Under the pieces are notes generated by a model. It had not been told where the DNA came from and searched no databases. It was given only the letters and a program-made list of their open reading frames with translations. A program made the position numbers and the translations under genes. From NCBI RefSeq assembly GCF_000518205.1, contig NZ_JADD01000004.1, positions 62,001 to 126,000 on the forward strand: 64,000 bases of DNA. The letters run 5' to 3'. This document shows positions 1 to 64,000 of this stretch, piece after piece (the stretch's first letter is position 1; each line of letters starts with the position of its first letter). The stretch is from Hutsoniella sourekii ATCC 700629. Its GTDB lineage: Bacteria; Bacillota; Bacilli; Lactobacillales; Aerococcaceae.

Positions 1-462
1 GATTCATCCATCCAAGCACCCGGTTCACCTTGGACTAGTGAGACCTTAGCCAGTCAAGTAGAGGCCGGACAAATTCTAAAGGCTGAGACCCTTGAAGAAC
101 TTGCTGATCTGATCAAGGTTCCTCACGTTACCTTGAAGAATACTATCGATCAATGGAACAGCCAGGCCAAGCAAGGACAAGATCTGGCTTACGGCCGAAT
201 TCAAGGGGTGGAACCATTGGAAGCACCTTTCTATGCCCGGGCTAACAGCGCCACTAACCTAGGCTCTCTAGGAGGCTTAAAGATTAATACGGACTCTCAA
301 GTTCTCACCCAGACTGGTCAGGTCATTCCAGGTCTTTACGCTGCAGGACTAGCTGCTGGAGGCTGGATCGGATCTTACTATCCAGGAAGTGGAACAGCTA
401 TTGCTGGCATTATTCACCAAGGACGTAAGGCCGGCCAAAAGTTAGGACAAACCACTAACTAA
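1..462 (+). CDS. FAD-dependent fumarate reductase-like flavoprotein, C-terminal part
   Basis: The frame is open from the first base, so the N-terminal part lies outside the window. The visible 153 residues look like the end of the FAD_binding_2 family (fumarate reductase / flavocytochrome c type). They include a GGLKINT-like segment, then PGLYAAG, then a glycine-rich GSGTAIAGII segment that in this family closes the FAD site. No transmembrane segment is seen in this part. Substrate cannot be told; fumarate or a related 2-enoate acceptor is usual. A terminator follows directly, so it ends its transcription unit. Confidence 0.8.
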   Translation, partial: DSSIQAPGSPWTSETLASQVEAGQILKAETLEELADLIKVPHVTLKNTIDQWNSQAKQGQDLAYGRIQGVEPLEAPFYARANSATNLGSLGGLKINTDSQVLTQTGQVIPGLYAAGLAAGGWIGSYYPGSGTAIAGIIHQGRKAGQKLGQTTN

Positions 463-471
463 ATTGATCTC

Positions 472-501
472 AAGGACATCAGGTCTCTGGTGTCCTTTTT
501 A
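472..501 (+). terminator. Rho-independent terminator of the flavoprotein gene
   Basis: An 11-bp stem (AAGGACATCAG with CTGGTGTCCTT, one G-T pair) and a 4-base loop are followed by a run of T. It begins ten bases after the stop codon. Confidence 0.85.
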
Positions 502-506
502 TTTTC

Positions 507-538
507 TTGTTCAAGAAGTAGAAAGCCCATGATATAAT
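507..538 (+). promoter_or_regulatory. Promoter of the FUSC-family gene
   Basis: A perfect TATAAT lies at 533-538. The -35 region is weak (TTGTTC at 507-512 is 20 bases upstream). A strong ribosome site (GAGGGAGG, about 550-557) follows before the ATG at 564. Confidence 0.45.
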
Positions 539-563
539 AAATAAACAAAGAGGGAGGGATACT

Positions 564-1529
564 ATGCCAATTTGGCAACGAACCATTAAATTAGTGCTTG
601 TGACTGTGATTGCGATCCTGATCGCTCAAAGTCTGCAACTTCAAAATACTAGTGCTGCTGGCGTCATCGGTATCTTAACCATCCTAGATAGCCGTCAGGA
701 AACCTTATCTAAGGCCGGTGCCTACTTTGTCGCTACTTTTCTAGCCTTTGCTATTGCCGGATTAAGCTTCAACTTGATCGGCTTTAACGTCTGGGCCTTA
801 GGCGCTTACTTGTGTCTATTTGTACCCCTAGCTTATCTGACACACTCCCAATCAGTAATCGCTCCGGTCACTGTCCTTGTCACCCATTTCCTGTCTGCTG
901 GAACTTGGAATTGGCAGTGGCAAGTGAATGGCTTCTTGTTAATGGTCATCGGCGTTGGGGTTGCTCTGATTCTCAATCTCTGGATGCCTTCCCACCAACA
1001 ACCCCTTGAACAAGCCAGACTGGCTATTGAATCGCAAATGCGCAAAATCCTAGCCATGATGGCCCACTTCTTGAACCAACAAGACACCCAGATCACTGAG
1101 CAAATCAAGCCCGAATTAACCAAATTAGGCGACTTATTAAGTGATTTTGAATCCATTAGCCTCTTAGACTACAGTAATCAGGTCTTTAATAAGCAAGCAT
1201 ACTACTTGGAATATACGAGGATGCGTCAAGAGCAATACCAACTCTTGACCCAAATGGCCCAAGCCCTTCCCCACATCCACTTGAATATCAAGCACAACCG
1301 CACCCTATCAGCTATCTTTGTTCAAACATCGGCAGAATTAGATGCCTCCAACACTGGCAGTCAGCTCCTTGAAAATATTGCCAAGCTCTTTGATATCTTC
1401 CGTCAAAGTCAGTTGCCAACCAATCGGCAAGAATTTGAGACCAGAGCCGTACTCTACCAGCTCTTATTAACTTTTGAGCGCTTTCTTGAAGTTAAATATG
1501 ACTTCTACCGCGAATTTGGCCATAAATAA
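564..1529 (+). CDS. Aromatic acid exporter / FUSC family membrane protein
   Basis: 321 residues. The first 145 or so hold about four to five hydrophobic segments with the pattern of the bacterial ArAE/FUSC family (pfam ArAE_1, DUF939), starting with a QSLQLQNTSAAGVIGIL-like stretch. The rest is a soluble, helical cytoplasmic domain. Family members are proposed efflux or envelope proteins; the substrate here is not known. It is a single-gene unit between its own promoter and a strong bidirectional terminator. The start is set by a ribosome site seven or so bases upstream. Confidence 0.75.
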   Translation: MPIWQRTIKLVLVTVIAILIAQSLQLQNTSAAGVIGILTILDSRQETLSKAGAYFVATFLAFAIAGLSFNLIGFNVWALGAYLCLFVPLAYLTHSQSVIAPVTVLVTHFLSAGTWNWQWQVNGFLLMVIGVGVALILNLWMPSHQQPLEQARLAIESQMRKILAMMAHFLNQQDTQITEQIKPELTKLGDLLSDFESISLLDYSNQVFNKQAYYLEYTRMRQEQYQLLTQMAQALPHIHLNIKHNRTLSAIFVQTSAELDASNTGSQLLENIAKLFDIFRQSQLPTNRQEFETRAVLYQLLLTFERFLEVKYDFYREFGHK

Positions 1530-1536
1530 AACATAA

Positions 1537-1584
1537 AAATCTCCTTGATGAAGCCTGGTAAAACCCACTTCATCAAGGAGATTT
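1537..1584. terminator. Bidirectional terminator between convergent genes
   Basis: A 17-bp perfect stem (1537-1553 with 1568-1584) begins with AAA and ends with TTT, so it can end transcription from either side. It separates the FUSC gene (plus) from the DUF2628-like gene (minus). Confidence 0.85.
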
Positions 1585-1633
1585 AACTCTGTCCGATTAG
1601 CAAAATCGCAATTATCTAATCGGATAAATTATG

Positions 1634-1954
1634 TTAAGCAATATATTCTTCCAAGGCCCAATTAGCTTCCGGAGTGACCCCGCGGTAACCGTCTTTGTAG
1701 AGATCCTTGGCATAGAGCCGATTGTAATAGAGTGCCCACAAGATATTAGCTAGATTCCCAAGCAGACGACTAGCGCCATCATCGTAGAATCCATGACTAA
1801 TCTCACCCAAGATAATATTAATAATAATCATTAAAAAGAACCATTTCCAATCTCTTCTAAAGAGCGGCACCCAAAAGCCAAAAAACAAAGTAGTCCAAGA
1901 AATACCCAATTTGATGGATTTCATATTTCCCATCGCATCTGCAACTGTAATCAT
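1634..1954 (-). CDS. Small DUF2628-like membrane protein
   Basis: 106 residues. A central segment WVPLFRRDWKWFF followed by a hydrophobic helix, and a YNRLYAKDLYKDGY motif near the end, resemble the DUF2628 family of small membrane proteins found beside other membrane genes. One or two membrane helices are likely. It lies 18 bases downstream of ansA on the same strand and is probably cotranscribed with it. AGGAGG sits just before the ATG. No function is known. Confidence 0.65.
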   Translation of the reverse strand: MITVADAMGNMKSIKLGISWTTLFFGFWVPLFRRDWKWFFLMIIINIILGEISHGFYDDGASRLLGNLANILWALYYNRLYAKDLYKDGYRGVTPEANWALEEYIA

Positions 1955-1972
1955 AAATTTCCTCCTTGCCTT

Positions 1973-2968
1973 TTAAGACCGGTAGTGGTCCTTTTCAAAC
2001 TCTTCTCGAATTTGCTCATAACTTAATTGATTCGATAATAAGACCATTAACTTAAGTCGTAATTTATCAGCAGATAAGTCCTCACCCAGGATCACGCCTA
2101 ATTGTCTAAGGTGACTCTCAGAACCGTAATAGCCATAGGTACTCTCAAACAATCGACCATGTCCAACCCGCGAACCTATCACTAGTACAATACCAGCTTC
2201 CAGAGCCGCTTCCACTCCTTCGACCATCCTTTCAGTCACATGGCCCGCTCCAACCCCTTCAATAATTATACCTGAGACCTGGTCTTGGATGGCATGGTAG
2301 AAGGGTCTAGCATCCTGTCCTTGGTAAGTCGGAATAATACAAACATCCTGCTTAGCAAAATCCTTCCCCACATGATAGTGGTCTCTAAGTAATGGCTTTC
2401 TCTGGATAATGACCCGATTATTAGAGACCGTTCCAATCGGACCAAATTCAGGTGCCTTAAAGGTATCTACCCTAGATGTATGTGTCTTAACCGCTTCTCG
2501 TCCGGGGATAATATCTGAAGCAAAGACAACAAGAACTCCTAATCCTTTGGCGGCCGGACTGGCTGCTACTAGCACTGAATCAATAATATTGGCTGCGACG
2601 TCTGACGATGGGAGTGAAGAATTACGCTGGGCACCTGTAACTACCACCGGAATGTCTAGATCCATCGTGATATCCAACAAATAAGCCGTTTCTTGTAAGG
2701 TATCTGTCCCGTGAGTGATCACAGCCCCATCAATTCCATGCACCCGGTAAGCTTCTTCGATTAATTCCTTTATTTCAATCACATTCACCGGTAAAACATG
2801 CGGACTGGCAATATTCTTGTAGTCAATCTCGAGAAACTCAATTTCCTGGTCATGCAGATTAGCTTTCGCTAATAGATCTTTGCTGGTTAATTGATTGGTA
2901 GCAAGTCCACTCGCCTCTTCTTGCATGGCAATGGTACCACCCGTCGATAAAAAAGCTATTTTCTTCAT
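1973..2968 (-). CDS. ansA: L-asparaginase, type I
   Basis: 331 residues, usual family length. It hydrolyses L-asparagine to aspartate and ammonia. The N-terminal STGGTIAM (residues 8-15) holds catalytic Thr12. HGTDTLQET (86-94) holds the second catalytic Thr and Asp. There is no signal peptide, which fits the cytoplasmic type I enzyme. The upstream ribosome site is weak (GAAAGAGTGGG). It is the first gene of a two-gene minus-strand unit; before the element inserted, its upstream neighbour was ssrA. Confidence 0.92.
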   Translation of the reverse strand: MKKIAFLSTGGTIAMQEEASGLATNQLTSKDLLAKANLHDQEIEFLEIDYKNIASPHVLPVNVIEIKELIEEAYRVHGIDGAVITHGTDTLQETAYLLDITMDLDIPVVVTGAQRNSSLPSSDVAANIIDSVLVAASPAAKGLGVLVVFASDIIPGREAVKTHTSRVDTFKAPEFGPIGTVSNNRVIIQRKPLLRDHYHVGKDFAKQDVCIIPTYQGQDARPFYHAIQDQVSGIIIEGVGAGHVTERMVEGVEAALEAGIVLVIGSRVGHGRLFESTYGYYGSESHLRQLGVILGEDLSADKLRLKLMVLLSNQLSYEQIREEFEKDHYRS

Positions 2969-3045
2969 AATCCCACTCTTTCAAACTAATAATTATCTTC
3001 TCCCATTGTATATAATTTCTGCTAATAAATCGACCCAAAAGAAAA

Positions 3046-3086
3046 AGCTAGCCACAAAGGGCTAGCTCAAAAGGATAGTATCCTTT
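3046..3086 (-). terminator. Tandem hairpins upstream of ansA
   Basis: Read on the minus strand, a palindrome AAAGGATA-C-TATCCTTT (3070-3086) is followed by an 8-bp stem AGCTAGCC/GGCTAGCT (3046-3067) and a T run. The second hairpin is a good terminator for leftward transcripts. No gene is visible in the about 145 bases before it, so what it terminates is unclear. It may back up the ssrA terminator or end a small RNA. The remainder of 2969-3230 shows no supported gene. Confidence 0.55.
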
Positions 3087-3232
3087 GCATAATCTACCAA
3101 TAATATAACATGATATTGAGCTTAAAACTTGGGACTAAAGTCTGAAATTAAGTAATTAATTAATATGTTTTGGACAATCAACTAGTATGTCAGATTGGTA
3201 TCATCAGCGAATAATGGGTCGCGTCATAAGAA

Positions 3233-3264
3233 AAAGCTCCCTATCAAACATGATAAGGAGCTTT
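3233..3264 (-). terminator. Original ssrA terminator, now displaced by the element
   Basis: AAAGCTCC/GGAGCTTT plus an inner TATCA/TGATA stem is followed on the minus strand by TTTTTC. It lies 11 bases beyond the left copy of the attachment repeat. Before integration it would have stood just after the 3' end of ssrA, reading leftward; it is now 13.7 kb away from that gene. Confidence 0.75.
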
Positions 3265-3275
3265 GTTTAATTACT

Positions 3276-3291
3276 ATATGGAGATGAGGGG
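3276..3291. repeat. Left attachment repeat
   Basis: ATATGGAGATGAGGGG is identical to 16991-17006, where it forms the 3' end of ssrA. The flanking bases differ on both sides. This is the crossover core between element and chromosome. Confidence 0.9.
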
Positions 3292-3330
3292 TCTCCAATA
3301 TTAAGCTTAACAAAGCCATTTGAGAGACCA

Positions 3331-3352
3331 TGGCTACCAAATTGGCTACCAA
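3331..3352 (+). repeat. Left arm-type integrase site candidates
   Basis: Two copies of TGGCTACCAA at 3331 and 3343, 12 bases apart, lie 40 bases inside the left attachment repeat. The same motif recurs three times at the right end (16854-16896). This is the layout of arm sites bound by the N-terminal domain of tyrosine integrases. Confidence 0.65.
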
Positions 3353-3356
3353 GTTA

Positions 3357-3381
3357 TTCCCACACACTCCTATGCTGGTTG
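3357..3381. repeat. 25-bp inverted repeat, left copy
   Basis: All 25 bases, beginning TTCCCACACACT and ending CTGGTTG, are the exact reverse complement of 15624-15648. It sits five bases inside the left arm sites and just after the head-closure gene. Function unknown. Confidence 0.85.
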
Positions 3382-3400
3382 ATAATTAGATTATGGAGAT

Positions 3401-3772
3401 TCATTTCACGTCATGATGACGTTCAGCAAGGATCAATAAGTCTTGTTTTCTATCCTCGAACAAATCGATCGCTTTAATATCGTACATAACTCCATTATAT
3501 CTAATTCTCATATTAACATCTACATCATCTCTATAGTTGATAACAAACATGTGGGTAGTAAGATAATTCATACTCCCTGAGATCACACTCTCCGTTGCTG
3601 TCATTTGTCGGTAGTAAGCCCAAAGGTTAGAAGCTTTTCTTTTCCACGTTCCCTTCATCTGACCTGATTTGATATCGATAGTATTAACCTTCTCAAACAG
3701 GTCAATTTTCTTCTCTTTGATGGCATGCCTTGGTCTATTTACACTAAATAATCTATCGTTGATTCTTACCAT
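3401..3772 (-). CDS. Phage head closure / head-tail joining protein
   Basis: 123 residues, mostly beta-strand in character, with a VRINDRLFS start and a late YNGVMYDIKAIDLFEDRKQDLLILAE stretch typical of the HK97 gp7 / SPP1 gp16 head-tail adaptor family. It would cap the connector and give the surface on which a tail docks. AAGGAGGAG stands before the ATG. It is the last gene of the head module and is followed by the element end. No tail gene comes after it, so docking of a foreign tail is implied. Confidence 0.7.
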   Translation of the reverse strand: MVRINDRLFSVNRPRHAIKEKKIDLFEKVNTIDIKSGQMKGTWKRKASNLWAYYRQMTATESVISGSMNYLTTHMFVINYRDDVDVNMRIRYNGVMYDIKAIDLFEDRKQDLLILAERHHDVK

Positions 3773-3786
3773 GAAACTCCTCCTTT

Positions 3787-5451
3787 TTATAATTTATTAC
3801 TAGGCTGAACATTCCTGAATTCGTTGTAGTGCTCGTACAGACCAACATATGTATCAAGTAAACTTGCTGTCCCGTCAATTCTTTTAGTTCTACTGATGCC
3901 CTTTTGTGGCATGATATTACCGTTAACATCTGCCTTTACAGTTGTATTTGATAAGCACCATTTTAGTAAGTTGTTATCATTATAATTGATTCTTTTGGCT
4001 TCAAGATCTGCTTCGAGATTTTTCATTGGTGTTGATAGCGTTCGATACCCTTGACGACATTCAATCATGTTAAATCCAGCACTGGTCATTTCATCTGCCC
4101 AATATTGGGAATTCCATGGATCGTAATAAATCCAAGGTATCGTAATACCAAAATTCTTTACAAGACTTATAAACCAATCTGTGACAACTGAATAATTAAT
4201 TTTATTTCCTTCGACTAACTTTAGTAGCCCTTGATCAGCCCATGTTTTCAGCAGTTGCCTTTCTTCTTGACTACGGTTCTCTAAGCTAGCTTCAGGTAGC
4301 CAATACATTTGCTGAACGAATCTTTCTTCGGTTAACTTATTCATGGTTAACACTGTAGCACACGTTAAGTCACTTACAGAGGCCAAATCCGCTCCTCCGA
4401 TAGCATAATGTCCCTTCCAATTCTTCAGATCGTTCTTTGATTTGTTTTGGATCATTTCATAAGTTAACCATGTACCACTTACATTCTCTAGGATATTAAA
4501 GTCTTTAATTAACATTCCCCTCAGATAGGTAGGGCTTTTCTTACTTCGTTCCACTTCACCTTCTATATAGTCTAACTTTTTAATCACTCCCAATGCAGGA
4601 TTAGCTTTCATCCAATTTTCTGGATTCTTCCATTCGGAACGATCATCCAATTCATATAATATTGCTAAAAAATTTTCATCATCAATTAACCCATCAGCTA
4701 CATTACATGCATAGTTATAGACCTCGTCAAATATATTTTCTCTGACATCTCCAGCAGTTGTGATCATGAGTAAAAGCGGTTGTTCACGACTGGAAATAGA
4801 TTGCTTCATTACCTCATAGAGATTACGATCCTTATAAGCATGGAATTCATCAAGGACAACTAGATGAGCATTTAATCCATCTAAGGTATCACTATTTTTC
4901 CCTAATGCCTCGAACTTACTGAAGCTTGTAGGTACATAGAGATCAGATTTTCGTTTCTTTATGATTTCAGACATAAGCTCATTTTGTTGAACCATAGCGT
5001 GTGCTTCATTAAAAATTATTTTTGCTTGGTCTTTCTTTGTAGCAACTGAATACACCTCAGCACCTGATTCTCCGTCAGCAATGAGCATATATAAGGCTAT
5101 TGCACTCGCTAAGGTGCTTTTTCCATTCTTACGGGCTACTAAGAAGAATGTTTCACGGTACTGTCTTAGTCCTGTGTCTTTATGAACAAAACCAAAAATA
5201 GCACTTATATATGCTTTTTGGAAGAGCATTAAATCAATAGGATGTCCGCCCCACTTCCCCTTGCTGTGTCTGCAAAATCGTTCAATAAATTCTATTGCAT
5301 GATTGGCTCTAGTTAAGTTAAATCTGTAATCATCATCAGTAGAATTTTGAATTCTTTCTGCAAGTGATTTGTACACCTTGCTGACTCTCTTTGAGGTGAC
5401 TATTTCACCTGAATCGATGGCTTCTACGTACTCTAGTATGTAGTTGATGAT
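3787..5451 (-). CDS. terL: Phage terminase large subunit
   Basis: This is the DNA-packaging motor, an ATPase plus nuclease of the Terminase_1 family. Counted from the GTG at 5376 (529 residues), Walker A is ARKNGKST (81-88) and Walker B is VVLDEF (173-178). The first canonical start is that GTG. However, the frame is open upstream to 5457 and encodes a plausible family N-terminus ending SGEIVTSKRVSKVYK, preceded by GAGGTG seven bases before an ATC codon at 5451. I therefore place the start at the ATC, overlapping terS. If that is wrong the gene is 3787-5376. Confidence 0.85.
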   Translation of the reverse strand: MINYILEYVEAIDSGEIVTSKRVSKVYKSLAERIQNSTDDDYRFNLTRANHAIEFIERFCRHSKGKWGGHPIDLMLFQKAYISAIFGFVHKDTGLRQYRETFFLVARKNGKSTLASAIALYMLIADGESGAEVYSVATKKDQAKIIFNEAHAMVQQNELMSEIIKKRKSDLYVPTSFSKFEALGKNSDTLDGLNAHLVVLDEFHAYKDRNLYEVMKQSISSREQPLLLMITTAGDVRENIFDEVYNYACNVADGLIDDENFLAILYELDDRSEWKNPENWMKANPALGVIKKLDYIEGEVERSKKSPTYLRGMLIKDFNILENVSGTWLTYEMIQNKSKNDLKNWKGHYAIGGADLASVSDLTCATVLTMNKLTEERFVQQMYWLPEASLENRSQEERQLLKTWADQGLLKLVEGNKINYSVVTDWFISLVKNFGITIPWIYYDPWNSQYWADEMTSAGFNMIECRQGYRTLSTPMKNLEADLEAKRINYNDNNLLKWCLSNTTVKADVNGNIMPQKGISRTKRIDGTASLLDTYVGLYEHYNEFRNVQPSNKL

Positions 5452-5786
5452 AGGACTTCACCTCTTTCGATGAAAGATTGTAATTCATTTGTCGGCTCTA
5501 CTTCGTTAGCAGTGAGTAGATTATCTAGATCTTTCAACATGGATTTGTAAATTTTAATTAAATCTTGATAAGTTTTTTGTTCGGGTGTCTGTCTGCTATT
5601 TGTTTGCTGACCGTTTTCGTAAATACTCACCAAACCTGCTTGTTCAATGAGCTGACGTGATTCATTCAAAAGATTTTTAATATAATCACATTCCTTAACC
5701 AATTCATCAGCAATGATTCTCTTAGTAGATGGTAGACTATCAATTGTTTTGGATAGTGCCTCAGCGAGGCTTTTTTCTTTAGTCAA
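5433..5786 (-). CDS. terS: Phage terminase small subunit, P27 family
   Basis: 117 residues, helical, with the features of P27-type small terminases: a paired-helix N-terminus, then QTPEQKTYQDLIKIYKSMLKDLDNLL near residues 66-91. It recognises the packaging site and loads TerL. It starts with TTG after a strong AGAGGGGG ribosome site. It lies between HNH and terL, the usual packaging cluster. An own terS/terL pair means the element can choose its own DNA for packaging. Confidence 0.75.
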   Translation of the reverse strand: MTKEKSLAEALSKTIDSLPSTKRIIADELVKECDYIKNLLNESRQLIEQAGLVSIYENGQQTNSRQTPEQKTYQDLIKIYKSMLKDLDNLLTANEVEPTNELQSFIERGEVLSSTTY

Positions 5787-5861
5787 TTTTTGACCCCCTC
5801 TCTATTTTTTATTTCTTTTAGAGGTGTTGGTTTCTGGGCATGCGGTCTTGGAGTAAAATTC

Positions 5862-5892
5862 ATATGCCCCCTGTGACGGGGGTTAGCATATA
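5862..5892. other. GC-rich palindrome between HNH and terS, possible cos or packaging site
   Basis: ATATGC and GCATAT flank a CCCCC/GGGGG stem with a short loop. It is strikingly GC-rich in an AT-rich element and lies in the 114-base gap between HNH and terS. Cos sites of HNH-carrying phages lie near this cluster. This is an inference from position and structure only. Confidence 0.35.
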
Positions 5893-5900
5893 ATTATCCA

Positions 5901-6311
5901 TTAACCTAACTGAAATGAGCTCTTAGAGCTTGTTACAACTTCTAAATTTTCTTGATTTGATGAAATAAGATAATTTTGTTCTTGTAATTGCTTGAGTATT
6001 TGATGATTGATTTTTCTATCAGTAGTTATCATTTCACCATTTGAATCAAACGAAATCATATTGTCAGTACCAACCTCATCAGTAAGATGGATAAGATTGT
6101 GGCAATAGTGACACACTGTACACAAATTTGATAGACCTAATCTAATCTCATCCTTATCAATATTAACTGGATCCAGCCAAATGATATGATGAACTAGATT
6201 TGCTGGTTCTTTACAAATGGTACACAGATAATGATCACGTTCCAGTACTAGTTTTCTAGTAGTAAGCCACTCCTTACTGTTATAGAACCCTTTAGCAAAA
6301 TCCCTAGCCAT
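5901..6311 (-). CDS. HNH endonuclease of the packaging module
   Basis: 136 residues. A zinc-ribbon pair CTIC (34-37) and CTVC/CHYCH, with LVHHIIWLDP and LSNLCTVCHYCHNLIH, makes a complete HNH fold. Phages with HK97-like heads often carry such a gene next to terS, where it acts with the terminase in cleaving cos DNA. AAGGGAGAGG is the ribosome site. It opens a separate leftward group (HNH, terS, terL, head closure) after a terminator. Confidence 0.85.
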   Translation of the reverse strand: MARDFAKGFYNSKEWLTTRKLVLERDHYLCTICKEPANLVHHIIWLDPVNIDKDEIRLGLSNLCTVCHYCHNLIHLTDEVGTDNMISFDSNGEMITTDRKINHQILKQLQEQNYLISSNQENLEVVTSSKSSFQLG

Positions 6312-6486
6312 GTGTAGAAATCCTCTCCCTTTAATTTTTTAGGTTTACATGGACAATCATCTGTCCACCCCCACGTCTACAATCCAAGCTTATAGTCAGC
6401 AATTCGATGTTGTAATCATTGTCTTGATTGAAATGGTAATGACATATGCATTTGCTAATCATCATTGATTGCATTAGTTATTAAAA

Positions 6487-6520
6487 AACAAGGAATGGTA
6501 CTCTGGTTCCATCCCTTGTT
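6487..6520 (-). terminator. Terminator between capsid and packaging genes
   Basis: A 12-bp stem (one G-T pair) and a 10-base loop are followed on the minus strand by TTTTTTAA. It ends the portal-to-connector unit. The gap 6312-6598 otherwise holds no gene; a short perfect repeat TGGACA-ATCATC-TGTCCA lies near 6353-6370. Confidence 0.75.
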
Positions 6521-6598
6521 CTTATAATTAGATATTCAAGGACGTCCTCACTTCGTTAGTGTTATATGGTTAACTGGTATCCGTACATGAGTTTTTAA

Positions 6599-6910
6599 TC
6601 AACTACCGTATGTAAATGCTTTAGCCTTTAGAGCCTTTAACAATGATTCGATTGTTAGATTTAATCGATACCCGTCATAGGATTCAGGGTTATACCACAA
6701 TTGGAGAAGTAAGCCAGCAGTTTGTTTTGCTAATGGTTCCTTTAATTGATCACTAATACTCATGCCTGTTGTTGTCTCAATATAACTAGGAATTGCTTGT
6801 ATGATGGGAGTTAAGATATTCTCATCGTAAGTATCGAGTCTGAGAATATCCATAGCCTCAGTATCATCTATTAGATTGAAACCATCTTCTATATTATTAT
6901 CTTTAAGCAT
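6599..6910 (-). CDS. Phage head-tail connector protein, gp6-like
   Basis: 103 residues, mostly helical, with TEAMDILRLD near residue 17, YIETTTGMS in the middle and a helical LLLQLWYNPESYDG segment. This pattern is typical of HK97 gp6-like connectors that form a ring below the portal. It follows the capsid gene by 13 bases and is the last gene before a terminator. Confidence 0.75.
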   Translation of the reverse strand: MLKDNNIEDGFNLIDDTEAMDILRLDTYDENILTPIIQAIPSYIETTTGMSISDQLKEPLAKQTAGLLLQLWYNPESYDGYRLNLTIESLLKALKAKAFTYGS

Positions 6911-6923
6911 ATTCCTTCACCCA

Positions 6924-8156
6924 TTATGAAGCGGTATTGGCTTTTGCTAATTTGATGAACGCTTCAGGTAAAATTACTTGTGTATCCGCAATGGCAAGTG
7001 CACGATAATCAATAAGACCTCTATCAAAACTTGATTGAGTAGAGACTTCGATAGCTAAACCGTCAACTAGGTTAAAACCAAGATACTTAAAGTTACCAAA
7101 GTAAATAGTTCCATCATCAATATTGTCATCAAGTACAATGTCAAATCCTAAGATCTTACCAATGGTTTCCCCTTTAGGATCTGCAATAAAGATAGGACGG
7201 TTCGATGTGTCCACAAGCGAATAGATAGATCTATATAAAGTTGAATGACTCATTGCAAATTTGGCTCCTTTTGTATAACCAGATTTCATTAATGCAATAG
7301 CTTCAGTGATATCTTTATAAGTAAGGTCTGCTTTGTACTCAACAAGATTTTCGCCCTTATTAAAAGTAATGCTTTCCAGACCTTTACCTTTGTGTTTACC
7401 ATTACCATGAATTAGAGATTGATTAAGAGCCTCCATGGTTGAAGCTGATATTTCTTCGATTAAATAGGATTCAAGTGAAGAAACACTTGTCTTTCTCAAT
7501 TTAGTGGAGATACTTAATATTTTCATCAACTCATTATTTTCGAATTCTACATATGATGTATTGAGTTTCTCTCCACCTACAACTGCACCTTCATCATGCC
7601 ATTGTGCAGTCTCAAGAGGTCTTGCTACCGGTAATCGCAAATTAGTTGGTACATTGAATTGGCGTGCTTCAGCAAGTAAGCCACCTTGATTTCTGGCATG
7701 TTTAACAATCTCATTCATTGTCTGTGTAGGAATCACTGAAGCGTTATCTGATGACGTATTGAATACACTGGAACGTGTCTCTTCACGTCCTAGTTCAAGA
7801 GCTTTTGACTCCTCAGCTGTTAATTGATGGTTTAATAAGTTTTTAAAGAACCCACTCCGATATTCTTGCGTATCAAAAATCGATGTTTCTAAAGTATTCA
7901 TATTTTTATCTCCTTTAACAATTGGATTGAACAAAGACCGTTCTTCTTTTTCTTTTTTATTATTATCTTCCTGAAGTTGCTTCTTATTTTGTTTGGCTTC
8001 TTTTAAGCCCTCCACTTCAACGTTCAGTACTTCTACATCTGCATCTGGATTCGTATCAATTTCGATTCTAATTTGTTTAGATCGTTCCTCGATATCTTCC
8101 AGTGAGCGACTGTTCCAATAATTAAATGCGTCAGCTATGCTATTAAAATTTTTCAT
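6924..8156 (-). CDS. Major capsid protein, HK97 family
   Basis: 410 residues. Residues 1-75 are charged and coiled-coil, matching the delta (scaffolding) domain that the protease removes. The rest has family features such as VIPTQTMNEIVKHA, LPVARPLETAQWHDEGA, and a late GLIDYRALAIADTQVILPEAFIKL. It assembles the icosahedral head. GGGAGG precedes the first ATG. A second strong ribosome site and ATG lie at residue 86, close to the expected delta/shell boundary (see separate entry). Confidence 0.9.
   Translation of the reverse strand: MKNFNSIADAFNYWNSRSLEDIEERSKQIRIEIDTNPDADVEVLNVEVEGLKEAKQNKKQLQEDNNKKEKEERSLFNPIVKGDKNMNTLETSIFDTQEYRSGFFKNLLNHQLTAEESKALELGREETRSSVFNTSSDNASVIPTQTMNEIVKHARNQGGLLAEARQFNVPTNLRLPVARPLETAQWHDEGAVVGGEKLNTSYVEFENNELMKILSISTKLRKTSVSSLESYLIEEISASTMEALNQSLIHGNGKHKGKGLESITFNKGENLVEYKADLTYKDITEAIALMKSGYTKGAKFAMSHSTLYRSIYSLVDTSNRPIFIADPKGETIGKILGFDIVLDDNIDDGTIYFGNFKYLGFNLVDGLAIEVSTQSSFDRGLIDYRALAIADTQVILPEAFIKLAKANTAS
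7899..7913 (-). promoter_or_regulatory. Internal ribosome site and ATG inside the capsid gene
   Basis: On the minus strand AAAGGAGATAAAAATATG gives a near-perfect ribosome site 5-6 bases before the ATG coding Met86 of the capsid protein. A 325-residue product without the scaffolding domain could be made directly. Confidence 0.5.
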
Positions 8157-8172
8157 GTATTCCTCCCACGGA

Positions 8173-8760
8173 TTAATCTTTAAAGAGCAATTGGTTTAGA
8201 CTAATCTTCAAGTTATTCATAATTTTCTGTTTCTCTTGCTTTTTGTTGATTACTGCCCGTGCTTCAACTGAAGTGGTTGGATAAGCAGGGAAAGGAACAA
8301 CGGATATCTCATAGAGCTTATCAATCTTATGAATTCTACGAATATTAGTCTTTGAATCATATGTGTGTCCATCGCTAGATACTGTGAAGCTAAAACTCAT
8401 ACCTGATAAATCACCACGTTTAACTGCCGTCCAAACGCTTCTGGCTTCCTCTGTATCAGCAAGGGTTGCAATCATGTGTAAACCTGCCTCATCTACACTC
8501 AATTGCATTGTTTTAGGCGTTCTAGCCAATGGAATCTTGTTGGTGTCATGGTTATAAAGTAAGCGTGTATCATTCAGATTGACTCCATCCAGTGCACCAC
8601 GTTCAATGATTTCCGTATAACTAGAACTTCCTACAAAAATCTCAGTAGGTGTATCGTACAGAATGGGTGAACCTACTAACACCCTTTCTTCAGATCTATT
8701 ATCTGTATCTTTTTGATGGGTTATATTTGCTTCGATTTCAGCAAGTCTAATTTCCTTCAT
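8173..8760 (-). CDS. Phage prohead protease, HK97 family
   Basis: 195 residues from the ATG at 8760, chosen because GGAGG lies five bases before it; an in-frame start at 8799 would overlap portal more. The serine protease shows a YNHD motif (catalytic His) and a GMSFSF motif (catalytic Ser), followed by LYEISVVPFPAYP, the signature of the family. It cleaves the capsid scaffolding domain during maturation. It overlaps the end of portal by 14 bases and precedes the capsid gene by 16. Confidence 0.88.
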   Translation of the reverse strand: MKEIRLAEIEANITHQKDTDNRSEERVLVGSPILYDTPTEIFVGSSSYTEIIERGALDGVNLNDTRLLYNHDTNKIPLARTPKTMQLSVDEAGLHMIATLADTEEARSVWTAVKRGDLSGMSFSFTVSSDGHTYDSKTNIRRIHKIDKLYEISVVPFPAYPTTSVEARAVINKKQEKQKIMNNLKISLNQLLFKD

Positions 8761-9994
8761 CAGTGCCTCCTTCTTCATCATGGTTAACTGATTGAGCATT
8801 TGCTTTAGCTAATTGGTACTGATTTGCTGTCTCAAGATCAACTAGATTTAGTGTCATAAGCCTTTTGTCACCTGTTTCATCAGCAATGGGTGGTAAGTTT
8901 AAAATAGCTCTTGCTTCATTTGGAGTATAAATCCCCAATGGAAGTAACTCCTTAATATTTTTAACCTTAGTGTCATTGGAAGCAAATTGAACACTACCTG
9001 TTTCAAAGTGGATTCGATTACCAAATTTCTGCTCTCGCTCACTAAAAATTTTAGTAGTGAATTCTTGGCTAAGCTGGGTAGCTAGTGGTTCAATTATAGA
9101 TTCATAAAAGGAAGCCCATTGATCTTCCGTATAATTTGACCTTACGATATCCTTGTGTATTCCCAAGTAGTTAAATACTCTATCACCCATCGTATCTAAT
9201 TGTTGAGCATCGATTGGGTACGACTTACTATCAATAGATGTGTACTCGGTTTGTGCATCTGTTACTACCACTCCACCTTGATTGTCCATTGTCAGATGAC
9301 TCTTAACAAAATCGTCTCGCTTCTTTTTCAAGTCCTGATCATTAAGAAGTTGAGTGAAATTTAAAATTCCTCTTATATTCGCACCATTCTGGATGCCTCG
9401 TATAATTCCTTCATTCTGCATGTTTACTACTGTCAGCAAGGGATCCAATGCTGAGTTATCGTCACCTAGTAATGTATCTTGATTGAAGTTTCTCCTAAGA
9501 TGAACGATGTCTTCATAAGGAAGAATTACATCTGATCCATCATTAAAAGTAAAGCGGATGTGTAAATCGTTATCTTGATAGGTTCCAAACTCAACGTTTG
9601 AGTAATTAATTGGGAACATGCCTACTAGGTGTCCTTCTCCATTCCTATGCAGGTATATGAAAGCATTATTATGAAGATAAAGAAGTGTGATTGTCTTGTA
9701 AATAAAATCATAGCTAGTCATAAATTCGTTTGGACGTTGCTGTAATAAACGGTTTAAATCTGAATGGCTATTAGTCTCAAAACCAATGTAATGAATTGGT
9801 TTAAGCTTAGCTACATTCCTTGCAATCGCATCTACACCAGCACGATAAATATCACTCTCATAAGGTTGGGTATTTTTGAAATGGCTTATAGTAGAGCCTT
9901 GGTAAAAGCTTTCAAAATGAGCTTCAGATAATGAGCTAGATTTAGAACCACTAGGCTTCCACCAAGCTCTCAGTTTGTCTATTATAGATGCCAA
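8747..9994 (-). CDS. Phage portal protein, HK97 family
   Basis: 415 residues, usual length for the family. It forms the dodecameric ring through which DNA is packaged and to which the tail machinery attaches. Family features include YESDIYRAGVDAIARNVAKLKPIHY near the N-terminus, LLQQRPNEFMTSYDFI, and a late YLGIHKDIVRSNYTEDQWASFYESIIEPLATQL stretch. It starts with TTG after AAAGGAGG. It opens the head operon, 21 bases after a small Cse60-like gene. Confidence 0.9.
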   Translation of the reverse strand: MASIIDKLRAWWKPSGSKSSSLSEAHFESFYQGSTISHFKNTQPYESDIYRAGVDAIARNVAKLKPIHYIGFETNSHSDLNRLLQQRPNEFMTSYDFIYKTITLLYLHNNAFIYLHRNGEGHLVGMFPINYSNVEFGTYQDNDLHIRFTFNDGSDVILPYEDIVHLRRNFNQDTLLGDDNSALDPLLTVVNMQNEGIIRGIQNGANIRGILNFTQLLNDQDLKKKRDDFVKSHLTMDNQGGVVVTDAQTEYTSIDSKSYPIDAQQLDTMGDRVFNYLGIHKDIVRSNYTEDQWASFYESIIEPLATQLSQEFTTKIFSEREQKFGNRIHFETGSVQFASNDTKVKNIKELLPLGIYTPNEARAILNLPPIADETGDKRLMTLNLVDLETANQYQLAKANAQSVNHDEEGGTDEGN

Positions 9995-10015
9995 GTGTAT
10001 CCTCCTTTAAAGTTA

Positions 10016-10234
10016 TTATTGAATCTCCTCAAGATAAGTGATCATGACAGAATATCTTTCTTCTCTGAATGCAACAACCTCATTATCACTCCTTAAATGA
10101 GTACTAAGATTTGATTGGTATTGAAGATCCAGTACATCCTCACGGTCTAGGTTAGATATGAAGTCACTTACCTCATCTTCAAGTGACACTGGGTCATTTT
10201 CTTCAAAAATTCGGACTTGTAATACTTTATCCAT
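10016..10234 (-). CDS. Small acidic protein resembling Cse60
   Basis: 72 residues, acidic. The pattern KVLQVRIFEEND...DEVSDFISNLDREDVLDLQY resembles the small Cse60-type proteins seen in Bacillus and in many Firmicutes phages. Their role is not known. A strong ribosome site (AAAAAGGAG) precedes the ATG. It lies between the origin-like region and the portal gene. Confidence 0.55.
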   Translation of the reverse strand: MDKVLQVRIFEENDPVSLEDEVSDFISNLDREDVLDLQYQSNLSTHLRSDNEVVAFREERYSVMITYLEEIQ

Positions 10235-10268
10235 AAATTTATTCTCCTTTTTAACTTATTGATTGTTT

Positions 10269-10544
10269 GTAGGTCAGTAGTAGGTTTGTTGTAGGTTAAC
10301 TGAACCTTCTCACCTACTAATAAAAATACTGTTATATCAGCTTTTTCATCAGCAATGGGTGTGCTTGTAGGTTAGTAGGTCAGTTAAACCTTTATCTATA
10401 TTTGTTATATATAATATTTTTATCCTTTATGATTAATGGTCTCTTGACCTACTGACCTACAAAGTCTCCAAACCCCTGCTGTACCAAGAATATTTTAGTA
10501 GGTCATTGTTGTTTTCTAACCTACTCATTGACCTACTGACCTAC
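10269..10544. repeat. Iteron array flanking an AT-rich stretch, putative replication origin
   Basis: The 8-mer GTAGGTYA and its complement occur at least ten times. Plus-oriented copies start at 10269, 10280 and 10291 (11-base spacing; the second is GTAGGTTT) and at 10367 and 10375. Inverted copies start at 10445, 10453, 10517, 10529 and 10537; one more plus copy is at 10498. The two sets face each other across a very AT-rich stretch (10383-10440). The array starts at the primase stop codon. Two opposed iteron sets around an AT-rich core next to rep is the origin layout of staphylococcal pathogenicity islands. Confidence 0.75.
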
Positions 10545-12985
10545 AATAAATCGTCTTTCCCACACCAAACAAAGTGATTTTGATTGGAATTTGTTTCTGG
10601 AAATTCACTTACATAAACCGTTTCATGACTAATGTATGTTGGCACAAGTCGATCTTGATGGATTTCTGACACACGTTTTTGTTTAGATATCCAGTCGTTG
10701 CCTAGAATTTTCAATAAATCGTTGGTGAAATTTCGATGCGTTGGCTTGTTGTAATTATTTCTGGTACAGAAAGTAAGATACATCAAGTAAGCACACTTGG
10801 TTGGTATAGATCTTTCTTCAGGATCCACAAGGCGTTTATTATTTTTTCTATGCTCGAGATAAAAAGCACTATGTCTGCTATTCTCAGACCCAAGGGTAGC
10901 CATGTATTCATCAAATACTTCTTCTTTGAATTGAAGGATTGGCTCATTATCAAGTCGGAATTCCTTGAGTGCCTTTTCAGACGATGCTGGAATAGTGAAC
11001 TCGTTGAAGCTCATATTAACTGCCTTCCAAGCCACCCATTCCAGAATATTCTTGTCATTGATGTACTTTAGTTTTATGTCCTTATTTTCTTCTTGACCTT
11101 CGAATGAAGCTTCAAAATTTAAAATGAGTAAACGTCTGGTAATGCCTTTGGATTTATCTTTAAACCTTGGCATCTCATTGGTCGTTTGAATCACCAGCAT
11201 GTTGAATTGAGCACTATATGATTGGACTCCTTTACGCTCAACCATAACTGGATCTCCAGTAACAATACTTTTGAAATTACTGGCATCCTTTTGGTAATCT
11301 CTAGGGTTCACATCATCACCAATACACACCATCTTTTCTTCCAGCATAGGGAGATTGAACCTTTCAGCAAACTGTCCTAATCTGAGAATAGCTACGTTGT
11401 CTTTGCCAATTAAATTCATAATAAGCTGAATCATAGTCCCTTTACCATTAGCACCATCGCCAACGAACCAGACTGATTTATTTAAACCATAATTACCTGT
11501 GATAGATGCTGAGATCGTTTGCCATATTGCTTCAATAAAATCTTCTTGACCACATGAGATCTCCTGCAACCATTCACTCACTTTCCATCCATCACAATCA
11601 GGTTCTTCTGTTTGTTCAACATAATCGATTGGAAGTTTAGTAGTGAAGACATAACTAGGTGAAAAATCCTCAAGTGTCTTAGTCTCACGGTTATAGATAC
11701 CGTTATTCATAGGTGCCAATGTTCTAGATATATTTTTTTCAACATACGGTGCTGTAAACGTTAAGTCATAGATCACTTCATTTGCTACATCTTTAGTACT
11801 AGAGGGTTCCAGTATTTTTATAACTTTCCTGATAACCGATTCATTCTCTGTGTAAATGCCTTCTAGGGGTTGGTACATTGCCACTCTTGAATTTTCATGA
11901 TTATTAAATCTGACAAATGGAATGTTGCCTTTCAAAATGTTGGCAATATCAACCGCTGTCAATTTTTTCTTATCTTCTTCATACTTATTCTTCAGACTTC
12001 TCAAATACCGATTAAAGTCAGATTCATCTTTGAACTTGGGTAAATCAAAATCAAACTGATCTATCTTAGATTCATTAGAATGTTTTCTAAGTGCTATTTT
12101 CACCTTAGCACCAAAAGTGTATGTACTGTCAGGTTGCTTGCTATTTCTTAGCTCACTCATCATCTGATTAACATTGTTGGCTTCCCATTCTTTATTACCC
12201 ATTGCAACTTTTCTACAGATATCGATAATTCTATTAGCATCTAGTTCACTAGTAAGGAAGCTGTTTTTTAATGCATACCTTATTGATACCCAATTCTCCT
12301 CTACCCTTAAGTTATCTGCTTCAATTTGGATATAATCACTTATTTCTTCATCTGTGACAAATTTGGGTTGTAGTGTAAAGTTATTTACCCGATTATCGAG
12401 AGCCTCATATTCTGAGCGAACATTATCAGCAAGGGATGTGGGAAGCACATTGCTGTAATCAACCTCTATAGCCTCAGTTCCCCCAAAGAAAATCCTTGCT
12501 AAATCACCTGTAGAACGATCTATATTAGGATAAGTATCTAGTAACAGTTTGTTAAGTCGCTTAGTAGCCTCTTGATCTTCGATCGTTTTGTCTAAAATAA
12601 AGACTAATCTGAATCGTTCCCAATCATCCGTGTGGCTAAATGTCTTGTAAGCGAATGATGCAAATTTTTGAGTGAAGTCCATTTCAAGAATATCCGCTAA
12701 TGATGAGTAAGACTCTCCTCGAGTCTTCTCACCATTTACTTTATTGTCAAAATCAACACATATCACTCTTTGTCCAAGCCAAGAATTATTTTTCCGTTCT
12801 CCATTTAGGATAGCTGGAAGAAACGTTTTACCTCGATTTCCAACCTGCTCAGCAATCTCTTGTGGTGAGTAATAGGCATATTGATCCACCAATCTATTAC
12901 TTATAGTTCCAATTTCACTACCTGTGGGTTTTTTATTAAAAGGTTGCTCATCGATAGCTACGTAAATCTTATTGTTGTCTATCAA
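10541..12985 (-). CDS. Primase-helicase, D5/VapE type
   Basis: 814 residues. The N-terminal third has primase-polymerase-like features (CVDFDNK near residue 75; FSHTDDWERFRLVFILD). The C-terminal half is a superfamily 3 helicase with Walker A GDGANGKGT near 510, Walker B VCIGDD, and the TTNEMPRF and GITRRLLILNF motifs of the D5/P4 family. It would prime and unwind at the adjacent iteron origin. The start is a TTG just after the stop of the upstream gene. A fused primase-replicase of this sort is typical of satellites. Confidence 0.88.
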   Translation of the reverse strand: MIDNNKIYVAIDEQPFNKKPTGSEIGTISNRLVDQYAYYSPQEIAEQVGNRGKTFLPAILNGERKNNSWLGQRVICVDFDNKVNGEKTRGESYSSLADILEMDFTQKFASFAYKTFSHTDDWERFRLVFILDKTIEDQEATKRLNKLLLDTYPNIDRSTGDLARIFFGGTEAIEVDYSNVLPTSLADNVRSEYEALDNRVNNFTLQPKFVTDEEISDYIQIEADNLRVEENWVSIRYALKNSFLTSELDANRIIDICRKVAMGNKEWEANNVNQMMSELRNSKQPDSTYTFGAKVKIALRKHSNESKIDQFDFDLPKFKDESDFNRYLRSLKNKYEEDKKKLTAVDIANILKGNIPFVRFNNHENSRVAMYQPLEGIYTENESVIRKVIKILEPSSTKDVANEVIYDLTFTAPYVEKNISRTLAPMNNGIYNRETKTLEDFSPSYVFTTKLPIDYVEQTEEPDCDGWKVSEWLQEISCGQEDFIEAIWQTISASITGNYGLNKSVWFVGDGANGKGTMIQLIMNLIGKDNVAILRLGQFAERFNLPMLEEKMVCIGDDVNPRDYQKDASNFKSIVTGDPVMVERKGVQSYSAQFNMLVIQTTNEMPRFKDKSKGITRRLLILNFEASFEGQEENKDIKLKYINDKNILEWVAWKAVNMSFNEFTIPASSEKALKEFRLDNEPILQFKEEVFDEYMATLGSENSRHSAFYLEHRKNNKRLVDPEERSIPTKCAYLMYLTFCTRNNYNKPTHRNFTNDLLKILGNDWISKQKRVSEIHQDRLVPTYISHETVYVSEFPETNSNQNHFVWCGKDDLL

Positions 12986-12988
12986 ATA

Positions 12989-13216
12989 TTACACCACCCA
13001 ATACTCAACATCCTCTAGAGAATCCAACAAATAATTTCTAAGCCCCTCTGCAGTATCGTAATCTGATTCAAGTAACGCTCGAGTTATCCAATCAACAATT
13101 TCTTTTTCTCTAGTTTTAAATCCTGCTTCAAAACCAACATCGTAACCATCATCCTTACCAGCTTGGTAAGCTAATTGCCATAGGTCGTTTAATTTAATTT
13201 TTTCATTATCAATCAT
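12989..13216 (-). CDS. Hypothetical protein of the early operon
   Basis: 75 residues from the ATG at 13216, selected because GGAGGT lies seven bases upstream; an earlier in-frame TTG at 13231 overlaps that site. The protein is acidic and helical, with WQLAYQAGKDDGYDVGFEAGFKTREKE near its start. The family is not recognised. It ends three bases before the primase start, so the two are likely translated together. Confidence 0.65.
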   Translation of the reverse strand: MIDNEKIKLNDLWQLAYQAGKDDGYDVGFEAGFKTREKEIVDWITRALLESDYDTAEGLRNYLLDSLEDVEYWVV

Positions 13217-13322
13217 TATATTTACCTCCAAAATATTGATATATCAGTGTTTTTGTGTTATAATGGAGGTAGAGAGTTACCCCTACCTCATCGCTGTTTG
13301 AGTTTGAGTAGTTCTTATTCAT
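13209..13322 (-). CDS. Possible 37-residue ORF ahead of the early hypothetical gene
   Basis: ATG at 13322 follows AAGGA by five bases. The ORF ends in a TGA that overlaps the start of the next gene by eight bases, as coupled genes do. The product (MNKNYSNSNSDEVGVTLYLH and 17 more) matches nothing I recognise. The same bases carry a strong promoter and terminator on the other strand, so the ORF and the RNA compete as explanations. Confidence 0.35.
   Translation of the reverse strand: MNKNYSNSNSDEVGVTLYLHYNTKTLIYQYFGGKYND
13236..13264 (+). promoter_or_regulatory. Strong sigma-A promoter facing against the early operon
   Basis: TTGATA at 13236-13241 and a perfect TATAAT at 13259-13264 are separated by exactly 17 bases. 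All protein genes in this part of the element run the other way. Confidence 0.65.
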
Positions 13323-13358
13323 AAATTCCTTAGGCACTTCCCCATAGTGCCTTTTTTT
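13271..13358 (+). ncRNA. Candidate small RNA antisense to the early operon leader
   Basis: About 88 bases lie between a TTGATA-N17-TATAAT promoter and a classic terminator, with no credible ORF on this strand. A 5' hairpin is possible (GAGGTA with TACCTC, 13266-13288). It is complementary to the leader of the 12989-13216 and primase mRNA and to the possible 37-residue ORF. It may tune entry into replication. Expression is inferred, not shown. Confidence 0.5.
13332..13358 (+). terminator. Terminator of the candidate small RNA
   Basis: AGGCACT (13332-13338), a 7-base loop, AGTGCCT (13346-13352), then a T run to 13358. Only the plus strand has the T run after the stem. Confidence 0.75.
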
Positions 13359-13427
13359 GTACACTTTATTGTGTGAGTACTTATTCTGGAACTCAATCTA
13401 CTTACTCACCTCGTTTCTAAATCCTTG

Positions 13428-13682
13428 TTAATTCTCCCATTCGAGTAAACTGATCGAATCTTCAAGTTCATCGATCTTCGTCTCAGTTTCATCTCTAAAA
13501 TGATATAGACTAGCTTCGATATCCGATAGGTCATACTTCACTTCTTCAAGGTCTTCTATTAATGTCAGCATTGGTTTTACCTGTTCGAGTAATTGATTGA
13601 ATCTATCAGCAATCATCGCACACTGTCCTTCAACGTAATTAACTCTGAGCAACAAGTTTTGATACAATTCTTTGTTCTCCAT
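13428..13682 (-). CDS. Small coiled-coil protein of the early operon
   Basis: 84 residues, strongly acidic, and predicted to be helical or coiled-coil almost throughout (LLRVNYVEGQC, then IEDLEEVKYDLSDIEASLYHFRDETETKIDELEDS). No known domain recognised. AAAGGAGAG precedes the ATG. It lies between the candidate excisionase and the small-RNA region. Confidence 0.6.
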   Translation of the reverse strand: MENKELYQNLLLRVNYVEGQCAMIADRFNQLLEQVKPMLTLIEDLEEVKYDLSDIEASLYHFRDETETKIDELEDSISLLEWEN

Positions 13683-13726
13683 TCAAATCTCTCCTTTTAT
13701 TAAATATTCACAAATGCAGTCGTACA

Positions 13727-14011
13727 TTACATTTTTATTTGTGAATCCTTCAGGCAAGCTATCACATCATCCATTAGAAAGATTTTTTGCCTACCAGCTT
13801 GGGTATAACGTAAACCGTATCTGATTATCAAACTATCTATCGTACCCTTCCCAACTCCCATCAACTCCATCAGTTCCTTTTGGTTAACAAATGGTTTAGT
13901 TAAAATTTCAGTATCACTTAGAGCTTCATCAAATGCTTCTAGTGCTAGACTTTTTAACTGATTGAAAATTTCATTGGATTGATCTTCAGATAGAGTAATT
14001 GGTATTTTCAT
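13727..14011 (-). CDS. Small HTH protein, candidate excisionase (AlpA/Xis-like)
   Basis: 94 residues. The C-terminal half has a winged-helix-like sequence (FVNQKELMELMGVGKGTIDSLI, then GRQKIFLMDDVIACL), the form taken by excisionases and AlpA-type regulators. It is the second gene of the leftward early operon, directly after the Cro-like gene, where satellites and phages place excision or activator genes. GAAAGGTGG precedes the ATG. Whether it directs excision or activates transcription cannot be told. Confidence 0.65.
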   Translation of the reverse strand: MKIPITLSEDQSNEIFNQLKSLALEAFDEALSDTEILTKPFVNQKELMELMGVGKGTIDSLIIRYGLRYTQAGRQKIFLMDDVIACLKDSQIKM

Positions 14012-14055
14012 AGACTACCACCTTTCTTTTATACTACTAATTGGCGTACGTAATA

Positions 14056-14271
14056 TTAATTCTGTACTTTTTTGCCAAAAAAAAGTTCTTCAATCGTTAA
14101 ACTAGGAAGCTCAGATCTAAATAGTTCTAAGATCAAAAGCTTTTCATCATCAGTGAAGCTAGTTCTACCTGTCTCTCTATTCCAATATGATTGATAGGAA
14201 ATCCCCAATTTCTTAGCTAAATATTTTTGAGTTAAACCAAGGGTCAATCTATAATATTTAACTGGATGCAT
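14056..14271 (-). CDS. Cro-like XRE-family HTH regulator
   Basis: 71 residues, essentially one HTH domain (GLTQKYLAKKLGISYQSYWNRETG at 12-35). It is divergent from the repressor gene at 14465, the standard lysogeny switch arrangement, and heads the leftward early operon. AAAGGAGGG precedes the ATG. It is expected to bind the operators in 14272-14464 and lower repressor expression. Confidence 0.75.
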   Translation of the reverse strand: MHPVKYYRLTLGLTQKYLAKKLGISYQSYWNRETGRTSFTDDEKLLILELFRSELPSLTIEELFFGKKVQN

Positions 14272-14294
14272 GTAAATCCCTCCTTTCAGCGTAC

Positions 14295-14324
14295 TACTAT
14301 GTGCTGTAGGTACTGCACATAGTA
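14295..14324. promoter_or_regulatory. Operator of the lysogeny switch
   Basis: A perfect 10-bp inverted repeat, TACTATGTGC/GCACATAGTA, has a 10-base spacer. A further half site CATAGCAC lies at 14339-14346 over the -10 box of the early promoter. Located between the divergent regulators. Confidence 0.7.
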
Positions 14325-14336
14325 CTTCATGTATGT

Positions 14337-14365
14337 ATCATAGCACTATTTTTTATATTTATCAA
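14337..14365 (-). promoter_or_regulatory. Leftward early promoter
   Basis: On the minus strand TTGATA (14360-14365) and TATGAT (14337-14342) are 17 bases apart. Start of transcription is expected near 14330, just before the operator, so a repressor bound there would block it. Confidence 0.75.
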
Positions 14366-14464
14366 GTTTTAGTTTAATTTTAGTAATAAAAAGTTACTAG
14401 ACTTTGATGAACAGTTAGACTATTATTAGTACATAACGTAACTTAAGAATAAGGGAGAGATTAG

Positions 14465-14998
14465 ATGAGGGGAAAAATAAAAATCGGTCACAAAATTAGA
14501 GAGATCAGAAAAAGTCTTCCTGGAAAACTCAGTATGGAGGAATTCGGTAAGTTATTTGATCCACCTGCTAGCAAAGGGGTCGTTAGTAACTGGGAAAATA
14601 ATTATAATTATCCAAGTGAGGAAAGACTCAAACTCATTGCAGAGTTGGGTGAAACCACTATAGATGAAATTTTTTCTGATAGGGATGAGGAAGAAACCCT
14701 TAGGAAGATAATTTCTGATTTTGAGGTTGAATTAGAAAAATATGAGATTTTAAATGATATGAATAAGTTTATATTAGAAATCTGTGTTTTATCTTCGGAT
14801 CGAATAATGGACATATATAAATCACTAGCTAAAGATGATAAAAATAAAGCTCTTGAAATACTGGACTTGTTTGACAGTGAGGTTAGTGAAGTTATGCACA
14901 ATCATGCAGATAAGCATGAGGAGTACATGTTTAAAATTGATCAACTTCAAAAGAGCATTGAATACAATCAGAGAAAATTAGATGAGGTTTTATTATGA
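14465..14998 (+). CDS. Lysogeny repressor, HTH without autoprotease domain
   Basis: 177 residues. Residues 8-60 form an XRE-type HTH (IRKSLPGKLSMEEFGKL...KGVVSNWEN). The rest is helical and coiled-coil. There is no LexA/CI-type S24 peptidase domain and no HEXXH metallopeptidase motif, so self-cleavage after DNA damage is not expected. Repressors of phage satellites (Stl class) are of this sort and are lifted by a helper-phage protein. AAGGGAGAG precedes the ATG; the stop overlaps the next start (ATGA). Confidence 0.75.
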   Translation: MRGKIKIGHKIREIRKSLPGKLSMEEFGKLFDPPASKGVVSNWENNYNYPSEERLKLIAELGETTIDEIFSDRDEEETLRKIISDFEVELEKYEILNDMNKFILEICVLSSDRIMDIYKSLAKDDKNKALEILDLFDSEVSEVMHNHADKHEEYMFKIDQLQKSIEYNQRKLDEVLL

Positions 14999-15621
14999 AG
15001 GTAGGTATCGTCTTGAAAAAATTAGTTTTATTCCCTTTTTTACTTATATTGTTTTTATTGGCAGGATGTAACAAAGAAGAATTTAATCCCGAAAGCTTTG
15101 ATGATACAGTAGCTTTTTTTGAGAAGAAACTTGACCAAAAAGGTGAAGAACATTTTATCGTTCCTGATCACAAAAATGAACCAGATAAAAAAGTATTTTT
15201 TTATGATGGTGACCAAAAAATAGTTGATTTAGTAACGACTGGTGATTATTCTAAGCTGTATGGTTGTGCAATATTTGTGAATAATTACAATCAAGCCCTT
15301 GAAGTTTTGGAATATGTTAACTTCCCCCTTGTAGATAGCTTTAAAAAGAAGTTTGATCCAAGTATTGAGGTTCCGAAACAAATTCATGCACCCTATAGTC
15401 TATATGTCAGACATAATGGAGTTTCTCTAAATGTTGAACTATCAGGACGTTCTTCTCTCCTTGATGATTTTGATGATATATATGGTGAATATCCAATGGC
15501 TATGACTTTTTATTTTAATGAAAATCAAGCCTTGTTTGAAGAACAGGAATTTGAGAAAAAATATGAAAAAGTATTTGGAGAAAAAAATCCGAATCTTGAA
15601 AGCACCCAAATATTCGAGTAA
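14995..15621 (+). CDS. Lipoprotein of the lysogeny module, possible superinfection exclusion
   Basis: 208 residues. A signal peptide of about 22 residues ends in the lipobox LLAGC, so the mature protein should be anchored outside the membrane by the cysteine. The rest is hydrophilic with no recognised domain. It overlaps the repressor stop by four bases and would be expressed in the lysogen. In several Gram-positive temperate phages a lipoprotein gene in this place, between repressor and integrase, blocks DNA entry of other phages. The role here is inferred from position and export only. Confidence 0.7.
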   Translation: MKVGIVLKKLVLFPFLLILFLLAGCNKEEFNPESFDDTVAFFEKKLDQKGEEHFIVPDHKNEPDKKVFFYDGDQKIVDLVTTGDYSKLYGCAIFVNNYNQALEVLEYVNFPLVDSFKKKFDPSIEVPKQIHAPYSLYVRHNGVSLNVELSGRSSLLDDFDDIYGEYPMAMTFYFNENQALFEEQEFEKKYEKVFGEKNPNLESTQIFE

Positions 15622-15623
15622 AC

Positions 15624-15648
15624 CAACCAGCATAGGAGTGTGTGGGAA
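15624..15648. repeat. 25-bp inverted repeat, right copy
   Basis: Exact reverse complement of 3357-3381. It lies in the gap after the lipoprotein stop and ends a few bases before the integrase ribosome site, so it may act on integrase expression or on DNA architecture. Confidence 0.85.
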
Positions 15649-15668
15649 CTGAAAGGAGATACACAATA

Positions 15669-16789
15669 TTGTCTATTCAAAAACAAGCAAATGGTACCTA
15701 TACAGTTCAAGTTCATCATGGTTACAATAAATTAGGTAAGAGACGGCAAAGCAAAAGAAGAGGAATAGCAACTCTTAAAGAAGCAAAATTAATTGAAGCA
15801 TATTTAATAGAGAATAATCCAATAAAGGAAGAAGACTCTATAACCTTTTTGGAAGTATATGAAATCTGGCTTGACCAATACAAACAAGGCGACGTTAAAG
15901 AAAGTACGATTCAAAAAACAACTAAAGCTTTTGAAAACCACATATTACCTGTTTTGGGTGATAAAAAAATAGATGAGATAACTAAGTTTCAGTTGCAGGA
16001 ACTAGTCAATATGTGGGCTAAGCAATTTGTCAACTACAAGGCACACATAGTGAATTACATGAATAAAGTGTTCGATAAAGCATATAAACTAGAGTTAATA
16101 GATAAGAATCCCACCGACTTTTTGGACTATCCTAAAGCCAAAGAGTCAACTAATGAAGGGTTAAAATTTTATGACAAAGACCAAGTAAACAAATTACTTA
16201 AAGTAATCTCTGAAGAAGATTCAACAAGATGGTTAGCAACCTTTAGATTGTTTATTTATTCTGGTATGAGATCTGGAGAATTACGGGCACTAACGTGGAG
16301 TGATGTAGATTTTGAGAATAATGAAATCAATATCAACAAAACTCTATCAATTGGTGAAGGCTATAAAATGGTTATTCAAACCCCTAAATCAAAAGCTAGT
16401 CAAAGAGTTATTACTCTAGATAAGGATACAATGCTAATCCTTAAGAGCTGGAAACTTGAACAACAGCAGTTGTTTTTAAAATTAGGAAAAAAAATACAAG
16501 TGAGATAGTTTTTACAGGTATTGAAAGCCTGACTTATATGAATAATCCAAGTGTAAGTAGAAACCTAAAAAAATTTCAAAAAAAAGCTGGATTACCTCAA
16601 ATTAATCTTCATTCTTTAAGACATACCCATTGTTCACTACTCTTTGAAGCAGGTGTTGGAATGGAAGTTGTTAAAGAACGATTGGGTCACTCAAATATTG
16701 AAACCACAATGGATGTTTACACTCATGTAACAACTAAAAGACATGAGGACACAGCAAGAATTTTTGCTGAAAGCATGGAGATCTCATAA
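15669..16789 (+). CDS. int: Tyrosine integrase, coded in two frames joined by a -1 shift
   Basis: The start is a TTG at 15669, nine bases after AAAGGAGA. The first frame runs to a TAG at 16506 and holds the arm-binding and core-binding domains and the first catalytic Arg (SGMRSGELRAL). The second frame (16490-16789) holds HSLRHTH, LGHSNIETTM and the nucleophile in DVYTH. A -1 shift in the A8 run at 16487-16494 would yield one 373-residue enzyme, the normal length. Either the shift is used (slippage) or the gene is broken by a one-base deletion. It would catalyse insertion at ssrA. Confidence 0.8.
16487..16493 (+). other. Slippery A-AAA-AAA heptamer in the integrase
   Basis: Eight A residues (16487-16494) lie so that A_AAA_AAA is in the zero frame, the correct register for -1 slippage. 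The zero-frame stop follows 13 bases later. No clear downstream stem or upstream stimulatory ribosome site was found. Confidence 0.5.
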
Positions 16790-16853
16790 CTCGTGACTCT
16801 ACTTATTAGTTCTCCAATTGTTCCATTAAAAGATTAAAAAATAGAGATGAAAG

Positions 16854-16896
16854 TGGCTACCAATTGATAATCAGGTGGCTACTAAATGGCTACTAT
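16854..16896 (+). repeat. Right arm-type integrase site candidates
   Basis: TGGCTACCAA (16854), TGGCTACTAA (16876) and TGGCTACTAT (16887) are in the same orientation as the pair at the left end. They lie between the integrase stop and the right attachment repeat. Otherwise 16790-16990 holds no gene. Confidence 0.65.
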
Positions 16897-16937
16897 CACC
16901 GTCAATTCATAGCTATTCATAGCAAATTGACTATAAA

Positions 16938-16970
16938 TAAAAAGGCTTCATATCAAGCTTTAAAGCTGAT
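16938..16970 (-). terminator. Possible replacement terminator for ssrA
   Basis: Read leftward from ssrA, a hairpin formed by AGCTTTAAAGCT and a small GCTT/AAGC stem is followed by CTTTTTATTT. It could end ssrA transcripts now that the original terminator is 13.7 kb away. The stem is short, so this is uncertain. Confidence 0.35.
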
Positions 16971-16990
16971 AGAAACCTGTAGAAAACTAA

Positions 16991-17006
16991 ATATGGAGAT
17001 GAGGGG
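16991..17006. repeat. Right attachment repeat, overlapping the ssrA 3' end
   Basis: ATATGGAGATGAGGGG matches 3276-3291. On the minus strand it supplies the last bases of the T-arm and the 3' acceptor strand of tmRNA, so the gene remains intact after integration. Confidence 0.9.
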
Positions 17007-17357
17007 AATTGAACCCCTGTCCAGACACCTCGATCACCGGTGAATCTACGCCAATAGTCATCTCTATTTAATATTTAATTGATGATTAGCCGATTAACAA
17101 GGCTTCATCATCAACGAGTCTGATTGTCTTCTTCCAGCTCCTCCAGACGGAAGGAGTTTGGCGTATCCCACTAATTTGAGACTGGTTATCCGGTACATGG
17201 GCGATACCGGGCCAATCTTCGCCCGCAGGTTTTACGCTGCTAAAGCGAAATTATTGTTTGTTTTTGCAGTTATATTTAACTGTAGCGTTTTTAGGAAGAC
17301 GCTGCCTTCCTGGCGCATCACTGGCTCGTCAGTGCCTGTCGAAACCAGAGCATCCCC
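16994..17357 (-). ncRNA. ssrA: tmRNA
   Basis: About 364 bases. It rescues stalled ribosomes by adding a degradation tag. The 5' end GGGGATGCTCTGGTTTCGACAGG-type sequence and the 3' end CATCTCC form the seven-pair acceptor stem (one G-U), and the T-arm GGGGTTCAATTCCCC is present. The tag frame reads AKTNNNFALAA then TAA. The terminal CCA is not encoded at the 3' end. The satellite element is integrated exactly at this 3' end. Confidence 0.95.
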
Positions 17358-17367
17358 GTATTTATCT

Positions 17368-17395
17368 ATTCTACCATCTTAGATTATTTAGTCAA
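17368..17395 (-). promoter_or_regulatory. ssrA promoter
   Basis: On the minus strand TTGACT (17390-17395) and TAGAAT (17368-17373) are 16 bases apart, ending ten bases before the mature tmRNA 5' end. Confidence 0.75.
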
Positions 17396-17417
17396 GAATA
17401 TCGCTTGAGAAAGCATA

Positions 17418-17460
17418 GGACAAGTTTTACTTCTAACAATGATTTAGAAGTAAAACTTGT
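17418..17460 (-). terminator. Long perfect hairpin after ccpA
   Basis: An 18-bp perfect stem (17418-17435 with 17443-17460) has a 7-base loop, 16 bases after the ccpA stop. No U run follows on the minus strand, so it may stabilise the 3' end or act as an imperfect terminator. Confidence 0.6.
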
Positions 17461-17475
17461 CTACTCTTGCCTTAT

Positions 17476-18474
17476 TTATTTGCTGGTTCCTCGCTTAACA
17501 AAGCGGTGAGGCAAGATAACATGATGTTCATCAATATCTTCCTTGCCCATTACCTTGGTTAATAACCGCATCGCTACTGCTCCTATATCATATAGGGGAG
17601 ATTCAATGGATGATAATTCTGGACGCGTTAACTTAGTCACAATGGTATTTTGGCTGGTAATAATTTCAAAATCATCCGGAATTTGAATTCCACGATCGAT
17701 AGCTTCATTAAGAATAGAAGCCGCCATTTGATCGTCAACAGTGACCAGACCCGTAACACCCAGGTCTAACAGACTATCCAATAATTCAGCTGCTTCATTG
17801 ATCTTGAAGTCACCTTGTAAGACATAGTCACTATTATAGCTTTCTCCTTGATCAGCAATAGCTTGCTTGAATCCGTCAACTCGTACCTGACTTACATAGT
17901 ATTCGGCTGGTCCAGTTAGTAAGGCCACCTTGCGTCCCCGGTCCAAGAGTTCTTTTGTTATTTCGTAAGTGGCTGCTTGATAATCAATATTCACTGAATA
18001 ACCATCTTCATACTTATCTGCCATAGTTCCGGCAAATACCACTGGAACATTCGAGCGAGAAATTTCTTTAACGAAGTCCTCTTCGACACTATCGCCCATA
18101 TATACGATCCCGTCTACTTGATTAGCTTCTAGCGACTGGAAAACTTTAGTTTTGCGTTCGGTATTCTCGTCTGAATTAGCCATGAGAATGGTATAACGAT
18201 ACATGGCCGCAATATCATCAATCCCACGAGCTAGAGTTGAATAAAATAAGTTCGTTACACTTGGAATAATCACACCCACGGTTGTTGTCCGCTTGCTAGC
18301 AAGTCCACGAGCTACCGCATTGGGCCGGTAATTTAACCGATCAATCACTTCTGATACTTTTTGTCTTGTGCTTGGTTTTACATTGGGATTGCCATTAACA
18401 ACACGAGAGACAGTGGCCATAGACACACCGGCCTCACGGGCAACGTCATAAATTGTTATTGTTTGTTTTTCCAC
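17476..18474 (-). CDS. ccpA: Catabolite control protein A, LacI family
   Basis: 332 residues, standard length. The N-terminal HTH reads TIYDVAREAGVSMATVSRVV followed by the hinge RPNAVARGLASKRTTTVGVI, close to CcpA of other Lactobacillales. The periplasmic-binding-like core follows. With HPr-Ser-P it binds cre sites and controls carbon metabolism. The start is a GTG just after GAGGTGG. A cre-like site lies 64 bases upstream, suggesting autoregulation. Confidence 0.92.
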   Translation of the reverse strand: MEKQTITIYDVAREAGVSMATVSRVVNGNPNVKPSTRQKVSEVIDRLNYRPNAVARGLASKRTTTVGVIIPSVTNLFYSTLARGIDDIAAMYRYTILMANSDENTERKTKVFQSLEANQVDGIVYMGDSVEEDFVKEISRSNVPVVFAGTMADKYEDGYSVNIDYQAATYEITKELLDRGRKVALLTGPAEYYVSQVRVDGFKQAIADQGESYNSDYVLQGDFKINEAAELLDSLLDLGVTGLVTVDDQMAASILNEAIDRGIQIPDDFEIITSQNTIVTKLTRPELSSIESPLYDIGAVAMRLLTKVMGKEDIDEHHVILPHRFVKRGTSK

Positions 18475-18537
18475 TAGACCACCTCAATCTTTAATAAAAT
18501 AATGGACAAATCAACTTTAGCATATAAAAGCTGGATA

Positions 18538-18551
18538 TGCAAGCGCTTTAT
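18538..18551. promoter_or_regulatory. cre-like site upstream of ccpA
   Basis: TGCAAGCGCTTTAT matches the cre consensus TGNAANCGNTNNCA except at the last two positions. Confidence 0.5.
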
Positions 18552-18644
18552 ACATGTCTAAATGCTATTCGTATCACTATTCATTGAAAACTTTCTCTAT
18601 TTTCAATTATCGATTCGATTGTTCGTGTTTGTTCCAAAAATTAG

Positions 18645-18672
18645 AAAAAACAGACCCAATTCAATGGGTCTG
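18645..18672 (-). terminator. Terminator of the DUF948-YtxH operon
   Basis: CAGACCC (18651-18657) and GGGTCTG (18666-18672) form a stem followed on the minus strand by TTTTTT. Confidence 0.85.
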
Positions 18673-18697
18673 CTTAAAGTTAATTAGGATTTTATCA

Positions 18698-19414
18698 TTA
18701 TTTTTTTAAATCTTTTTTAACTTCATCTTTAGTATCTTTGACATCTTCTTTTGCTTGTTTAGCATCTTCTTTAACTTTATCGGCGCCCTCTTTGACATCT
18801 TCTTTGACCTTGTCCGCTTGATCTTTGGCTTGGCCTTTAATTTCTTTGGCGTCTTCTTTTACATTTTCAGCTTCTTCTTTAACGTCCGCTTCTGCTGTTT
18901 GAGCTTGTTGGTTAGCTTCTTCACTAATAACATCCATTGATTCTTGAGCAGATTCTTTTAACATTTCGCCTGCAGCCTGTGCGTCAGCTCCAAAACGTTT
19001 CGCTTCAGCTACAATGGTATCCTTTAAAGTTCCAGCTTCTTCTGATACATGACCCGCTGTTTCAGCAACTGAGTCCATGGTTTGGCTCATGTTGGCCTTG
19101 ATATCATCCCATTGGTGACCAGCTTCTTCAGCACGGTCATTAATGTTAGACTTGAACTGGTCAGCTGAATACTTCAAGTTCACCTTAATATCTTCAGCTG
19201 TCTCAGCTGCATGATCATAGAACTCAACACCACGTTCAACAGCATAATCACGGTAATCATTAGCTGTAACTAATAAATCTTCAATTTCTTCACTAATATC
19301 TTCTCTTAATTCACGGCCAGATTTAGGCGCATAGAGTAGTGCTAGAAGTCCACCAATTGAAGCTCCGAAAAGTGCACCTAGGAAAAATTTACCATTATTA
19401 TCATTTCTACTCAT
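18698..19414 (-). CDS. YtxH-domain general stress-like protein with LEA-like tail
   Basis: 238 residues. FFLGALFGASIGGLLALLYAPKSGRELR (10-37) is the YtxH domain, a single membrane helix with an APKSG motif. The rest is alanine/glutamate/lysine-rich and repetitive (KEDVKEGADKVKEDAKQAKEDVKD), like LEA-type stress proteins, and probably forms long helices. It is the second gene after a DUF948 protein, the usual pair. Function is presumed to be in envelope stress. Confidence 0.8.
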   Translation of the reverse strand: MSRNDNNGKFFLGALFGASIGGLLALLYAPKSGRELREDISEEIEDLLVTANDYRDYAVERGVEFYDHAAETAEDIKVNLKYSADQFKSNINDRAEEAGHQWDDIKANMSQTMDSVAETAGHVSEEAGTLKDTIVAEAKRFGADAQAAGEMLKESAQESMDVISEEANQQAQTAEADVKEEAENVKEDAKEIKGQAKDQADKVKEDVKEGADKVKEDAKQAKEDVKDTKDEVKKDLKK

Positions 19415-19441
19415 TACAATTCCTCTTTTCTAAAAAATATC

Positions 19442-20164
19442 TTACTTAATTTTGATTTCGCCAGCAGTATTAGATGATTGTGCTTGGCGATATTTGGCTA
19501 AACTTGATGATGTCTCATTGACAGATTTAACCGGATGTCTGTCTGGTCTTTGACGTCTTTGACGACGCTCTCGTCTTCTAGCTAATCTCTCTTCTCTTCT
19601 TCGGTCTTTTTCAGCTTGGACTTGTACATCTGTCTCAGTCACAGGTTGACTAGCTGTCAAATCCTCAACTTGGCTTGGACCTTCAACACTGCCTACCTCA
19701 GTAGCTGGGGATGGATTGGCTACATCCTCCCGCGCTGTTAAAGACTTGCCAGCCTTAGAGATTACTTTCGAAGACTGAATAAACTTATCAAGTGGCGATG
19801 ACTTTCTCTTAGTCGAGTTGCCAATTCCTTCCAAGAGGTTGATGGTCATCTTCTTAGTTGACTCGTTTAAGTCAGAAACCGTCACACCTAATTCACCGAT
19901 AGCCACAAATAATGGATCCGTCTTACCTAACTTACCATTAACATCATCCACCAAACTATTAGCCTTATTCAAGAGACCTTCAACCTCTATCGAGAGGTTA
20001 TCAACATCTTTGGTTACAACGTCTAAGGTCCTGTTGACCCTTTGGACCGTCTCTTGAAGATCAGTCATAATTTGGGACAATTTAGATAAATTCAAGCAGA
20101 TAAAAACAACTAATCCTACAAAGGCTAAGGCTGCAATCATTCCTGCTAATCCACCCAAAGTCAT
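19442..20164 (-). CDS. DUF948 membrane-anchored protein
   Basis: 240 residues. One N-terminal membrane helix (MIAALAFVGLVVFICLNL) is followed by a coiled-coil DUF948 region (residues about 30-110) and an arginine-rich, probably disordered tail (RREERLARRRERRQRRQRP). It pairs with the YtxH-domain gene 27 bases downstream. Function unknown; the pair is common in Firmicutes. Confidence 0.8.
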   Translation of the reverse strand: MTLGGLAGMIAALAFVGLVVFICLNLSKLSQIMTDLQETVQRVNRTLDVVTKDVDNLSIEVEGLLNKANSLVDDVNGKLGKTDPLFVAIGELGVTVSDLNESTKKMTINLLEGIGNSTKRKSSPLDKFIQSSKVISKAGKSLTAREDVANPSPATEVGSVEGPSQVEDLTASQPVTETDVQVQAEKDRRREERLARRRERRQRRQRPDRHPVKSVNETSSSLAKYRQAQSSNTAGEIKIK

Positions 20165-20202
20165 AGTGCGGCTTCACTCCCTTACTCTTATAATATAAGT
20201 AA

Positions 20203-20231
20203 AATATACCATGATTAAGGCGTTTTCACAA
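20203..20231 (-). promoter_or_regulatory. Promoter of the DUF948-YtxH operon
   Basis: On the minus strand TTGTGA (20226-20231) and TATATT (20203-20208) are 17 bases apart. Confidence 0.55.
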
Positions 20232-20342
20232 ATGTTTGACCTTGAAATCAATATTTTTATGAAAATTTTTCTTAAATCGTCCAGTTTGGGTTTTAGGTCC
20301 TGTTTTGCTATAGTTGATTTATATTAATAATGAGGTGATAAA

Positions 20343-21230
20343 ATGCAAACAATCGATCCAATTTTTGGACAAATGAATATTTATCAATTGATATCTGGTT
20401 TTTTCCCGGATGAGTGGAATGACGGTTTTATTAATCTAGCTACCATCATGATTCAAATCATTCTTGTGAGTTTATTGACTTGGATCTTGAGAAGAATCGT
20501 GATGAATGTTTTTGATAGTGAATTTTCAATTAAATTAAGTAACCGCAACATTGATTTTTCTACCCAAAGAGCTCAAACTATTACTGCACTGTTAAGAAAT
20601 GCCTTTAATTATTTAATCTACTTCTTCTACGGTTATACCGTCCTACAAATTCTAGGCGTTCCCATTGGCACACTTCTAGCTGGGGCTGGGATTGCTGGTG
20701 TGGCCATTGGTCTTGGAGCCAAAGATCTTATCACTGATATTGTCAATGGCTTCTTTATCATTTTTGAGAATCAATTTGAAGTGGGAGACTTGGTTGAATT
20801 ACCTCAAGAAAACATATCCGGTACGGTTACAAATGTTGGTATTCGTACCTTGGAACTGGAGGCTGCCTCCGGAGAGGTCTACTATATTCCCAACGGGGAT
20901 ATCTCCATTGTCAACAATCAAAGTCGGGGCAACCGTCAAATTAATATCGAAATTCCGATCCACGATGGAACTAATTTTCCAGACCTTGAGCGTGTGATGC
21001 GGGAGACAACTGACCAGATCCACCGAGACTACAAAGATATCTTAGCGCAAGAGCCTAATATTTTGGGTGTGATTCGTGGGGATGACCAGACTTTTAATTA
21101 TCGTGTTAGTTTTGTAATGGATAATTCCCTGCAATTCCAAAAGAATTCGGAGTTCTATGGAATCTTCTTTAAGGCCTTGCAAGACAATAATATCAGCTTT
21201 AGAAGTTCAATCTATGATGATGTGGAATAA
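20343..21230 (+). CDS. mscS: Small-conductance mechanosensitive channel, MscS family
   Basis: 295 residues. Three membrane segments lie in residues 25-135; the pore helix is the glycine/alanine-rich LLAGAGIAGVAIGLGAKDLITDIVNGFFIIFENQFEVGD, the MscS signature. A beta domain (GTVTNVGIRTLELEAASGEVYYIPNGDI) and C-terminal alpha-beta domain follow. It releases solutes on hypo-osmotic shock, which pairs with opuC elsewhere in the window. GAGGTGATAAA precedes the ATG. Confidence 0.9.
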   Translation: MQTIDPIFGQMNIYQLISGFFPDEWNDGFINLATIMIQIILVSLLTWILRRIVMNVFDSEFSIKLSNRNIDFSTQRAQTITALLRNAFNYLIYFFYGYTVLQILGVPIGTLLAGAGIAGVAIGLGAKDLITDIVNGFFIIFENQFEVGDLVELPQENISGTVTNVGIRTLELEAASGEVYYIPNGDISIVNNQSRGNRQINIEIPIHDGTNFPDLERVMRETTDQIHRDYKDILAQEPNILGVIRGDDQTFNYRVSFVMDNSLQFQKNSEFYGIFFKALQDNNISFRSSIYDDVE

Positions 21231-21235
21231 ATTTT

Positions 21236-21256
21236 ATACCATACGGGGTATTTTTT
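21236..21256 (+). terminator. Weak terminator after mscS
   Basis: ATACC/GGTAT with a six-base loop and a T6 run, directly before the promoter of the leader region. Confidence 0.5.
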
Positions 21257-21257
21257 G

Positions 21258-21285
21258 TTGACATTTATGAGATATGGATTATAAT
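21258..21285 (+). promoter_or_regulatory. Promoter of the Trp leader and trpX-like gene
   Basis: TTGACA (21258-21263) and TATAAT (21280-21285), both consensus, are 16 bases apart. Confidence 0.85.
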
Positions 21286-21317
21286 ACGATTAACAATTAA
21301 TAAAAGGAGGCCTCATC

Positions 21318-21371
21318 ATGATTCCATTCACACTGAATAATATGAATAGCTGGCAAGGCTGGCATAGGTAG
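21318..21371 (+). CDS. Tryptophan leader peptide
   Basis: The 17-residue peptide MIPFTLNNMNSWQGWHR ends in TAG and has two Trp codons three apart near its end. AAAGGAGG lies seven bases before the ATG. Downstream RNA can fold into alternative hairpins ending in a terminator. Ribosome stalling at the Trp codons when tryptophan is scarce would favour the antiterminated form, as in classic attenuation. Confidence 0.8.
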   Translation: MIPFTLNNMNSWQGWHR

Positions 21372-21444
21372 GTTGTAGACTTGGACATGTCCATGGATAC
21401 AGCCCAGTTTATACTGCAGACTGTATCTATGAGGCCCCAGTTAC

Positions 21445-21486
21445 GGACCCCGTAGATCTTATCTTACGACTATGGGGTTCTTTTTT
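21445..21486 (+). terminator. Attenuator terminator upstream of the trpX-like gene
   Basis: An 11-bp stem (21445-21455 with 21470-21480, two G-T pairs) is followed by T6. Competing upstream pairings exist: GATACAG/CTGTATC around 21397-21427, and GGCCTCAT over the leader ribosome site with ATGAGGCC near 21429-21436. Confidence 0.75.
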
Positions 21487-21526
21487 GTACCCTATAGTCT
21501 GTCAATCCAGTAAAGGAGTACAAAAA

Positions 21527-22504
21527 ATGAAAAAATTAATTCAATTAATATTAGTTATTGCCCTATCTCTTGGTCTAATTCCTGCTTCAGCTGCTCGGGC
21601 AGAAGCTCCGAAACCCTTGAAAGCCGCTATTGTGACCTTCGTCTCCCACCCTTCCCTGGATACGATTGTCCAAGGAATCCATGAAGGACTTGAAGAAGCG
21701 GGTTACAAGGAAGGCGACAACCTAACCACTGACTTCTATAATGCCAATGGAGATATCAATCTACTAAGTTCTATCGCTGATCAAGCCATTGAAGGTAAGC
21801 CAGATATTATCTATGCTGTGACAACACCTGTTGCCCTTGCCTTCCAAGCGGCTAAGACCGATATCCCTGTTGTCTTTACAGGGGTCACTGACCCACTTGG
21901 AGCAGGCTTGGTTGATAGCTTAGAAGAACCGGGTGCTAATTTATCTGGTATCAGCAACTATGTCTCTCTGGACCAACAGTTTGAACTGGTAAAAAAATTA
22001 ACCCCTGATGCCAAAAAAGTCGGATTCCTCTATAAGACTAGCGAAGACAGTGCCTTATCCGAAGTTGAAGAAGCCAGTGAAGTAGCTAAGAAGTATGGCT
22101 TAGATAGTGAAATTGCCGGTATCAGTTCTACCAATGAGATGCAGATGGTAGCAGAAGATCTAGCCAGTAAAGTGGATGTCATCTATGTGGGATCTGATAA
22201 TTTAATTGCAGCTGCCTTTGATTCCTTGCTGGACGCCACTGATAAAGACCAAGTGCCAGTCTACTCTTCCGTTGAATTGATGATCGGACAAGGTGCTCTA
22301 GCTGGAGCGGCTATTGAAGAGATTAGCTTGGGACACTTGGCCGTTAAATTCGGTGAGGAAGTCTTAGCCGGAGATGATATTGCTAAGAAGCCAGTTCAAT
22401 TTATTGATGACCTAACAGTGATAGTTAACCAAGACACTGCCGACCGTTTAGCAATCAAGGTACCCGAAGGATTGGCTGAAGTGACCGTCAATACTAATAA
22501 TTAA
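21527..22504 (+). CDS. trpX: ABC transporter substrate-binding protein, TrpX-like
   Basis: 325 residues from the ATG at 21527, set by AAAGGAG. A Sec-type signal peptide (KKLIQLILVIALSLGLIPASAARA) is followed by the ABC_sub_bind fold (AAIVTFVSHPSLDTIVQGIHEGL, VFTGVTDPLGAGLV). There is no lipobox cysteine. The family includes TrpX, the presumed tryptophan-binding protein of the trpXYZ system. The Trp leader supports that substrate. No permease or ATPase gene follows; a strong terminator does, so the partners must be elsewhere or absent. Confidence 0.8.
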   Translation: MKKLIQLILVIALSLGLIPASAARAEAPKPLKAAIVTFVSHPSLDTIVQGIHEGLEEAGYKEGDNLTTDFYNANGDINLLSSIADQAIEGKPDIIYAVTTPVALAFQAAKTDIPVVFTGVTDPLGAGLVDSLEEPGANLSGISNYVSLDQQFELVKKLTPDAKKVGFLYKTSEDSALSEVEEASEVAKKYGLDSEIAGISSTNEMQMVAEDLASKVDVIYVGSDNLIAAAFDSLLDATDKDQVPVYSSVELMIGQGALAGAAIEEISLGHLAVKFGEEVLAGDDIAKKPVQFIDDLTVIVNQDTADRLAIKVPEGLAEVTVNTNN

Positions 22505-22554
22505 GACCCACTTGTCTCAAGTAACTAGCTAGCTAACTTAAATCATTCCATTAA

Positions 22555-22605
22555 AATAACCGTTTCACCTGTAAAGACTGATGACCTTCAGGTGAAACGG
22601 TTATT
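22555..22605. terminator. Bidirectional terminator between trpX-like and phosphoesterase genes
   Basis: A perfect 17-bp stem (22555-22571 with 22589-22605), A-rich before and T-rich after. Confidence 0.8.
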
Positions 22606-22607
22606 TA

Positions 22608-23129
22608 TTAATCATTCACTGGAAAATGCCGGTTTAAATCTTTCAACAATTCTCCCGCCTCATTATAAAAGTCGACACTCACTTCTTGATCATCAACTGA
22701 TACAATTGCGTAAGTTGTATAAGGAACGGGACCTCGGGAATGGTTCAAACTACCAGGATTGACAATATAGACCCCATCCACATATTCAGCCTTTAATACA
22801 TGAGAATGCCCATGGAAGGCAAAGCAACAGTCAGCTTCCTTAGCTGCCCTTAAGATCTCGTCGTGACCTGAATTAACCCCGTGACGGTGACCGTGGGCCA
22901 AGAAAACTTTACCAACGGGTGTTTCAATCACCTGAGTGGCTGGGTAGCCCGGATCGAAATCCATATTTCCAGTAACTGAGCCATCCACTAGCTCCCAAAT
23001 TGGATCGTCACTAGCAAATTCAGAGTCACCCGTGTGAAAGATATAATCGACCTGAGGTCGTAAGTTTGACACTAAATCCCAGACTAGAGGCCATCGACCA
23101 TGATTATCACTCATAACTAAGAATTTCAT
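22608..23129 (-). CDS. Metallophosphoesterase, YfcE/MJ0936 family
   Basis: 173 residues. Metal-binding motifs of calcineurin-like phosphoesterases are present: SDNHG (7-11), HTGDSE (32-37), GNMD (54-57), HGH near 80 and HGHSH near 106, and NPGSL. Members hydrolyse phosphodiesters in vitro; the cellular substrate is unknown. It lies 19 bases after rdgB in a murI-rdgB-yfcE unit, a common order in Firmicutes. Confidence 0.88.
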   Translation of the reverse strand: MKFLVMSDNHGRWPLVWDLVSNLRPQVDYIFHTGDSEFASDDPIWELVDGSVTGNMDFDPGYPATQVIETPVGKVFLAHGHRHGVNSGHDEILRAAKEADCCFAFHGHSHVLKAEYVDGVYIVNPGSLNHSRGPVPYTTYAIVSVDDQEVSVDFYNEAGELLKDLNRHFPVND

Positions 23130-23148
23130 CTCTATCTTCCCTTTCCTA

Positions 23149-23751
23149 TTATTCGACTAGCCATGCTTTTAATTGGGGAACCAGCGCTTGGAGGGCACGG
23201 CTTCGGTGACTGACTTGGTTCTTCTCGCTGGCAGATAATTGGCCGAAGCTCTTATCTAACGGTGGATAATAGAACAAGGGATCGTAACCAAATCCCCCCT
23301 CACCCAAAGCTTCTTCAAGAATATATCCAGAGACTTGTCCTTCTACTACTAATGACTCTTTGTGAGGGCTCGCGACAACTAGACAAGTGACAAAGTGAGC
23401 GGTTCGTTCTTCCTTTGGCTTGCCAGCTAATTCAGCTAATAGCTTGGCATTGTTAGCAGCATCCGATTTTTCAGGTCCGGCATAGCGAGCAGAATAAACC
23501 CCTGGTTGACCATTAAGAGCATCTACCATTAGTCCTGAATCATCAGCTAAGACCATTTTTTGGGTCAAGCGACTGATTCCCTCTGCCTTTAATCGCGCAT
23601 TGGCTTCAAAGCTGGTTCCTGTTTCTTCAATTTCGGGTAGATCTGGATAATCTAGTAAAGAATAAACATCAATATCTAAGTCCTTGAGTAAATATTTGAA
23701 TTCATCCACTTTACCTGGATTATGACTGGCAATTAGTAATTCCATTAGCAT
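23149..23751 (-). CDS. rdgB: dITP/XTP pyrophosphatase, RdgB/HAM1 family
   Basis: 200 residues from ATG at 23751, six bases after AGGAGG; the start overlaps the murI stop (TGATG). SHNPGKVDEF is the nucleotide-binding start, LADDSGL and SARYAG follow, and GFGYDPLF with SHRSRAL closes the active site. It removes non-canonical purine nucleotides such as dITP and XTP from the pool. Confidence 0.92.
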   Translation of the reverse strand: MLMELLIASHNPGKVDEFKYLLKDLDIDVYSLLDYPDLPEIEETGTSFEANARLKAEGISRLTQKMVLADDSGLMVDALNGQPGVYSARYAGPEKSDAANNAKLLAELAGKPKEERTAHFVTCLVVASPHKESLVVEGQVSGYILEEALGEGGFGYDPLFYYPPLDKSFGQLSASEKNQVSHRSRALQALVPQLKAWLVE

Positions 23752-24554
23752 CAAGCTCCTCCTATATTTATTTCACTAACTTGAACGTCTTCAAGAGCTA
23801 ACCATTGACTGGCCAGTCTGGCAAAAGCTAGGGGATCTCCACTGGTATAATAAAGGTCCTCCCCCTGCCTTTCCTCAGCTAGCAAGTCTAGATCCTTTAA
23901 CTGATTGGCAAGTTCTTGGATAGTATTAACCCCTGGATCAACCAAGCTTACAGCTGAACCCATATATTTTTGGATCGGTTGGCTCAATAAGGGAAAATGG
24001 GTACAGCCCAGGATCAGACTATCAACGCCAGCCTGCTTGATTGGTTCAAGTTGACTGGCAACCAAAGAGTCCACCTTAACCCCACTTAATTGACCCGACT
24101 CCACTAAGTCTACCAAGTGAGGACAAGCCTTTTCATAAATTATAATATCAGGGTCAAGAGCTTTGATTTTCTGCGGATAGACCTGACTTTCAATGGTGCC
24201 TCTAGTAGCAATGAGACCCATCTTTTTGTTCTGGGTGGTTTGAACAGCTGCTTCCACTCCACCATCTATAACTCCAAGAATCGGGATATCCCACCGCTTG
24301 ACCAAGCTATCTAGGGCAGCGACCGTACCTGTATTACAAGCTACAACAATTGCCTTGACGCCCTCTTCAATTAGAAAGTCAGCCAGTTGATGGATCATAA
24401 CTTCAACTTGTGATAGCTCTTGATTGCCATAAGGAGCACGAGCATTATCACCAAAATACAATAAAGTCTCTAAAGGTAGGAGACGCTTTAACTCTTTGGC
24501 AAGACTTAAACCGCCATATCCTGAATCAATTAACCCAATGGCTTGATTATTCAT
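23751..24554 (-). CDS. murI: Glutamate racemase
   Basis: 267 residues from the ATG at 24554, after GGGGGAAT. It makes D-glutamate for peptidoglycan. IDSGYGGLS (9-17) holds the catalytic Asp region, VACNTGT the first catalytic Cys, LGCTHFPLL the second Cys. Next to ddh, it adds a second cell-wall precursor enzyme. Translationally coupled to rdgB. Confidence 0.93.
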   Translation of the reverse strand: MNNQAIGLIDSGYGGLSLAKELKRLLPLETLLYFGDNARAPYGNQELSQVEVMIHQLADFLIEEGVKAIVVACNTGTVAALDSLVKRWDIPILGVIDGGVEAAVQTTQNKKMGLIATRGTIESQVYPQKIKALDPDIIIYEKACPHLVDLVESGQLSGVKVDSLVASQLEPIKQAGVDSLILGCTHFPLLSQPIQKYMGSAVSLVDPGVNTIQELANQLKDLDLLAEERQGEDLYYTSGDPLAFARLASQWLALEDVQVSEINIGGA

Positions 24555-24574
24555 TCTATTCCCCCTTAAATGAT

Positions 24575-24601
24575 AACCAGCTAGAATCAATCTAGCTGGT
24601 T
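24575..24601 (-). terminator. Hairpin between ddh and murI
   Basis: A perfect 11-bp stem AACCAGCTAGA/TCTAGCTGGTT with a 5-base loop lies just after the ddh stop. The T run on the minus strand is weak. Confidence 0.6.
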
Positions 24602-24607
24602 CAAGTC

Positions 24608-25600
24608 TTATAAATAATTTTTTCTTAGTTCATCACCAGATTTAGCAGATAACCAAGCTGGCGCAACATCTAGGATTGAGTGTGCACCATACAATTCTAA
24701 TTGCTTCATTCGCTGACTCGCACGCGCTAAGGCTACTAAGACACTGGCAGTGAATTCAGGGTTCGAATCCAGTGTCAAGTTGAATTCATAGACTTGATTG
24801 TGTTCCAACTTCTCACCGGTTTGACCGGATCGAATAACAAAGCCACCATGTGGCATGGTTGTATGATCTGCCTTAAATGTGGCTTCATCAATAAAATTCA
24901 CTTGAGTCTGGTAATCAGCAAAGTAACCAGGCATGGTAACAATTTCTTGTTCAATAGCCTGCTTATCGGCTCCTTCTTCGATCACTAGGTAGACTTCTCT
25001 TTGATGCTTATCGCCGGTCGTCAGCTCGGGTCCTAAACCTTGTCTGACTTGATCGATTGCCTCTTGAGAAGGAATGGTATATTGGACTGCGTATTTAACC
25101 CCTTGAATTCGACGAACAGCGTCAGAGTGGCCTTGACTTAAGCCTTTGCCCCAGAAGGTATAGGTTTCACCTTGAGCTAGAACAGCGTCTGCAATCACCC
25201 GATTCAAGGAGAATAAGCCAGGATCCCAGCCCCCAGAAATAATAGCTACATGCTGGTGTTGGTTAGCTACTTGATCTACGCTAGCAAAATGCTCAGGAAT
25301 CTTAGAGTGGTTGTCAAAGCTATCAACCACGTCAAAGTATTGAGCGTATTCAGGCGTCTGCTGCGGTAAATCTGTTGCTGACCCGCCACATAGAATCATG
25401 ACATCGATCTGATCTTGATAATTGATTGCCTGGTCTGCAAAGTCAACCTTGACTTTAGAATTAACTGGCTGAACGCCCTCAGATCCTCGGCGCGAGAAGA
25501 TAGCAATTAGTTCCATGTCTTCTTGTTGGTTAATGGCTAATTCAACCCCGCGACCCAAGTTACCGTATCCCATAATTCCTACTCTTATTTTATTGTTCAT
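24608..25600 (-). CDS. ddh: meso-Diaminopimelate dehydrogenase
   Basis: 330 residues. The NADP-binding start GIMGYGNLGRGVE (9-21) with FSRRG and the substrate-domain motifs SGGWDPGLFSLNR, WGKGLSQGHSDAVRRI and TMPHGGFVIR are those of Ddh. It forms meso-diaminopimelate directly from tetrahydrodipicolinate, ammonia and NADPH, a one-step route to lysine and cross-link precursors. It lies 13 bases downstream of a lipoprotein gene and may share its transcript. Confidence 0.92.
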   Translation of the reverse strand: MNNKIRVGIMGYGNLGRGVELAINQQEDMELIAIFSRRGSEGVQPVNSKVKVDFADQAINYQDQIDVMILCGGSATDLPQQTPEYAQYFDVVDSFDNHSKIPEHFASVDQVANQHQHVAIISGGWDPGLFSLNRVIADAVLAQGETYTFWGKGLSQGHSDAVRRIQGVKYAVQYTIPSQEAIDQVRQGLGPELTTGDKHQREVYLVIEEGADKQAIEQEIVTMPGYFADYQTQVNFIDEATFKADHTTMPHGGFVIRSGQTGEKLEHNQVYEFNLTLDSNPEFTASVLVALARASQRMKQLELYGAHSILDVAPAWLSAKSGDELRKNYL

Positions 25601-25613
25601 CGTTTTACTCTTT

Positions 25614-27068
25614 CTATTCTTGATCTAGTGTCTGCCAAGTCGTTGCTTCGATAAATCCGGTCATGGATGAAGGATTGGCCTCATTGAATTGACTAAAGTT
25701 AAAGGCTGTCAAGTAATTGATCGCCTGGTCTTCAGGTGTAATACTCGATAGATAAACACTTTCTAACTTTAAGGTCTTCTTATTGATATAATAATCAACA
25801 AAATACTTAGCTTCTGGCCGATCTAAATGCGATAGATCCAGCGAACCAGCTAGGGTCTGTAATCCTTTGAGTCCGTTCTTCATCTCCTCGCGGAAAATAT
25901 AATGTTCTTGCTCATTATGACGGTCGCTTGAAGTTTCAATTTCTTCTAAGGAACTTCTAAACTCGACAAATCGATTAACAAACTGCGGATAATAAGCAAT
26001 CGAGTGGGTCTCAGTGACTGACTGATCCTCTTGCTTGATTAATTGGCCATCCTTTTCTAGAGAAACTTGGTCCATGTTTCCATCGGAGTCGACCTGACCC
26101 CATACAGCTAGATGCAATTGGTCCATCCAATAGTTACCTAACTGGACTTGTTGGCTTTCTGCTTGGTCAGACTCCCCTTTGATGTGGTAAACATAGGTTT
26201 CGCCATAAGTTAATGCCGATGTCGGGTTGGCTTCTAGGAAAGCTTCATTAAAGCCGTCCGAAGATGGGGCCACATCCAAGGCTTCTGGCTCGGCATTGGT
26301 ATCCACCTCAACGGATGATTCTCCGTCTGTTACTTGTCCGGTCACCTTAAATGATGAGGATTGACCCAAGTCTTCAATATTACCAGTAATCACGGCTTCT
26401 TGAATCAAGCCAGATTCAGTATTAATTTGATAATCAATCGATAAATCTACTTGTGCCTTTGGTGATAAGGCTACAGGTAAGTCCAACAGATAAGGAAGGC
26501 TTTGAATAATTTGGCTATCCTGCACTTGCTTTCTGACATCGCTCACACCTGACTCATCTACTTCCACTTGCCAAGTGTTGGCATCTTCAACCAGTAATCG
26601 AACGATTGAGAAATAGTTGATTGGTGTTCGACTCGAATTTTCTCTCTTCACCCAGGATCCCTGGTTCATCTGATGATAGTTCTCGTCGCCTTTATAATAG
26701 AAATTTTCTTGGGAGCTTGAATCGCCTGCTTGGTTGGTCTGATTGATCAAGTATTGCCCTAGAATCCGCTGATCCTTGGAATCAACATATTTCTCCTGGT
26801 TGGACTGGATGCGAGTATAAGTTTGATCATTCAGGGTGAATTCTTCTCGGATCTCCATTTGAATATCTGCAATTTCTTCTAATTGCTTAGAAACTTGGTT
26901 ACTTAATTCAGCATATTCCATTCGCTCGCTGGTTAATGATTCATATTCACCAGATTCTAATAAAATTGGATCGCCACCTACGGTGGGTCGGTTGTTACTT
27001 TGACTACTACATGCCCCGAGTAGAGTGATACTAGCAAGGAGCAGGACTGATGCTTTAATAGACCTCAT
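25614..27068 (-). CDS. Large lipoprotein, DUF6612-like
   Basis: 484 residues. The signal peptide ends in LLGAC, so Cys20 is the lipid anchor. The rest is hydrophilic with beta-rich stretches and two roughly similar halves (about 50-250 and 290-480), recalling the DUF6612/LolA-like lipoproteins of Firmicutes, some of which carry other lipids or lipoproteins. That assignment is tentative. Next gene downstream is ddh. Confidence 0.6.
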   Translation of the reverse strand: MRSIKASVLLLASITLLGACSSQSNNRPTVGGDPILLESGEYESLTSERMEYAELSNQVSKQLEEIADIQMEIREEFTLNDQTYTRIQSNQEKYVDSKDQRILGQYLINQTNQAGDSSSQENFYYKGDENYHQMNQGSWVKRENSSRTPINYFSIVRLLVEDANTWQVEVDESGVSDVRKQVQDSQIIQSLPYLLDLPVALSPKAQVDLSIDYQINTESGLIQEAVITGNIEDLGQSSSFKVTGQVTDGESSVEVDTNAEPEALDVAPSSDGFNEAFLEANPTSALTYGETYVYHIKGESDQAESQQVQLGNYWMDQLHLAVWGQVDSDGNMDQVSLEKDGQLIKQEDQSVTETHSIAYYPQFVNRFVEFRSSLEEIETSSDRHNEQEHYIFREEMKNGLKGLQTLAGSLDLSHLDRPEAKYFVDYYINKKTLKLESVYLSSITPEDQAINYLTAFNFSQFNEANPSSMTGFIEATTWQTLDQE

Positions 27069-27160
27069 ATTATCCCTCTTTCTATATACTAAACCATTAT
27101 AAACTATGTTTTAATAATCTACAAACAGATTTGTATGACCAAAGTTTGTCATTTAATCCT

Positions 27161-27206
27161 AAAAAACCAACCCAGTCTGAAACTAAGCGTTATCAGAGCG
27201 GGTTGG
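27161..27206 (-). terminator. Terminator of the natAB unit
   Basis: CCAACCC/GGGTTGG with an inner TCTGA/TCAGA stem is followed on the minus strand by TTTTTT. Confidence 0.8.
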
Positions 27207-27229
27207 GAATATTTTTTACTTAATCAATT

Positions 27230-28531
27230 TTAATGATTCAAATTTTCTTGTTTAAATAATCGGAAGGATTGTTTCAGGGTGGCTATTAGCCCCTTGTCAC
27301 TGGTAATCAGACTATTTGTCTTATAGAACAAAATAGCGACCCAAGTCAAGGCAACTAAGAATAGAATAGAAACGATCAGAGAAATAAAGAGTTGAAGATT
27401 CCCAACCGAGTAGCTAGCCATCCGGAAAGGCATAATCATCGGTGTCCAAATGGGGATAAATGAACAAATCTTCATCACAAGATTATCACCCAATTGACCC
27501 CCAAAAATTCCCAAATAAAAACCAGCCATAGCAATAAAGATAATCGGCGTTAGGAACTTATTGGCATCTTCCGTCCGAGTGACTAATGATCCGATAAATG
27601 CAGACAGGACCGTGTAAATGGCAATGCCTAAAAAGACAAAGACTATTGTCCAGATAAGCATTGGCCCAATCCCATTTAATAAGTCACTCAAGTTAACATC
27701 CGGAATAAAAGGCAAGGCCGTTAAACTGGATAATTTGTCAAATATTTCAGGATCTCTCAAAAAGTAAAAGGCTCCTAGTCCAACCAAAACGTAAAAGCCT
27801 AGATGAGTTAAAATCACCAGACCAATGCCGATCATTTTGCCTAAGAAATGATCGCGAGCGCTCATACTGGATAAGATAATCTCCATGATGCGCGAACCCT
27901 TCTCAGTAGCAAATTCCACTGAGATAATCGAGCTATAAGAGGCTATAAAGATAAAGACCATAAAACAAGCTACAAAGGCTACCCCCATCCGCACAGCTTC
28001 CTTGAGTTGGCTAGATTCTTCTTCAACCAATTCTCCTTCTTTATTAATGGATAGTTCAACCTTCTTAATATTTGGTTTAACATCATTGAGAGTCTGAAAA
28101 GCTACCCTTGAAAGCCCAATAGCTTTAGCAATATCAAATTGTTGGTTGGATTTTAAGACGGCTTCAACGGCTTCTAAGTCTAAGGTCTTAGCTGTTTGAA
28201 GCTTAACGTATTGGGCGGTGTGGCCTTCTTCTAATTTTAAGTAACCATCAATATCCTTATTCTTTAAGGCTTGACGAGCCTGATCTTCATTAAGATCAAA
28301 GACTAAATCCATTTGATCCGCTTCTTCTTGCAAAGCTGATTGAAAGTCTGGATCTGCACCAAGGACTGCTAAGCTACCTTGACTAGCGGCCATTTCAGTT
28401 TGATAGGTAAAGTAACCAATCACACCAGCAAAGAGAATAACGAGCACTGGGGCTAGTAACATACTCAAAAAGGCCCAACTTTTAACATTTTTTTGATAGA
28501 CTTCTTTGGCTACCATCCATCTTTTACTCAT
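27230..28531 (-). CDS. natB: ABC transporter permease, NatB/ABC-2 type
   Basis: 433 residues from ATG at 28531; an in-frame GTG at 28540 is also possible. One N-terminal membrane helix is followed by a large outside domain (residues about 50-180) and then about five to six helices, the NatB/ABC2_membrane_3 layout. EFATEKGSRIMEIILSSMSARDHFLGK is the typical coupling segment. The start overlaps the end of natA. In Bacillus NatAB exports sodium; the substrate here is not known. Confidence 0.82.
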   Translation of the reverse strand: MSKRWMVAKEVYQKNVKSWAFLSMLLAPVLVILFAGVIGYFTYQTEMAASQGSLAVLGADPDFQSALQEEADQMDLVFDLNEDQARQALKNKDIDGYLKLEEGHTAQYVKLQTAKTLDLEAVEAVLKSNQQFDIAKAIGLSRVAFQTLNDVKPNIKKVELSINKEGELVEEESSQLKEAVRMGVAFVACFMVFIFIASYSSIISVEFATEKGSRIMEIILSSMSARDHFLGKMIGIGLVILTHLGFYVLVGLGAFYFLRDPEIFDKLSSLTALPFIPDVNLSDLLNGIGPMLIWTIVFVFLGIAIYTVLSAFIGSLVTRTEDANKFLTPIIFIAMAGFYLGIFGGQLGDNLVMKICSFIPIWTPMIMPFRMASYSVGNLQLFISLIVSILFLVALTWVAILFYKTNSLITSDKGLIATLKQSFRLFKQENLNH

Positions 28532-29429
28532 TTGATTCACCCACTTTCAAACGGAATATCTCATCCAGGGTCTTAGGAACTTGAGCAAACACAGGTAAGT
28601 ATTCACCTTGGCTTACAAGGTCAAAAATCTGGGGACCATATTCTTCAGAAGCCAGATTCAACTGGTAGGCTCCGCTGGAAGTTAAATGACAATCTAATAC
28701 CCCTGGTAAGCCACTGAGTCGCTCTTGATCCCACTGGTCATGTTGAATAATCAAGCGAGTTCTTCCATAGGCTTGTTTAACTTCTGCAATACTACCGTAT
28801 AAAACCCGCTTCCCAAAATGAACCATGGTCAAATGATCGCATAGTTCTTCCACATTGGTCATATTATGACTAGAGAAGATAATAGCTGATCCTTGGTCTC
28901 TTAAATATTTGACCCCTTCCACAAGGTAGGAGGCATTAACAGGATCCAAGCCAGAGAATGGTTCATCGAGAATGATTAACTTGGGCTCATGAATCAAGGT
29001 TGCGATGAGTTGAACTTTTTGTTGATTTCCCTTGGACAAGCTCTTAATGGGGTCCGTTGATTTGCCGCGAACGGCAAAGCGGTCTAACCAAGAATCCAAC
29101 CGATCAATCACATCCGACTTGGCCATTCCCCGAAGTTGAGCAAAATAGATAATCTGCTCCTCCACGGTCATTTTGTCATAGAGGCCTCTTTCCTCAGGTA
29201 GATAACCAATCTCATTGAAATGCTTGCTGGATAATTCTTCACCCTTCCACATCACGCGACCCGGACCATCCGTCGATAGAAAACCCAGTATCAATCGAAA
29301 TAAGGTCGTCTTACCTGACCCGTTCTGTCCGATCATGCCCATAATCGAACCAGGTTCAAGTTCAAAAGACACATCTTGAACGGCTTGAACATCGCCAAAA
29401 GATTTACTCAAATGCTCGACTGCTAACAT
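28524..29429 (-). CDS. natA: ABC transporter ATP-binding protein, NatA type
   Basis: 301 residues. Walker A GQNGSGKT (34-41), signature LSKGNQQKV near 134 and Walker B LIILDEPFSGLDP near 152 are all intact. The C-terminal 80 residues form the extra domain found in NatA-type proteins. It drives the NatB permease, whose gene overlaps its stop. AAAGGAGGG precedes the ATG. Confidence 0.88.
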   Translation of the reverse strand: MLAVEHLSKSFGDVQAVQDVSFELEPGSIMGMIGQNGSGKTTLFRLILGFLSTDGPGRVMWKGEELSSKHFNEIGYLPEERGLYDKMTVEEQIIYFAQLRGMAKSDVIDRLDSWLDRFAVRGKSTDPIKSLSKGNQQKVQLIATLIHEPKLIILDEPFSGLDPVNASYLVEGVKYLRDQGSAIIFSSHNMTNVEELCDHLTMVHFGKRVLYGSIAEVKQAYGRTRLIIQHDQWDQERLSGLPGVLDCHLTSSGAYQLNLASEEYGPQIFDLVSQGEYLPVFAQVPKTLDEIFRLKVGESNE

Positions 29430-29582
29430 GTCATCCCTCCTTTATTTAAATTATAGTACACCCCTTTATACTAGGCAAATAATTATCTAACTAGCCATTA
29501 AAAATATAGCAAAAAAGCAAGAAAATGGTTATCTAATCCCTGACGAAATTGAAAACCTAGCTAGTCTAATTAACTAATGGCT

Positions 29583-30410
29583 TCAATCAGCGTGGGCACC
29601 ATCATTTTCTTGCTTATTCTTATGGTTATGTTTGTTTCGGGCTTGAATTAATGACTCTGTTAGAGAATGATCGGTCTTCATCTGCTGGATAAAAGACTTG
29701 GACCGAAGACGAATCCCGACATATTCACGGTAAATCAGGTCGGTCAGTTCTTGTAAGTCTCCAATCGTTTGCGGAGCTAGGTCAACTTGGTGAATCTGAT
29801 CAAGACTAGCATTAGCTAAGAGGATAGCTAAATGGGTCGTCTTAGCAGACTGGTGAAGACGATAGGGATCTTGGCCGAAATGCTTGGCGCACAGAATCCC
29901 TTGGTGACGAATAGAGATATCAAAGGGCCCCTCTTGCCCGCGACAAACAGTACACGCCTGCCAGTTAAAATAAATGCCAAAAAATGGTAGTAAAAATAAC
30001 TCCATATAAATAGACACCACACTGGCTTCAATGCCTTGTTCAATAAGCTTTAATGCCTGCTTCAAGGTTTGGTAAACCTGTATCTGAGGCACATTGTCCT
30101 CTAAACTAGCGTCCACTAGTTGACTAATATAAGTCGCGTATGCTTGCTTCTTTAATTCACTTCTCAAAGAGTAGTTACCAGCTAAGGTATTCGCCTCTTG
30201 AATAAAGGACAACCCCGTCTCATTAATCGTTCCAATATATTGATTGATAGTCAGGGGTTGCAATTGGGGCTTCAAACGATTAGAGGGACGTTGCATTCCT
30301 TTGACAAAGAACATCTTGGTACCAAATTCTGGTGTAAAGATCTTGACTAGCCCATCATAATCTCGATGGGGCCGAGTAAATAGAGGGATCCCCTCAAAAC
30401 GTTCAGGCAT
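29583..30410 (-). CDS. recO: DNA repair protein RecO
   Basis: 275 residues. N-terminal OB fold (EGIPLFTRPHRDYDGLVKIFTPEFG) and helical C-terminal domain with a zinc-type pair (CTVC about 152-155, then ILCAKH). With RecR and RecF it loads RecA on SSB-coated DNA. It lies 37 bases after era, the usual order in Lactobacillales. Confidence 0.92.
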   Translation of the reverse strand: MPERFEGIPLFTRPHRDYDGLVKIFTPEFGTKMFFVKGMQRPSNRLKPQLQPLTINQYIGTINETGLSFIQEANTLAGNYSLRSELKKQAYATYISQLVDASLEDNVPQIQVYQTLKQALKLIEQGIEASVVSIYMELFLLPFFGIYFNWQACTVCRGQEGPFDISIRHQGILCAKHFGQDPYRLHQSAKTTHLAILLANASLDQIHQVDLAPQTIGDLQELTDLIYREYVGIRLRSKSFIQQMKTDHSLTESLIQARNKHNHKNKQENDGAHAD

Positions 30411-30447
30411 CTTTACACCCCCTTAATTATTAGAATATGTATCCTAA

Positions 30448-31353
30448 TTAGTAATCATCTGGCTTGTAGCCCAAGTCTTGTAACTGAGCTTGTCTAGATC
30501 GCCAATCTTTTTGTACTTTTACCCAAAGATTTAGATAAACTTTATTGCCAAGTAATTGTTCGATATCACGTCGGGCCATGCTGCCAATCTTTTTGATCAT
30601 GGCTCCGCCCTTACCGATAATGATTCCCTTTTGGCTGGAACGCTCAACAATAATCGTCGCATCGATCTCAACTTTGTCATCTTCGTTCCGCTTCATCCGG
30701 TCCACTTGCACAGCCACAGAATGGGGAATTTCTTCTCGGGTTAGATGAAGGATTTTCTCCCGAATAAATTCAGAGACAATAAAGTATTCAGGGTGGTCAG
30801 AGATCTGGTCTGTTGGGTAGTATTGGGGGCCTTCAGGTAGAATATTCTTAATACCAGCAAGCATGTTATCAACATTGTTACCTTCCGTAGCGGATATCGG
30901 ATAAATTTCGTCAAAATCATATTCTTCTGTATAAGATTGAATAATTGGCAAGAGTTCATCTGGTGTCACTAGGTCAATCTTATTGATCAGTAAGAAAACC
31001 GGTACCTCACTATTACGAATGCGATCAATGACAAAACGGTCGCCTGGACCAATCTTTTCACTGGCATTGACTAAAACTAGTACACAGTCCACGCCTTGAA
31101 GCGATGAATACGCAGTCTTTAACATGAATTCTCCAAGGGCATGTTTGGGCTTATGGATGCCCGGAGTGTCCAAGAATACAATTTGTGACTCATTATCTGT
31201 ATAGACTGCCTGGATACGATTTCTAGTGGTTTGTGCCTTATCTGACATGATGGCAACTTTTTGACCCACTAAGCGATTGAGCAAGGTAGATTTGCCCACA
31301 TTAGGTCGCCCGATTAAGGCAACAAAACCTGATTTAAAATGCTTATCTTTCAT
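30448..31353 (-). CDS. era: GTPase Era
   Basis: 301 residues. G1 GRPNVGKS (15-22), G2 region TTRNR, G3 DTPG near 61, G4 NKID near 124, then a C-terminal KH domain ([22 protein letters not shown]). It binds 16S rRNA and assists 30S assembly. It lies between dgkA and recO, with about 30-base gaps. Confidence 0.96.
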
Positions 31354-31381
31354 TATTCACCTATTCTCTCTAATTATACGA

Positions 31382-31756
31382 TTAAGAAAACACATACGGA
31401 ACAAAAATAATGACACCCACAATTGCCACTGCAATAGACAGAACGAGGACAGCGGCAGCAGCCATGTCTTTGGCCTGTTTAGCTAGTGGGTGGCGGGTAT
31501 TATTACAATACAAGTCCACCGTTTTTTCGATGGCAGAATTAACTAGTTCCATAGCTAAGACCATCCCAATCGAAAGAATTAATAGCAACCATTCGATCCG
31601 TGAGACTTGAAAGTAATAGCCCATACTAATCACAATAACCGCCACTAATAATTCGATCCGAAAATTCCGCTCTCCTTTAATGCAGGTTCTGATCCCCTCT
31701 ATGGCATAAGAAAAGGCTGCTTGAATATCTCGGCAAGTTTTAACGAACCAGTCCAT
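31382..31756 (-). CDS. dgkA: Undecaprenol/diacylglycerol kinase
   Basis: 124 residues from ATG at 31756 (an in-frame GTG lies two codons upstream). Three membrane helices, with the DgkA signature ELVNSAIEKTVDL and AKDMAAAAVLV. In Gram-positives it phosphorylates undecaprenol for the cell-wall lipid carrier. Its start overlaps the ybeY stop. Confidence 0.9.
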   Translation of the reverse strand: MDWFVKTCRDIQAAFSYAIEGIRTCIKGERNFRIELLVAVIVISMGYYFQVSRIEWLLLILSIGMVLAMELVNSAIEKTVDLYCNNTRHPLAKQAKDMAAAAVLVLSIAVAIVGVIIFVPYVFS

Positions 31757-32222
31757 AATCACTCAATATCTTTTCTTGTAGGCTGAACATTTCTTCTTCT
31801 TGTTCTGGATTCTGGTGGTCATAGCCATTTAGATGGAGGAAGCCATGGACAGCTAGGAAACCGAGTTCACGCTTGAGCGAATGATTATAATCATCAGCCT
31901 GTTCTTGAGCTCTAGGATAGGAAATAATAATATCTCCTAGGTGACGAATCACTTCCATCTCTTCATCTAAGAGATGAGATAAATTCAAGTCGAATTCATC
32001 ACTCACTTCTTCCAAGGCAAAGCTAAGCACATCTGTGGGTCGGTCTATTTGGCGATACTCTCGATTTAATTGCTGAATTTCATCATTTGAGACAATACTC
32101 ACATCAACTTCGTCTTGATGATTCAAGCCTAAGTGGTCAGCTGTTAGTTGAATAAGATCCAAAATCACTTGCTTTTCTTCGGATTGTAGATATTGTTGAT
32201 CATCAATTAATTCAATCTCCAT
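31740..32222 (-). CDS. ybeY: rRNA maturation endoribonuclease YbeY
   Basis: 160 residues. The zinc motif HGFLHLNGYDH (126-136) is intact and RPTDVLSFAL is the family's other hallmark. It trims the 3' end of 16S rRNA and is linked functionally to Era. AAGAGGTG precedes the ATG; 12-base gap after pgpH. Confidence 0.95.
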   Translation of the reverse strand: MEIELIDDQQYLQSEEKQVILDLIQLTADHLGLNHQDEVDVSIVSNDEIQQLNREYRQIDRPTDVLSFALEEVSDEFDLNLSHLLDEEMEVIRHLGDIIISYPRAQEQADDYNHSLKRELGFLAVHGFLHLNGYDHQNPEQEEEMFSLQEKILSDYGLVR

Positions 32223-32234
32223 TTGACACCTCTT

Positions 32235-34466
32235 CTAATCTTTTGGGTACTCAACGCGGGTATGGAACATGGCCACAACATTTTCAAAGAGCGACTCTTT
32301 GACGATTTTAAGTTCATTAACGGTTAACTGACAATCAGAAAACTGGTCATCATCTAACTTGTCTTGGATAATACTTTCAATTAAGTTCAAAATTGATTCA
32401 TTGGTATAAGATTTCAGACTGCGAGAAGCTGCTTCAACAGAATCCGCAATCATTATAATCGCTGCTTCCTTGGTCTGGGGCTTAGGGCCTGGATAGCGGA
32501 AATCCGACTCATCCACAGGGCTCTCCCCTTGTCTAGCCTGGTAATAAAAATATTTAACCAAGGTCGTTCCATGATGCTGCTGACAAATGTCTAAGATACT
32601 TTGAGGCATATGATTGTCTCTTAGAATTTGATGGCCTTGAATGACATGGTCAATAATAATACGAGCCGACTCCAGGGGCGTCATCATGGTATGAGGAGAC
32701 TCCATATCTCCCCCCACGTTTTCAGTGAAGAAGAGCGGGTGCTGGGTTTTACCGATGTCATGGTAATAGGAGGCAACCCGAGCTAAGAGGGCGTTGCCAC
32801 CAATCTCGTTAACAGCATTGGCTGATAAGTTGGCAACCATCATCGAATGGTTATAAGAGCCCGGTGCGGTCTTCAATAGATGCCTTAAGAGTGGATTATT
32901 CAAGTTGGCTAGCTGATTTAAGGTTAAGGGAGCGTTCTCAGTAACTAGGGACCGCCAATGAGGATCAACCAACCAATAAATAATAAAGGTAATACTTACA
33001 CCAATAATAACAAGAGAAACATTGCGAATGCCTTGGTCTCCCAACAAGTTCAAATTCAAAACCACACTCAATATAATGGCACTCAAACCATGCCAAGCCA
33101 AGGCTTCTAAATATAAGTCAATGGGACGACGCTTGGCTTCCCGCTTTTGAATAATTAATAAAATAATCAAACTAGACAATAAATAAACAGCAGAAGTTAA
33201 GTACAAACTCACTGACCGGTCCATCCGGAAGAGAAGAAATAAACTCAATAAGTTAAAGGATATTACGGCAAAGAGCGTGTAAAGATGTCCAATATGAGGA
33301 TATAATAACAGAATTATCAAACCAATCGGGAAAACCAACATCGCTTCAGTGAAGCCACTTAACTCAATAATTTGAAAGCCTTTCAAGACTAGATAGCCCA
33401 GACCGACTACAAGACTATAAAGTGTGAGATTATAGTTAGCGATAGGAATATCCTTATCCTGCCACTTGAAAAAGTCAGTGAATTGCAACGTTAAGAAGCC
33501 AGCATGCAAGACCAGGAAGACAATAAATACAACTAGACTGATCACCGTTGAACTTGAATCCAACAAGCCAAATAAATCCAACTGATAAATAGCCCGTTCA
33601 TCGATAATATAACCCTCTTGAACAATGATTTGACCTTGAAGGATATAGACTGGTTGCACAGCTTCAGCGGCCGCATCCTGTCGTTTAATGGTCTCTTGCT
33701 GAGAATAGACGACTGTGGGAACAATCAGATGGTGCAAGAGACTTTTCATGGTGTCTTTTTGTTCTTGGCGGTAGTTGCGACGGTCAATTTCTGAATCCAA
33801 TTCATCAAATAATTGGTCCAACTCCCCCGCTTCTAACTCCTTGTCCAAATGTTGGTTAAGTAACTGTTGCAGTTCGTTGATGGTTTGTTGGAAGATCTCT
33901 TCATTAACTTGAATCAGAAAAGCAATATCTTCACGCCTAACCGAAGTGCCGAATTGAATTAAGTCGACATCACTGGTCTTAAATACTTCATAGAGATAAA
34001 CATAGAACTGCTCATTTCTTTGGAGTTGACCAAAAGGAACTTCTTGAATCTTGGTCCGGTCTTGATCAAAAGTTACTTGATCAAAGAAGGTGGTTATTTC
34101 TGGGTAACTTTCAATCATCGCTTCAAGATCTTCAGTTGAATATTTATTTTTTCTTATGTCACTAATAATGGTTGACAGCTGACTCAGTAAGTCAAGTTGG
34201 TGGTCGCGAATCTTTGGTTGATAAAGGTATGCTGCGGGAACAGCTTCTCTAGCTCTTTTTTGAGCGGCTTCTGTCGCCCTCTCATCAACGATCGTACTAG
34301 GAGCTTGGATCGTCGTGTCCGAGACTCGGTTGATTTTGAAGTCATGCTTTTGTGGTTGGACACTGGTATAACCTGTCAGGAATAAGACAAGCGTTAGCGC
34401 TAATAAAACTAAATAAAAGTAAATTTTCGCTTTGGGTCCTTGAAGTCTAGCCAACATTTGCTTCAT
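32235..34466 (-). CDS. pgpH: 7TM-HD protein PgpH, c-di-AMP phosphodiesterase
   Basis: 743 residues. One N-terminal helix, a large extracellular 7TMR-HDED domain (residues about 45-310), seven membrane helices (about 310-500), then an HD domain with HDIGKT near residue 570 and HHGT. PgpH hydrolyses the second messenger cyclic di-AMP, which in Lactobacillales controls osmolyte uptake systems such as OpuC; opuCABCD lies about 1.2 kb away. Confidence 0.9.
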   Translation of the reverse strand: MKQMLARLQGPKAKIYFYLVLLALTLVLFLTGYTSVQPQKHDFKINRVSDTTIQAPSTIVDERATEAAQKRAREAVPAAYLYQPKIRDHQLDLLSQLSTIISDIRKNKYSTEDLEAMIESYPEITTFFDQVTFDQDRTKIQEVPFGQLQRNEQFYVYLYEVFKTSDVDLIQFGTSVRREDIAFLIQVNEEIFQQTINELQQLLNQHLDKELEAGELDQLFDELDSEIDRRNYRQEQKDTMKSLLHHLIVPTVVYSQQETIKRQDAAAEAVQPVYILQGQIIVQEGYIIDERAIYQLDLFGLLDSSSTVISLVVFIVFLVLHAGFLTLQFTDFFKWQDKDIPIANYNLTLYSLVVGLGYLVLKGFQIIELSGFTEAMLVFPIGLIILLLYPHIGHLYTLFAVISFNLLSLFLLFRMDRSVSLYLTSAVYLLSSLIILLIIQKREAKRRPIDLYLEALAWHGLSAIILSVVLNLNLLGDQGIRNVSLVIIGVSITFIIYWLVDPHWRSLVTENAPLTLNQLANLNNPLLRHLLKTAPGSYNHSMMVANLSANAVNEIGGNALLARVASYYHDIGKTQHPLFFTENVGGDMESPHTMMTPLESARIIIDHVIQGHQILRDNHMPQSILDICQQHHGTTLVKYFYYQARQGESPVDESDFRYPGPKPQTKEAAIIMIADSVEAASRSLKSYTNESILNLIESIIQDKLDDDQFSDCQLTVNELKIVKESLFENVVAMFHTRVEYPKD

Positions 34467-34501
34467 CTTATCCCCTCCTTTAAGTATTGAATGCTGATTA
34501 G

Positions 34502-35473
34502 TTACTGATCTGACTCACTGCGACCATAAGCACGTATAATATCAGCCACCACTGGATGACGAACGACATCAAATTCGTCAAAAGTCACAAATTCAATCCG
34601 AGCAATTCCTCTAAGCTTAGCTTGAGCATCAATTAAACCTGATTTAACCCCTCGAGGAAGGTCAATTTGAGTCGCGTCCCCATTAACAATCATCTTAGAG
34701 CCAAAACCTAACCGCGTCAAAAACATCTTCATTTGAGCGACGGTGGTATTTTGGGCTTCATCCAAGATGACAAAAGCATCATCCAAGGTCCGCCCTCTCA
34801 TGTAGGCTAGTGGTGCAATTTCAATTAAACCACGTTCAATCAATCGTTCAGTATGGTCACGACCATAGATTGTATAGAGGGCGTCATAAATTGGACGTAA
34901 ATAAGGATCCACTTTTTCTTTCAAGTCACCAGGAAGAAATCCTAAGTTCTCCCCTGCTTCAACGGCCGGACGAGTTAGAATGATCCGCTTAACCTTCCCT
35001 TCGCGCATAGCTTGAACAGCCATCACAACAGCCAAGAAAGTCTTACCAGTTCCTGCCGGTCCAATGCCAAAGACAACGTCGTGATGCTTGACTGCACGCG
35101 TATACTTGAGTTGTCCGAAGTTCTTAGCCCGTACAGCTACCCCTTCGTTGGTTCGACCAATTATTTCATCATAAAGACTTTGAAAATGATCAAGTGTCCC
35201 TTCTTGAGCCATCTTAATGCCAGTCATGATGTCCATGGTCTTAATGGTCATCCCCGCTTGAAGCAATTGAACCAATTGGTTCATTAGGTCCTTAGTCAAA
35301 TCAACTGCCTCAGGCGCTCCAGTTAAGGTGATCACTTCACCCCTATTGGTAATCTTAACGTCCAGATTCTCTTCAAATAAAGGCACATTCTTATCATGGC
35401 TACCCAATAGAACCATTAACCAGTCTGGATTCGTTACAATGACCTGTTGACTAACTAATTGTTTATCGTTCAA
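34502..35473 (-). CDS. phoH: PhoH family ATPase
   Basis: 323 residues from a TTG at 35473, picked because AAAGGAG lies eight bases before it; an ATG at 35527 in frame has no ribosome site. Walker A GPAGTGKT (138-145), with TRPAVEAGENLGFLPGD and DEAQNTT, are PhoH hallmarks. It heads the phoH-pgpH-ybeY-dgkA-era-recO block. Its exact role is not settled; RNA metabolism is likely from the context. Confidence 0.9.
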   Translation of the reverse strand: MNDKQLVSQQVIVTNPDWLMVLLGSHDKNVPLFEENLDVKITNRGEVITLTGAPEAVDLTKDLMNQLVQLLQAGMTIKTMDIMTGIKMAQEGTLDHFQSLYDEIIGRTNEGVAVRAKNFGQLKYTRAVKHHDVVFGIGPAGTGKTFLAVVMAVQAMREGKVKRIILTRPAVEAGENLGFLPGDLKEKVDPYLRPIYDALYTIYGRDHTERLIERGLIEIAPLAYMRGRTLDDAFVILDEAQNTTVAQMKMFLTRLGFGSKMIVNGDATQIDLPRGVKSGLIDAQAKLRGIARIEFVTFDEFDVVRHPVVADIIRAYGRSESDQ

Positions 35474-35605
35474 ATGTGACGCTCCTTTGTATAGTTTTAG
35501 ATACTTTCTTAAAGCATACTTTAGCATATTATCGCCTAAATTTAAACCAGATTCACTCCCCTTTACTAATTCTTACATTAGATGGAATAAGCTCTAGGGA
35601 TTGAT

Positions 35606-35634
35606 TTGGCATTAAGCGCTTTTATTGATACTAT
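35606..35634 (+). promoter_or_regulatory. opuC promoter with cre-like spacer
   Basis: TTGGCA (35606-35611) and TACTAT (35629-35634) are 17 bases apart. The spacer holds TTAAGCGCTTTTAT, close to a cre site, so CcpA could block this promoter. Confidence 0.5.
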
Positions 35635-35689
35635 TAAAATAGCACATTTTCTTCTAATTTAGAAAATCGAAAGGATAGTGATCTAGCTT

Positions 35690-36850
35690 ATGATTGAATT
35701 TGATCGAGTCTCTAAAGTATATCCCGGCCAAGTGGTTGCGATTGAAGAGACTAGCTTTGAAATAAAGGAAGGTGAATTTGTCTGCTTTATTGGTCGGTCT
35801 GGATCCGGTAAGACGACTGCCTTAAGGATGATCAACCGGATGCATGACCCAAGCTCTGGACAAATATTGATCAATGGCAAAGCTACCACCAGCATGAATG
35901 CAGTAGAACTAAGGCGTCAGATTGGCTATGTGATTCAGCAAATCGGTCTCATGCCGCATATGACGATCTACGATAATATCGTCACTGTTCCTCGGCTTTT
36001 AGGAACCAGTGAAAACGAGTGTCAACGCTTAGCCAAAGAACTCATCAACCGGGTGGAGTTGGACGAAGATTACTTGAAGCGATATCCCGCAGAGTTATCT
36101 GGCGGCCAGCAACAACGTATCGGGGTTATTCGTGCTCTAGCGGCTAATCCTAAGATTGTCTTGATGGATGAACCCTTTGGCGCCCTGGATCCTTTGACAC
36201 GAACTTCTTTACAGCATTTGGTTAAAGATTTGCAAAAAGAAACCAAAGCGACCTTCGTATTTGTCACCCACGACATGGATGAAGCCTTGGAATTAGCCGA
36301 TCGGATTGCCATCTGGCACCATGGGAAACTGATTCAATACGATACGCCTGAAAATATTATTCAGTCACCAGCAAATGACTATGTTCGTCAATTCTTAGGC
36401 GAGGACCGGGTCCTACAGGCCAAGACTCATGCGCTTAAGGTTAAGGAAATCATGAACCCTAACCCCTTGACCATTACCCCTAACAAAACTTTACAGGCCG
36501 CTTTAAAATCCATGCGCGATAACCGGGTGGACAGCCTTTTTGTTATTGATGACAACCAGCGCCTCTTAGGTAGAATAGCGGTCCAAGATATTACAAATGC
36601 TAATAGCATTAGTCAGTCTGTTAATGAAGTAATGAACCGTGATATTCCACTGGTGAAAGAAAACATGTTACTGCAAAACATATTACAACCCATTCTAAAG
36701 GGCGCCCAAGTAAATGTGCCGGTGGTTAATGATCGTGGCCAACTCACTGGACTGGTCACGCGTACCAGCTTAGTGAATCTCGTTTATGAGACTGTCTGGG
36801 GCGATGACCCAGAAGCCTTACTTGATAAGTTAGATCAAGGAGGCGATTAG
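35690..36850 (+). CDS. opuCA: Osmoprotectant ABC transporter ATPase with CBS domains
   Basis: 386 residues. Walker A GRSGSGKT (35-42), signature LSGGQQQR near 136, Walker [13 protein letters not shown], then two CBS domains (about 255-310 and 315-375). In related bacteria the CBS pair of OpuCA binds cyclic di-AMP, which shuts uptake of betaine or carnitine. First gene of opuCABCD. Confidence 0.92.
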
Positions 36851-36852
36851 TT

Positions 36853-37497
36853 TTGGCTGCATTTTTGACTAATCACTTCAATGAGATTCTAAGATTATTA
36901 ATCGAACACATTGTCTTGTCATTAACGGCTCTATGTATTGCCTGTCTGATTGCTATACCTGCCGGCATCTTATTAACGAGATGGCCCAATTTAGCAGAAA
37001 AAGTGATCAACTTTGTTTCCATTCTTCAAACAATTCCAACTCTCGCCTTGTTGGCCTTGATGATTCCCTTTTTTGGGGTGGGTAAGTTACCTGCCATCAT
37101 CGCCCTCTGTCTCTATGCCTTGATGCCAATCTTAAGAAATACTTACCTCGGAATGCAGTCGGTAGACGCTAATACGCTCGATGCGGCTAAGGGCATGGGC
37201 ATGACCCGCCAACAAGTCATTTGGAAGGTCCAAGTTCCCTTGGCCATTCCGGTTATTATGGCCGGTGTTCGGCTATCTGCAGTCTATGTTATCGCATGGA
37301 CCACGCTCGCTGCTTATATCGGCGGTGGCGGTCTAGGCGAGATGATCTTCAATGGGTTGAACTTGTTTAGACCCGACCTGATCTTAGGAGGAACCATCCC
37401 GGTCACTTGCCTGGCATTATTAGTAGACTTCTTGATGGCTCGCTTAGAAACATGGAGTCAACCTAAACTTCATTCTCAGGAGGGATCTTATGAATAA
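36853..37497 (+). CDS. opuCB: Osmoprotectant ABC transporter permease
   Basis: 214 residues, about five to six membrane helices, with the coupling motif [22 protein letters not shown]. It begins at TTG three bases after opuCA, following AAGGAGG; no ATG is available early in the frame. Pairs with OpuCD. Confidence 0.9.
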
Positions 37498-38452
37498 GCT
37501 CGTTCGACTGCTGATTCTCTTAGTCAGTGTGCTAAGCCTGAGCGCTTGTCAATTGCCCGGCTTAGCCAGTGGCGGAAGTGGCGACCAAATATCGGTCGTT
37601 AGTTTGGGATCAACAGAAGCTGAAATTATGGGATATATCAACAAGTACTTAATTGAACATTACATTCCAACCCGTGTTAATCACGTAACCAATATGGGTT
37701 CTTCCAGCATGAGTCATGCGGCCATGCTCAATGGCGATGCTAACATTGCCTCGGTCCGCTATACAGGTACTAGTTTAACTGGGGAGTTAGGGCTTCCTGC
37801 AACCAGTGATACCGACAAAGCCTTTAAAACAGTAGTTGAAGGTTTCGCTAATCGCTTCCAACAGAAGTTCTACCCATCTTATGGTTTTGCCAATACCTAT
37901 GCCTTTATGGTTAGAAGGCAAGATGCCGAGGAAAAAGGTCTAAGTAAGGTCAGTGACCTGGAACCCTATGCCCAGCATATAAGAGTAGGTGTCGATAATT
38001 CTTGGATCCACCGTCCTGGCGATGGCTATCAGGGTTTCATCGATACCTATGGCTTTGGTTTCGATAATCTCTATCCGATGGTTATTGGCTTAGTTTATAC
38101 GGCTATTGCCAATCAAGAAGTGGACGTGGTCTTAGGTTATTCAACTGATGGTCGTATTATCTCTGAAGACCTAGTGGTTCTTGAAGATGACCGAGACCTC
38201 TTCCCGCCCTACGATGCTAGCCCGGTCGCCTCTTACCAGATCTTAGAAAGATACCCAGAGTTAGACGCTATTTTAAGTAAACTCATTGGTGAGATTTCTA
38301 ATGAAGATATGCAGCGACTGAACTTTACGGCTGATAATTATTTATTGGAACCAGCGACAGTCGCTCGCGAATGGTTGATCAAGAATAATTATTTTGAAGA
38401 CAAGGAGCCTTACCTTGAACCGGTGCGAAAGGAGTTAGATAACCTTGACTGA
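37490..38452 (+). CDS. opuCC: Osmoprotectant-binding lipoprotein
   Basis: 320 residues. The signal peptide ends in LSLSAC, so it is a lipoprotein. The OpuAC-type binding fold follows, with [20 protein letters not shown] and [12 protein letters not shown]. It captures glycine betaine, carnitine or choline outside the cell. It overlaps opuCB by eight bases and opuCD by eight bases. Confidence 0.92.
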
Positions 38453-39107
38453 TATGACTCAATTATCTTTAATTCAACAGATTTTACAATACTATGAAGA
38501 AAATACCGCCTATCTAATCGCTCAGTTTATCCAACATCTTTTGATGGCCGTTTACGGAACGCTATTTTCTGCCCTTTTGGCTGTACCCCTAGGTTTCTAT
38601 ATCGCCAAAAGACCTAAACTTGCCCAGTATGTCATCGGCCTAGCCAATGTCATCCAAACGGTTCCTTCGCTTGCCTTATTATCTGTCGTCATGTTAGTGA
38701 TGGGATTAGGAAGCAACTTGGTAGTCTTAACAATATTCTTGTATTCACTCTTGCCTATCCTACGTAATACCGTAGCCGGTGTTAATAGCGTGCCCGCTGA
38801 TTTGATTGATGTGGGACGAGGAATGGGGATGACCAAGTGGCAAGTAATCAGAAAAGTAGAACTCCCCCTAGCCATGCCGGTTATTATGGGCGGATTGAGA
38901 ACTGCTTTTATTACGGCTATTGGTATTGCGACTATTGGTACCTTTGTTGGTGCTGGGGGACTCGGGTCTGTTTTAACAAGAGGAATTAATGCTTCAGACG
39001 CTAGTTCGATTATTATCGCGGGTGTGATTCCAATTGCCTTGATGTCCATAACCGCCGATTGGTTATTGGGCAAGGTTGAAAAACAATTCCTACCAAGAAG
39101 TCATTAA
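38445..39107 (+). CDS. opuCD: Osmoprotectant ABC transporter permease
   Basis: 220 residues with the EAA-like segment DVGRGMGMTKWQVIRKVELPLA. TTG at 38445 is taken as the start because AAAGGAG lies ten bases before it; an ATG three codons later is the alternative. Last opuC gene, overlapping opuCC. Confidence 0.9.
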   Translation: MTDMTQLSLIQQILQYYEENTAYLIAQFIQHLLMAVYGTLFSALLAVPLGFYIAKRPKLAQYVIGLANVIQTVPSLALLSVVMLVMGLGSNLVVLTIFLYSLLPILRNTVAGVNSVPADLIDVGRGMGMTKWQVIRKVELPLAMPVIMGGLRTAFITAIGIATIGTFVGAGGLGSVLTRGINASDASSIIIAGVIPIALMSITADWLLGKVEKQFLPRSH

Positions 39108-39120
39108 AAGGAGTGATCAA

Positions 39121-39885
39121 ATGTGTCAAATAACGATCGATGAAATAAGCTTAGCAGATATTCCTTGTTTATTAGTTCAAGCCCCCCAATTAGCTTCTTC
39201 CAATGATTGGATTATTGGTTACCATGGTTGGACTAATGTCAAAGAATCCATCCTCACCCAGGCGATTGCTTTTGCTAGAGCCGGCTTCAAGGTCGTCTTA
39301 CCGGATGCTCCTCATCACGGTCGCCGCAAGGATAACCAGAAAGAGATTACGCAAACAAGTTCACAATTACCCGAGACCTTACTTGGCAATTTACATGAAT
39401 TTCCTAAGTTGAAGCAGGCCATTGAAGAACAATTTTCTCTAGACCGACTTTCAATATTTGGAACTTCAATGGGAGGTTTAACAGTCAGCTTAATTGCTGG
39501 TCAGTACGGCCAAGTATTAAGCGGAGCCATTCAATATATTGCTAGCTTAGATGTCAGTCAACAGCTAGGTGAGCTAGTTAATGGACCCAGAGGTCAGAAT
39601 TTAAGTGAAGTGGATCGCCATTTGATCCAAGACTGCTTAGATGAGATCCAATCTTCTCAGCTGTCTAATCATTTAAGTCAATTAGAAGGGCTTCCATTAT
39701 TTGTCTATAATGGGGGCGCGGATGATTGGATTGATGCTTCAATCAACTGTCAATTAATGGACCAGGTCAAGCAAGATTATCCACATGTAGCCTTTATTTA
39801 CTGGGAAGACCAAGACCACTGGGTGCCTTTTGAGATCATTCAAGCATCCGTCAATTACTTGGCTAAACACCTTCACTTAACTTAA
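39121..39885 (+). CDS. Alpha/beta hydrolase, YitV-like esterase
   Basis: 254 residues from ATG at 39121, set by AAAGGAG. It shows the nucleophile elbow GTSMGG, an oxyanion-type GYHGWTN near residue 32, DAPHHGRR, and a C-terminal DHWVP with the catalytic His. It resembles YitV-type esterases. It begins 13 bases after opuCD and may be cotranscribed, though a link to osmoprotection is not evident. Confidence 0.75.
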   Translation: MCQITIDEISLADIPCLLVQAPQLASSNDWIIGYHGWTNVKESILTQAIAFARAGFKVVLPDAPHHGRRKDNQKEITQTSSQLPETLLGNLHEFPKLKQAIEEQFSLDRLSIFGTSMGGLTVSLIAGQYGQVLSGAIQYIASLDVSQQLGELVNGPRGQNLSEVDRHLIQDCLDEIQSSQLSNHLSQLEGLPLFVYNGGADDWIDASINCQLMDQVKQDYPHVAFIYWEDQDHWVPFEIIQASVNYLAKHLHLT

Positions 39886-39900
39886 GTAAGCGAATCCAAC

Positions 39901-39971
39901 AAAAAACGTTAATTAACCCCTCCCTTTCCTCTGAGTCTAACTTGGGAAGGTTAGGTTAATTAACGTTTTTT
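39901..39971. terminator. Bidirectional terminator between the opuC unit and the pur operon
   Basis: An 18-bp perfect stem (39901-39918 with 39954-39971) begins with A6 and ends with T6, and has an inner stem. It serves both convergent operons. Confidence 0.88.
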
Positions 39972-39992
39972 CGTGTATATATTTAGCAGTTG

Positions 39993-41285
39993 TTAAAGTT
40001 CCAACCGATCAAAGATTTCATCCACGCGACTTAGATGATAATGGTAGTCGAAGGCGTCCTCTATGGCTTCAGGGCTCAGTCGATTAGTGATTTCAGTATC
40101 GGCTTCAACCAATTGACGGAAGTCTCTTTGCTGATCCCAAGATTTGGCTGTGAGTGGCTGAACTAGATCATAAGCTTCTTCACGAGACAAGTCATGATCA
40201 ACCAGTTTAAGTAAGAGTCGCTGACTGTAGATCAGACCATGAGTCGCTTGCATGTTGCGTAGCATATTCTCTGGAAAAACCGTCAAATTCTCTATAACTT
40301 GACCAAAGCGACGAATCATGTAATTGATAAGAATCGTTGTATCAGATAAGATGATTCGTTCAGCACTGGAGTGACTGATATCACGTTCATGCCAGAGCGG
40401 AATATTCTCGTAAGCAGTGATGACATGGCCTCTGATCACCCGAGCTAGTCCGGTTACATTTTCACTGGAGATTGGATTGCGCTTATGAGGCATAGCTGAG
40501 GATCCTTTTTGCCCTCTAGCAAAAGCCTCCTCTAACTCTCGTGTTTCTGACTTTTGTAGGTGTCGGATTTCTAAGGCTATATTTTCAATGCTTGAGGCAA
40601 TAAGAGCTAGGCTATTAATATATTCACAGTGAAGGTCACGGGGTAGGACTTGAGTGGAAATGTCCTGGGCCCGTATTCCTAGATGCTGGCATACATAAGC
40701 TTCTACTTGAGTAGGTACATTAGCGAATGTTCCCACCGCCCCAGAGATCTTCCCCGCTTCAACCCCTTTGGCAGCATGCTCGAAACGTTCAATTTGTCTT
40801 AAAAGATCACTATAATAACGAGCCATTTTTAAACCAAAGGTTGTTGGTTCAGCGTGAACACCGTGAGTTCTACCCATACAAACGGTATATTTATATTTTT
40901 GAGCCTTAGCCTTAAGGATATCCTTAAACCAAGCTAAATCTTGCCGTATAATATCATTAGCTTGCTTGAGTTGATAACCTTGTGCTGTATCAACCACATC
41001 CGTTGATGTCAGACCATAGTGGACCCATTTGCGTTCTTCTCCTAGAGATTCTGACACACAGCGGGTGAAGGCTACTACATCATGACGAGTTTCTTCTTCA
41101 ATTTCAAGAATTCGGTCAACGTCAAACTTAGCCTTTTGCCGAATCTTGACAACATCTTCCTTTGGAATCTCGCCTAGCTCTGACCATGCTTCAGCCGCTA
41201 AGATTTCAACTTCCAACCAGGATTGGTAACGATTCTGATCGGACCAAATCTCTTGCATTTCTGGTCTTGAATATCGTGGGATCAT
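39993..41285 (-). CDS. purB: Adenylosuccinate lyase
   Basis: 430 residues. It acts twice in AMP synthesis, splitting SAICAR and adenylosuccinate. The family signature [12 protein letters not shown] is present near residue 262, with [14 protein letters not shown] near 138. Last gene of the pur operon; start overlaps purD stop by four bases. Confidence 0.95.
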
Positions 41286-42565
41286 TGAGCTATCTCCTCC
41301 TTTACAATCGCTTGTGCTCCGATGTCATGACGGTAGAAGGTATGAGCTACCGGATGACTATCCAAATAAGTATAGACGTCATGGTAGGCTTGACTTAAAT
41401 CATCAGCAGTTGATACTGCCATCAGAATTCGTCCGCCCTGAGAAACCAGGGACTGGTCCTTGTCAGTCACCCCTGCCATTAATAATTGGACCGAATCAGG
41501 TTTACTACTAACCAAGGAATCTAATACACTACCTTGGATAGCTTGATTGGGATAACCTTCCGCAGCCAGAACCACTCCTAAGGCACTGGCCTGATCACTC
41601 TTAAGATGAATCTGAGTCGGTTTATTGGCCAATAAATTACCTATCACTTGAGCAAAATCATCTGCCACTAACTCCATCAATACTTGGGTTTCAGGATCAC
41701 CAAACCGGGTATTAAATTCAATAACCTTGGGACCATCCTCAGTTAACATGAGACCAGTGTATAAGACCCCAGTGTAGGGAATACCAGCTTTAATCATTGC
41801 TTCTAGTGTGGGCTTTACAATAGTCTCTATAACCTCTTGATACAAGCTATCACTGACAAAGGGCACCGGAGCGTAGGCCCCCATCCCTCCCGTATTAGGT
41901 CCTAAATCATGGTCGTAGGCTCGCTTATGATCTTGAGCCGTTGGTAGATGTAAGGTCTGCCCGGCGCCTACTAAACTAAAAAATGAAAATTCTGGTCCAG
42001 TTAGACACTCTTCAATCACCACTGCCGCTTGATCGCCAAAGCGGTGGTCAGATAGAATCTCCTGCAAGGCTTTTTGGCCTTCTTCAAAATCTTTGGCAAT
42101 AATAACCCCTTTACCAGCTGCCGGACCATCCGCTTTGATTACCAGAGGAAAGCTTTGTTTTTCTAGATAAGATATCGCTTGATCAAGCTGGTTAAAACTC
42201 TTGAATTCTGCTGTTGGTATCTGGTTTTGGAGGAGTAATTCCTTAGCAAATTTTTTGGAGGATTCCAATTGAGCTGCCTCTTGACTAGGGCCAAAGACTT
42301 TAAGGCCTGCTTGTCTAAATTGGTCGACGATCCCATTAAATAGGGCTTCTTCAGGCCCTACAAAAGTCCAAGCGATTTTATTTTTTTGAGCCCATGCTAT
42401 CAAGTCTTCAATCTCTTGAATAGATATATCCAGGCACTTGATGCCATCACTGACCATTCCAGGATTACCAGGTGCGCAGTAAACCTCAGTGACCATAGGA
42501 TCTTTCATGAATTTCCGGGCTAAGGCATGTTCACGCCCCCCTGAACCTATTACTAATATCTTCAT
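41282..42565 (-). CDS. purD: Phosphoribosylamine-glycine ligase
   Basis: 427 residues. Starts with [16 protein letters not shown], the family's nucleotide-binding start; ATP-grasp core with [14 protein letters not shown] and the metal-binding [12 protein letters not shown]. Second step of purine synthesis (GAR synthetase). TAGGAGGAC before the ATG. Confidence 0.96.
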
Positions 42566-42574
42566 TATGTCCTC

Positions 42575-44128
42575 CTAATGTCTGAAGTGACGAATACCTG
42601 TCTTGACCATTGGAATGCCCACTTGATCCACTACCTTAATTGAATCCTCATCATGGATGGAACCAGAAGGTTGAACAATGGCCTGAATACCTTGGCTAAC
42701 AGCATATTCAGCCGTATCTGCCATTGGTAAGTAAGCATCACTAGCTAAGACCAGCTGCGTCTTATCTAAGCCATGTGGATTGGCTAAAGCTTGTTCTACC
42801 GCTAGATGAGCGGCACCGACACGGTTCATCTGCCCTGCCCCGATTCCTAAGGTTTGGACTGAATTTGCTACTACAATCGCATTGGACTTAACGTGCTTGA
42901 CGACCTTCCAGGCTAATTCTAAGGCTTGAGCTTGGTCATCCTTGGCTTCAACCTTACCCATAGCAGGCCAGCTGCTGGCATCTACCGCTTGCGGGATATC
43001 CTGGTCCTGGACTAATAGCCCTCCCATAACAGAAACATATTCTTTACTTGCTTCCGGTTTCTTGTCGAAGTGAGGCAATTCAAGCAACCGTAAATTCTTT
43101 TTCTTAGAGAGAATAGCTAGGGCCTCCTCGTCAAAGTGAGGGGCAATAATAATCTCTAGGAAAATAGGCTTCAACGCTTCAGCTAAAGCCAGTGTTACTG
43201 GCTGATTAAAGACGACAATCCCCCCATAGATGGATTGAGAATCTGCCTGGAAGCAACGTTCAAAGGCTTCTTCAATCGTACTAGCACGACCAACTCCGCA
43301 AGGATTCATGTGCTTAAGAGCCACAGCCGTAGGCTCATCAAACTCAGCGATAATTCTCAAAGCAGCATCAGCATCCTTAATATTGTTATAGGATAGTTCC
43401 TTGCCTTGGAGTTGCTTAGCTTCAACCAAGCTGTAAGGAGCTGGTAAGAGTTCTTGATAGAAGCTGGCAGCTTGGTGGCTATTCTCGCCGTATCGTAATT
43501 CTTGTTTTAGCTGGTAAGTCAAGGTTAGTGATTCTGGCTGTTCCTCATGGACTTGTTCGGTCAAATATTGCGCAATTAGGGCATCATATTGAGCGGTTTG
43601 ACGGAAGACTTTAGCTGCTAATTTGGCCCTTAAGTCTAGACTTGTTGCTCCTTGGCTTTCGATTTCTGCTTGCACTTTTGAATAATCAGCTGGATCACAA
43701 ATAACAGTGACACTCGCATAATTCTTGGCAGCACTTCGAATCATAGAAGGACCACCAATATCAATTTGCTCGATTAATTCTGTATGGCTAACCTCTGGGG
43801 TTTGCAAAGTTTCCTTGAAAGGATACAAGTTAACAACCACATAATCAATCGCTTCAATTCCGTGACTAGCGATAGCTTCCATGTGAGCTGGAAGATCACG
43901 TCTAGCCAATAGACCGCCATGGATTTTCGGATGAAGAGTTTTAACTCGACCATCTAAGATTTCTGGAAATTCGGTGACTGCTTCAACGGCTAGAACATCA
44001 ATTCCTGCCTCTTCTAGACAGGCAAGGGTACCACCGGTTGAGATAATCTCGATTCCCTGTTCTTGCAGAAAACGAGCAAATTCAACAATTCCTTCTTTAT
44101 TTGAAACACTAATTAGAGCTCTAGGCAT
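42575..44128 (-). CDS. purH: AICAR transformylase / IMP cyclohydrolase
   Basis: 517 residues. N-terminal MGS-like cyclohydrolase domain ([22 protein letters not shown]) and C-terminal transformylase ([20 protein letters not shown]). It catalyses the last two steps to IMP. Two-base gap after purN. Confidence 0.96.
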
Positions 44129-44129
44129 C

Positions 44130-44693
44130 TTATCTTCCTTTCAATTCTTTAATAACTTGCGGATATAATTGGTGTTCGATTCGGTGAATACGCGTCTCTA
44201 ATTCTTCCAGAGATTCCCCTGGAAGGATAGGCAACTTTTCTTGAGCAATAATCTGTCCAGTATCAATCCCCTCATCGACGTAGTGAATCGTTACTCCCGT
44301 CTCCTCTACCCCTGCTTGATAGGCATCTCGAATGCCCTGGCGACCCGGAAAATCTGGCAAAAGCGAAGGATGGATATTAATGATTCTTAAGGGATAAGCT
44401 TCCAATAATGGCTCATGAATAATCCGCATATATCCAGCTAGAATTATATAGTCAATCGCTTCTTTCTGACATAAGTCTACAAGGGCTTCTTCATAGGCTT
44501 GACGACTGGCAAAGTCTTTTGGTGTAAAGTGGTAGGACTGAATTCCCAAATGCTTGGCTCTCTCTAGGACATAACCCGCTGCTTGGTCGCAAAATAAGAA
44601 GGCTATCTCAATAGCAGACTGATCGTCGCTAAAAGCTTCAGCTAAGGCTTGAAAATTAGACCCATTACCAGATGCAAAAATAGCACAACGCAT
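44130..44693 (-). CDS. purN: Phosphoribosylglycinamide formyltransferase
   Basis: 187 residues. FASGNGSNFQAL start, catalytic NIHPSLLPDFPG with His, and DEGIDTGQII. It transfers formyl from 10-formyl-THF to GAR. GGGGGG ribosome site; ten-base gap after purM. Confidence 0.95.
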   Translation of the reverse strand: MRCAIFASGNGSNFQALAEAFSDDQSAIEIAFLFCDQAAGYVLERAKHLGIQSYHFTPKDFASRQAYEEALVDLCQKEAIDYIILAGYMRIIHEPLLEAYPLRIINIHPSLLPDFPGRQGIRDAYQAGVEETGVTIHYVDEGIDTGQIIAQEKLPILPGESLEELETRIHRIEHQLYPQVIKELKGR

Positions 44694-44703
44694 GAATTCC
44701 CCC

Positions 44704-45741
44704 CTAGCCTATCTCAATGTCATGACCTAAGTGATCGACCACTTGACCAATCGGATAGCTTGTATGATTGGATTCCCCTAAAAGCTCCATCGCGGCATCC
44801 AAGTTCTCAGGACTCACTGCTAACACCATCCCAATTCCCATATTAAATATTTCATACATCTCTTTATTGGAGATTTGACCATATTTAGCAATCAATTTAA
44901 AGACATCTAAAACCGGCCATGATCCATCTTCAATCACTGCGGATAGGCCATCAGGCAACATGCGCGGAATATTTTCTACAAAGCCACCACCGGTGATGTG
45001 GGCAATCCCGTTAACAAGGCCTGCTTTAATGAGCGGAGTTAAAGCTTGAACATAGATACGAGTAGGCTTCAATAATTCCTCTCCTAAATTAGCAACCAAG
45101 GGCAATTCTTCAACTACTTGATCTAATTTAAATGAATGATCCTGGAAAAATATCTTCCGTACTAAAGAATAACCATTAGAGTGAATACCTGAAGAAGGAA
45201 GCCCTAAGAGGATATCCCCTGCCTTAACTGATTCTTGATCAATGAGTTGACTCCGTTCCGCTATCCCAACCGCAAACCCAGCCAAGTCAAAGTCCTCTTG
45301 ACGGTATACACCAGGCATTTCTGCTGTTTCCCCACCAATTAAGGCCATTCCAGCCTGCCGACAACCTTCACAAACCCCCTTGACGATCGCTTCTACCACT
45401 TCAGGGTCGTTTTTTCCAACAGCTAAATAATCTAAGAAAAATAAGGGCTGGGCCCCTTGAGCTAAAATGTCATTAGCGCACATCGCGACACAGTCGATGC
45501 CAATTTGATCATAAGTTTGCGCTTCGATTGCTAACATGAGTTTAGTCCCGACGCCATCTGTTCCTGAAATCAAGACTGGTTCTTGGTAGTTAAGACTTTC
45601 CAAGCTAAAGGCCGCTCCAAATCCTCCCAGATCACTCAAGACTTCTGGACGATGGGTAGTGGCAACATGCTTTTTGATACGTTGGACGGACTCGTAGCCC
45701 GCCTCAACGCTGACCCCTGCTTGCTGATAGGCATTAACCAT
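44704..45741 (-). CDS. purM: Phosphoribosylformylglycinamidine cyclo-ligase
   Basis: 345 residues. AIR synthetase with [35 protein letters not shown] and GGETAEMPG motifs. Overlaps the purF stop by eight bases. Confidence 0.96.
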
Positions 45742-47260
45742 TCTTTTCCTCCATTTCCTTAAGGGAAGCTAAATATTCTGCTTCATAATCATATAGACCC
45801 GTTGGATAGTCTCCATTGAAGTAGGCCATACATAAGCCACCATAGGGAGCGGGTAAATTTAAGCCAATTCCATCCATCAAACCATCTTCACTCAGAAAGG
45901 CTAAAGAATCAGCCCCGATAATTTCGCGAATTTCCTCAACACTATGATTAGCTGCAATCAAGTCTTGCGTATTTGAAATATCAATCCCATAAAAACATGG
46001 ATACTTTAAAGCGGGACTTGCTATGCGGACATGCACCTCACGAGCGCCTGCCTCTCTTAACAAAGTGACAATACGTTTGGAAGTTGTACCTCTGACAATG
46101 GAATCATCAACCATGACGACACTCTTGCCACTAATGAGTTTGGATACTGCCGAAAGTTTCATTCTAACACCCCGCTCACGTTCGGCTTGCGTGGGTTGAA
46201 TAAAGGTCCTGCCGACATATTGATTTTTCACTAGGCCCATTTCGTTGGGTAAGCCACTCGCTTCAGCGTAGCCCGATGCGGCTGAAAGTGATGAATTAGG
46301 AACTCCGACCACTAGATCAGCAGTAGGTGCAGGAGCTTCTTGAGCCAGTAGGATGCCACATTGCTTACGAGCGGTATGGACATTAATGTCATGGATGGTT
46401 GAATCCGGTCGAGCAAAATAAATATATTCCATCGAACAAATGGCCTGTTGATGATCTTCGGTATAATAAGAACGATCAATACCAGATTCATTAATAACCA
46501 CCACTTCACCTGGCTGGACATCAAATAAATAGCTGGCTCCGACTTGATCTAGAGCGCAAGATTCACTAGCCATAACGTAGGAACCGTCGGCTATTTCTCC
46601 AACAACTAAGGGACGAAAACCATTGCTATCACAAGCACCAATCAATCCTTCTTCTGTTAGTAAAATGTAGGTAAAACCACCTTTAATCTTATTTAAGGAT
46701 TCCTTTAAACGCTCCATAAAGGTTGCCTGCCTACTATTCCGGATTAAATGCATTAAAATCTCGCTATCGGAAGTGGCTCTAAAGATAGATCCCTGTTCTT
46801 CTAGTTCTTGCTTTAAACTTAAGCCATTAACTAAATTTCCATTATGGGCCAAGGCATAGTCCGCTTGAGTAAAGTGGAATAGGAATGGCTGAATATTTTC
46901 GATTGAATGGTCACCTGCTGTGGCGTAGCGAACATGACCTAAGGCGGAAGATCCACTTAAATAGTCAAATTGTTCTTCCCTTCTAAAAATTTCACTTACC
47001 AAACCAAGGTCTCGAATCTCCTTCATCCGCCCATCTGCTTGAAGACAGGCAATCCCTGCTCCTTCTTGACCGCGATGTTGTAAGGCCATCAAGCCGTAGA
47101 AGACGAGCCTAGAGGCTTCTGGATGATTCCAGACACCTATTAGACCACATTCTTCGTGAGGTAAATCATAAGATTCTTTGTCGATATAGAGGGAGTACAG
47201 GTCTCCTTCTTTAATTATTTCTTCTTGACTTCGAGTTGACACTGAAGGGCCCCTTCCCAT
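45734..47260 (-). CDS. purF: Amidophosphoribosyltransferase
   Basis: First committed enzyme of purine synthesis, a glutamine amidotransferase. The catalytic cysteine is in EECGLIGVW after a short propeptide; [10 protein letters not shown] and the PRPP motif [13 protein letters not shown] are intact. The start is uncertain. The only ATG (47260) and a GTG (47242) overlap the purL end by 46 and 28 bases, while a good GAAGGAG site near 47205 has no usual start codon after it. Length from 47260 is 508 residues. Confidence 0.93.
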
Positions 47261-49443
47261 AGTTCTTCTAATTCTTTGACAGGCGCTTCGATAAGATCAT
47301 CTTCAGCCTGAAGGCGGTAGATGCCATTAGCTGTCACCTTACCTAGCAATTGGAAGACCTCGCCGAATGTAGCTTCAAACTTCTCCTTTTGTTCTGGACT
47401 GACAGTCACTAGGAATCGTGATTGATCTTCACTAAAGACTTGGCGTATCGGTCCACGGTAGGCAACATCTAATCCAAAATCAGTTGAAAAAACTTTTTCT
47501 GCTAGAGCAACTGCTAGACCACCTTCACTGATATCATGGGCAGACTTGATGTACCCTTGTCTAATGGCCTGAAGAACTGTATCCTGGTTAGTCTTTTCTT
47601 GATCGAGGTCAAAGTCAAATAGTTGGCCGGATACGGTCCCTGTTTCTAAATATTGTAATTCAGACCCATTAAAGGCTTCTGAGGTTTGGCCAATCAAGTA
47701 GATGAGATCACCAATGCCCTGGGCAAATTGGCTTGTAACATGGTCAAGGTCTTCAATTAATCCCACCATACCAATCACGGGTGTTGGATAGATGGCTTCT
47801 TCATTACTCTCATTGTATAATGAGACATTCCCTGAAATAACTGGTGTCTCAAGCTTCAAGCAGGCTTGGCTAATACCTTGGACAGACTGAGCCAACTCAT
47901 AGAATATTTCAGGATCTTCTGGGCTTCCATAGTTCAAGCAGTCTGTAATGGCTAGAGGTTGACCACCACTAGCAACAATATTTCGAGCCGCTTCACTAAC
48001 TGCCATCTGACCTCCTAGCTTAGGATCTAGATAGATATAACGTGCATTACAATCAGTTGTCATTGCTAATGCCTTATTAGTTCCTCTAACACGAACAACT
48101 GCTGCATCACTACCTGGTCCTACTACTGTGGAAGTTTGAACCATGGAGTCATAGGTTTGATAGATGGACTTTTTAGATGCGATGGTTGCTTGTTGAAGTA
48201 GGGCTTCTAAGGTTGCCTTGGCGTCATTAAAGACTGGCTGGTATTGCTTGGGATCTGCCTGTTCAAGTCGTTGCGGTTTCTTCTGCTCTCTGACATATTC
48301 TGGGGCTGATTCAGCTAAGGCATCAACAGGTACGTTAGCTACTTCTTCTCCCTTAAAATAAAGACGATATCTAGCATCGTCAGTGACTTCCCCAATTATC
48401 ACAGCTTCTAAATTATACTTGGCAAAGATCGCCTTAATCTTATCTTCACGTCCAGCCTTCACACAAAGAAGCATGCGTTCTTGCGATTCAGATAACATCA
48501 TTTCATAAGGAATCATTTCTGTTTCTCGTTGAGGCACTAAGTCTAAATTCAAAATTAAGCCAGTTCCCGCTTTAGAGGCCATTTCAGAACTAGAAGAAAC
48601 CAGTCCGGCTGCTCCCATGTCTTGGATACCTACTAAATCTTCTTGGCAAGTTTGGATAACTTCTAGACATGCTTCCATCAACAGTTTTTCCATGAAGGGG
48701 TCGCCGACTTGAATCGCCGACCGTTGGCTTTCATTTTCATCACTGAATTCCGCACTGGCAAAGGTAGCTCCATGAATACCATCACGACCAGTCTTGGCTC
48801 CAACATATAAAATCGAGTTGCCGATACCAGCCGCTTGTCCCTTTTGAATATCCTTATGATCCATTAAACCAACGCACATGGCATTGACGAGCGGATTGCC
48901 TTGATAACAGTCATTAAAGGCAATTTCACCACCAACGGTTGGAATCCCAATACAATTCCCATAGCCTGCAATTCCATTGACTACTTCTTTGAGTAGATAT
49001 TTGGTCCGATCATCATCTAATTCAGCAAAACGTAAGGAATCCAAAATAGCGATCGGACGAGCACCCATACTAAAGATGTCGCGGATAATACCACCTACAC
49101 CGGTCGCTGCTCCTTCATAAGGTTCAACCGCTGAAGGGTGGTTGTGACTCTCAGCCTTAAAGACAACAGCTTGGCCATCACCGATATCCACAATCCCAGC
49201 CCCCTCACCTGGCCCTTGCAAGATATGGTCTCCCTCAGATGGGAAAGTTCTCAAGATCGGCTTGGTATTCTTGTAAGAGCAATGTTCACTCCACATAACT
49301 GAGAATAGTCCTGTTTCCGTAAAATTAGGCAAACGACCTAAAATATCATTGCGAATTAAATCATATTCGTCGTCCGTGAGTCCCCACTCTCGGTAAACCT
49401 TTTTGTCTAGAATTTCTTGAGCTGTTAGTTCACGTGTCGCCAT
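47215..49443 (-). CDS. purL: Phosphoribosylformylglycinamidine synthase subunit II
   Basis: 742 residues, the small (Bacillus-type) PurL that works with PurQ and Pur[12 protein letters not shown] near residue 52, [22 protein letters not shown] near 94, and [16 protein letters not shown] are family motifs. Start overlaps the purQ stop by one base. Confidence 0.96.
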
Positions 49444-50126
49444 TAAGCTTGTCCTCCTAAGTTTTGATACTCATCGCGAATGGATTCAAAAACTTTCAAC
49501 CCATCTTTACCTCCGATTAAGGCTTCAACTGCTCTTTCAGGATGGGGCATCAGTCCTATGACATTTCCCGCTTTATTGGTAATACCAGCAATATTAGCTA
49601 AGGAACCATTGGGGTTGTCGCCTTGATAGGTAAAGACAATTTGCTGGTTGGCTTTTAGTTCTTCTAAAGTATCGTCATTACAGTAATAATTACCTTCTCC
49701 ATGAGCAATAGGTAGAGTTATTGTCTCCCCTGAGTCAAAGTGCTTAGTAAAAGGGGTTTGATTGTTGACGACCCGCAAGTCTTGTTGCTTACACACAAAG
49801 AGCAAATCCTTATTTCGTAGAAAGGCTCCAGGTAGCAGACCGGCTTCACATAAAATCTGAAAGCCATTACAAGTACCCAAGACCAGCTTGCCAGAAGCAG
49901 CAAATTCTTTGACTGCTTCCATAATTGGCGCAAAACGAGCAATGGCACCTGAGCGTAAGTAATCTCCATAAGAGAAGCCTCCAGGAATCATCACCGCATC
50001 AAATCCTTCTAAACTAGTGGCAGTTGAAGAAACATATTCTACATCTTCTTGTAAGATGTCCCGAATAGCATGATACATATCATGATCGCAATTAGATCCT
50101 GGAAATTGAATCACTGCAAATTTCAT
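49443..50126 (-). CDS. purQ: Phosphoribosylformylglycinamidine synthase subunit I
   Basis: 227 residues, class I glutamine amidotransferase. Nucleophile in [11 protein letters not shown] (Cys near 86), [16 protein letters not shown], and the C-terminal GLMPHPERA with the catalytic His. It supplies ammonia to PurL. AAGGAGG ribosome site. Confidence 0.96.
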
Positions 50127-50127
50127 C

Positions 50128-50373
50128 TTATGCCTCCTTAATGGTATAGCGGTAAGTTTCCATGGTCACATTAGCTAGTAATTGGTCGCAGATGGCTTCA
50201 ACTAAGGCTTCAACATCTTCCACTTCATTATTTACTTCCAGTTCAAAGTATTTTCCTTGGCGAATACTTTCCACGGCTTGATACCCCATTTGATTAACAG
50301 CATCCTTAATCGCTTCACCTTGAGGGTCTAAGATTGATTCTTTGTAAGTGACAAAAATTTCTACTTTATACAT
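50128..50373 (-). CDS. purS: Phosphoribosylformylglycinamidine synthase subunit PurS
   Basis: 81 residues. [20 protein letters not shown] and FELEVNN are characteristic. It links PurQ and PurL in the FGAM synthase complex. One-base gap to purQ. Confidence 0.95.
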
Positions 50374-50385
50374 CGTATTCCTCCA

Positions 50386-51102
50386 TTATCCTAAAACTTC
50401 TACTAATCGATTCAATACTTCTTGATAGAATGGAATAATATTCCCTTGATCATTGCGGAAAATATCCTTATCAAAACTAGCCAAGGTTTTCTCATCCCAG
50501 AGACGGGCATTGTCAGGGGAAAATTCATCCGCCAATACAATCTCTCCATCAGCCGTTTCACCAAATTCCAACTTAAAATCCACCAACCTCAAGCCTGCCT
50601 TATGAAACAATTGAATTAATAACTGGTTGACTGCTAGGGTTAAGTCATTAATTACTTTTAATTGTTCAGGATTTGCGGCTTCAAGAAAGTAAATATTGGC
50701 TTCATTAACGAAAGGATCATTTAAATCATCCCGCTTATAAAAGTATTCGACCATCCCCCCTTTAATAGGGCTCCCCTTTTCAACTCCTAACCGCTTTACC
50801 AGGCTTCCTGCGGCATAGTTACGACAGACCACTTCTAAGGGAAACATAGTTAGTTGTTTGACAAGTTCTTGTCCTTGACCTAAGTCTTTGATCAGATGAG
50901 TCGGGATACCGTTTTGGGCCAGATAAGTGAATATCTTGTTGGTAATGGCTTGGTTTAAAACACCTTTGCCGGCTATTTCTTCTTTCTTAGCACCGTTTCC
51001 AGCAGTTGCTTGGTTCTTGTAAACCATTAATAAGACTCCCGCTTGGTCTGTCTCATAAATATCTTTAGCCTTGCCTGAATAGATTCGTTTATTGTTTGCC
51101 AT
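50386..51102 (-). CDS. purC: SAICAR synthetase
   Basis: 238 residues from the ATG at 51102, six bases after GAGG; an upstream in-frame ATG at 51120 would overlap purK. YSGKAKDIYETD, VVCRNYAAGSL, LRLVDFKLEFG and DEFSPDNARLW are the family motifs. Joins aspartate to CAIR. Confidence 0.96.
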   Translation of the reverse strand: MANNKRIYSGKAKDIYETDQAGVLLMVYKNQATAGNGAKKEEIAGKGVLNQAITNKIFTYLAQNGIPTHLIKDLGQGQELVKQLTMFPLEVVCRNYAAGSLVKRLGVEKGSPIKGGMVEYFYKRDDLNDPFVNEANIYFLEAANPEQLKVINDLTLAVNQLLIQLFHKAGLRLVDFKLEFGETADGEIVLADEFSPDNARLWDEKTLASFDKDIFRNDQGNIIPFYQEVLNRLVEVLG

Positions 51103-51104
51103 TG

Positions 51105-52241
51105 CTAGCCTCGCTTCCATATTTGACTTGATGATACTTCTTGGAGTGATTGTTCAAGATCTTGGCTTAATAGCGTCACATGCCCCATTTTGCGATTAAT
51201 TTTACTCTCGCCCTTACCATACAGATTTAGATGCCAACTCGGCTGACTAGGACTAGCATCCAAAACAGCCTTTAAATCTTGCCCTAGTATATTAACCATT
51301 AAGGCTGGCTTAAGTAATTCAGGTTCATGGATAGGTAAGTTGCAAATCGAACGAATATGGAGATCAAATTGCGAGAAGTCACAGGCTTCAATCGTATAAT
51401 GACCACTATTGTGAGGGCGTGGAGCTAATTCATTGATTAGTATTTGTCCCTCTTTAGTTACAAACATTTCAATACCCAAACTACCAACGAGTTGCCCAGC
51501 TTGAGCAATTTTTCTAGCTAGGCTTTGGGCTTCGGCGTACAGATCAGATTCGATCCTAGCTGGAACAATCGATTGAAATAAAATATTATCTTGGTGAATA
51601 TTTTCAGCCACTGGGAAGGTCACTAGGTCACCTCTTGGGCTCCCTACTGCCATTACGGATATCTCCAATGCATAATCCACCCAAGCTTCCAGAATACAGG
51701 CTTGACTGTCAATTAAGCTCTGAGCTGAGTCAAGATTATTGGGTGACCGGAGGACAACTTGCCCCTTACCGTCATAGCCAAAGCGTCTGGTCTTTAAGAC
51801 AGCTGGAAATCCAACTTCCGCTAGAGCATTTCGCAAATCTTGAATAGTGTCAATCGCGTAATAGTTAGCGACTTCAGCCCCGGCTTCTTGAATAAATTGT
51901 TTTTCTATTAGACGATCTTGAGTCTTAGCCAATAATTCGATGCCTTGAGGAAGATATGAATTAGTTTCTAGGGACTTTAATCCTTGAAGATCAATATTTT
52001 CAAACTCAAAGGTAATCACATCACTGCGACGTGCCAGTTCATCCAGTGCCTCTTGATCATCATAGGAAGACTCAATATGAAAATCACTGACTTGACTAGC
52101 TGAACAATGGGGAGTAGGATCGAGCACACCTACTTGATAGCCCATTTCTTTGGCAGCGAGTGCTAGCATTTGACCCAATTGACCCCCGCCAATAATGCCG
52201 ATGGTTTGACCGGGTAAGATTGTTTTAATCAAGTTGATCAC
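51105..52241 (-). CDS. purK: N5-carboxyaminoimidazole ribonucleotide synthase
   Basis: 378 residues, ATP-grasp. [20 protein letters not shown] near the start, [12 protein letters not shown] and [14 protein letters not shown] are typical. It makes N5-CAIR, used by PurE. Overlaps the purE stop by 17 bases. Confidence 0.95.
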
Positions 52242-52710
52242 TGCTTTCTATTGAAGCTCGCTTTAGATCTTGTCGGTAAAGGTCCAATTGTTTAGCTAAT
52301 TGTTTATCATAGATACTCAAGATTTGAACCGCTAATAGAGCCGCATTCTTAGCTCCTGATTGACCAATAGCCGTCGTAGCAACAGGTATGCCTCCAGGCA
52401 TTTGAACAATGGATAGCAAGGAATCAAGACCACTCAGAGCCCTTGATTGAACTGGAACTCCAATGACAGGAAGCGTAGTCTTTGAGGCTACCATCCCCGG
52501 CAGATGAGCCGCCCCACCCGCTCCAGCAATAATAACCTTTAACTGATTCTCTCTAGCTGATTCACTAAATCCGAACATTTCATCCGGCATCCGATGGGCC
52601 GAAATAACTCTCTTGACATAAGAAACTTTGAATTCATCCAAGATACGACAGGCTTCAACCATCGTGGGCCAATCTGACTTAGACCCCATGATTACTGCAA
52701 CATCCGCCAT
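52225..52710 (-). CDS. purE: N5-CAIR mutase
   Basis: 161 residues from the ATG at 52710, seven bases after [20 protein letters not shown] (3-16), SAHRMPDEM and [15 protein letters not shown] make up the active site. First gene of the 12-gene purEKCSQLFMNHDB operon. Confidence 0.96.
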
Positions 52711-52800
52711 TACATAACCCCTTTCCTTTAGGGTCATAATATAACACATATTTCACAAGATATACTTAAAATATCAGACAATTATTTTATTTTTTATTTT

Positions 52801-52845
52801 ATTGTTCGTGTAATTGAGGTGTTATTTTATTTCACTCCGAAATTA
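52801..52845. promoter_or_regulatory. Putative paired PurR boxes
   Basis: TTACACGAACAAT on the minus strand (52801-52813) and CACTCCGAAATTA on the plus strand (52833-52845) resemble the AWWWCCGAACWWT PurBox in opposed orientation, about 90-130 bases before purE. No clear -35/-10 pair could be assigned. Confidence 0.45.
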
Positions 52846-52879
52846 GCTATATTTTATGCTTAAACTATATTTAAAAAAC

Positions 52880-52906
52880 AAAAAAAGACGAACATTTACG
52901 TTCGTC
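52880..52906 (-). terminator. Terminator after ridA, carrying PurBox-like arms
   Basis: GACGAAC/GTTCGTC (52887-52893, 52900-52906) is followed on the minus strand by T7. It ends the ridA transcript. Each stem arm also contains the CGAAC core of a PurBox. The remaining 52907-53013 is AT-rich and featureless. Confidence 0.75.
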
Positions 52907-53013
52907 CAAAAATAATCTCTTAATTACAGAGTCGAATTTAATTATTTTAGCTATGAATTAGTACTACCTTGATATTGATGTGAATAATATAATATTATTT
53001 TATTATTTATTGA

Positions 53014-53388
53014 TTACTTACAAGCAATCACTTCAATCTCAATCAAACCACCCTTAGGTAGATCACGAACTGCAAATGCAGACCGAGCTGGAAATGGTTC
53101 TGAAAATTGCTCTTCGTAAATTGCATTTACTTCAGCAAAATCATTAATATCAGTTAAGAGGACGGTTACTTTAACAATATCATTCATTGAAAGGCCAGCT
53201 TCTTGGAGAATCGCCTTGATATTAGCAAAGGATTGTTTGGTTTGCTCTGCTAATCTCTCTGCCATTTCACCACTTTCGGGAATCAGACCTAACTGGCCTG
53301 AAACATATAGTAATTGGTCGGTTTCAATGGCTTGACTATAAGGTCCCACTGCTGCAGGCGCTTGATTTGTTTGAATAGCTTTTTTCAT
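53014..53388 (-). CDS. ridA: 2-iminobutanoate/2-iminopropanoate deaminase
   Basis: 124 residues, family length. AVGPYSQAI near 18, VSGQLGLIPESGE, and the C-terminal ARSAFAVRDLPKGGLIEIEVIACK with the substrate-binding Arg. It hydrolyses reactive enamines such as 2-aminoacrylate. It lies 15 bases after dpaL, whose reaction releases just that compound, so the pairing makes metabolic sense. Confidence 0.93.
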   Translation of the reverse strand: MKKAIQTNQAPAAVGPYSQAIETDQLLYVSGQLGLIPESGEMAERLAEQTKQSFANIKAILQEAGLSMNDIVKVTVLLTDINDFAEVNAIYEEQFSEPFPARSAFAVRDLPKGGLIEIEVIACK

Positions 53389-53403
53389 TTTTATTTCTCC
53401 TTT

Positions 53404-54579
53404 TTATGCATGTGATACAATTTGACGGTAGTTGCTTGGATTAGTATCCCCTTCAGTAGAGATAACGAGAACACGACTGTTCGGCCCAAGGTCTAAGTCT
53501 TTTATTCTCGTTTCTGTATTAGCTAAGACCCCGATAGGTAAAGCTCCTGACTCCCCAGAGACAATTACCTGGTCACCCGTTTGCGGATGAGCGAGTATCT
53601 TCATTCCTAGAGCTGCTACATCATCGCTACAAGAATAGAAGTCATAGGCATATTCTTTAATAATGTTCCATGCGATTGGGCTTGGTTCCCCGCAAGCTAA
53701 GCCTGCCATCATTGATGCCAGATCACCATGCACGCGGTGAGGAAGTCCGTCAGAACTCTTAGCAGATTGATACAAACAATCCGCTTGATCAGGCTCTACA
53801 ATATGAATAACGGGCATCTTATCTCCTCGGTAGGCATGGATGGCAGCAATCATTGCACTCGCAAATGAGCCGACCCCTGCTTGCAAGATTACATCCGTTA
53901 TCTCGTCAAAGGCAGACCTACCCATTTGATTAACAATTTCAGAGATGATCGTACTATAACCTTGCATGATGGCTAAAGGTGCTGCTTCATAATCTTTCCA
54001 GGCCGTATCTTGAATAAGGATCCAACCTTCTTCATGGGCTTTATCGGCCAACCACAGCATTGTATCGTCGTAATTTTGATCAGATTTATAAGATTCTGCG
54101 CCAAGTTGCCTAACGGCGTCTAATCTTGATTGAGCGGTCCCTTTAGGCATAAAAATTTTAGCCGATTGACCAAATAAAGAAGCTGCCCAAGCAATCCCCT
54201 TACCGTGATTCCCAGCCGTTACTGAGGTAAACGTAACCGATTCTAAAGTCTTCACTGCTTCCTGCAACTCTGGAAAAGTTACATCATCGATGTTTAATCC
54301 AAGTCTTTCCGCATAATATTTACTGACAGCATAAACGGCACCCAAGCCTTTGAAGGCCTTCAAACCAAATCTAGGCGATTCATCCTTAATGAATAGTTGA
54401 CCGATATGCCACTCCTTAGCCAAATGACTTTGATCGACTAATGGAGTCACTTGATAGTTAGTCACTGTTTCTTGAAAGTTTTTAACGGATTGAACTTTAT
54501 CTAAACTAAAAGCATCTAAAATTTTAGGTTTATTACCAGTTTGATGATTATTTTTTACTTGTTTGATCGTTATGGCCAA
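53404..54579 (-). CDS. dpaL: Diaminopropionate ammonia-lyase
   Basis: 391 residues, PLP-dependent. The lysine lies in RFGLKAFKGLGA near 73, and TAGNHGKGIAWAA binds phosphate or substrate. It splits 2,3-diaminopropionate to pyruvate and two ammonia by way of 2-aminoacrylate. The start is a TTG after AGGAGG. It lies between a DMT transporter gene and ridA. Confidence 0.88.
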   Translation of the reverse strand: MAITIKQVKNNHQTGNKPKILDAFSLDKVQSVKNFQETVTNYQVTPLVDQSHLAKEWHIGQLFIKDESPRFGLKAFKGLGAVYAVSKYYAERLGLNIDDVTFPELQEAVKTLESVTFTSVTAGNHGKGIAWAASLFGQSAKIFMPKGTAQSRLDAVRQLGAESYKSDQNYDDTMLWLADKAHEEGWILIQDTAWKDYEAAPLAIMQGYSTIISEIVNQMGRSAFDEITDVILQAGVGSFASAMIAAIHAYRGDKMPVIHIVEPDQADCLYQSAKSSDGLPHRVHGDLASMMAGLACGEPSPIAWNIIKEYAYDFYSCSDDVAALGMKILAHPQTGDQVIVSGESGALPIGVLANTETRIKDLDLGPNSRVLVISTEGDTNPSNYRQIVSHA

Positions 54580-54592
54580 ATTTCTTCCTCCT

Positions 54593-55492
54593 TTACTTAG
54601 TTTCTGGCTCTTTCATATTCGAAAGAATGAGGACAGCAACTAACACAATCGCAATGCCCACAATTTCAAAGAAGCCAAAGGATTTGTTAAAGACGACAAC
54701 GGTTAGAACAGCTGCTAGCAAAGGTTCTAATGCTGTCATGATACTTGCTAAACTCGCTTCAATATACGCCGTACTTGATAGATAAGATAAGAAAGCCATC
54801 GCCGTACCAAAGACAATGATCAAGGCAAGAAGTAAGTAGGCTTGTCCGTCAAGCGTAAAGCCCGGCTTCCAAAATGGACTAAACACTTGAAAAACAATTC
54901 CTCCAAATAACATGCCCCAACCAACGACAAGCGGCGAACCATAAATCCCTTGAATTCTTCTAGGTTGTAAAGTATAGAAAGCAACCGCTACAGCAGAACC
55001 TAGACCCGTTATTAATCCCATCAAGGAAACATTTAAGCCAGCGAAGGATCCATTGGTAACAATTAAAACCACACCAAAAACCGTTAGTAAAACTAGAGAT
55101 AACTCACTGGCCCGCAGGTGTTTTTCTCCTCGGATAATTTGATAGAGATAAATAAAGATAGGCGAGGTAAATTGTAAAATCGTTGCTAAAGAAGCACCGC
55201 TAGTTTCAATTGTTTTGAAAAACAAATATTGAACCCCTACCATACCCAAAACAGCAAATAATATTAATTGTAAAGTATCGGATTTATCCTTAAAGATGCG
55301 GGTAATATCCTCTTTACGAATAAATGCAGCATAAAGTAAAATACAAATACCTGCAAAAAATAAACGAGTACTTACCAGCCATTCTGATGAGGCTGGGTAA
55401 TTGGCGAAGACGATTTGGGCTAATATTCCAGAAACGCCCCACATACTGCCACCAAATCCGGCTAATAAAATCCCTTTGAGTTTATTACTCAT
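54593..55492 (-). CDS. DMT/EamA family transporter
   Basis: 299 residues from the ATG at 55492, set by AGGAG eight bases upstream. Ten membrane helices in two EamA repeats (GFGGSMWGVSGILAQ early, AFLSYLSSTAYIEASLASIMTALEPLLAAVLTVV late). It moves a metabolite or amino acid; the neighbours suggest diaminopropionate or a related amino acid. First gene of the leftward dpaL unit and divergent from an AraC regulator. Confidence 0.8.
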   Translation of the reverse strand: MSNKLKGILLAGFGGSMWGVSGILAQIVFANYPASSEWLVSTRLFFAGICILLYAAFIRKEDITRIFKDKSDTLQLILFAVLGMVGVQYLFFKTIETSGASLATILQFTSPIFIYLYQIIRGEKHLRASELSLVLLTVFGVVLIVTNGSFAGLNVSLMGLITGLGSAVAVAFYTLQPRRIQGIYGSPLVVGWGMLFGGIVFQVFSPFWKPGFTLDGQAYLLLALIIVFGTAMAFLSYLSSTAYIEASLASIMTALEPLLAAVLTVVVFNKSFGFFEIVGIAIVLVAVLILSNMKEPETK

Positions 55493-55734
55493 AAGACACA
55501 CTCCTATATTAAGCTATGAGAGAAATCACTTTATGAATTAAATTATAATCCATGAAAGCCCTTTTTTCTTTAGTTATCGCCATAGAAAGTATCATTATTA
55601 TCCTTGGTTAGTCAGCTAAGTTGGTCATGAATATAACTTTTATCCTAAAAACTATCATTTAAAACCTAATTCCCCCTATTTAATTAGTCGATTTTTCATT
55701 CTTGTTTTACAATAGCTAGAAAAGAGGTGATAGA

Positions 55735-56619
55735 ATGAACAAGGCTAGTTCTCAATATTTAAATAATGGGCTAGAATTTCAAATCCATTTGGACCAAGAC
55801 CTAGAGGAAGCTGTACCCTTTATTGATGATCAATTTCCTATATCCGTAATCACTCAAAGTTTTTCGCTGGAAAGAAAAGATTATATTCCACTACATTGGC
55901 ATAATTATTGGCAATTGTATTGGGTGAAGAAAGGTAGTTTAGACTTTCAAGTAAATAGTCACCGATTTGAATTAAATTCTAGAAACCTGCTAGTCATGAA
56001 TAGTCGCCAATTTCACCAGTCTAAGGTTGCTCTTCAAGATACCCAAGCGATTTGTATTATTTTCGATATAAATTTTATCAATTCTTATCTTCTTGAACAG
56101 ATTGTAAAACCTTTTCTAAATAAGGAACCATTTACTTTCAAACTACTTCCAGTTAACAATGAGATTGAGCGCTTGCTTAGTTCTTTATTTGACGGTGAGA
56201 ACGCAACAATTCCCTATTTGTCAATCGCTAGTTTAATTACTCGTAGCCTCGATCAAGTAATCAATTACTTTGAAGGAGATCATGACTTTAATAGTCAAGA
56301 TCAAGTGCTATTCAATGAGATTTTATCCTATATTCAAAACAATTATGATAAACAAATTCGAGTTTCAGATCTTCTAAAACATGTAGGAATTAACAAAAAT
56401 TACCTTAATCAACTCTTTCATACTTACACTGGCCAGCCTCCAATCAAATACATTAATCAATTTAGGTTACAGAAGGCTCAACAACTAGTCATTTATACCG
56501 ATCAGCCTATTTCTGATATCGCATATAACTTAGGCTTTAGTCATATTTCTTATTTTATAGAACAATTCAGAAAAGAATATGGTCTTTCTCCTCTCCAATA
56601 CCGTAAACAATTTAGCTAA
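55735..56619 (+). CDS. AraC-family regulator with cupin domain
   Basis: 294 residues. The N-terminal sensor is a cupin (HWHNYWQLYWVKKGSLDFQV near 59-78). The C-terminal 100 residues form the double HTH (IRVSDLLKHVGINKNYLNQLFHTYTG, then ISDIAYNLGFSHISYFIEQFRKEYGLSP). It is divergent from the transporter-dpaL-ridA unit and convergent with the M20 gene, so it probably senses the substrate of this locus. The gap 55502-55734 should hold its sites; none could be defined. Confidence 0.85.
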   Translation: MNKASSQYLNNGLEFQIHLDQDLEEAVPFIDDQFPISVITQSFSLERKDYIPLHWHNYWQLYWVKKGSLDFQVNSHRFELNSRNLLVMNSRQFHQSKVALQDTQAICIIFDINFINSYLLEQIVKPFLNKEPFTFKLLPVNNEIERLLSSLFDGENATIPYLSIASLITRSLDQVINYFEGDHDFNSQDQVLFNEILSYIQNNYDKQIRVSDLLKHVGINKNYLNQLFHTYTGQPPIKYINQFRLQKAQQLVIYTDQPISDIAYNLGFSHISYFIEQFRKEYGLSPLQYRKQFS

Positions 56620-56624
56620 ATACA

Positions 56625-56657
56625 AAAAGAGACCCACCAATTTGTTGGGTCTCTTTT
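56625..56657. terminator. Bidirectional terminator between the AraC and M20 genes
   Basis: A 12-bp stem AAAAGAGACCCA/TGGGTCTCTTTT with a 9-base loop ends in T4 on both strands. Confidence 0.85.
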
Positions 56658-56676
56658 CCTTAAGGAGGACAATTAT

Positions 56677-57912
56677 TCAGCGAGCGAGTAATTTATCCAC
56701 TAATCGCTGATAAGCTTTAACACCTACTGCTATCTTATCTTCAGGGGTATCTTCTTCTTTGGCATGAGAAATACCTTCAATCGACATCACAAACATCATC
56801 ACCGTCGGAACAACTTTTGCCATTTCCACAGCATCATGAAGCGGCCCAGAATACATATTAGTTGGCTCACCAGTCTCATCTTCAACCGCTTCTTTACACA
56901 ATTCTATTAATTCATCGTCAAATAGTTGTGGAGCCACAGTATAAATTTCCTTCCACTCAACCGTACAGCCATTCGCTTCGGCCGCTTTTTTGCTTTCAGC
57001 TTGAGCTTGTTCATACATGGCTTGAAGATCTTTTGGATCGATTGTTCGTTGGTCTAAGGTAATTCGACATTTACCAGGAACAATAGTTACGACATCCGGT
57101 TCAACCGAAACTTCACCCACTGTACATACCGCATCGTATTTACGAGCAATTTCACGAAAAGCAATCGCAGATTCTGCTGCTGCTAAGAAAGCGTCGCGTC
57201 GTAACTCTGTTGGTGTGGAACCCGCATGGTCTGCTTGACCAGTGAAGATAATTTCGTGGCGTTCTACCCCACAAGCTCCATAGACACAGGAAATCGCCTT
57301 TCCAGTCTGTTCTAAGACAGGACCTTGTTCAATATGCATCTCTACATATTCACCAAGGTTGCGCTCTAACATCTCTTGGTGAGCATCATTCATCTTATAA
57401 ACGTCAACGCCGTAAGCAGCAAGGGCATCTTCAAATTTCACGCCGTCATGGTCTACCCGTCCTAGCATTCCTTCTAATTCAAATTTACCAGCAACCGCTG
57501 TTGATCCTAGGCATGAATGTCCATAGCGAGCCGCTTCTTCGTCAGCAAAGTCAACCACATAAATCGTTCGCTTAGGTTTCTTCCCTGATTGAGCGATTCT
57601 TCTTAACGCTTCAAGACCCACTAGAACACCTAGAGCGCCATCTAACCAACCCCCATTAGGTACAGAATCTAAGTGACTACCTAGAACTAAAGCTGGTAAG
57701 CTTGGATCTTCACCTTGTAGTTTTGTCCAGACATTTCCAGCAGAATCAATTTCTAAGCTTGCTCCTATTTCTTCTGCCTTCTGGCGGTACCAATCTCTAG
57801 CTTTTTGCCAAACGGGCCCCCAAGCTACACGGTGGGCACCGTCTTGATCAGCCGTTAAAGCCTGCAATTCCCTTAGATCCTTAATGACATTACTTGCACT
57901 TTGTTCATACAT
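56677..57912 (-). CDS. M20 family amidohydrolase (allantoate / N-carbamoyl amino acid type)
   Basis: 411 residues. Metal ligands lie in LGSHLDSVPNGGWLDGALG (His and Asp), DEEAARYGHSCLGS and EMHIEQGPVLE; FTGQADHAGSTP belongs to the dimer domain. This is the AllC/HyuC subgroup, which removes carbamoyl or ureido groups. Substrate could be an N-carbamoyl amino acid or allantoate; no other ureide gene is near. A perfect-looking cre site lies 58 bases before the ATG. Confidence 0.82.
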   Translation of the reverse strand: MYEQSASNVIKDLRELQALTADQDGAHRVAWGPVWQKARDWYRQKAEEIGASLEIDSAGNVWTKLQGEDPSLPALVLGSHLDSVPNGGWLDGALGVLVGLEALRRIAQSGKKPKRTIYVVDFADEEAARYGHSCLGSTAVAGKFELEGMLGRVDHDGVKFEDALAAYGVDVYKMNDAHQEMLERNLGEYVEMHIEQGPVLEQTGKAISCVYGACGVERHEIIFTGQADHAGSTPTELRRDAFLAAAESAIAFREIARKYDAVCTVGEVSVEPDVVTIVPGKCRITLDQRTIDPKDLQAMYEQAQAESKKAAEANGCTVEWKEIYTVAPQLFDDELIELCKEAVEDETGEPTNMYSGPLHDAVEMAKVVPTVMMFVMSIEGISHAKEEDTPEDKIAVGVKAYQRLVDKLLAR

Positions 57913-57969
57913 CTTATAAACACTCCTTATTTAAAATTAGTGATTTATCTCATGTATTTATCTTACAAG

Positions 57970-57983
57970 TGTAAGCGCTTGTA
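57970..57983. promoter_or_regulatory. cre site upstream of the M20 amidohydrolase
   Basis: TGTAAGCGCTTGTA lies within a larger inverted repeat TTACAAG/CTTGTAA. It predicts CcpA control of this catabolic gene. Confidence 0.65.
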
Positions 57984-58038
57984 ATCTTACAGATTTAATT
58001 TTTAAAATGTCATTATTAGCACAAAAAGGAAAATAGAA

Positions 58039-58065
58039 AAGCCGTCTCCCATAAGGAGACGGCTT
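58039..58065 (-). terminator. Terminator of the rpsU-yqeY unit
   Basis: AAGCCGTCTCC/GGAGACGGCTT with a 5-base loop and TTTTC on the minus strand. A second hairpin CGGGTGA/TCACCCG lies at about 58076-58098. Confidence 0.85.
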
Positions 58066-58103
58066 AGACTTGAGCGGGTGACGACAAGTTCACCCGTTGT
58101 ATA

Positions 58104-58553
58104 TTATGATTGCTGTAAAACAGATTTAACTAATTGGTTAACTTGTTGTCCATCTGCTTGGCCTTTAAGCTTAGCCATAACGGGACCCATTAATTGACCA
58201 AAATCAGCCATAGAAGTGGCATTGACTTCAGCCATAGTTTCTCGAATGACTTGAAGAATCTCTTCTTCAGAAAGTTGTTCAGGTAAGTAACGTTCAACAA
58301 TTTCCATTTCGCTTCTGACTTCTTCAACCAAATCATCACGTCCAGCAGCAGCAAACTCACTGGCAGAGTCACGACGTTGCTTCATCTCACGATTAATCAC
58401 CGTTAACTCTTGATCTGCAGTTAAGGGATCACTATGATTCAGCTGCTCATTTTGTAAGGCAGCCTTTAGCATACGCAGTGTCTTAAGGGATTCCTTATCT
58501 CTAGCCTTCATTGCCGCTTTAACGTCTTGGTTAATTTGTTCAGTTAATGACAT
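58104..58553 (-). CDS. yqeY: GatB/YqeY domain protein
   Basis: 149 residues, usual length. LTEQINQDVKAAMKARDKESLKTLRMLKAAL near the start and the closing DFGQLMGPVMAKLKGQADGQQVNQLV are standard for YqeY, related to the tail domain of the GatB amidotransferase subunit and probably tRNA-binding. It follows rpsU, the usual order in Firmicutes. Confidence 0.92.
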   Translation of the reverse strand: MSLTEQINQDVKAAMKARDKESLKTLRMLKAALQNEQLNHSDPLTADQELTVINREMKQRRDSASEFAAAGRDDLVEEVRSEMEIVERYLPEQLSEEEILQVIRETMAEVNATSMADFGQLMGPVMAKLKGQADGQQVNQLVKSVLQQS

Positions 58554-58576
58554 TTATTACACCTGTTTCTTTACAA

Positions 58577-58750
58577 TTAGAATTTTCTCTTACGTGCAGC
58601 TTCAGATTTCTTTTTACGCTTTACACTCGGTTTTTCGTAGAATTCACGTTTGCGAGCTTCTCTCAAAGTACCTGATTTAGAAACGTTACGTTTAAAGCGA
58701 CGAAGAGCGTCATCTAAGGACTCGTTATCACGAACGACTGTCTTTGACAT
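58577..58750 (-). CDS. rpsU: 30S ribosomal protein S21
   Basis: 57 residues. Starts [20 protein letters not shown] and continues with [13 protein letters not shown] and a basic [14 protein letters not shown] tail. This is an intact S21. GGGAGGAGG precedes the ATG by about seven bases. It lies upstream of yqeY and is cotranscribed with it. Confidence 0.96.
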
Positions 58751-58911
58751 TTAGATTTCCTCCTCCCAAGCCTTAATTGAACCTATATTAGAGATTTCTC
58801 TAATAAAGATATGGTCTATTATAGCAAACTTGCTTTCTTTTTCAAGTGGCAATCGAATATTCCAGCTAATCTTGGCTCTAGAAGCTAGCTTATTGATAAG
58901 TCTGCCCTTAC

Positions 58912-59349
58912 TTAATCTTTACAATTCGGGCACAAGCCGAAAACCTCGAAACGGTGATAGTGAACCTCAACATCCTTAAGATCATCCGTAATTTGATCAA
59001 GTGGACAAACATGAAGAGGAATCACCTGGCCACAATTTGTACAAATAAAATGATGGTGGTGGCCTTGACTGCAAGCCATTCTAAAGAGTTGTTCCTGATT
59101 ATACTCGGTCGATTCTAGAATGCCCAACTTCTCAAAATCATATATGTTACGATAAGTCGTATTATAAGACATAGTCGGATGGTCTTCAGCTAGAATGGAA
59201 TGAATTTGTTGGGGCGTGCGATAACGGTTATCCTCAGCAAAAATTTCTAGAATTTCTTTTCTTTTAGGTGTTACCTTTAGCTTGCCCTCTTTAAGTTTTT
59301 CAATAGCTTCTTCTAATGTAATATTGTGTTGACAATGGTGGGAACCCAT
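58912..59349 (-). CDS. Fur-family metalloregulator, probably Zur
   Basis: 145 residues from the ATG at 59349, chosen because AGGAG lies nine bases before it. Winged HTH (residues about 25-80, RYRTPQQIHSIL, NTTYRNIYDFEKLGIL), then GHHHHFICTNCG and GLCPNC with the structural zinc cysteines. Zur is favoured over Fur or PerR because two palindromes of the Zur-box type precede a ZinT-like gene 3.4 kb away. That link is inference. Confidence 0.8.
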   Translation of the reverse strand: MGSHHCQHNITLEEAIEKLKEGKLKVTPKRKEILEIFAEDNRYRTPQQIHSILAEDHPTMSYNTTYRNIYDFEKLGILESTEYNQEQLFRMACSQGHHHHFICTNCGQVIPLHVCPLDQITDDLKDVEVHYHRFEVFGLCPNCKD

Positions 59350-59375
59350 TCTTCTCATCTCCTGGATTTTCTGAT

Positions 59376-60230
59376 ATGATAGAATCAACGATTATTGGAG
59401 GTACAAAGAAGTCTGAACCTATCTTGCACTATTATATACTATCGGATTCAATCGGTGAAACGGCAATCAAAGTCGCTCGGTCTGCTCTTGCTCAGTTTCC
59501 GAATTTACATACAGTATTACATAAATATACTTTCATTACAAACGAAGAAACCATCAAGACGATCCTAATTGATGCCGAAAAAAATGAAGGATTAATTTTT
59601 ATGACCATGGTCGACAACGATTTAGCTCGTTTTGTCGAAAAGTTTTGTATCCAAACGGGTTTGATCTGTTATAACCTAATTCAACCTTTTACCCTTGAGA
59701 TAGAAAGACGGGTTGGCATTCAACCGTCTAGCATTGCTGGGGCTCAACATGAACTCTCTCAGGAATATTTCGACCGCATCCGCGCAATAGAATACTGTAT
59801 GCACTATGATGATGGCCGTGATCCCAGTGGCCTAGAAGAAGCAGAAATCGTTATTCTTGGAATTTCTAGAACGGGTAAGACTCCCCTTTCCATGTACTTA
59901 GGAACCCTAGGCTACAAGACAATGAATATTCCCATTATTCCAGAAAATGATCCGCCTCAACTTCTCTTTGAAATTAATCATAAAAAGATTATCGGTCTAA
60001 CCAATGATGTCGAGGTCGTCAACCGGATGCGTGAATCCAGAATGATTGAATACGGTCTTGGCACCGGGTCTAAGTATGCCTCCCCTGAGCGCATCCAGCA
60101 GGAAATTGATTATGCGGATGATCTTTACCGGCAATTGGACTGCCCGGTCATCAACGTCGCTGACCGCTCGATTGAAGAATCAGCTTCGATTATCTTGGAT
60201 ATAATGAAATTACCTGTCCGCTACAACTAA
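59376..60230 (+). CDS. Pyruvate, phosphate dikinase regulatory protein (DUF299)
   Basis: 284 residues from ATG at 59376. YILSDSIGETAIKVARSALAQFP is the family start and LGISRTGKTPLSMYLG is the P-loop near 166. It adds and removes the regulatory phosphate on PPDK or PEP synthetase. Start problem: the strongest ribosome site (GGAGGT at 59397-59402) is followed by AAG at 59409, exactly where other members would have their ATG; the upstream ATG has no ribosome site. Confidence 0.85.
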   Translation: MIESTIIGGTKKSEPILHYYILSDSIGETAIKVARSALAQFPNLHTVLHKYTFITNEETIKTILIDAEKNEGLIFMTMVDNDLARFVEKFCIQTGLICYNLIQPFTLEIERRVGIQPSSIAGAQHELSQEYFDRIRAIEYCMHYDDGRDPSGLEEAEIVILGISRTGKTPLSMYLGTLGYKTMNIPIIPENDPPQLLFEINHKKIIGLTNDVEVVNRMRESRMIEYGLGTGSKYASPERIQQEIDYADDLYRQLDCPVINVADRSIEESASIILDIMKLPVRYN

Positions 60231-60262
60231 TTAGAACATACCTCTAATCACATCAAATAAGG

Positions 60263-60326
60263 ATTCCCATGCTGGAAGGAAGTCTCTAAAGAAAGTCATA
60301 GAGAGGCCTAAGCATGGGAATTTTTT
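60263..60326 (+). terminator. Terminator of the PPDK regulator gene
   Basis: An 11-bp outer stem ATTCCCATGCT/AGCATGGGAAT (60263-60273, 60311-60321) with a T6 run and an inner AGTCTCT/AGAGA stem. Confidence 0.75.
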
Positions 60327-60393
60327 ATTTTGATAGCTAGAGGTCTGATATTGTTATCTTATAGAAGATTCTCTATTCTTCAAACAAATGAAT

Positions 60394-61911
60394 CTAGATG
60401 ACTTGATTAACAGGCTCCCAATTTTCTGGCTTATCAATCGCTTCTTCTAACACCCCAGTATCAAAGTTGTAACGATAATAATGTAAAGTGGGAACTACTA
60501 GAGTTCCAGTTATAACTGGCTGACAAATAAAATAATCTTGACTATCCTCAATCATATTATAATCTGTCGCTCCTAAACCATAACCTAAATGTTCTTCAAG
60601 TGCGCGGATAGCCTGAAATGCTCTAGTATCTTGGGCTAACAAGATGCCATCATGATAAGATTTTAACCACCGATTCTTTAGCGGGTCATCCTCTGGAAAA
60701 TAATTGGTATCTCTTTGGAAAACCTCAAGATCGCAACGATACAATAAAAATCTTAAATAATTTAGAGCCTCGTTTTCTTCACTTGATAATTCTAATTGGT
60801 TGCTAATTACAAATGAATCATTATATAACCTTAATAACTCATTATGATCTGCTAATGTGGGATCATTGATTATATGACTAAGATCTTCGAATAATGCTTG
60901 AATGCCAGAATGCCAATTATCGCCAATTCCATACCCGTTTGAAACTATACTTTGATAATCACTAAAATCATCTTCAAATTCGATTGCTTGACTAGGTAAA
61001 GACTCCAATAAGTCTGGCCAAGGAGTCGAAAAATCTAGTGACATCACTGAATCGCTCTCCTCAACACCTGAATGCTCAAATAAATCAACCCCATACCCTC
61101 TTTGGCTATCAAATAAATAGCCTTCATCAATTGCTTCCAGTTCATTTGTCACCCAATTCAGTTGATAGAGTTGTCCCGAATCAAGCTCGTAAGCAAAGCG
61201 TGGCGATTCATCACCAATAGGGATGGGTAGTGTTGCAGCCGATTTAATCAGGTAGCCTGGTAGTCCTTCGTCTTCCACCCATGCTAAGTGACCTTGAATT
61301 TCTGGCACGATCCCTACCGTTTGTGCTAACGCTTGGTTAGCTGCCAATTCTTCTGGAGACCAATTAGCTTGACTAACTTCACTCAGGCTCTGAGACCAAT
61401 CTTTCTTGACTTGGGCAGGATTTTGTGGATCTTGAGGCTGATTTCTAGCATAAACATCCATGGCTAAATAGCACAAGCTACGAATATAGTTTACCCAAGC
61501 CAGCTCCTTGGGACTTAAGTCCCATTCGTCTTCTAGGATAAATGAATGAGAATAAACACGCTTCAAGAGTTTCCCTTGATTAGGACTTGAATCTTCCTTA
61601 AGACGGTCCAAGAGAGCGGGAATCATCGGATGCATGTCCTCCTCATCAAAGGTCAAGTCTGCAAAGTAAGGTCTTAAGTCATCTAGACCCCAACTGGATT
61701 CCTCAGGCAATTGGTCTAACACTTCCGTCCACTCTTGATGTAAGTCAATAGTAGAAACCTTCTCTGGTAGGGGCCAGTCAAGGCCCTCCTGATAGTCTTG
61801 GGCTAGTACCTGGGAATGCGAGATCAAAGGGTCAAATCCAGAAATAGGAGTTAAGAGAAAACTCGTCGATACAAGTAAAAGACTGCCAAATTTTATTAAC
61901 TGTTTTGCCAT
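60394..61911 (-). CDS. Secreted protein with internal duplication, unknown function
   Basis: 505 residues from ATG at 61911, eight bases after AAAGGAG. A signal peptide ends near VLA-QD at about residue 38. The mature protein is acidic. Two halves (about 45-265 and 295-505) share a pattern: LLKRVYSHSFILEDEWDLS versus LLRLYNDSFVISNQLELS; WVNYIRSLCYLAMDVYARN versus ALNYLRFLLYRCDLEVFQR; and a closing YELDSGQLYQL versus YNFDTGVLEEA. No known domain or catalytic motif recognised. Confidence 0.65.
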   Translation of the reverse strand: MAKQLIKFGSLLLVSTSFLLTPISGFDPLISHSQVLAQDYQEGLDWPLPEKVSTIDLHQEWTEVLDQLPEESSWGLDDLRPYFADLTFDEEDMHPMIPALLDRLKEDSSPNQGKLLKRVYSHSFILEDEWDLSPKELAWVNYIRSLCYLAMDVYARNQPQDPQNPAQVKKDWSQSLSEVSQANWSPEELAANQALAQTVGIVPEIQGHLAWVEDEGLPGYLIKSAATLPIPIGDESPRFAYELDSGQLYQLNWVTNELEAIDEGYLFDSQRGYGVDLFEHSGVEESDSVMSLDFSTPWPDLLESLPSQAIEFEDDFSDYQSIVSNGYGIGDNWHSGIQALFEDLSHIINDPTLADHNELLRLYNDSFVISNQLELSSEENEALNYLRFLLYRCDLEVFQRDTNYFPEDDPLKNRWLKSYHDGILLAQDTRAFQAIRALEEHLGYGLGATDYNMIEDSQDYFICQPVITGTLVVPTLHYYRYNFDTGVLEEAIDKPENWEPVNQVI

Positions 61912-61990
61912 CAATGTTGCTCCTTTCTATCGATAAATTAATTATAATCTATGAATAGCCTCCCGTCAGCTTAATATTGTTATTTTAAGC

Positions 61991-62032
61991 CTAAAAAGAA
62001 ACCCACTAAAAGAATAAACCTTTCAGTGGGTT
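61991..62032 (-). terminator. Terminator of the ZinT-like gene
   Basis: AACCCACT/AGTGGGTT plus inner A-T pairs, followed on the minus strand by TCTTTTTAG. Confidence 0.75.
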
Positions 62033-62048
62033 GAGTATGATAAATATT

Positions 62049-62750
62049 TTAGTGGTGCAACATCTCTTCTTTGATCGCTTGGCCATCCATCTGATTTGGA
62101 TAATAAGTTGGCCAGTTATCCATTTCTTCTAATAAATCTTCATGAGACTGGTCGCCAAAATAGATATGATAATGGCCAACCTTTGTGGGGCCAATTTCAT
62201 GGTCTGAAAATTGAACAGATTGCGGAGCTGCTTCGTCCCCATCAACCTTGCTGAATAGGTAGCGAACACCCTTCTTACCTGATTCATAGGTTAGAATTTC
62301 ATAACCCTGATATTCATATTTGCCAGTTACTGATTCTGCGCCTCGAATAAATTCAATGCTATCATCAGTGATGTTAATTTTATCAACATCCGTTTGATAA
62401 CCTTTTGTATAATACTCCTTATACTCTTCAGCTGTCATTTCACCACTTTCAGCCTTATGAGTCATTACTTCATCCAAGCTTCCGTCCTTCAAATAAGGAA
62501 AAACCGATTGCCATTCACCCGCCCAATCAGATAATTCTCGGTCACTGACCTCACTATCCTCAAAAATACCTTCTTGGTGGGGCTTTTTCTCATGGTCATG
62601 ATTATGATCGTGATTGTGGTCATGATCGTGATTATGATCGTGATTATGATCGTGATTATGAATTTCATCCACAGAATCAGTAGCCAATACCATCGATGGC
62701 ACACCACTTAATAAAGCTAAACTTGACAACATTAAAATACTTTTCTTCAT
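62049..62750 (-). CDS. zinT: ZinT/YodA-like zinc-binding secreted protein
   Basis: 233 residues. A signal peptide (about 1-23) is followed by a His-rich stretch of HDHNHD repeats (residues 31-53) and a ZinT lipocalin-like domain (LSDWAGEWQSVFPYLKDGSLDEVM, TKVGHYHIYFGDQSHEDLL, ending MLHH). It binds zinc outside the membrane and hands it to an uptake system. There is no lipobox, so it may be free or wall-held. Two Zur-type boxes precede it. Confidence 0.87.
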   Translation of the reverse strand: MKKSILMLSSLALLSGVPSMVLATDSVDEIHNHDHNHDHNHDHDHNHDHNHDHEKKPHQEGIFEDSEVSDRELSDWAGEWQSVFPYLKDGSLDEVMTHKAESGEMTAEEYKEYYTKGYQTDVDKINITDDSIEFIRGAESVTGKYEYQGYEILTYESGKKGVRYLFSKVDGDEAAPQSVQFSDHEIGPTKVGHYHIYFGDQSHEDLLEEMDNWPTYYPNQMDGQAIKEEMLHH

Positions 62751-62770
62751 AAATTTCCTCTTTCATTAAA

Positions 62771-62785
62771 TAGTAATTATTACGT
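62771..62785. promoter_or_regulatory. Zur-type box 1
   Basis: TAGTAATTATTACGT, close to the Gram-positive Zur box TCGTAATNATTACGA, lies about 20 bases before the zinT start. Confidence 0.65.
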
Positions 62786-62819
62786 TTTAAATATTAACAA
62801 GTTTTTCTTTGCTGGTCAA

Positions 62820-62834
62820 TAGTAATTATTACTA
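62820..62834. promoter_or_regulatory. Zur-type box 2
   Basis: TAGTAATTATTACTA, a perfect palindrome sharing 13 of 15 bases with box 1. It lies 35 bases upstream of it, between the ClC stop and zinT. Confidence 0.65.
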
Positions 62835-62857
62835 TTTAATTGAAATTTCATGAATTC

Positions 62858-64000
62858 TTAATACATATACGTCTGCTTACTATAAATGGATTGCTTGCCA
62901 ACCAAAGAATACGTTAGACAAATAACCGGAACCATCCAAGTGAAGGCACCTCCTCCAAATATCTCAACAACAATCAAAATAGGCGCAATTAGAGTATGCG
63001 TTCCACCAGCAAATACGGATACATAACCTAGGGCTGCTGCCACTTGAGGATTAATTCCTACTAGGGGGCCCACTATAAAGCCTAAAGTGGCTCCAATGGT
63101 AAATAAAGGGGTCACCTCACCACCTTGAAAGCCAATAGCTAAGGTAAAGACTGTAAATAGCAACTTCAATAACCAGTCCAAAGCATAAATATTCTGCTCA
63201 CCTAAAAAGATCTCCTCGATCAAGGGTTCCCCTAGTCCAGAATAACGTCCCTTAAACAACCATAATAGCAAACTAAGTAAGAGTCCGCCCACAAAAATCC
63301 TCAAGTAAGGATTAGAAACCCAGGTCATTAACCAAGGTTTTAGCTGGTGGTGAAGGAATATAAATAGCCGAGTTGCAAGAGCGAATGCCAGGGATAAAAT
63401 AATTAATGAAGCTATTGGGGCTCCTTCCACTGACGGAATCGCAAATGTATGAGCTGGTAATCCTAAATAGTGACTAGTAGAAAAGCCAGTATAAGCTGCT
63501 AGCAAGGATGGAATCAATAAATTCATTTGTAAACGACCGGCTGACAATAACTCAATTGCAAAAAACGCACCCGTTAAAGGCGTTTCAAATAAGCCAGCAA
63601 ATCCGGCCGCAATTCCCATGGTTACGCAGGCGGGCTTTAGTTGTTTTTGACCGCCTTCAAGTCCCTGCCCCACATAGGACCCCAGAGCCCCACCAATTTG
63701 TACCGCAACACCCTCACGGCCAGCGGACCCGCCAAATAAGTGTGTCAACCATGTAGCTGATACCACCAGAGGAATTAGTGCCTTAGGGATGGTAGCTTCT
63801 GAGTCATTAGCCGCATCAAAAATTAAGCCCATTCCCTGTTGACTTCTTGGGCTAAAGCTTGAATAGAGCCAGACAATTAGAAGTCCAGCTAAAGGCAACA
63901 GCCAAATCATCACCCGATAATAAGTAACATTAATACGGATGACTTGATTCAAGATTAAGCCAAAGGCAGTCTCTAATAAGCCAACCCCCAAACCAATCAA
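62858..64000 (-). CDS. ClC-type chloride channel/transporter, N-terminus cut off
   Basis: 381 codons are open to the window edge, so the true start lies beyond 64000. About ten hydrophobic segments are seen. GGSAGREGVAVQIGGALGSYVG corresponds to the GREGP motif with the gating glutamate, and FAGLFETPLTGAFFAIE and GFQGGEVTPLFTIGATLG to later pore segments of ClC proteins. Chloride, proton or fluoride exchange are possible. Same strand as zinT, 107 bases apart. Confidence 0.85.
   Translation of the reverse strand: MIGLGVGLLETAFGLILNQVIRINVTYYRVMIWLLPLAGLLIVWLYSSFSPRSQQGMGLIFDAANDSEATIPKALIPLVVSATWLTHLFGGSAGREGVAVQIGGALGSYVGQGLEGGQKQLKPACVTMGIAAGFAGLFETPLTGAFFAIELLSAGRLQMNLLIPSLLAAYTGFSTSHYLGLPAHTFAIPSVEGAPIASLIILSLAFALATRLFIFLHHQLKPWLMTWVSNPYLRIFVGGLLLSLLLWLFKGRYSGLGEPLIEEIFLGEQNIYALDWLLKLLFTVFTLAIGFQGGEVTPLFTIGATLGFIVGPLVGINPQVAAALGYVSVFAGGTHTLIAPILIVVEIFGGGAFTWMVPVICLTYSLVGKQSIYSKQTYMY

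What the first reader, a model, noticed from the sequence alone, without database searches (positions are those of the whole stretch)
13236..13358. Candidate antisense small RNA opposite the early operon
Seen: TTGATA-N17-TATAAT followed about 70 bases later by a perfect-stem terminator with T7, on the strand with no genes. The transcript would be complementary to the leader of the mRNA for 12989-13216 and the primase, and to a possible 37-residue ORF. Inference: it could hold replication down in the integrated state, or form an antisense toxin-type pair with that ORF.
Basis: partly seen in the sequence, partly recalled or inferred. Interest (0 to 1): 0.65.

Follow-up and report, generated by a model that had tools for sequence, protein, structure and literature searches.

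The report
Antisense RNA switch in phage satellite
A short RNA gene lies opposite the early genes of an integrated virus-like DNA element and appears built to shut off its replication gene; relatives in Streptococcus carry an RNA in the same slot whose key sequence is repeated just in front of the integrase gene, hinting at an undescribed RNA circuit that ties excision to early gene expression.

Summary
TTGATA-N17-TATAAT (extended -10, 11/12) and a perfect-stem T7 terminator lie on the plus strand in a gap of the early operon of a capsid-forming-satellite-like element; 1 of 1000 shuffles gives such a pair.

Best reading: a ~88-nt cis-antisense RNA that represses the 75-aa gene and the D5 primase behind it. 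The early mRNA carries three mutually complementary segments: SD, anti-SD and competitor. Masking the RNA's footprint drops SD openness from 0.68 to 0.02; 0/400 shuffles do this. It works like R1 CopA/Tap or pMV158 RNAII. A toxin pair is not supported.

The slot recurs. Elements L230 and L239 have antisense promoter-terminator pairs there. Streptococcal satellites have an RNA there, absent from Rfam, whose 5' arm and loop are repeated in the integrase leader: 18 of 20 elements found by that RNA alone have the repeat directly before an integrase ORF. Copies differ almost only by C>T and A>G, which keep G·U pairing with the early mRNA. The window RNA is not a sequence member and lacks the integrase-leader copy.

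Everything is in silico; no transcript has been seen.

The parts
13236..13264 (+). Promoter of the antisense RNA: TTGATA-N17-TATAAT with extended -10
   Evidence: 11/12 match, best of 41 in 12 kb; 34-bp, 88% match to Javan219 in the same slot
13232..13255 (.). Imperfect palindrome AAATATTGATATATCAGTGTTTTT over the -35 box; possible operator
   Evidence: Sequence; exact TTGATATATCA occurs only here in the window, near matches are at chance level
13271..13358 (+). Predicted antisense RNA, about 88 nt; start site inferred from the -10 box
   Evidence: Promoter-terminator pair 1/1000 shuffles; fold z -3.3 for 13268-13359
13332..13358 (+). Intrinsic terminator, 7-bp stem and T7
13223..13230 (-). 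S1: SD of the 75-aa gene (UGGAGGUA in the mRNA)
   Evidence: 8 nt before ATG 13216; pairs with S2 when the RNA footprint is masked
13265..13272 (-). S2: anti-SD (CUACCUCC in the mRNA)
   Evidence: Complementary to S1 and S3
13283..13289 (-). S3: competitor (GAGGUAG in the mRNA)
   Evidence: Pairs with S2 in the free mRNA fold
13209..13322 (-). Possible 37-codon leader ORF; start region covered by the RNA, stop overlaps the next start codon
   Evidence: as part of the 51-codon GTG ORF; no relatives
12989..13216 (-). 75-aa gene of unknown function, proposed target
   Evidence: no relatives
10541..12985 (-). D5-type primase/helicase gene, directly behind the 75-aa gene
   Evidence: Pox_D5, D5_N, DUF5906, phrog_864
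14337..14365 (-). Likely promoter of the early operon, TTGATA-N17-TATGAT with TG
   Evidence: 10/12

Best explanation
The site encodes a short cis-antisense RNA that holds down the replication genes (75-aa ORF and D5 primase) of an integrated satellite. In the free early mRNA, S2 (CUACCUCC) is held in a hairpin by S3 (GAGGUAG), so the SD of the 75-aa gene is mostly open. The antisense RNA, starting at about 13271, pairs with the loop and S3 but stops just short of S2. Freed S2 then closes the SD, and the 75-aa gene and the primase behind it are not translated. The RNA also covers the start of a 37-codon leader ORF whose translation would otherwise melt the lock. On induction, excess early mRNA and collision of polymerases would overcome it. 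Shown: promoter, terminator, complementary segments, computed switch, recurrence of the slot. Inferred: transcription, start site, translational coupling, repression in the cell.
For: Promoter plus terminator 1/1000 in shuffles; stable fold; SD unpaired probability 0.68 free vs 0.02 with the footprint masked, 0/400 shuffles drop by 0.6 or more; SD, ATG spacing and gene order sd-75aa-primase; antisense pairs in the same slot of L230 and L239, 2 of 15 loci vs 0.2 expected and none on the sense strand; antisense RNA unit in the same slot of streptococcal satellites.
Against: No expression data. The switch depends on the start site: starts at 13265 or 13268 give none. Masking is a crude model of binding. 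No close relative, so no covariation test of S1-S2-S3. 13 of 15 distant primase loci lack a clear pair. The streptococcal RNAs do not show the switch.
Confidence: 0.5

Rival explanations
1. CopA/Tap-type control without an SD switch: the RNA blocks translation of the 37-codon leader ORF, to which the 75-aa gene and primase are coupled, or invites RNase III cleavage of the early mRNA.
For: The RNA covers SD and ATG of the ORF, whose stop overlaps ATG 13216; same layout as copA in the copB-tap-repA operon (PMC5717011).
Against: The ORF has only a weak, close SD and no relatives; it does not explain S1-S2-S3.
Confidence: 0.25
2. The RNA acts in trans like the streptococcal RNAs, as a decoy or partner for the integrase or repressor mRNA.
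For: Same slot and strand as the streptococcal RNAs.
Against: No repeat or wobble-tolerant match with the window's integrase or repressor leaders above shuffles; no model match.
Confidence: 0.08
3. Type I toxin-antitoxin pair with the 37-residue ORF as toxin.
For: A short ORF lies opposite a short RNA.
Against: The ORF is polar without a membrane segment, overlaps the next gene and has no relatives.
Confidence: 0.03
4. The promoter and terminator are not used as an RNA gene: a chance match in AT-rich DNA, or a site acting only by transcriptional interference.
For: Promoter-like sites in general are at chance level; no expression data.
Against: Pair 1/1000, switch 0/400, same slot used in other satellites.
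Confidence: 0.14

Closest known systems
CopA / tap / repA antisense control of plasmid R1 (PMC5717011)
   Same: Antisense RNA overlapping the intergenic region upstream of a replication gene; possible leader ORF overlapping the next start; repression of translation
   Different: In an integrated satellite rather than a plasmid; target is a 75-aa gene plus D5 primase; a specific SD / anti-SD / competitor switch is predicted
RNAII of streptococcal plasmid pMV158 (PMC5717011)
   Same: Countertranscript in the gap between a regulator gene and a replication gene; 5' tail plus terminator hairpin
   Different: No sequence relation tested or seen; CopG-type repressor gene not present
Antisense RNAs of P1, P7, N15, P4 and the PLE satellites' IIR transcript (PMC7567579)
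   Same: Noncoding RNA of a phage or satellite complementary to leaders of its own early genes
   Different: Those listed act on leaders through short complementary segments; no match of the window to any Rfam family but tmRNA
Streptococcal satellite RNA found here (copy A; not in Rfam)
   Same: Same strand and slot in the early operon; promoter with extended -10; 5' hairpin region followed by terminator
   Different: The streptococcal RNA shares a stretch with the integrase leader and lacks the SD switch; the window RNA is the reverse

Membership tests
Cis-antisense replication control RNA (R1 CopA / pMV158 RNAII type) | Promoter and terminator of a short RNA opposite the leader of a replication gene | tested here: met
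Cis-antisense replication control RNA (R1 CopA / pMV158 RNAII type) | RNA represses translation or synthesis of the replication protein | not testable with these tools
   Only a computed SD switch is available
Cis-antisense replication control RNA (R1 CopA / pMV158 RNAII type) | Leader ORF translationally coupled to the replication gene (R1 only) | tested here: inconclusive
   Overlapping 37-codon ORF present; no relatives, coupling unknown
Streptococcal satellite RNA with integrase-leader copy | Sequence match to the RNA | tested here: not met
   Model R1 finds held-out copies but nothing at the site or in the window's genome
Streptococcal satellite RNA with integrase-leader copy | Same-strand repeat of 5' arm and loop in the integrase leader | tested here: not met
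Streptococcal satellite RNA with integrase-leader copy | Antisense position between regulator genes and replication genes | tested here: met
Type I toxin-antitoxin pair | Small hydrophobic toxin ORF opposite or beside the RNA | tested here: not met
   ORF is polar with no membrane segment by inspection; no relatives
Rfam RNA families, C4 and other known antisense RNAs included | Covariance model match | tested here: not met
Capsid-forming PICI (the element that carries the RNA) | Integrase, regulators, primase plus own capsid, protease, portal and terminase | tested here: met
   Pfam and PHROG matches; absence of tail and lysis genes judged from the ORF list only
Capsid-forming PICI (the element that carries the RNA) | Needs a helper phage | not testable with these tools

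The most novel reading that the evidence does not exclude
Gram-positive phage satellites often carry an antisense RNA in one fixed slot of the early operon. In streptococcal satellites it is one corner of a three-RNA circuit: the early mRNA carries the complement of the integrase leader's 5' arm and loop, pairs with it and opens the hairpin that hides the integrase start region, so that integrase is made only when early genes are on; the antisense RNA, a copy of that stretch, soaks up stray early mRNA in the quiet state. The window's RNA is a branch whose target is the replication gene itself.
Probability: 0.35. Interest if true: 0.8.

Novelty: new variant of a known kind. Interest (0 to 1): 0.62.

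Why it matters
In the literature searched here I found no small RNA that governs the quiet state of PICI-type satellites. This gives a precise, cheap-to-test switch for satellite replication. The comparison it prompted gives a candidate RNA, unmatched in Rfam, that would link excision to early gene expression in satellites of many Streptococcus species (S. suis, S. pyogenes, S. agalactiae and S. pneumoniae among the similar records), and would explain how integrase stays off until the early operon is on.

Tried and rejected
Promoter similarity as proof of homology: 35-bp matches in two family genomes (L006, L007) are chromosomal, one beside a transposase-like ORF and one before a nagB-like gene, so the Javan219 match alone is weak evidence. 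Close relatives of the primase: none in genome contigs, only the window's own sequence in viral contigs. Relatives of the 75-aa protein: none. Repeat of the window RNA in its integrase or repressor leader: none. SD switch in the streptococcal RNAs: absent. One RNAalifold structure for all streptococcal copies: none, the alignment mixes stem types; longest helices around the loop were compared with shuffles instead, at least 7 bp in 71% vs 31%. Protein-binding or DNA-site reading of the streptococcal repeats: disfavoured, because the repeat differs between elements yet matches within them and the differences are directional; an integrase-specific site that co-evolves is not fully excluded. Lacto-int, a 2010 candidate listed without accession in the table I read (PMC2864571): identity with the streptococcal copy could not be excluded; Rfam searches of both copies found nothing above threshold. 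L298 among the held-out elements: its best repeat is a second copy of the RNA, not an integrase leader.

Full report
1. The observation. On the plus strand TTGATA (13236) and TATAAT (to 13264) stand 17 nt apart with TG before the -10, and a 7-bp perfect stem with T7 ends at 13358. Promoter-like sites in general are no commoner than in shuffles, and terminators are rarer. The combination is unusual: over the 1.4 kb from the primase to the divergent promoter, 1 of 1000 dinucleotide shuffles has a promoter of at least 11/12 followed within 160 nt by a terminator. The predicted RNA folds with z -3.3. No Rfam family fits.

2. The setting. The element runs from about 3.4 kb to near the tmRNA 3' end at 16,991 and encodes terminase, capsid, S78 protease, portal, D5 primase, an excisionase-like HTH protein, two small HTH regulators facing apart and a tyrosine integrase. 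I saw no tail or lysis genes, but judged this from the ORF list only. It reads as a capsid-forming PICI-like satellite. The RNA lies opposite the gap between the 84-aa gene (13428-13682) and the 75-aa gene (12989-13216), which is followed at once by the primase.

3. How it could work. The minus-strand mRNA holds three mutually complementary pieces: S1, the SD of the 75-aa gene (UGGAGGUA, 13230-13223); S2, CUACCUCC (13272-13265); S3, GAGGUAG (13289-13283). In the free mRNA S2 pairs with S3 and the SD is 68% unpaired. When the footprint of an RNA starting at 13271 is masked, S2 pairs with S1 and the SD is 2% unpaired. A drop of 0.6 or more occurs in none of 400 shuffles of the region, although low SD openness by itself occurs in 18. 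The prediction is sharp: with a start at 13265 or 13268 the RNA would cover S2 and the switch disappears. The RNA also covers the start of a 37-codon ORF whose stop overlaps ATG 13216, an arrangement like tap-repA of plasmid R1 (PMC5717011). Both routes end in repression of the 75-aa gene and, if translation is coupled, the primase. Masking is a crude stand-in for binding; expression, start site and coupling are inferred.

4. Is it conserved? No close relative of the element is held. Among 15 distant primase loci of the order, L239 (same bacterial family) and L230 have an antisense promoter-terminator pair in the same slot, between the HTH genes and the replication genes; shuffles predict 0.2, and the sense strand has none. 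L231 and L237 have such pairs near regulator genes, outside the tested stretch or threshold. L230 shows a partial SD effect, 0.47 to 0.25. So the arrangement recurs but is not universal.

5. A lead outside the window. The promoter matched Javan219, a streptococcal satellite, in the same slot (34 bp, 88%, E = 0.02), though similar stretches also occur at unrelated chromosomal sites. Streptococcal satellites have an RNA-like unit there: promoter (recognised by script in 19 of 33), a hairpin with a loop around GCYTGCCYGCT, and a terminator (script 17 of 33; more by eye). The 5' arm and loop are repeated on the same strand in the integrase leader, where they take part in a hairpin that usually hides the integrase start region.

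6. Strength of that lead. Of 24 elements chosen by full-length integrase homology alone, all have an exact repeat of at least 15 nt between the integrase leader and the early-operon site; many are near-identical, and the weakest integrase matches (L269-L273) were not tested this way. Over a non-redundant set of 33, some chosen by the motif itself, a leader matches its own element's RNA better than others' (mean 24.9 vs 11.8; 0 of 10,000 permutations), with own RNA best or tied in 21 of 33. Related elements are not independent, so this is not a clean probability. Starting from the RNA alone in unannotated genomes, 18 of 20 elements have the repeat with an integrase-like ORF right behind it; L298 shows only a second RNA copy and L305 none. 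Those 20 were found with a model built from the first set, and some are related to it.

7. Direction of change. From RNA copy to integrase copy, differences are C>T 26, A>G 4, T>C 2 and two transversions in the first set (17 of 19 distinct transition contexts in the favoured direction), and C>T 10, A>G 4 and nothing else among 13 distinct held-out pairs. C>T and A>G in the integrase copy keep G·U pairing with the complement of the RNA, that is, with the early mRNA. Part of the C>T excess lies in the arm that pairs with the SD and may be driven by that. Masking the repeat raised SD openness from a mean of 0.37 to 0.69 over 30 leaders, but the SD chosen by script was wrong in some, many changes were negligible, and the start codon often stayed paired. 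Activation of integrase by the early mRNA is therefore a hypothesis; repression is not excluded.

8. Membership. The window RNA is not a sequence member of the streptococcal RNA: the model finds nothing at the site or in the window's genome, and matches 23 genomes of a single genus out of 80. It has no copy in its own integrase leader. The streptococcal RNAs lack the SD switch. It works like CopA or RNAII; whether it shares descent with the streptococcal RNAs is open.

9. Known or new. Complementarity of noncoding RNAs to leaders is described for P1, P7, N15, P4 and the PLE satellites (PMC7567579), and antisense control of rep genes is classical (PMC5717011). In the open papers searched I found no report of such an RNA in PICI-type satellites or of the RNA/integrase-leader pair; subscription papers are not covered.

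Noticed in passing
L002, L025-L030, L151-L201, L244-L268, L291-L310: Streptococcal satellites carry an antisense RNA-like unit in the early operon whose 5' arm and loop are repeated in the integrase leader; the repeat differs between elements but matches within them.
   Followed up: yes
15642-16789: The integrase reading frame is split: 15642-16508 holds the N-terminal part and 16538-16789, in another frame, the C-terminal part. The satellite may be unable to excise, or the assembly has an error.
   Followed up: no
16991-17357: tmRNA gene next to the integrase end; probable integration site of the satellite.
   Followed up: no
14295-14324: Perfect inverted repeat TACTATGTGC-N10-GCACATAGTA between the two divergent regulator genes; likely operator.
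   Followed up: no
14995-15621: Lipoprotein-like gene without Pfam match between repressor and integrase.
   Followed up: no
L028:3075-3456: Three CRISPR-type direct repeats (RF01335) inside the satellite Javan624, in the region annotated as replication and helicase loader genes.
   Followed up: no
L028:896-1006 and L029:10293-10533: Known pneumococcal sRNAs SpF41 and SpF66 match inside streptococcal satellites, at places other than the RNA described here.
   Followed up: no
L241:8887 and L242:7000: Chromosomal stretches nearly identical to the window promoter (AACATTGATATATCAGTGTTTTTGTG-like), one after a transposase-like ORF, one before a nagB-like gene.
   Followed up: partly

Follow-up and report, generated by a model that had tools for sequence, protein, structure and literature searches.

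How is the gene of a TrpX-like binding protein controlled when it stands without its transporter partners, and is the RNA ahead of it peculiar to a single locus? The question arises in Hutsoniella sourekii, a bacterium of a Lactobacillales family with a genome of 2.07 Mb, from which we analysed a stretch of 64,000 nucleotides (hereafter the window; positions refer to it, and features lie on its plus strand unless stated otherwise). A preliminary description of this stretch had proposed a tryptophan leader-peptide attenuator within 21258-22504, and that reading was supported by the parts found at 21258-21504, by the leaders of relatives and by conserved helices. We consider it highly probable that the element is a ribosome-mediated leader-peptide transcription attenuator, and its leader is one member of a widespread family, not a one-off. 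The computations yielded the parts and their conservation, the covariation of the helices, the fit between leader codons and genes, and a constraint on the last codons that acts at the RNA level.

Each part named in the preliminary description was found at the locus. The sigma-70 promoter, TTGACA-16-TATAAT at 21258-21285, agrees with the consensus at 12 of 12 positions and ranks at the top of the six found (shuffled sequence gave a mean of 3.4). A Shine-Dalgarno sequence, AGGAGG (21305-21310, in a part spanning 21305-21316, with the SD region 21309-21316 reading GGCCTCAT), leads into an ORF of 17 codons from ATG to TAG (21318-21371; MIPFTLNNMNSWQGWHR), which contains the expected W-Q-G-W, ends SWQGWHR-stop and has its Trp codons at positions 12 and 15, that is, at -6 and -3 from the stop; relatives carry similar leaders. 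The terminator has arms at 21447-21455 and 21470-21478 and a T-run with TTCTTTTTT, and was absent from the list of a pattern scanner because its loop of 14 nt exceeds the scanner limit of 8. Folding of the leader gave -63.8 kcal/mol compared with -50.0 kcal/mol for shuffles (z -3.15), with 2 of 200 shuffles being equally good. The gene that follows (21527-22504) encodes an ABC_sub_bind solute-binding protein of 325 residues that is TrpX-like, and the terminator reported after it corresponds to a probably bidirectional hairpin, which we read by eye at about 22556-22604, where two convergent genes meet.

The alternative hairpins take the form of an alternation between A:B, B:C, C:D and D:E. Segment A (21372-21377) lies immediately 3' of the stop codon and has its partner in 21398-21403 of segment B (21392-21403), which can instead pair with segment C (21421-21431) across 11 bp. 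Segment C has two further partners: D, giving the antiterminator 21425-21431 : 21451-21457, and the final leader codons, here called segment 0 (21363-21370), which pair with 21424-21431 in a duplex that extends into the upstream codons. Alignment and folding define D (21447-21457) as both the 5' arm of the terminator and the target of C; sequence, alignment and folding define E (21470-21486) as the 3' arm (21470-21478) plus the T-run. A remnant of a further segment, F (21489-21499), was read from the sequence as an imperfect complement of E, and no second terminator was seen 3' of it at the window locus.

Stalling, termination and induction in cells are what we infer from this arrangement. With charged Trp-tRNA plentiful, the ribosome at the leader stop would cover segment A, so that B:C would pair, D would be free for E and transcription would stop at 21486. 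With charged Trp-tRNA scarce, the ribosome would stall at the Trp codons and A:B would form; C, now freed, would pair with D, and RNA polymerase would enter the binding-protein gene. Were the leader left untranslated, segment 0 (aided in the window by the SD) would hold C and the terminator would form again.

Homologous proteins were found in 52 of 60 related genomes, and 84 loci were laid out. Leaders were assigned in 73 of them (34 Trp and 39 Phe/Tyr), and leader type tracked protein family, with 34 of 34 Trp leaders preceding TrpX-like proteins and 39 of 39 Phe/Tyr leaders preceding a second group; these first leaders were selected partly on their aromatic codons, eight being entered by hand after reading, so that only the model-based sets below count as independent. 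The procedure assigned no leader in 11 of the 84 loci. When these were viewed by eye, parts of the element were visible further upstream in L056 (a near-duplicate of L055), L058, L097 and L113, L078 looked truncated, nothing of the element was seen in L064, L082 and L102, and L054, L062 and L116 were T-box cases. The preliminary description had called it odd that no permease or ATPase gene follows. The absence itself is confirmed, as neither lies directly downstream of the window gene and the locus is thus not a trpXYZ operon; the oddness is not, since 21 of the 84 loci are without a downstream permease.

Two RNA models, R1 (Trp) and R2 (Phe/Tyr), were built from alignments A1 (28 of the 34 Trp loci) and A2 (35 of the 39 Phe/Tyr loci) of the sequence 3' of the stop codon, with D:E hairpins taken from the alignments as the automatic search for them was unreliable. 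The models exclude the leader codons, which therefore played no part in the searches. Within the order, R2 had matches in 264 and R1 in 263 of 395 genomes; in a phylum-wide draw each matched 4 of 398 genomes, three of those for R2 (our own genome included) being from Lactobacillales. The only R2 match outside the order (G416, L145/L149, G416:C31:23867-24019) has IFFNNHFR-stop before a sodium-dependent transporter, possibly through horizontal transfer. For R1, a Trp leader was present in 27 of 28 loci and, among the 16 outside the training set, in 15; L300 was too close to a contig end to be judged. The accompanying base-rate count of short ORFs includes true leaders and is not a clean control.

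Newly fetched R2 matches outside training followed a short amino-acid-rich ORF in 79 of 80 cases, the sole exception being L221, where no leader ORF was found. A script blind to the residues assigned a leader ORF in 77 of the 80 and typed them as 61 Phe/Tyr, 12 Ile, three mixed branched-chain and one mis-framed (L275), its label 'other' comprising the three branched-chain leaders, the mis-framed ORF and L063. Inspection by eye placed L275 and L220 with the Phe/Tyr leaders and L222 with a possible Val type: at the last locus (G031:C28:25997-28263; model match of only E 0.04) a LivJ-like gene follows a leader that ends SVVVVV-stop. Codons for Trp, Phe/Tyr, Ile, mixed branched-chain amino acids and, in one case, Val all occur on this scaffold. 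Downstream of the 62 Phe/Tyr leaders lie AroE (36), ABC_sub_bind (19), DAHP synthase (3), SBP_bac_3 (3) and AroB (1), and downstream of the 16 branched-chain leaders LivJ-like proteins (7), BCAT (4), threonine dehydratase (2), acetolactate synthase (2) and SBP_bac_5 (1), the enzyme names in the latter set being taken from representatives. On these assignments the last leader codons fit the next gene, Phe/Tyr going with aroE, aroF and aromatic-type binding proteins and Ile/Leu/Val with ilv, liv and BCAT. Separately, SBP_bac_3 domains were repeated inside single long ORFs behind the Phe/Tyr leaders of L203, L216 and L220.

The same device recurs in the H. sourekii genome, whose five ABC_sub_bind genes lie at four places, all four with the device. 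A search for trpYZ elsewhere in the genome, as the preliminary description had advised, located them on contig C6, where a second Trp leader (WQSWHR-stop) precedes a full trpX-permease-ATPase operon. On C32, FYYGYFR-stop is followed by two binding proteins, a permease and an ATPase, and on C12 FFSSNFR-stop by a lone binding protein. Model R2 also matched IIISIIIR-stop ahead of a LivJ-like gene and, weakly (E 0.04), NFYRFFR-stop ahead of a binding protein whose family was judged by eye. Elsewhere in the window, a tmRNA on the minus strand (16991-17357, 190 bits) lies near an integrase-like ORF (15642-16789) that by eye seems split in two, possibly a tmRNA-integrated element.

A:B and C:D are mutually exclusive with B:C and D:E, and in A1 as in A2 all four helices show conservation with covariation. 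The cells paired amounted to 91.3% and 94.8% in A1 and to 91.4% and 88.9% in A2, compared with at most 54-56% in a slid control. Nascent RNA was then folded to just before E with the ribosome footprint forbidden (31 of the 35 A2 rows were scored). For the 31 Phe/Tyr rows the mean of C:D was 0.14 without ribosome, 0.76 with the ribosome stalled and 0.15 with it at the stop; for the 28 Trp rows the corresponding means were 0.48, 0.63 and 0.33, the stalled value exceeding the stop value in 19 rows and falling below it in three. At the window itself, C:D at equilibrium was 0 free, 0.21 stalled and 0 at the stop when the SD region was left out. With the SD region included it was 0.00 in every state, because a pairing of the SD with a stretch called C+ wins, and the fold is sensitive, as a mask one base longer or shorter at the final Trp codon alters the result. 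The shift with ribosome position is clear in the Phe/Tyr rows, smaller in the Trp rows and weak at the window, where it goes in the predicted direction without the SD region and vanishes with it; its strength there is unproven, and a further ribosome, bound at the SD, may be required.

C+ (ATGAGGCC, 21429-21436) is the exact complement of the SD region 21309-21316 over 8 nt, as the preliminary description had pointed out, and gating of the leader SD is possible. This is not a general feature of the family: a partner stretch equally good for the window SD was found in none of the 33 other Trp loci, and SD:C+ pairing averaged -9.1 kcal/mol for matched and -8.2 kcal/mol for mismatched pairs. A relay in which E pairs with F to give a second terminator has weak support, as the F of the locus itself ranks in the top 10% of partners at 12 of 35 loci in one set and at 7 of 24 in the other.

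The end of the leader is constrained as RNA as well as peptide. Ser at -4 is encoded by AGC in 69 of 69 Phe/Tyr, 8 of 8 Ile and 12 of 13 Trp leaders, and Arg at -1 by AGR in 78 of 78 Phe/Tyr and 9 of 9 Ile leaders and, as AGA, in at least 19 of 20 Trp leaders, whereas Tyr and Ile codons vary. Pairing of the leader tail with C beats synonymous recodings at the 5% level in 63 of 68 Phe/Tyr, 11 of 12 branched-chain and 17 of 31 Trp loci; in the window the duplex reaches -20.5 kcal/mol, compared with -11.8 kcal/mol for recodings, and is matched by 0.5% of them. The pairing of segment 0 with C is nested with A:B and would force termination whenever the leader is untranslated.

These codons bear on whether the peptide could itself be the sensor. 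TnaC provides the precedent for an arrest peptide, and by analogy nascent WQxWHR would sense free tryptophan at the stop codon instead of tRNA charging. Such an arrest would likewise mask A and lead to termination at high Trp, WQxW(H/R)R is conserved between genera, and its Gln at -5 (CAA in 24 of 24 Trp leaders) has no codon-based role, neither codon sensing nor segment 0 pairing giving a clear reason for it. The invariant Ser and Arg, however, are fixed at the level of their codons (AGC and AGR) and pair with C, so that RNA pairing explains their invariance; the Phe/Tyr, Ile and Val versions have no arrest motif in common; and the stop codon itself varies among 32 Trp leaders (TAG 23, TGA 5, TAA 4). 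We regard an arrest peptide as improbable here, and a ribosome that reports tRNA charging as the better account.

We give little credence to a riboswitch, in which the RNA itself would bind the amino acid or a relative of it, as speculated for the trpB motif. That motif (RF04312) entered the literature among the strong candidates for riboswitches and has an expression platform (PMC11109978); the window matches it weakly, at 30.1 bits with a gathering threshold of 59. Its authors left a classic attenuator open (PMC11109978), and the features described above tell against direct binding: SD-led short ORFs abut the RNA with codons that match the downstream gene, branched-chain versions included, segment A pairs with B right after the stop codon, and inspection of A1 and A2 by eye showed no loop sequence conserved independently of the helices. 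The RF04312 threshold was passed by seven Trp-leader loci, all with WQ leaders (L053, L059 and L117 of 20 sources scanned; L060, L065, L066 and L074 of another 20), and the window element is a divergent relative of the motif. Matches to RF04312 at low threshold were set aside as mostly chance, two of the eight opened in our own genome (on C3 and C6) being on real leaders.

A T-box, to which uncharged tRNA-Trp would bind without an intermediary as at trpX of S. suis and S. pneumoniae (PMC9382623), is very hard to credit and was rejected for the window, where the RF00230 search had no match and the leader RNA is merely about 200 nt long, even though the trpDCFBA locus of the same genome (L287 3934-4452, G000:C8) carries a tandem pair of T-box-like elements (86.7 and 74 bits, below the gathering threshold of 93). 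With a leader-peptide attenuator besides these elements, the genome would sense Trp-tRNA charging in two ways; neither trpE nor trpG was recognised within the stretch fetched around trpDCFBA. Among the 84 loci, T-boxes exceeded the threshold in two (L054 and L062), and L116 was T-box-like by eye.

The identity of the binding protein is a separate matter. The protein is TrpX-like, and its identity as TrpX is weaker than the preliminary description had stated: it scores 301 bits with the TrpX model NF041285 of NCBIfam, whose curated cut-off is 390, and none of the five ABC_sub_bind proteins encoded in the genome reaches this cut-off. At the positions of S. suis T108, A127, T129, D152, N233 and Q273 it has T, G, T, N, N and E, and thus departs from the TrpX ligand pocket, compared with T, A, T, D, N and Q in the tryptophan-bound S. 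pneumoniae structure 3LFT. The position of Q273, named as a possible specificity residue (PMC9382623), is occupied by Gln in 3LFT and in 36 of the 37 proteins behind Trp leaders, and by Tyr or Phe in all 57 behind Phe/Tyr leaders. The sole Glu is that of the window protein, which also has Asn at the D152 position. Because of the missed cut-off and the unusual pocket residues, the ligand of the window protein is uncertain, and we make no claim that it binds tryptophan.

Lone binding proteins (examples are the window, L008, L052, L055, L081, L093 and L125) were non-Asp at the D152 position in 12 of 20 cases (Asn 9, His 2, Ser 1), compared with 1 of 45 for proteins from operons with a single binding protein and 12 of 46 for those from operons with several; the ligand of lone proteins may have drifted. 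A lipobox cysteine was seen in none of the N-termini read (window 21527-22504, L006, L007 and L008), which is unusual for a Gram-positive bacterium.

Taken together, the results make it fairly likely that one ancestral RNA relay serves as a general amino-acid attenuator of Lactobacillales, with a fixed scaffold, last codons that are read twice, and retargeting by codon exchange (Trp, Phe/Tyr, Ile, Leu, Val), and that the trpB motif and sRNA_2410 are the same device, the two transcripts of the latter reflecting the two terminators. The trpB motif (RF04312, SRC-39-1, NAR 2024) has in common with the window the B:C hairpin, the terminator, an antiterminator in the right shoulder of P1 and a place upstream of amino-acid ABC transporters; it differs in that its authors presented it as a candidate riboswitch whose ligand is unknown, and its model begins after the leader ORF (PMC11109978). 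The term 'leader peptide' is absent from the main text of that paper. Enterococcus sRNA 2410 (RF02863, Sci Rep 2017), whose threshold was passed by 16 of 20 aroE/aroF-type loci, coincides with Phe/Tyr leaders before aroE/aroF, whereas the account of it files it as a small RNA and names no cis role (PMC5593968). Its namesake in E. faecium, 195 nt long, was detected as two transcripts in RNA-seq and on Northern blots (PMC5593968). On our reading sRNA_2410 would be a prematurely terminated leader, which would account for a short RNA, and two terminators, for which the E:F evidence is weak, could account for two transcripts. Both entries are best read as ribosome-sensed leader-peptide attenuators. 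That reading offers an answer to a question left open in print, namely what the trpB motif senses, and under it an RNA now catalogued as a small RNA would count among terminated leaders.

In E. coli trpL, as in other leader-peptide attenuators, the position of the ribosome over regulatory codons selects the antiterminator or the terminator, and the same principle applies here. The present device differs from trpL in its extra pairing segment, in A:B plus C:D being the read-through state and in the pairing of the last leader codons with C. S. suis trpXYZ likewise has a TrpX-family binding protein under tryptophan control, there through a tRNA-binding T-box ahead of a full operon (PMC9382623), whereas the window has a translated leader ahead of a lone gene. 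Firmicutes have other leader-peptide attenuators, described for His (PMC2965389, PMC9413887) and, at S. aureus ilvD (PMC5794164) and as Listeria Rli60 (PMC5864092), for branched-chain amino acids; Rli60 was also first termed an sRNA or riboswitch (PMC5864092, PMC5794164). In the open-access literature we recognised no published description of an attenuator family with exchangeable codons (subscription journals lie outside this scope), and we propose as new that several amino acids share one scaffold, that its codons are exchangeable, that the end of the leader is double-coded and that the two Rfam entries are this device. The leader codons also allow substrates to be predicted for transporters not yet characterised, and in the present set codons and pocket residue agree. 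Rli60 and S. aureus ilvD each concern one operon, whereas here a single regulatory scaffold serves several amino acids, and its target would have changed through codon exchange across a bacterial order.
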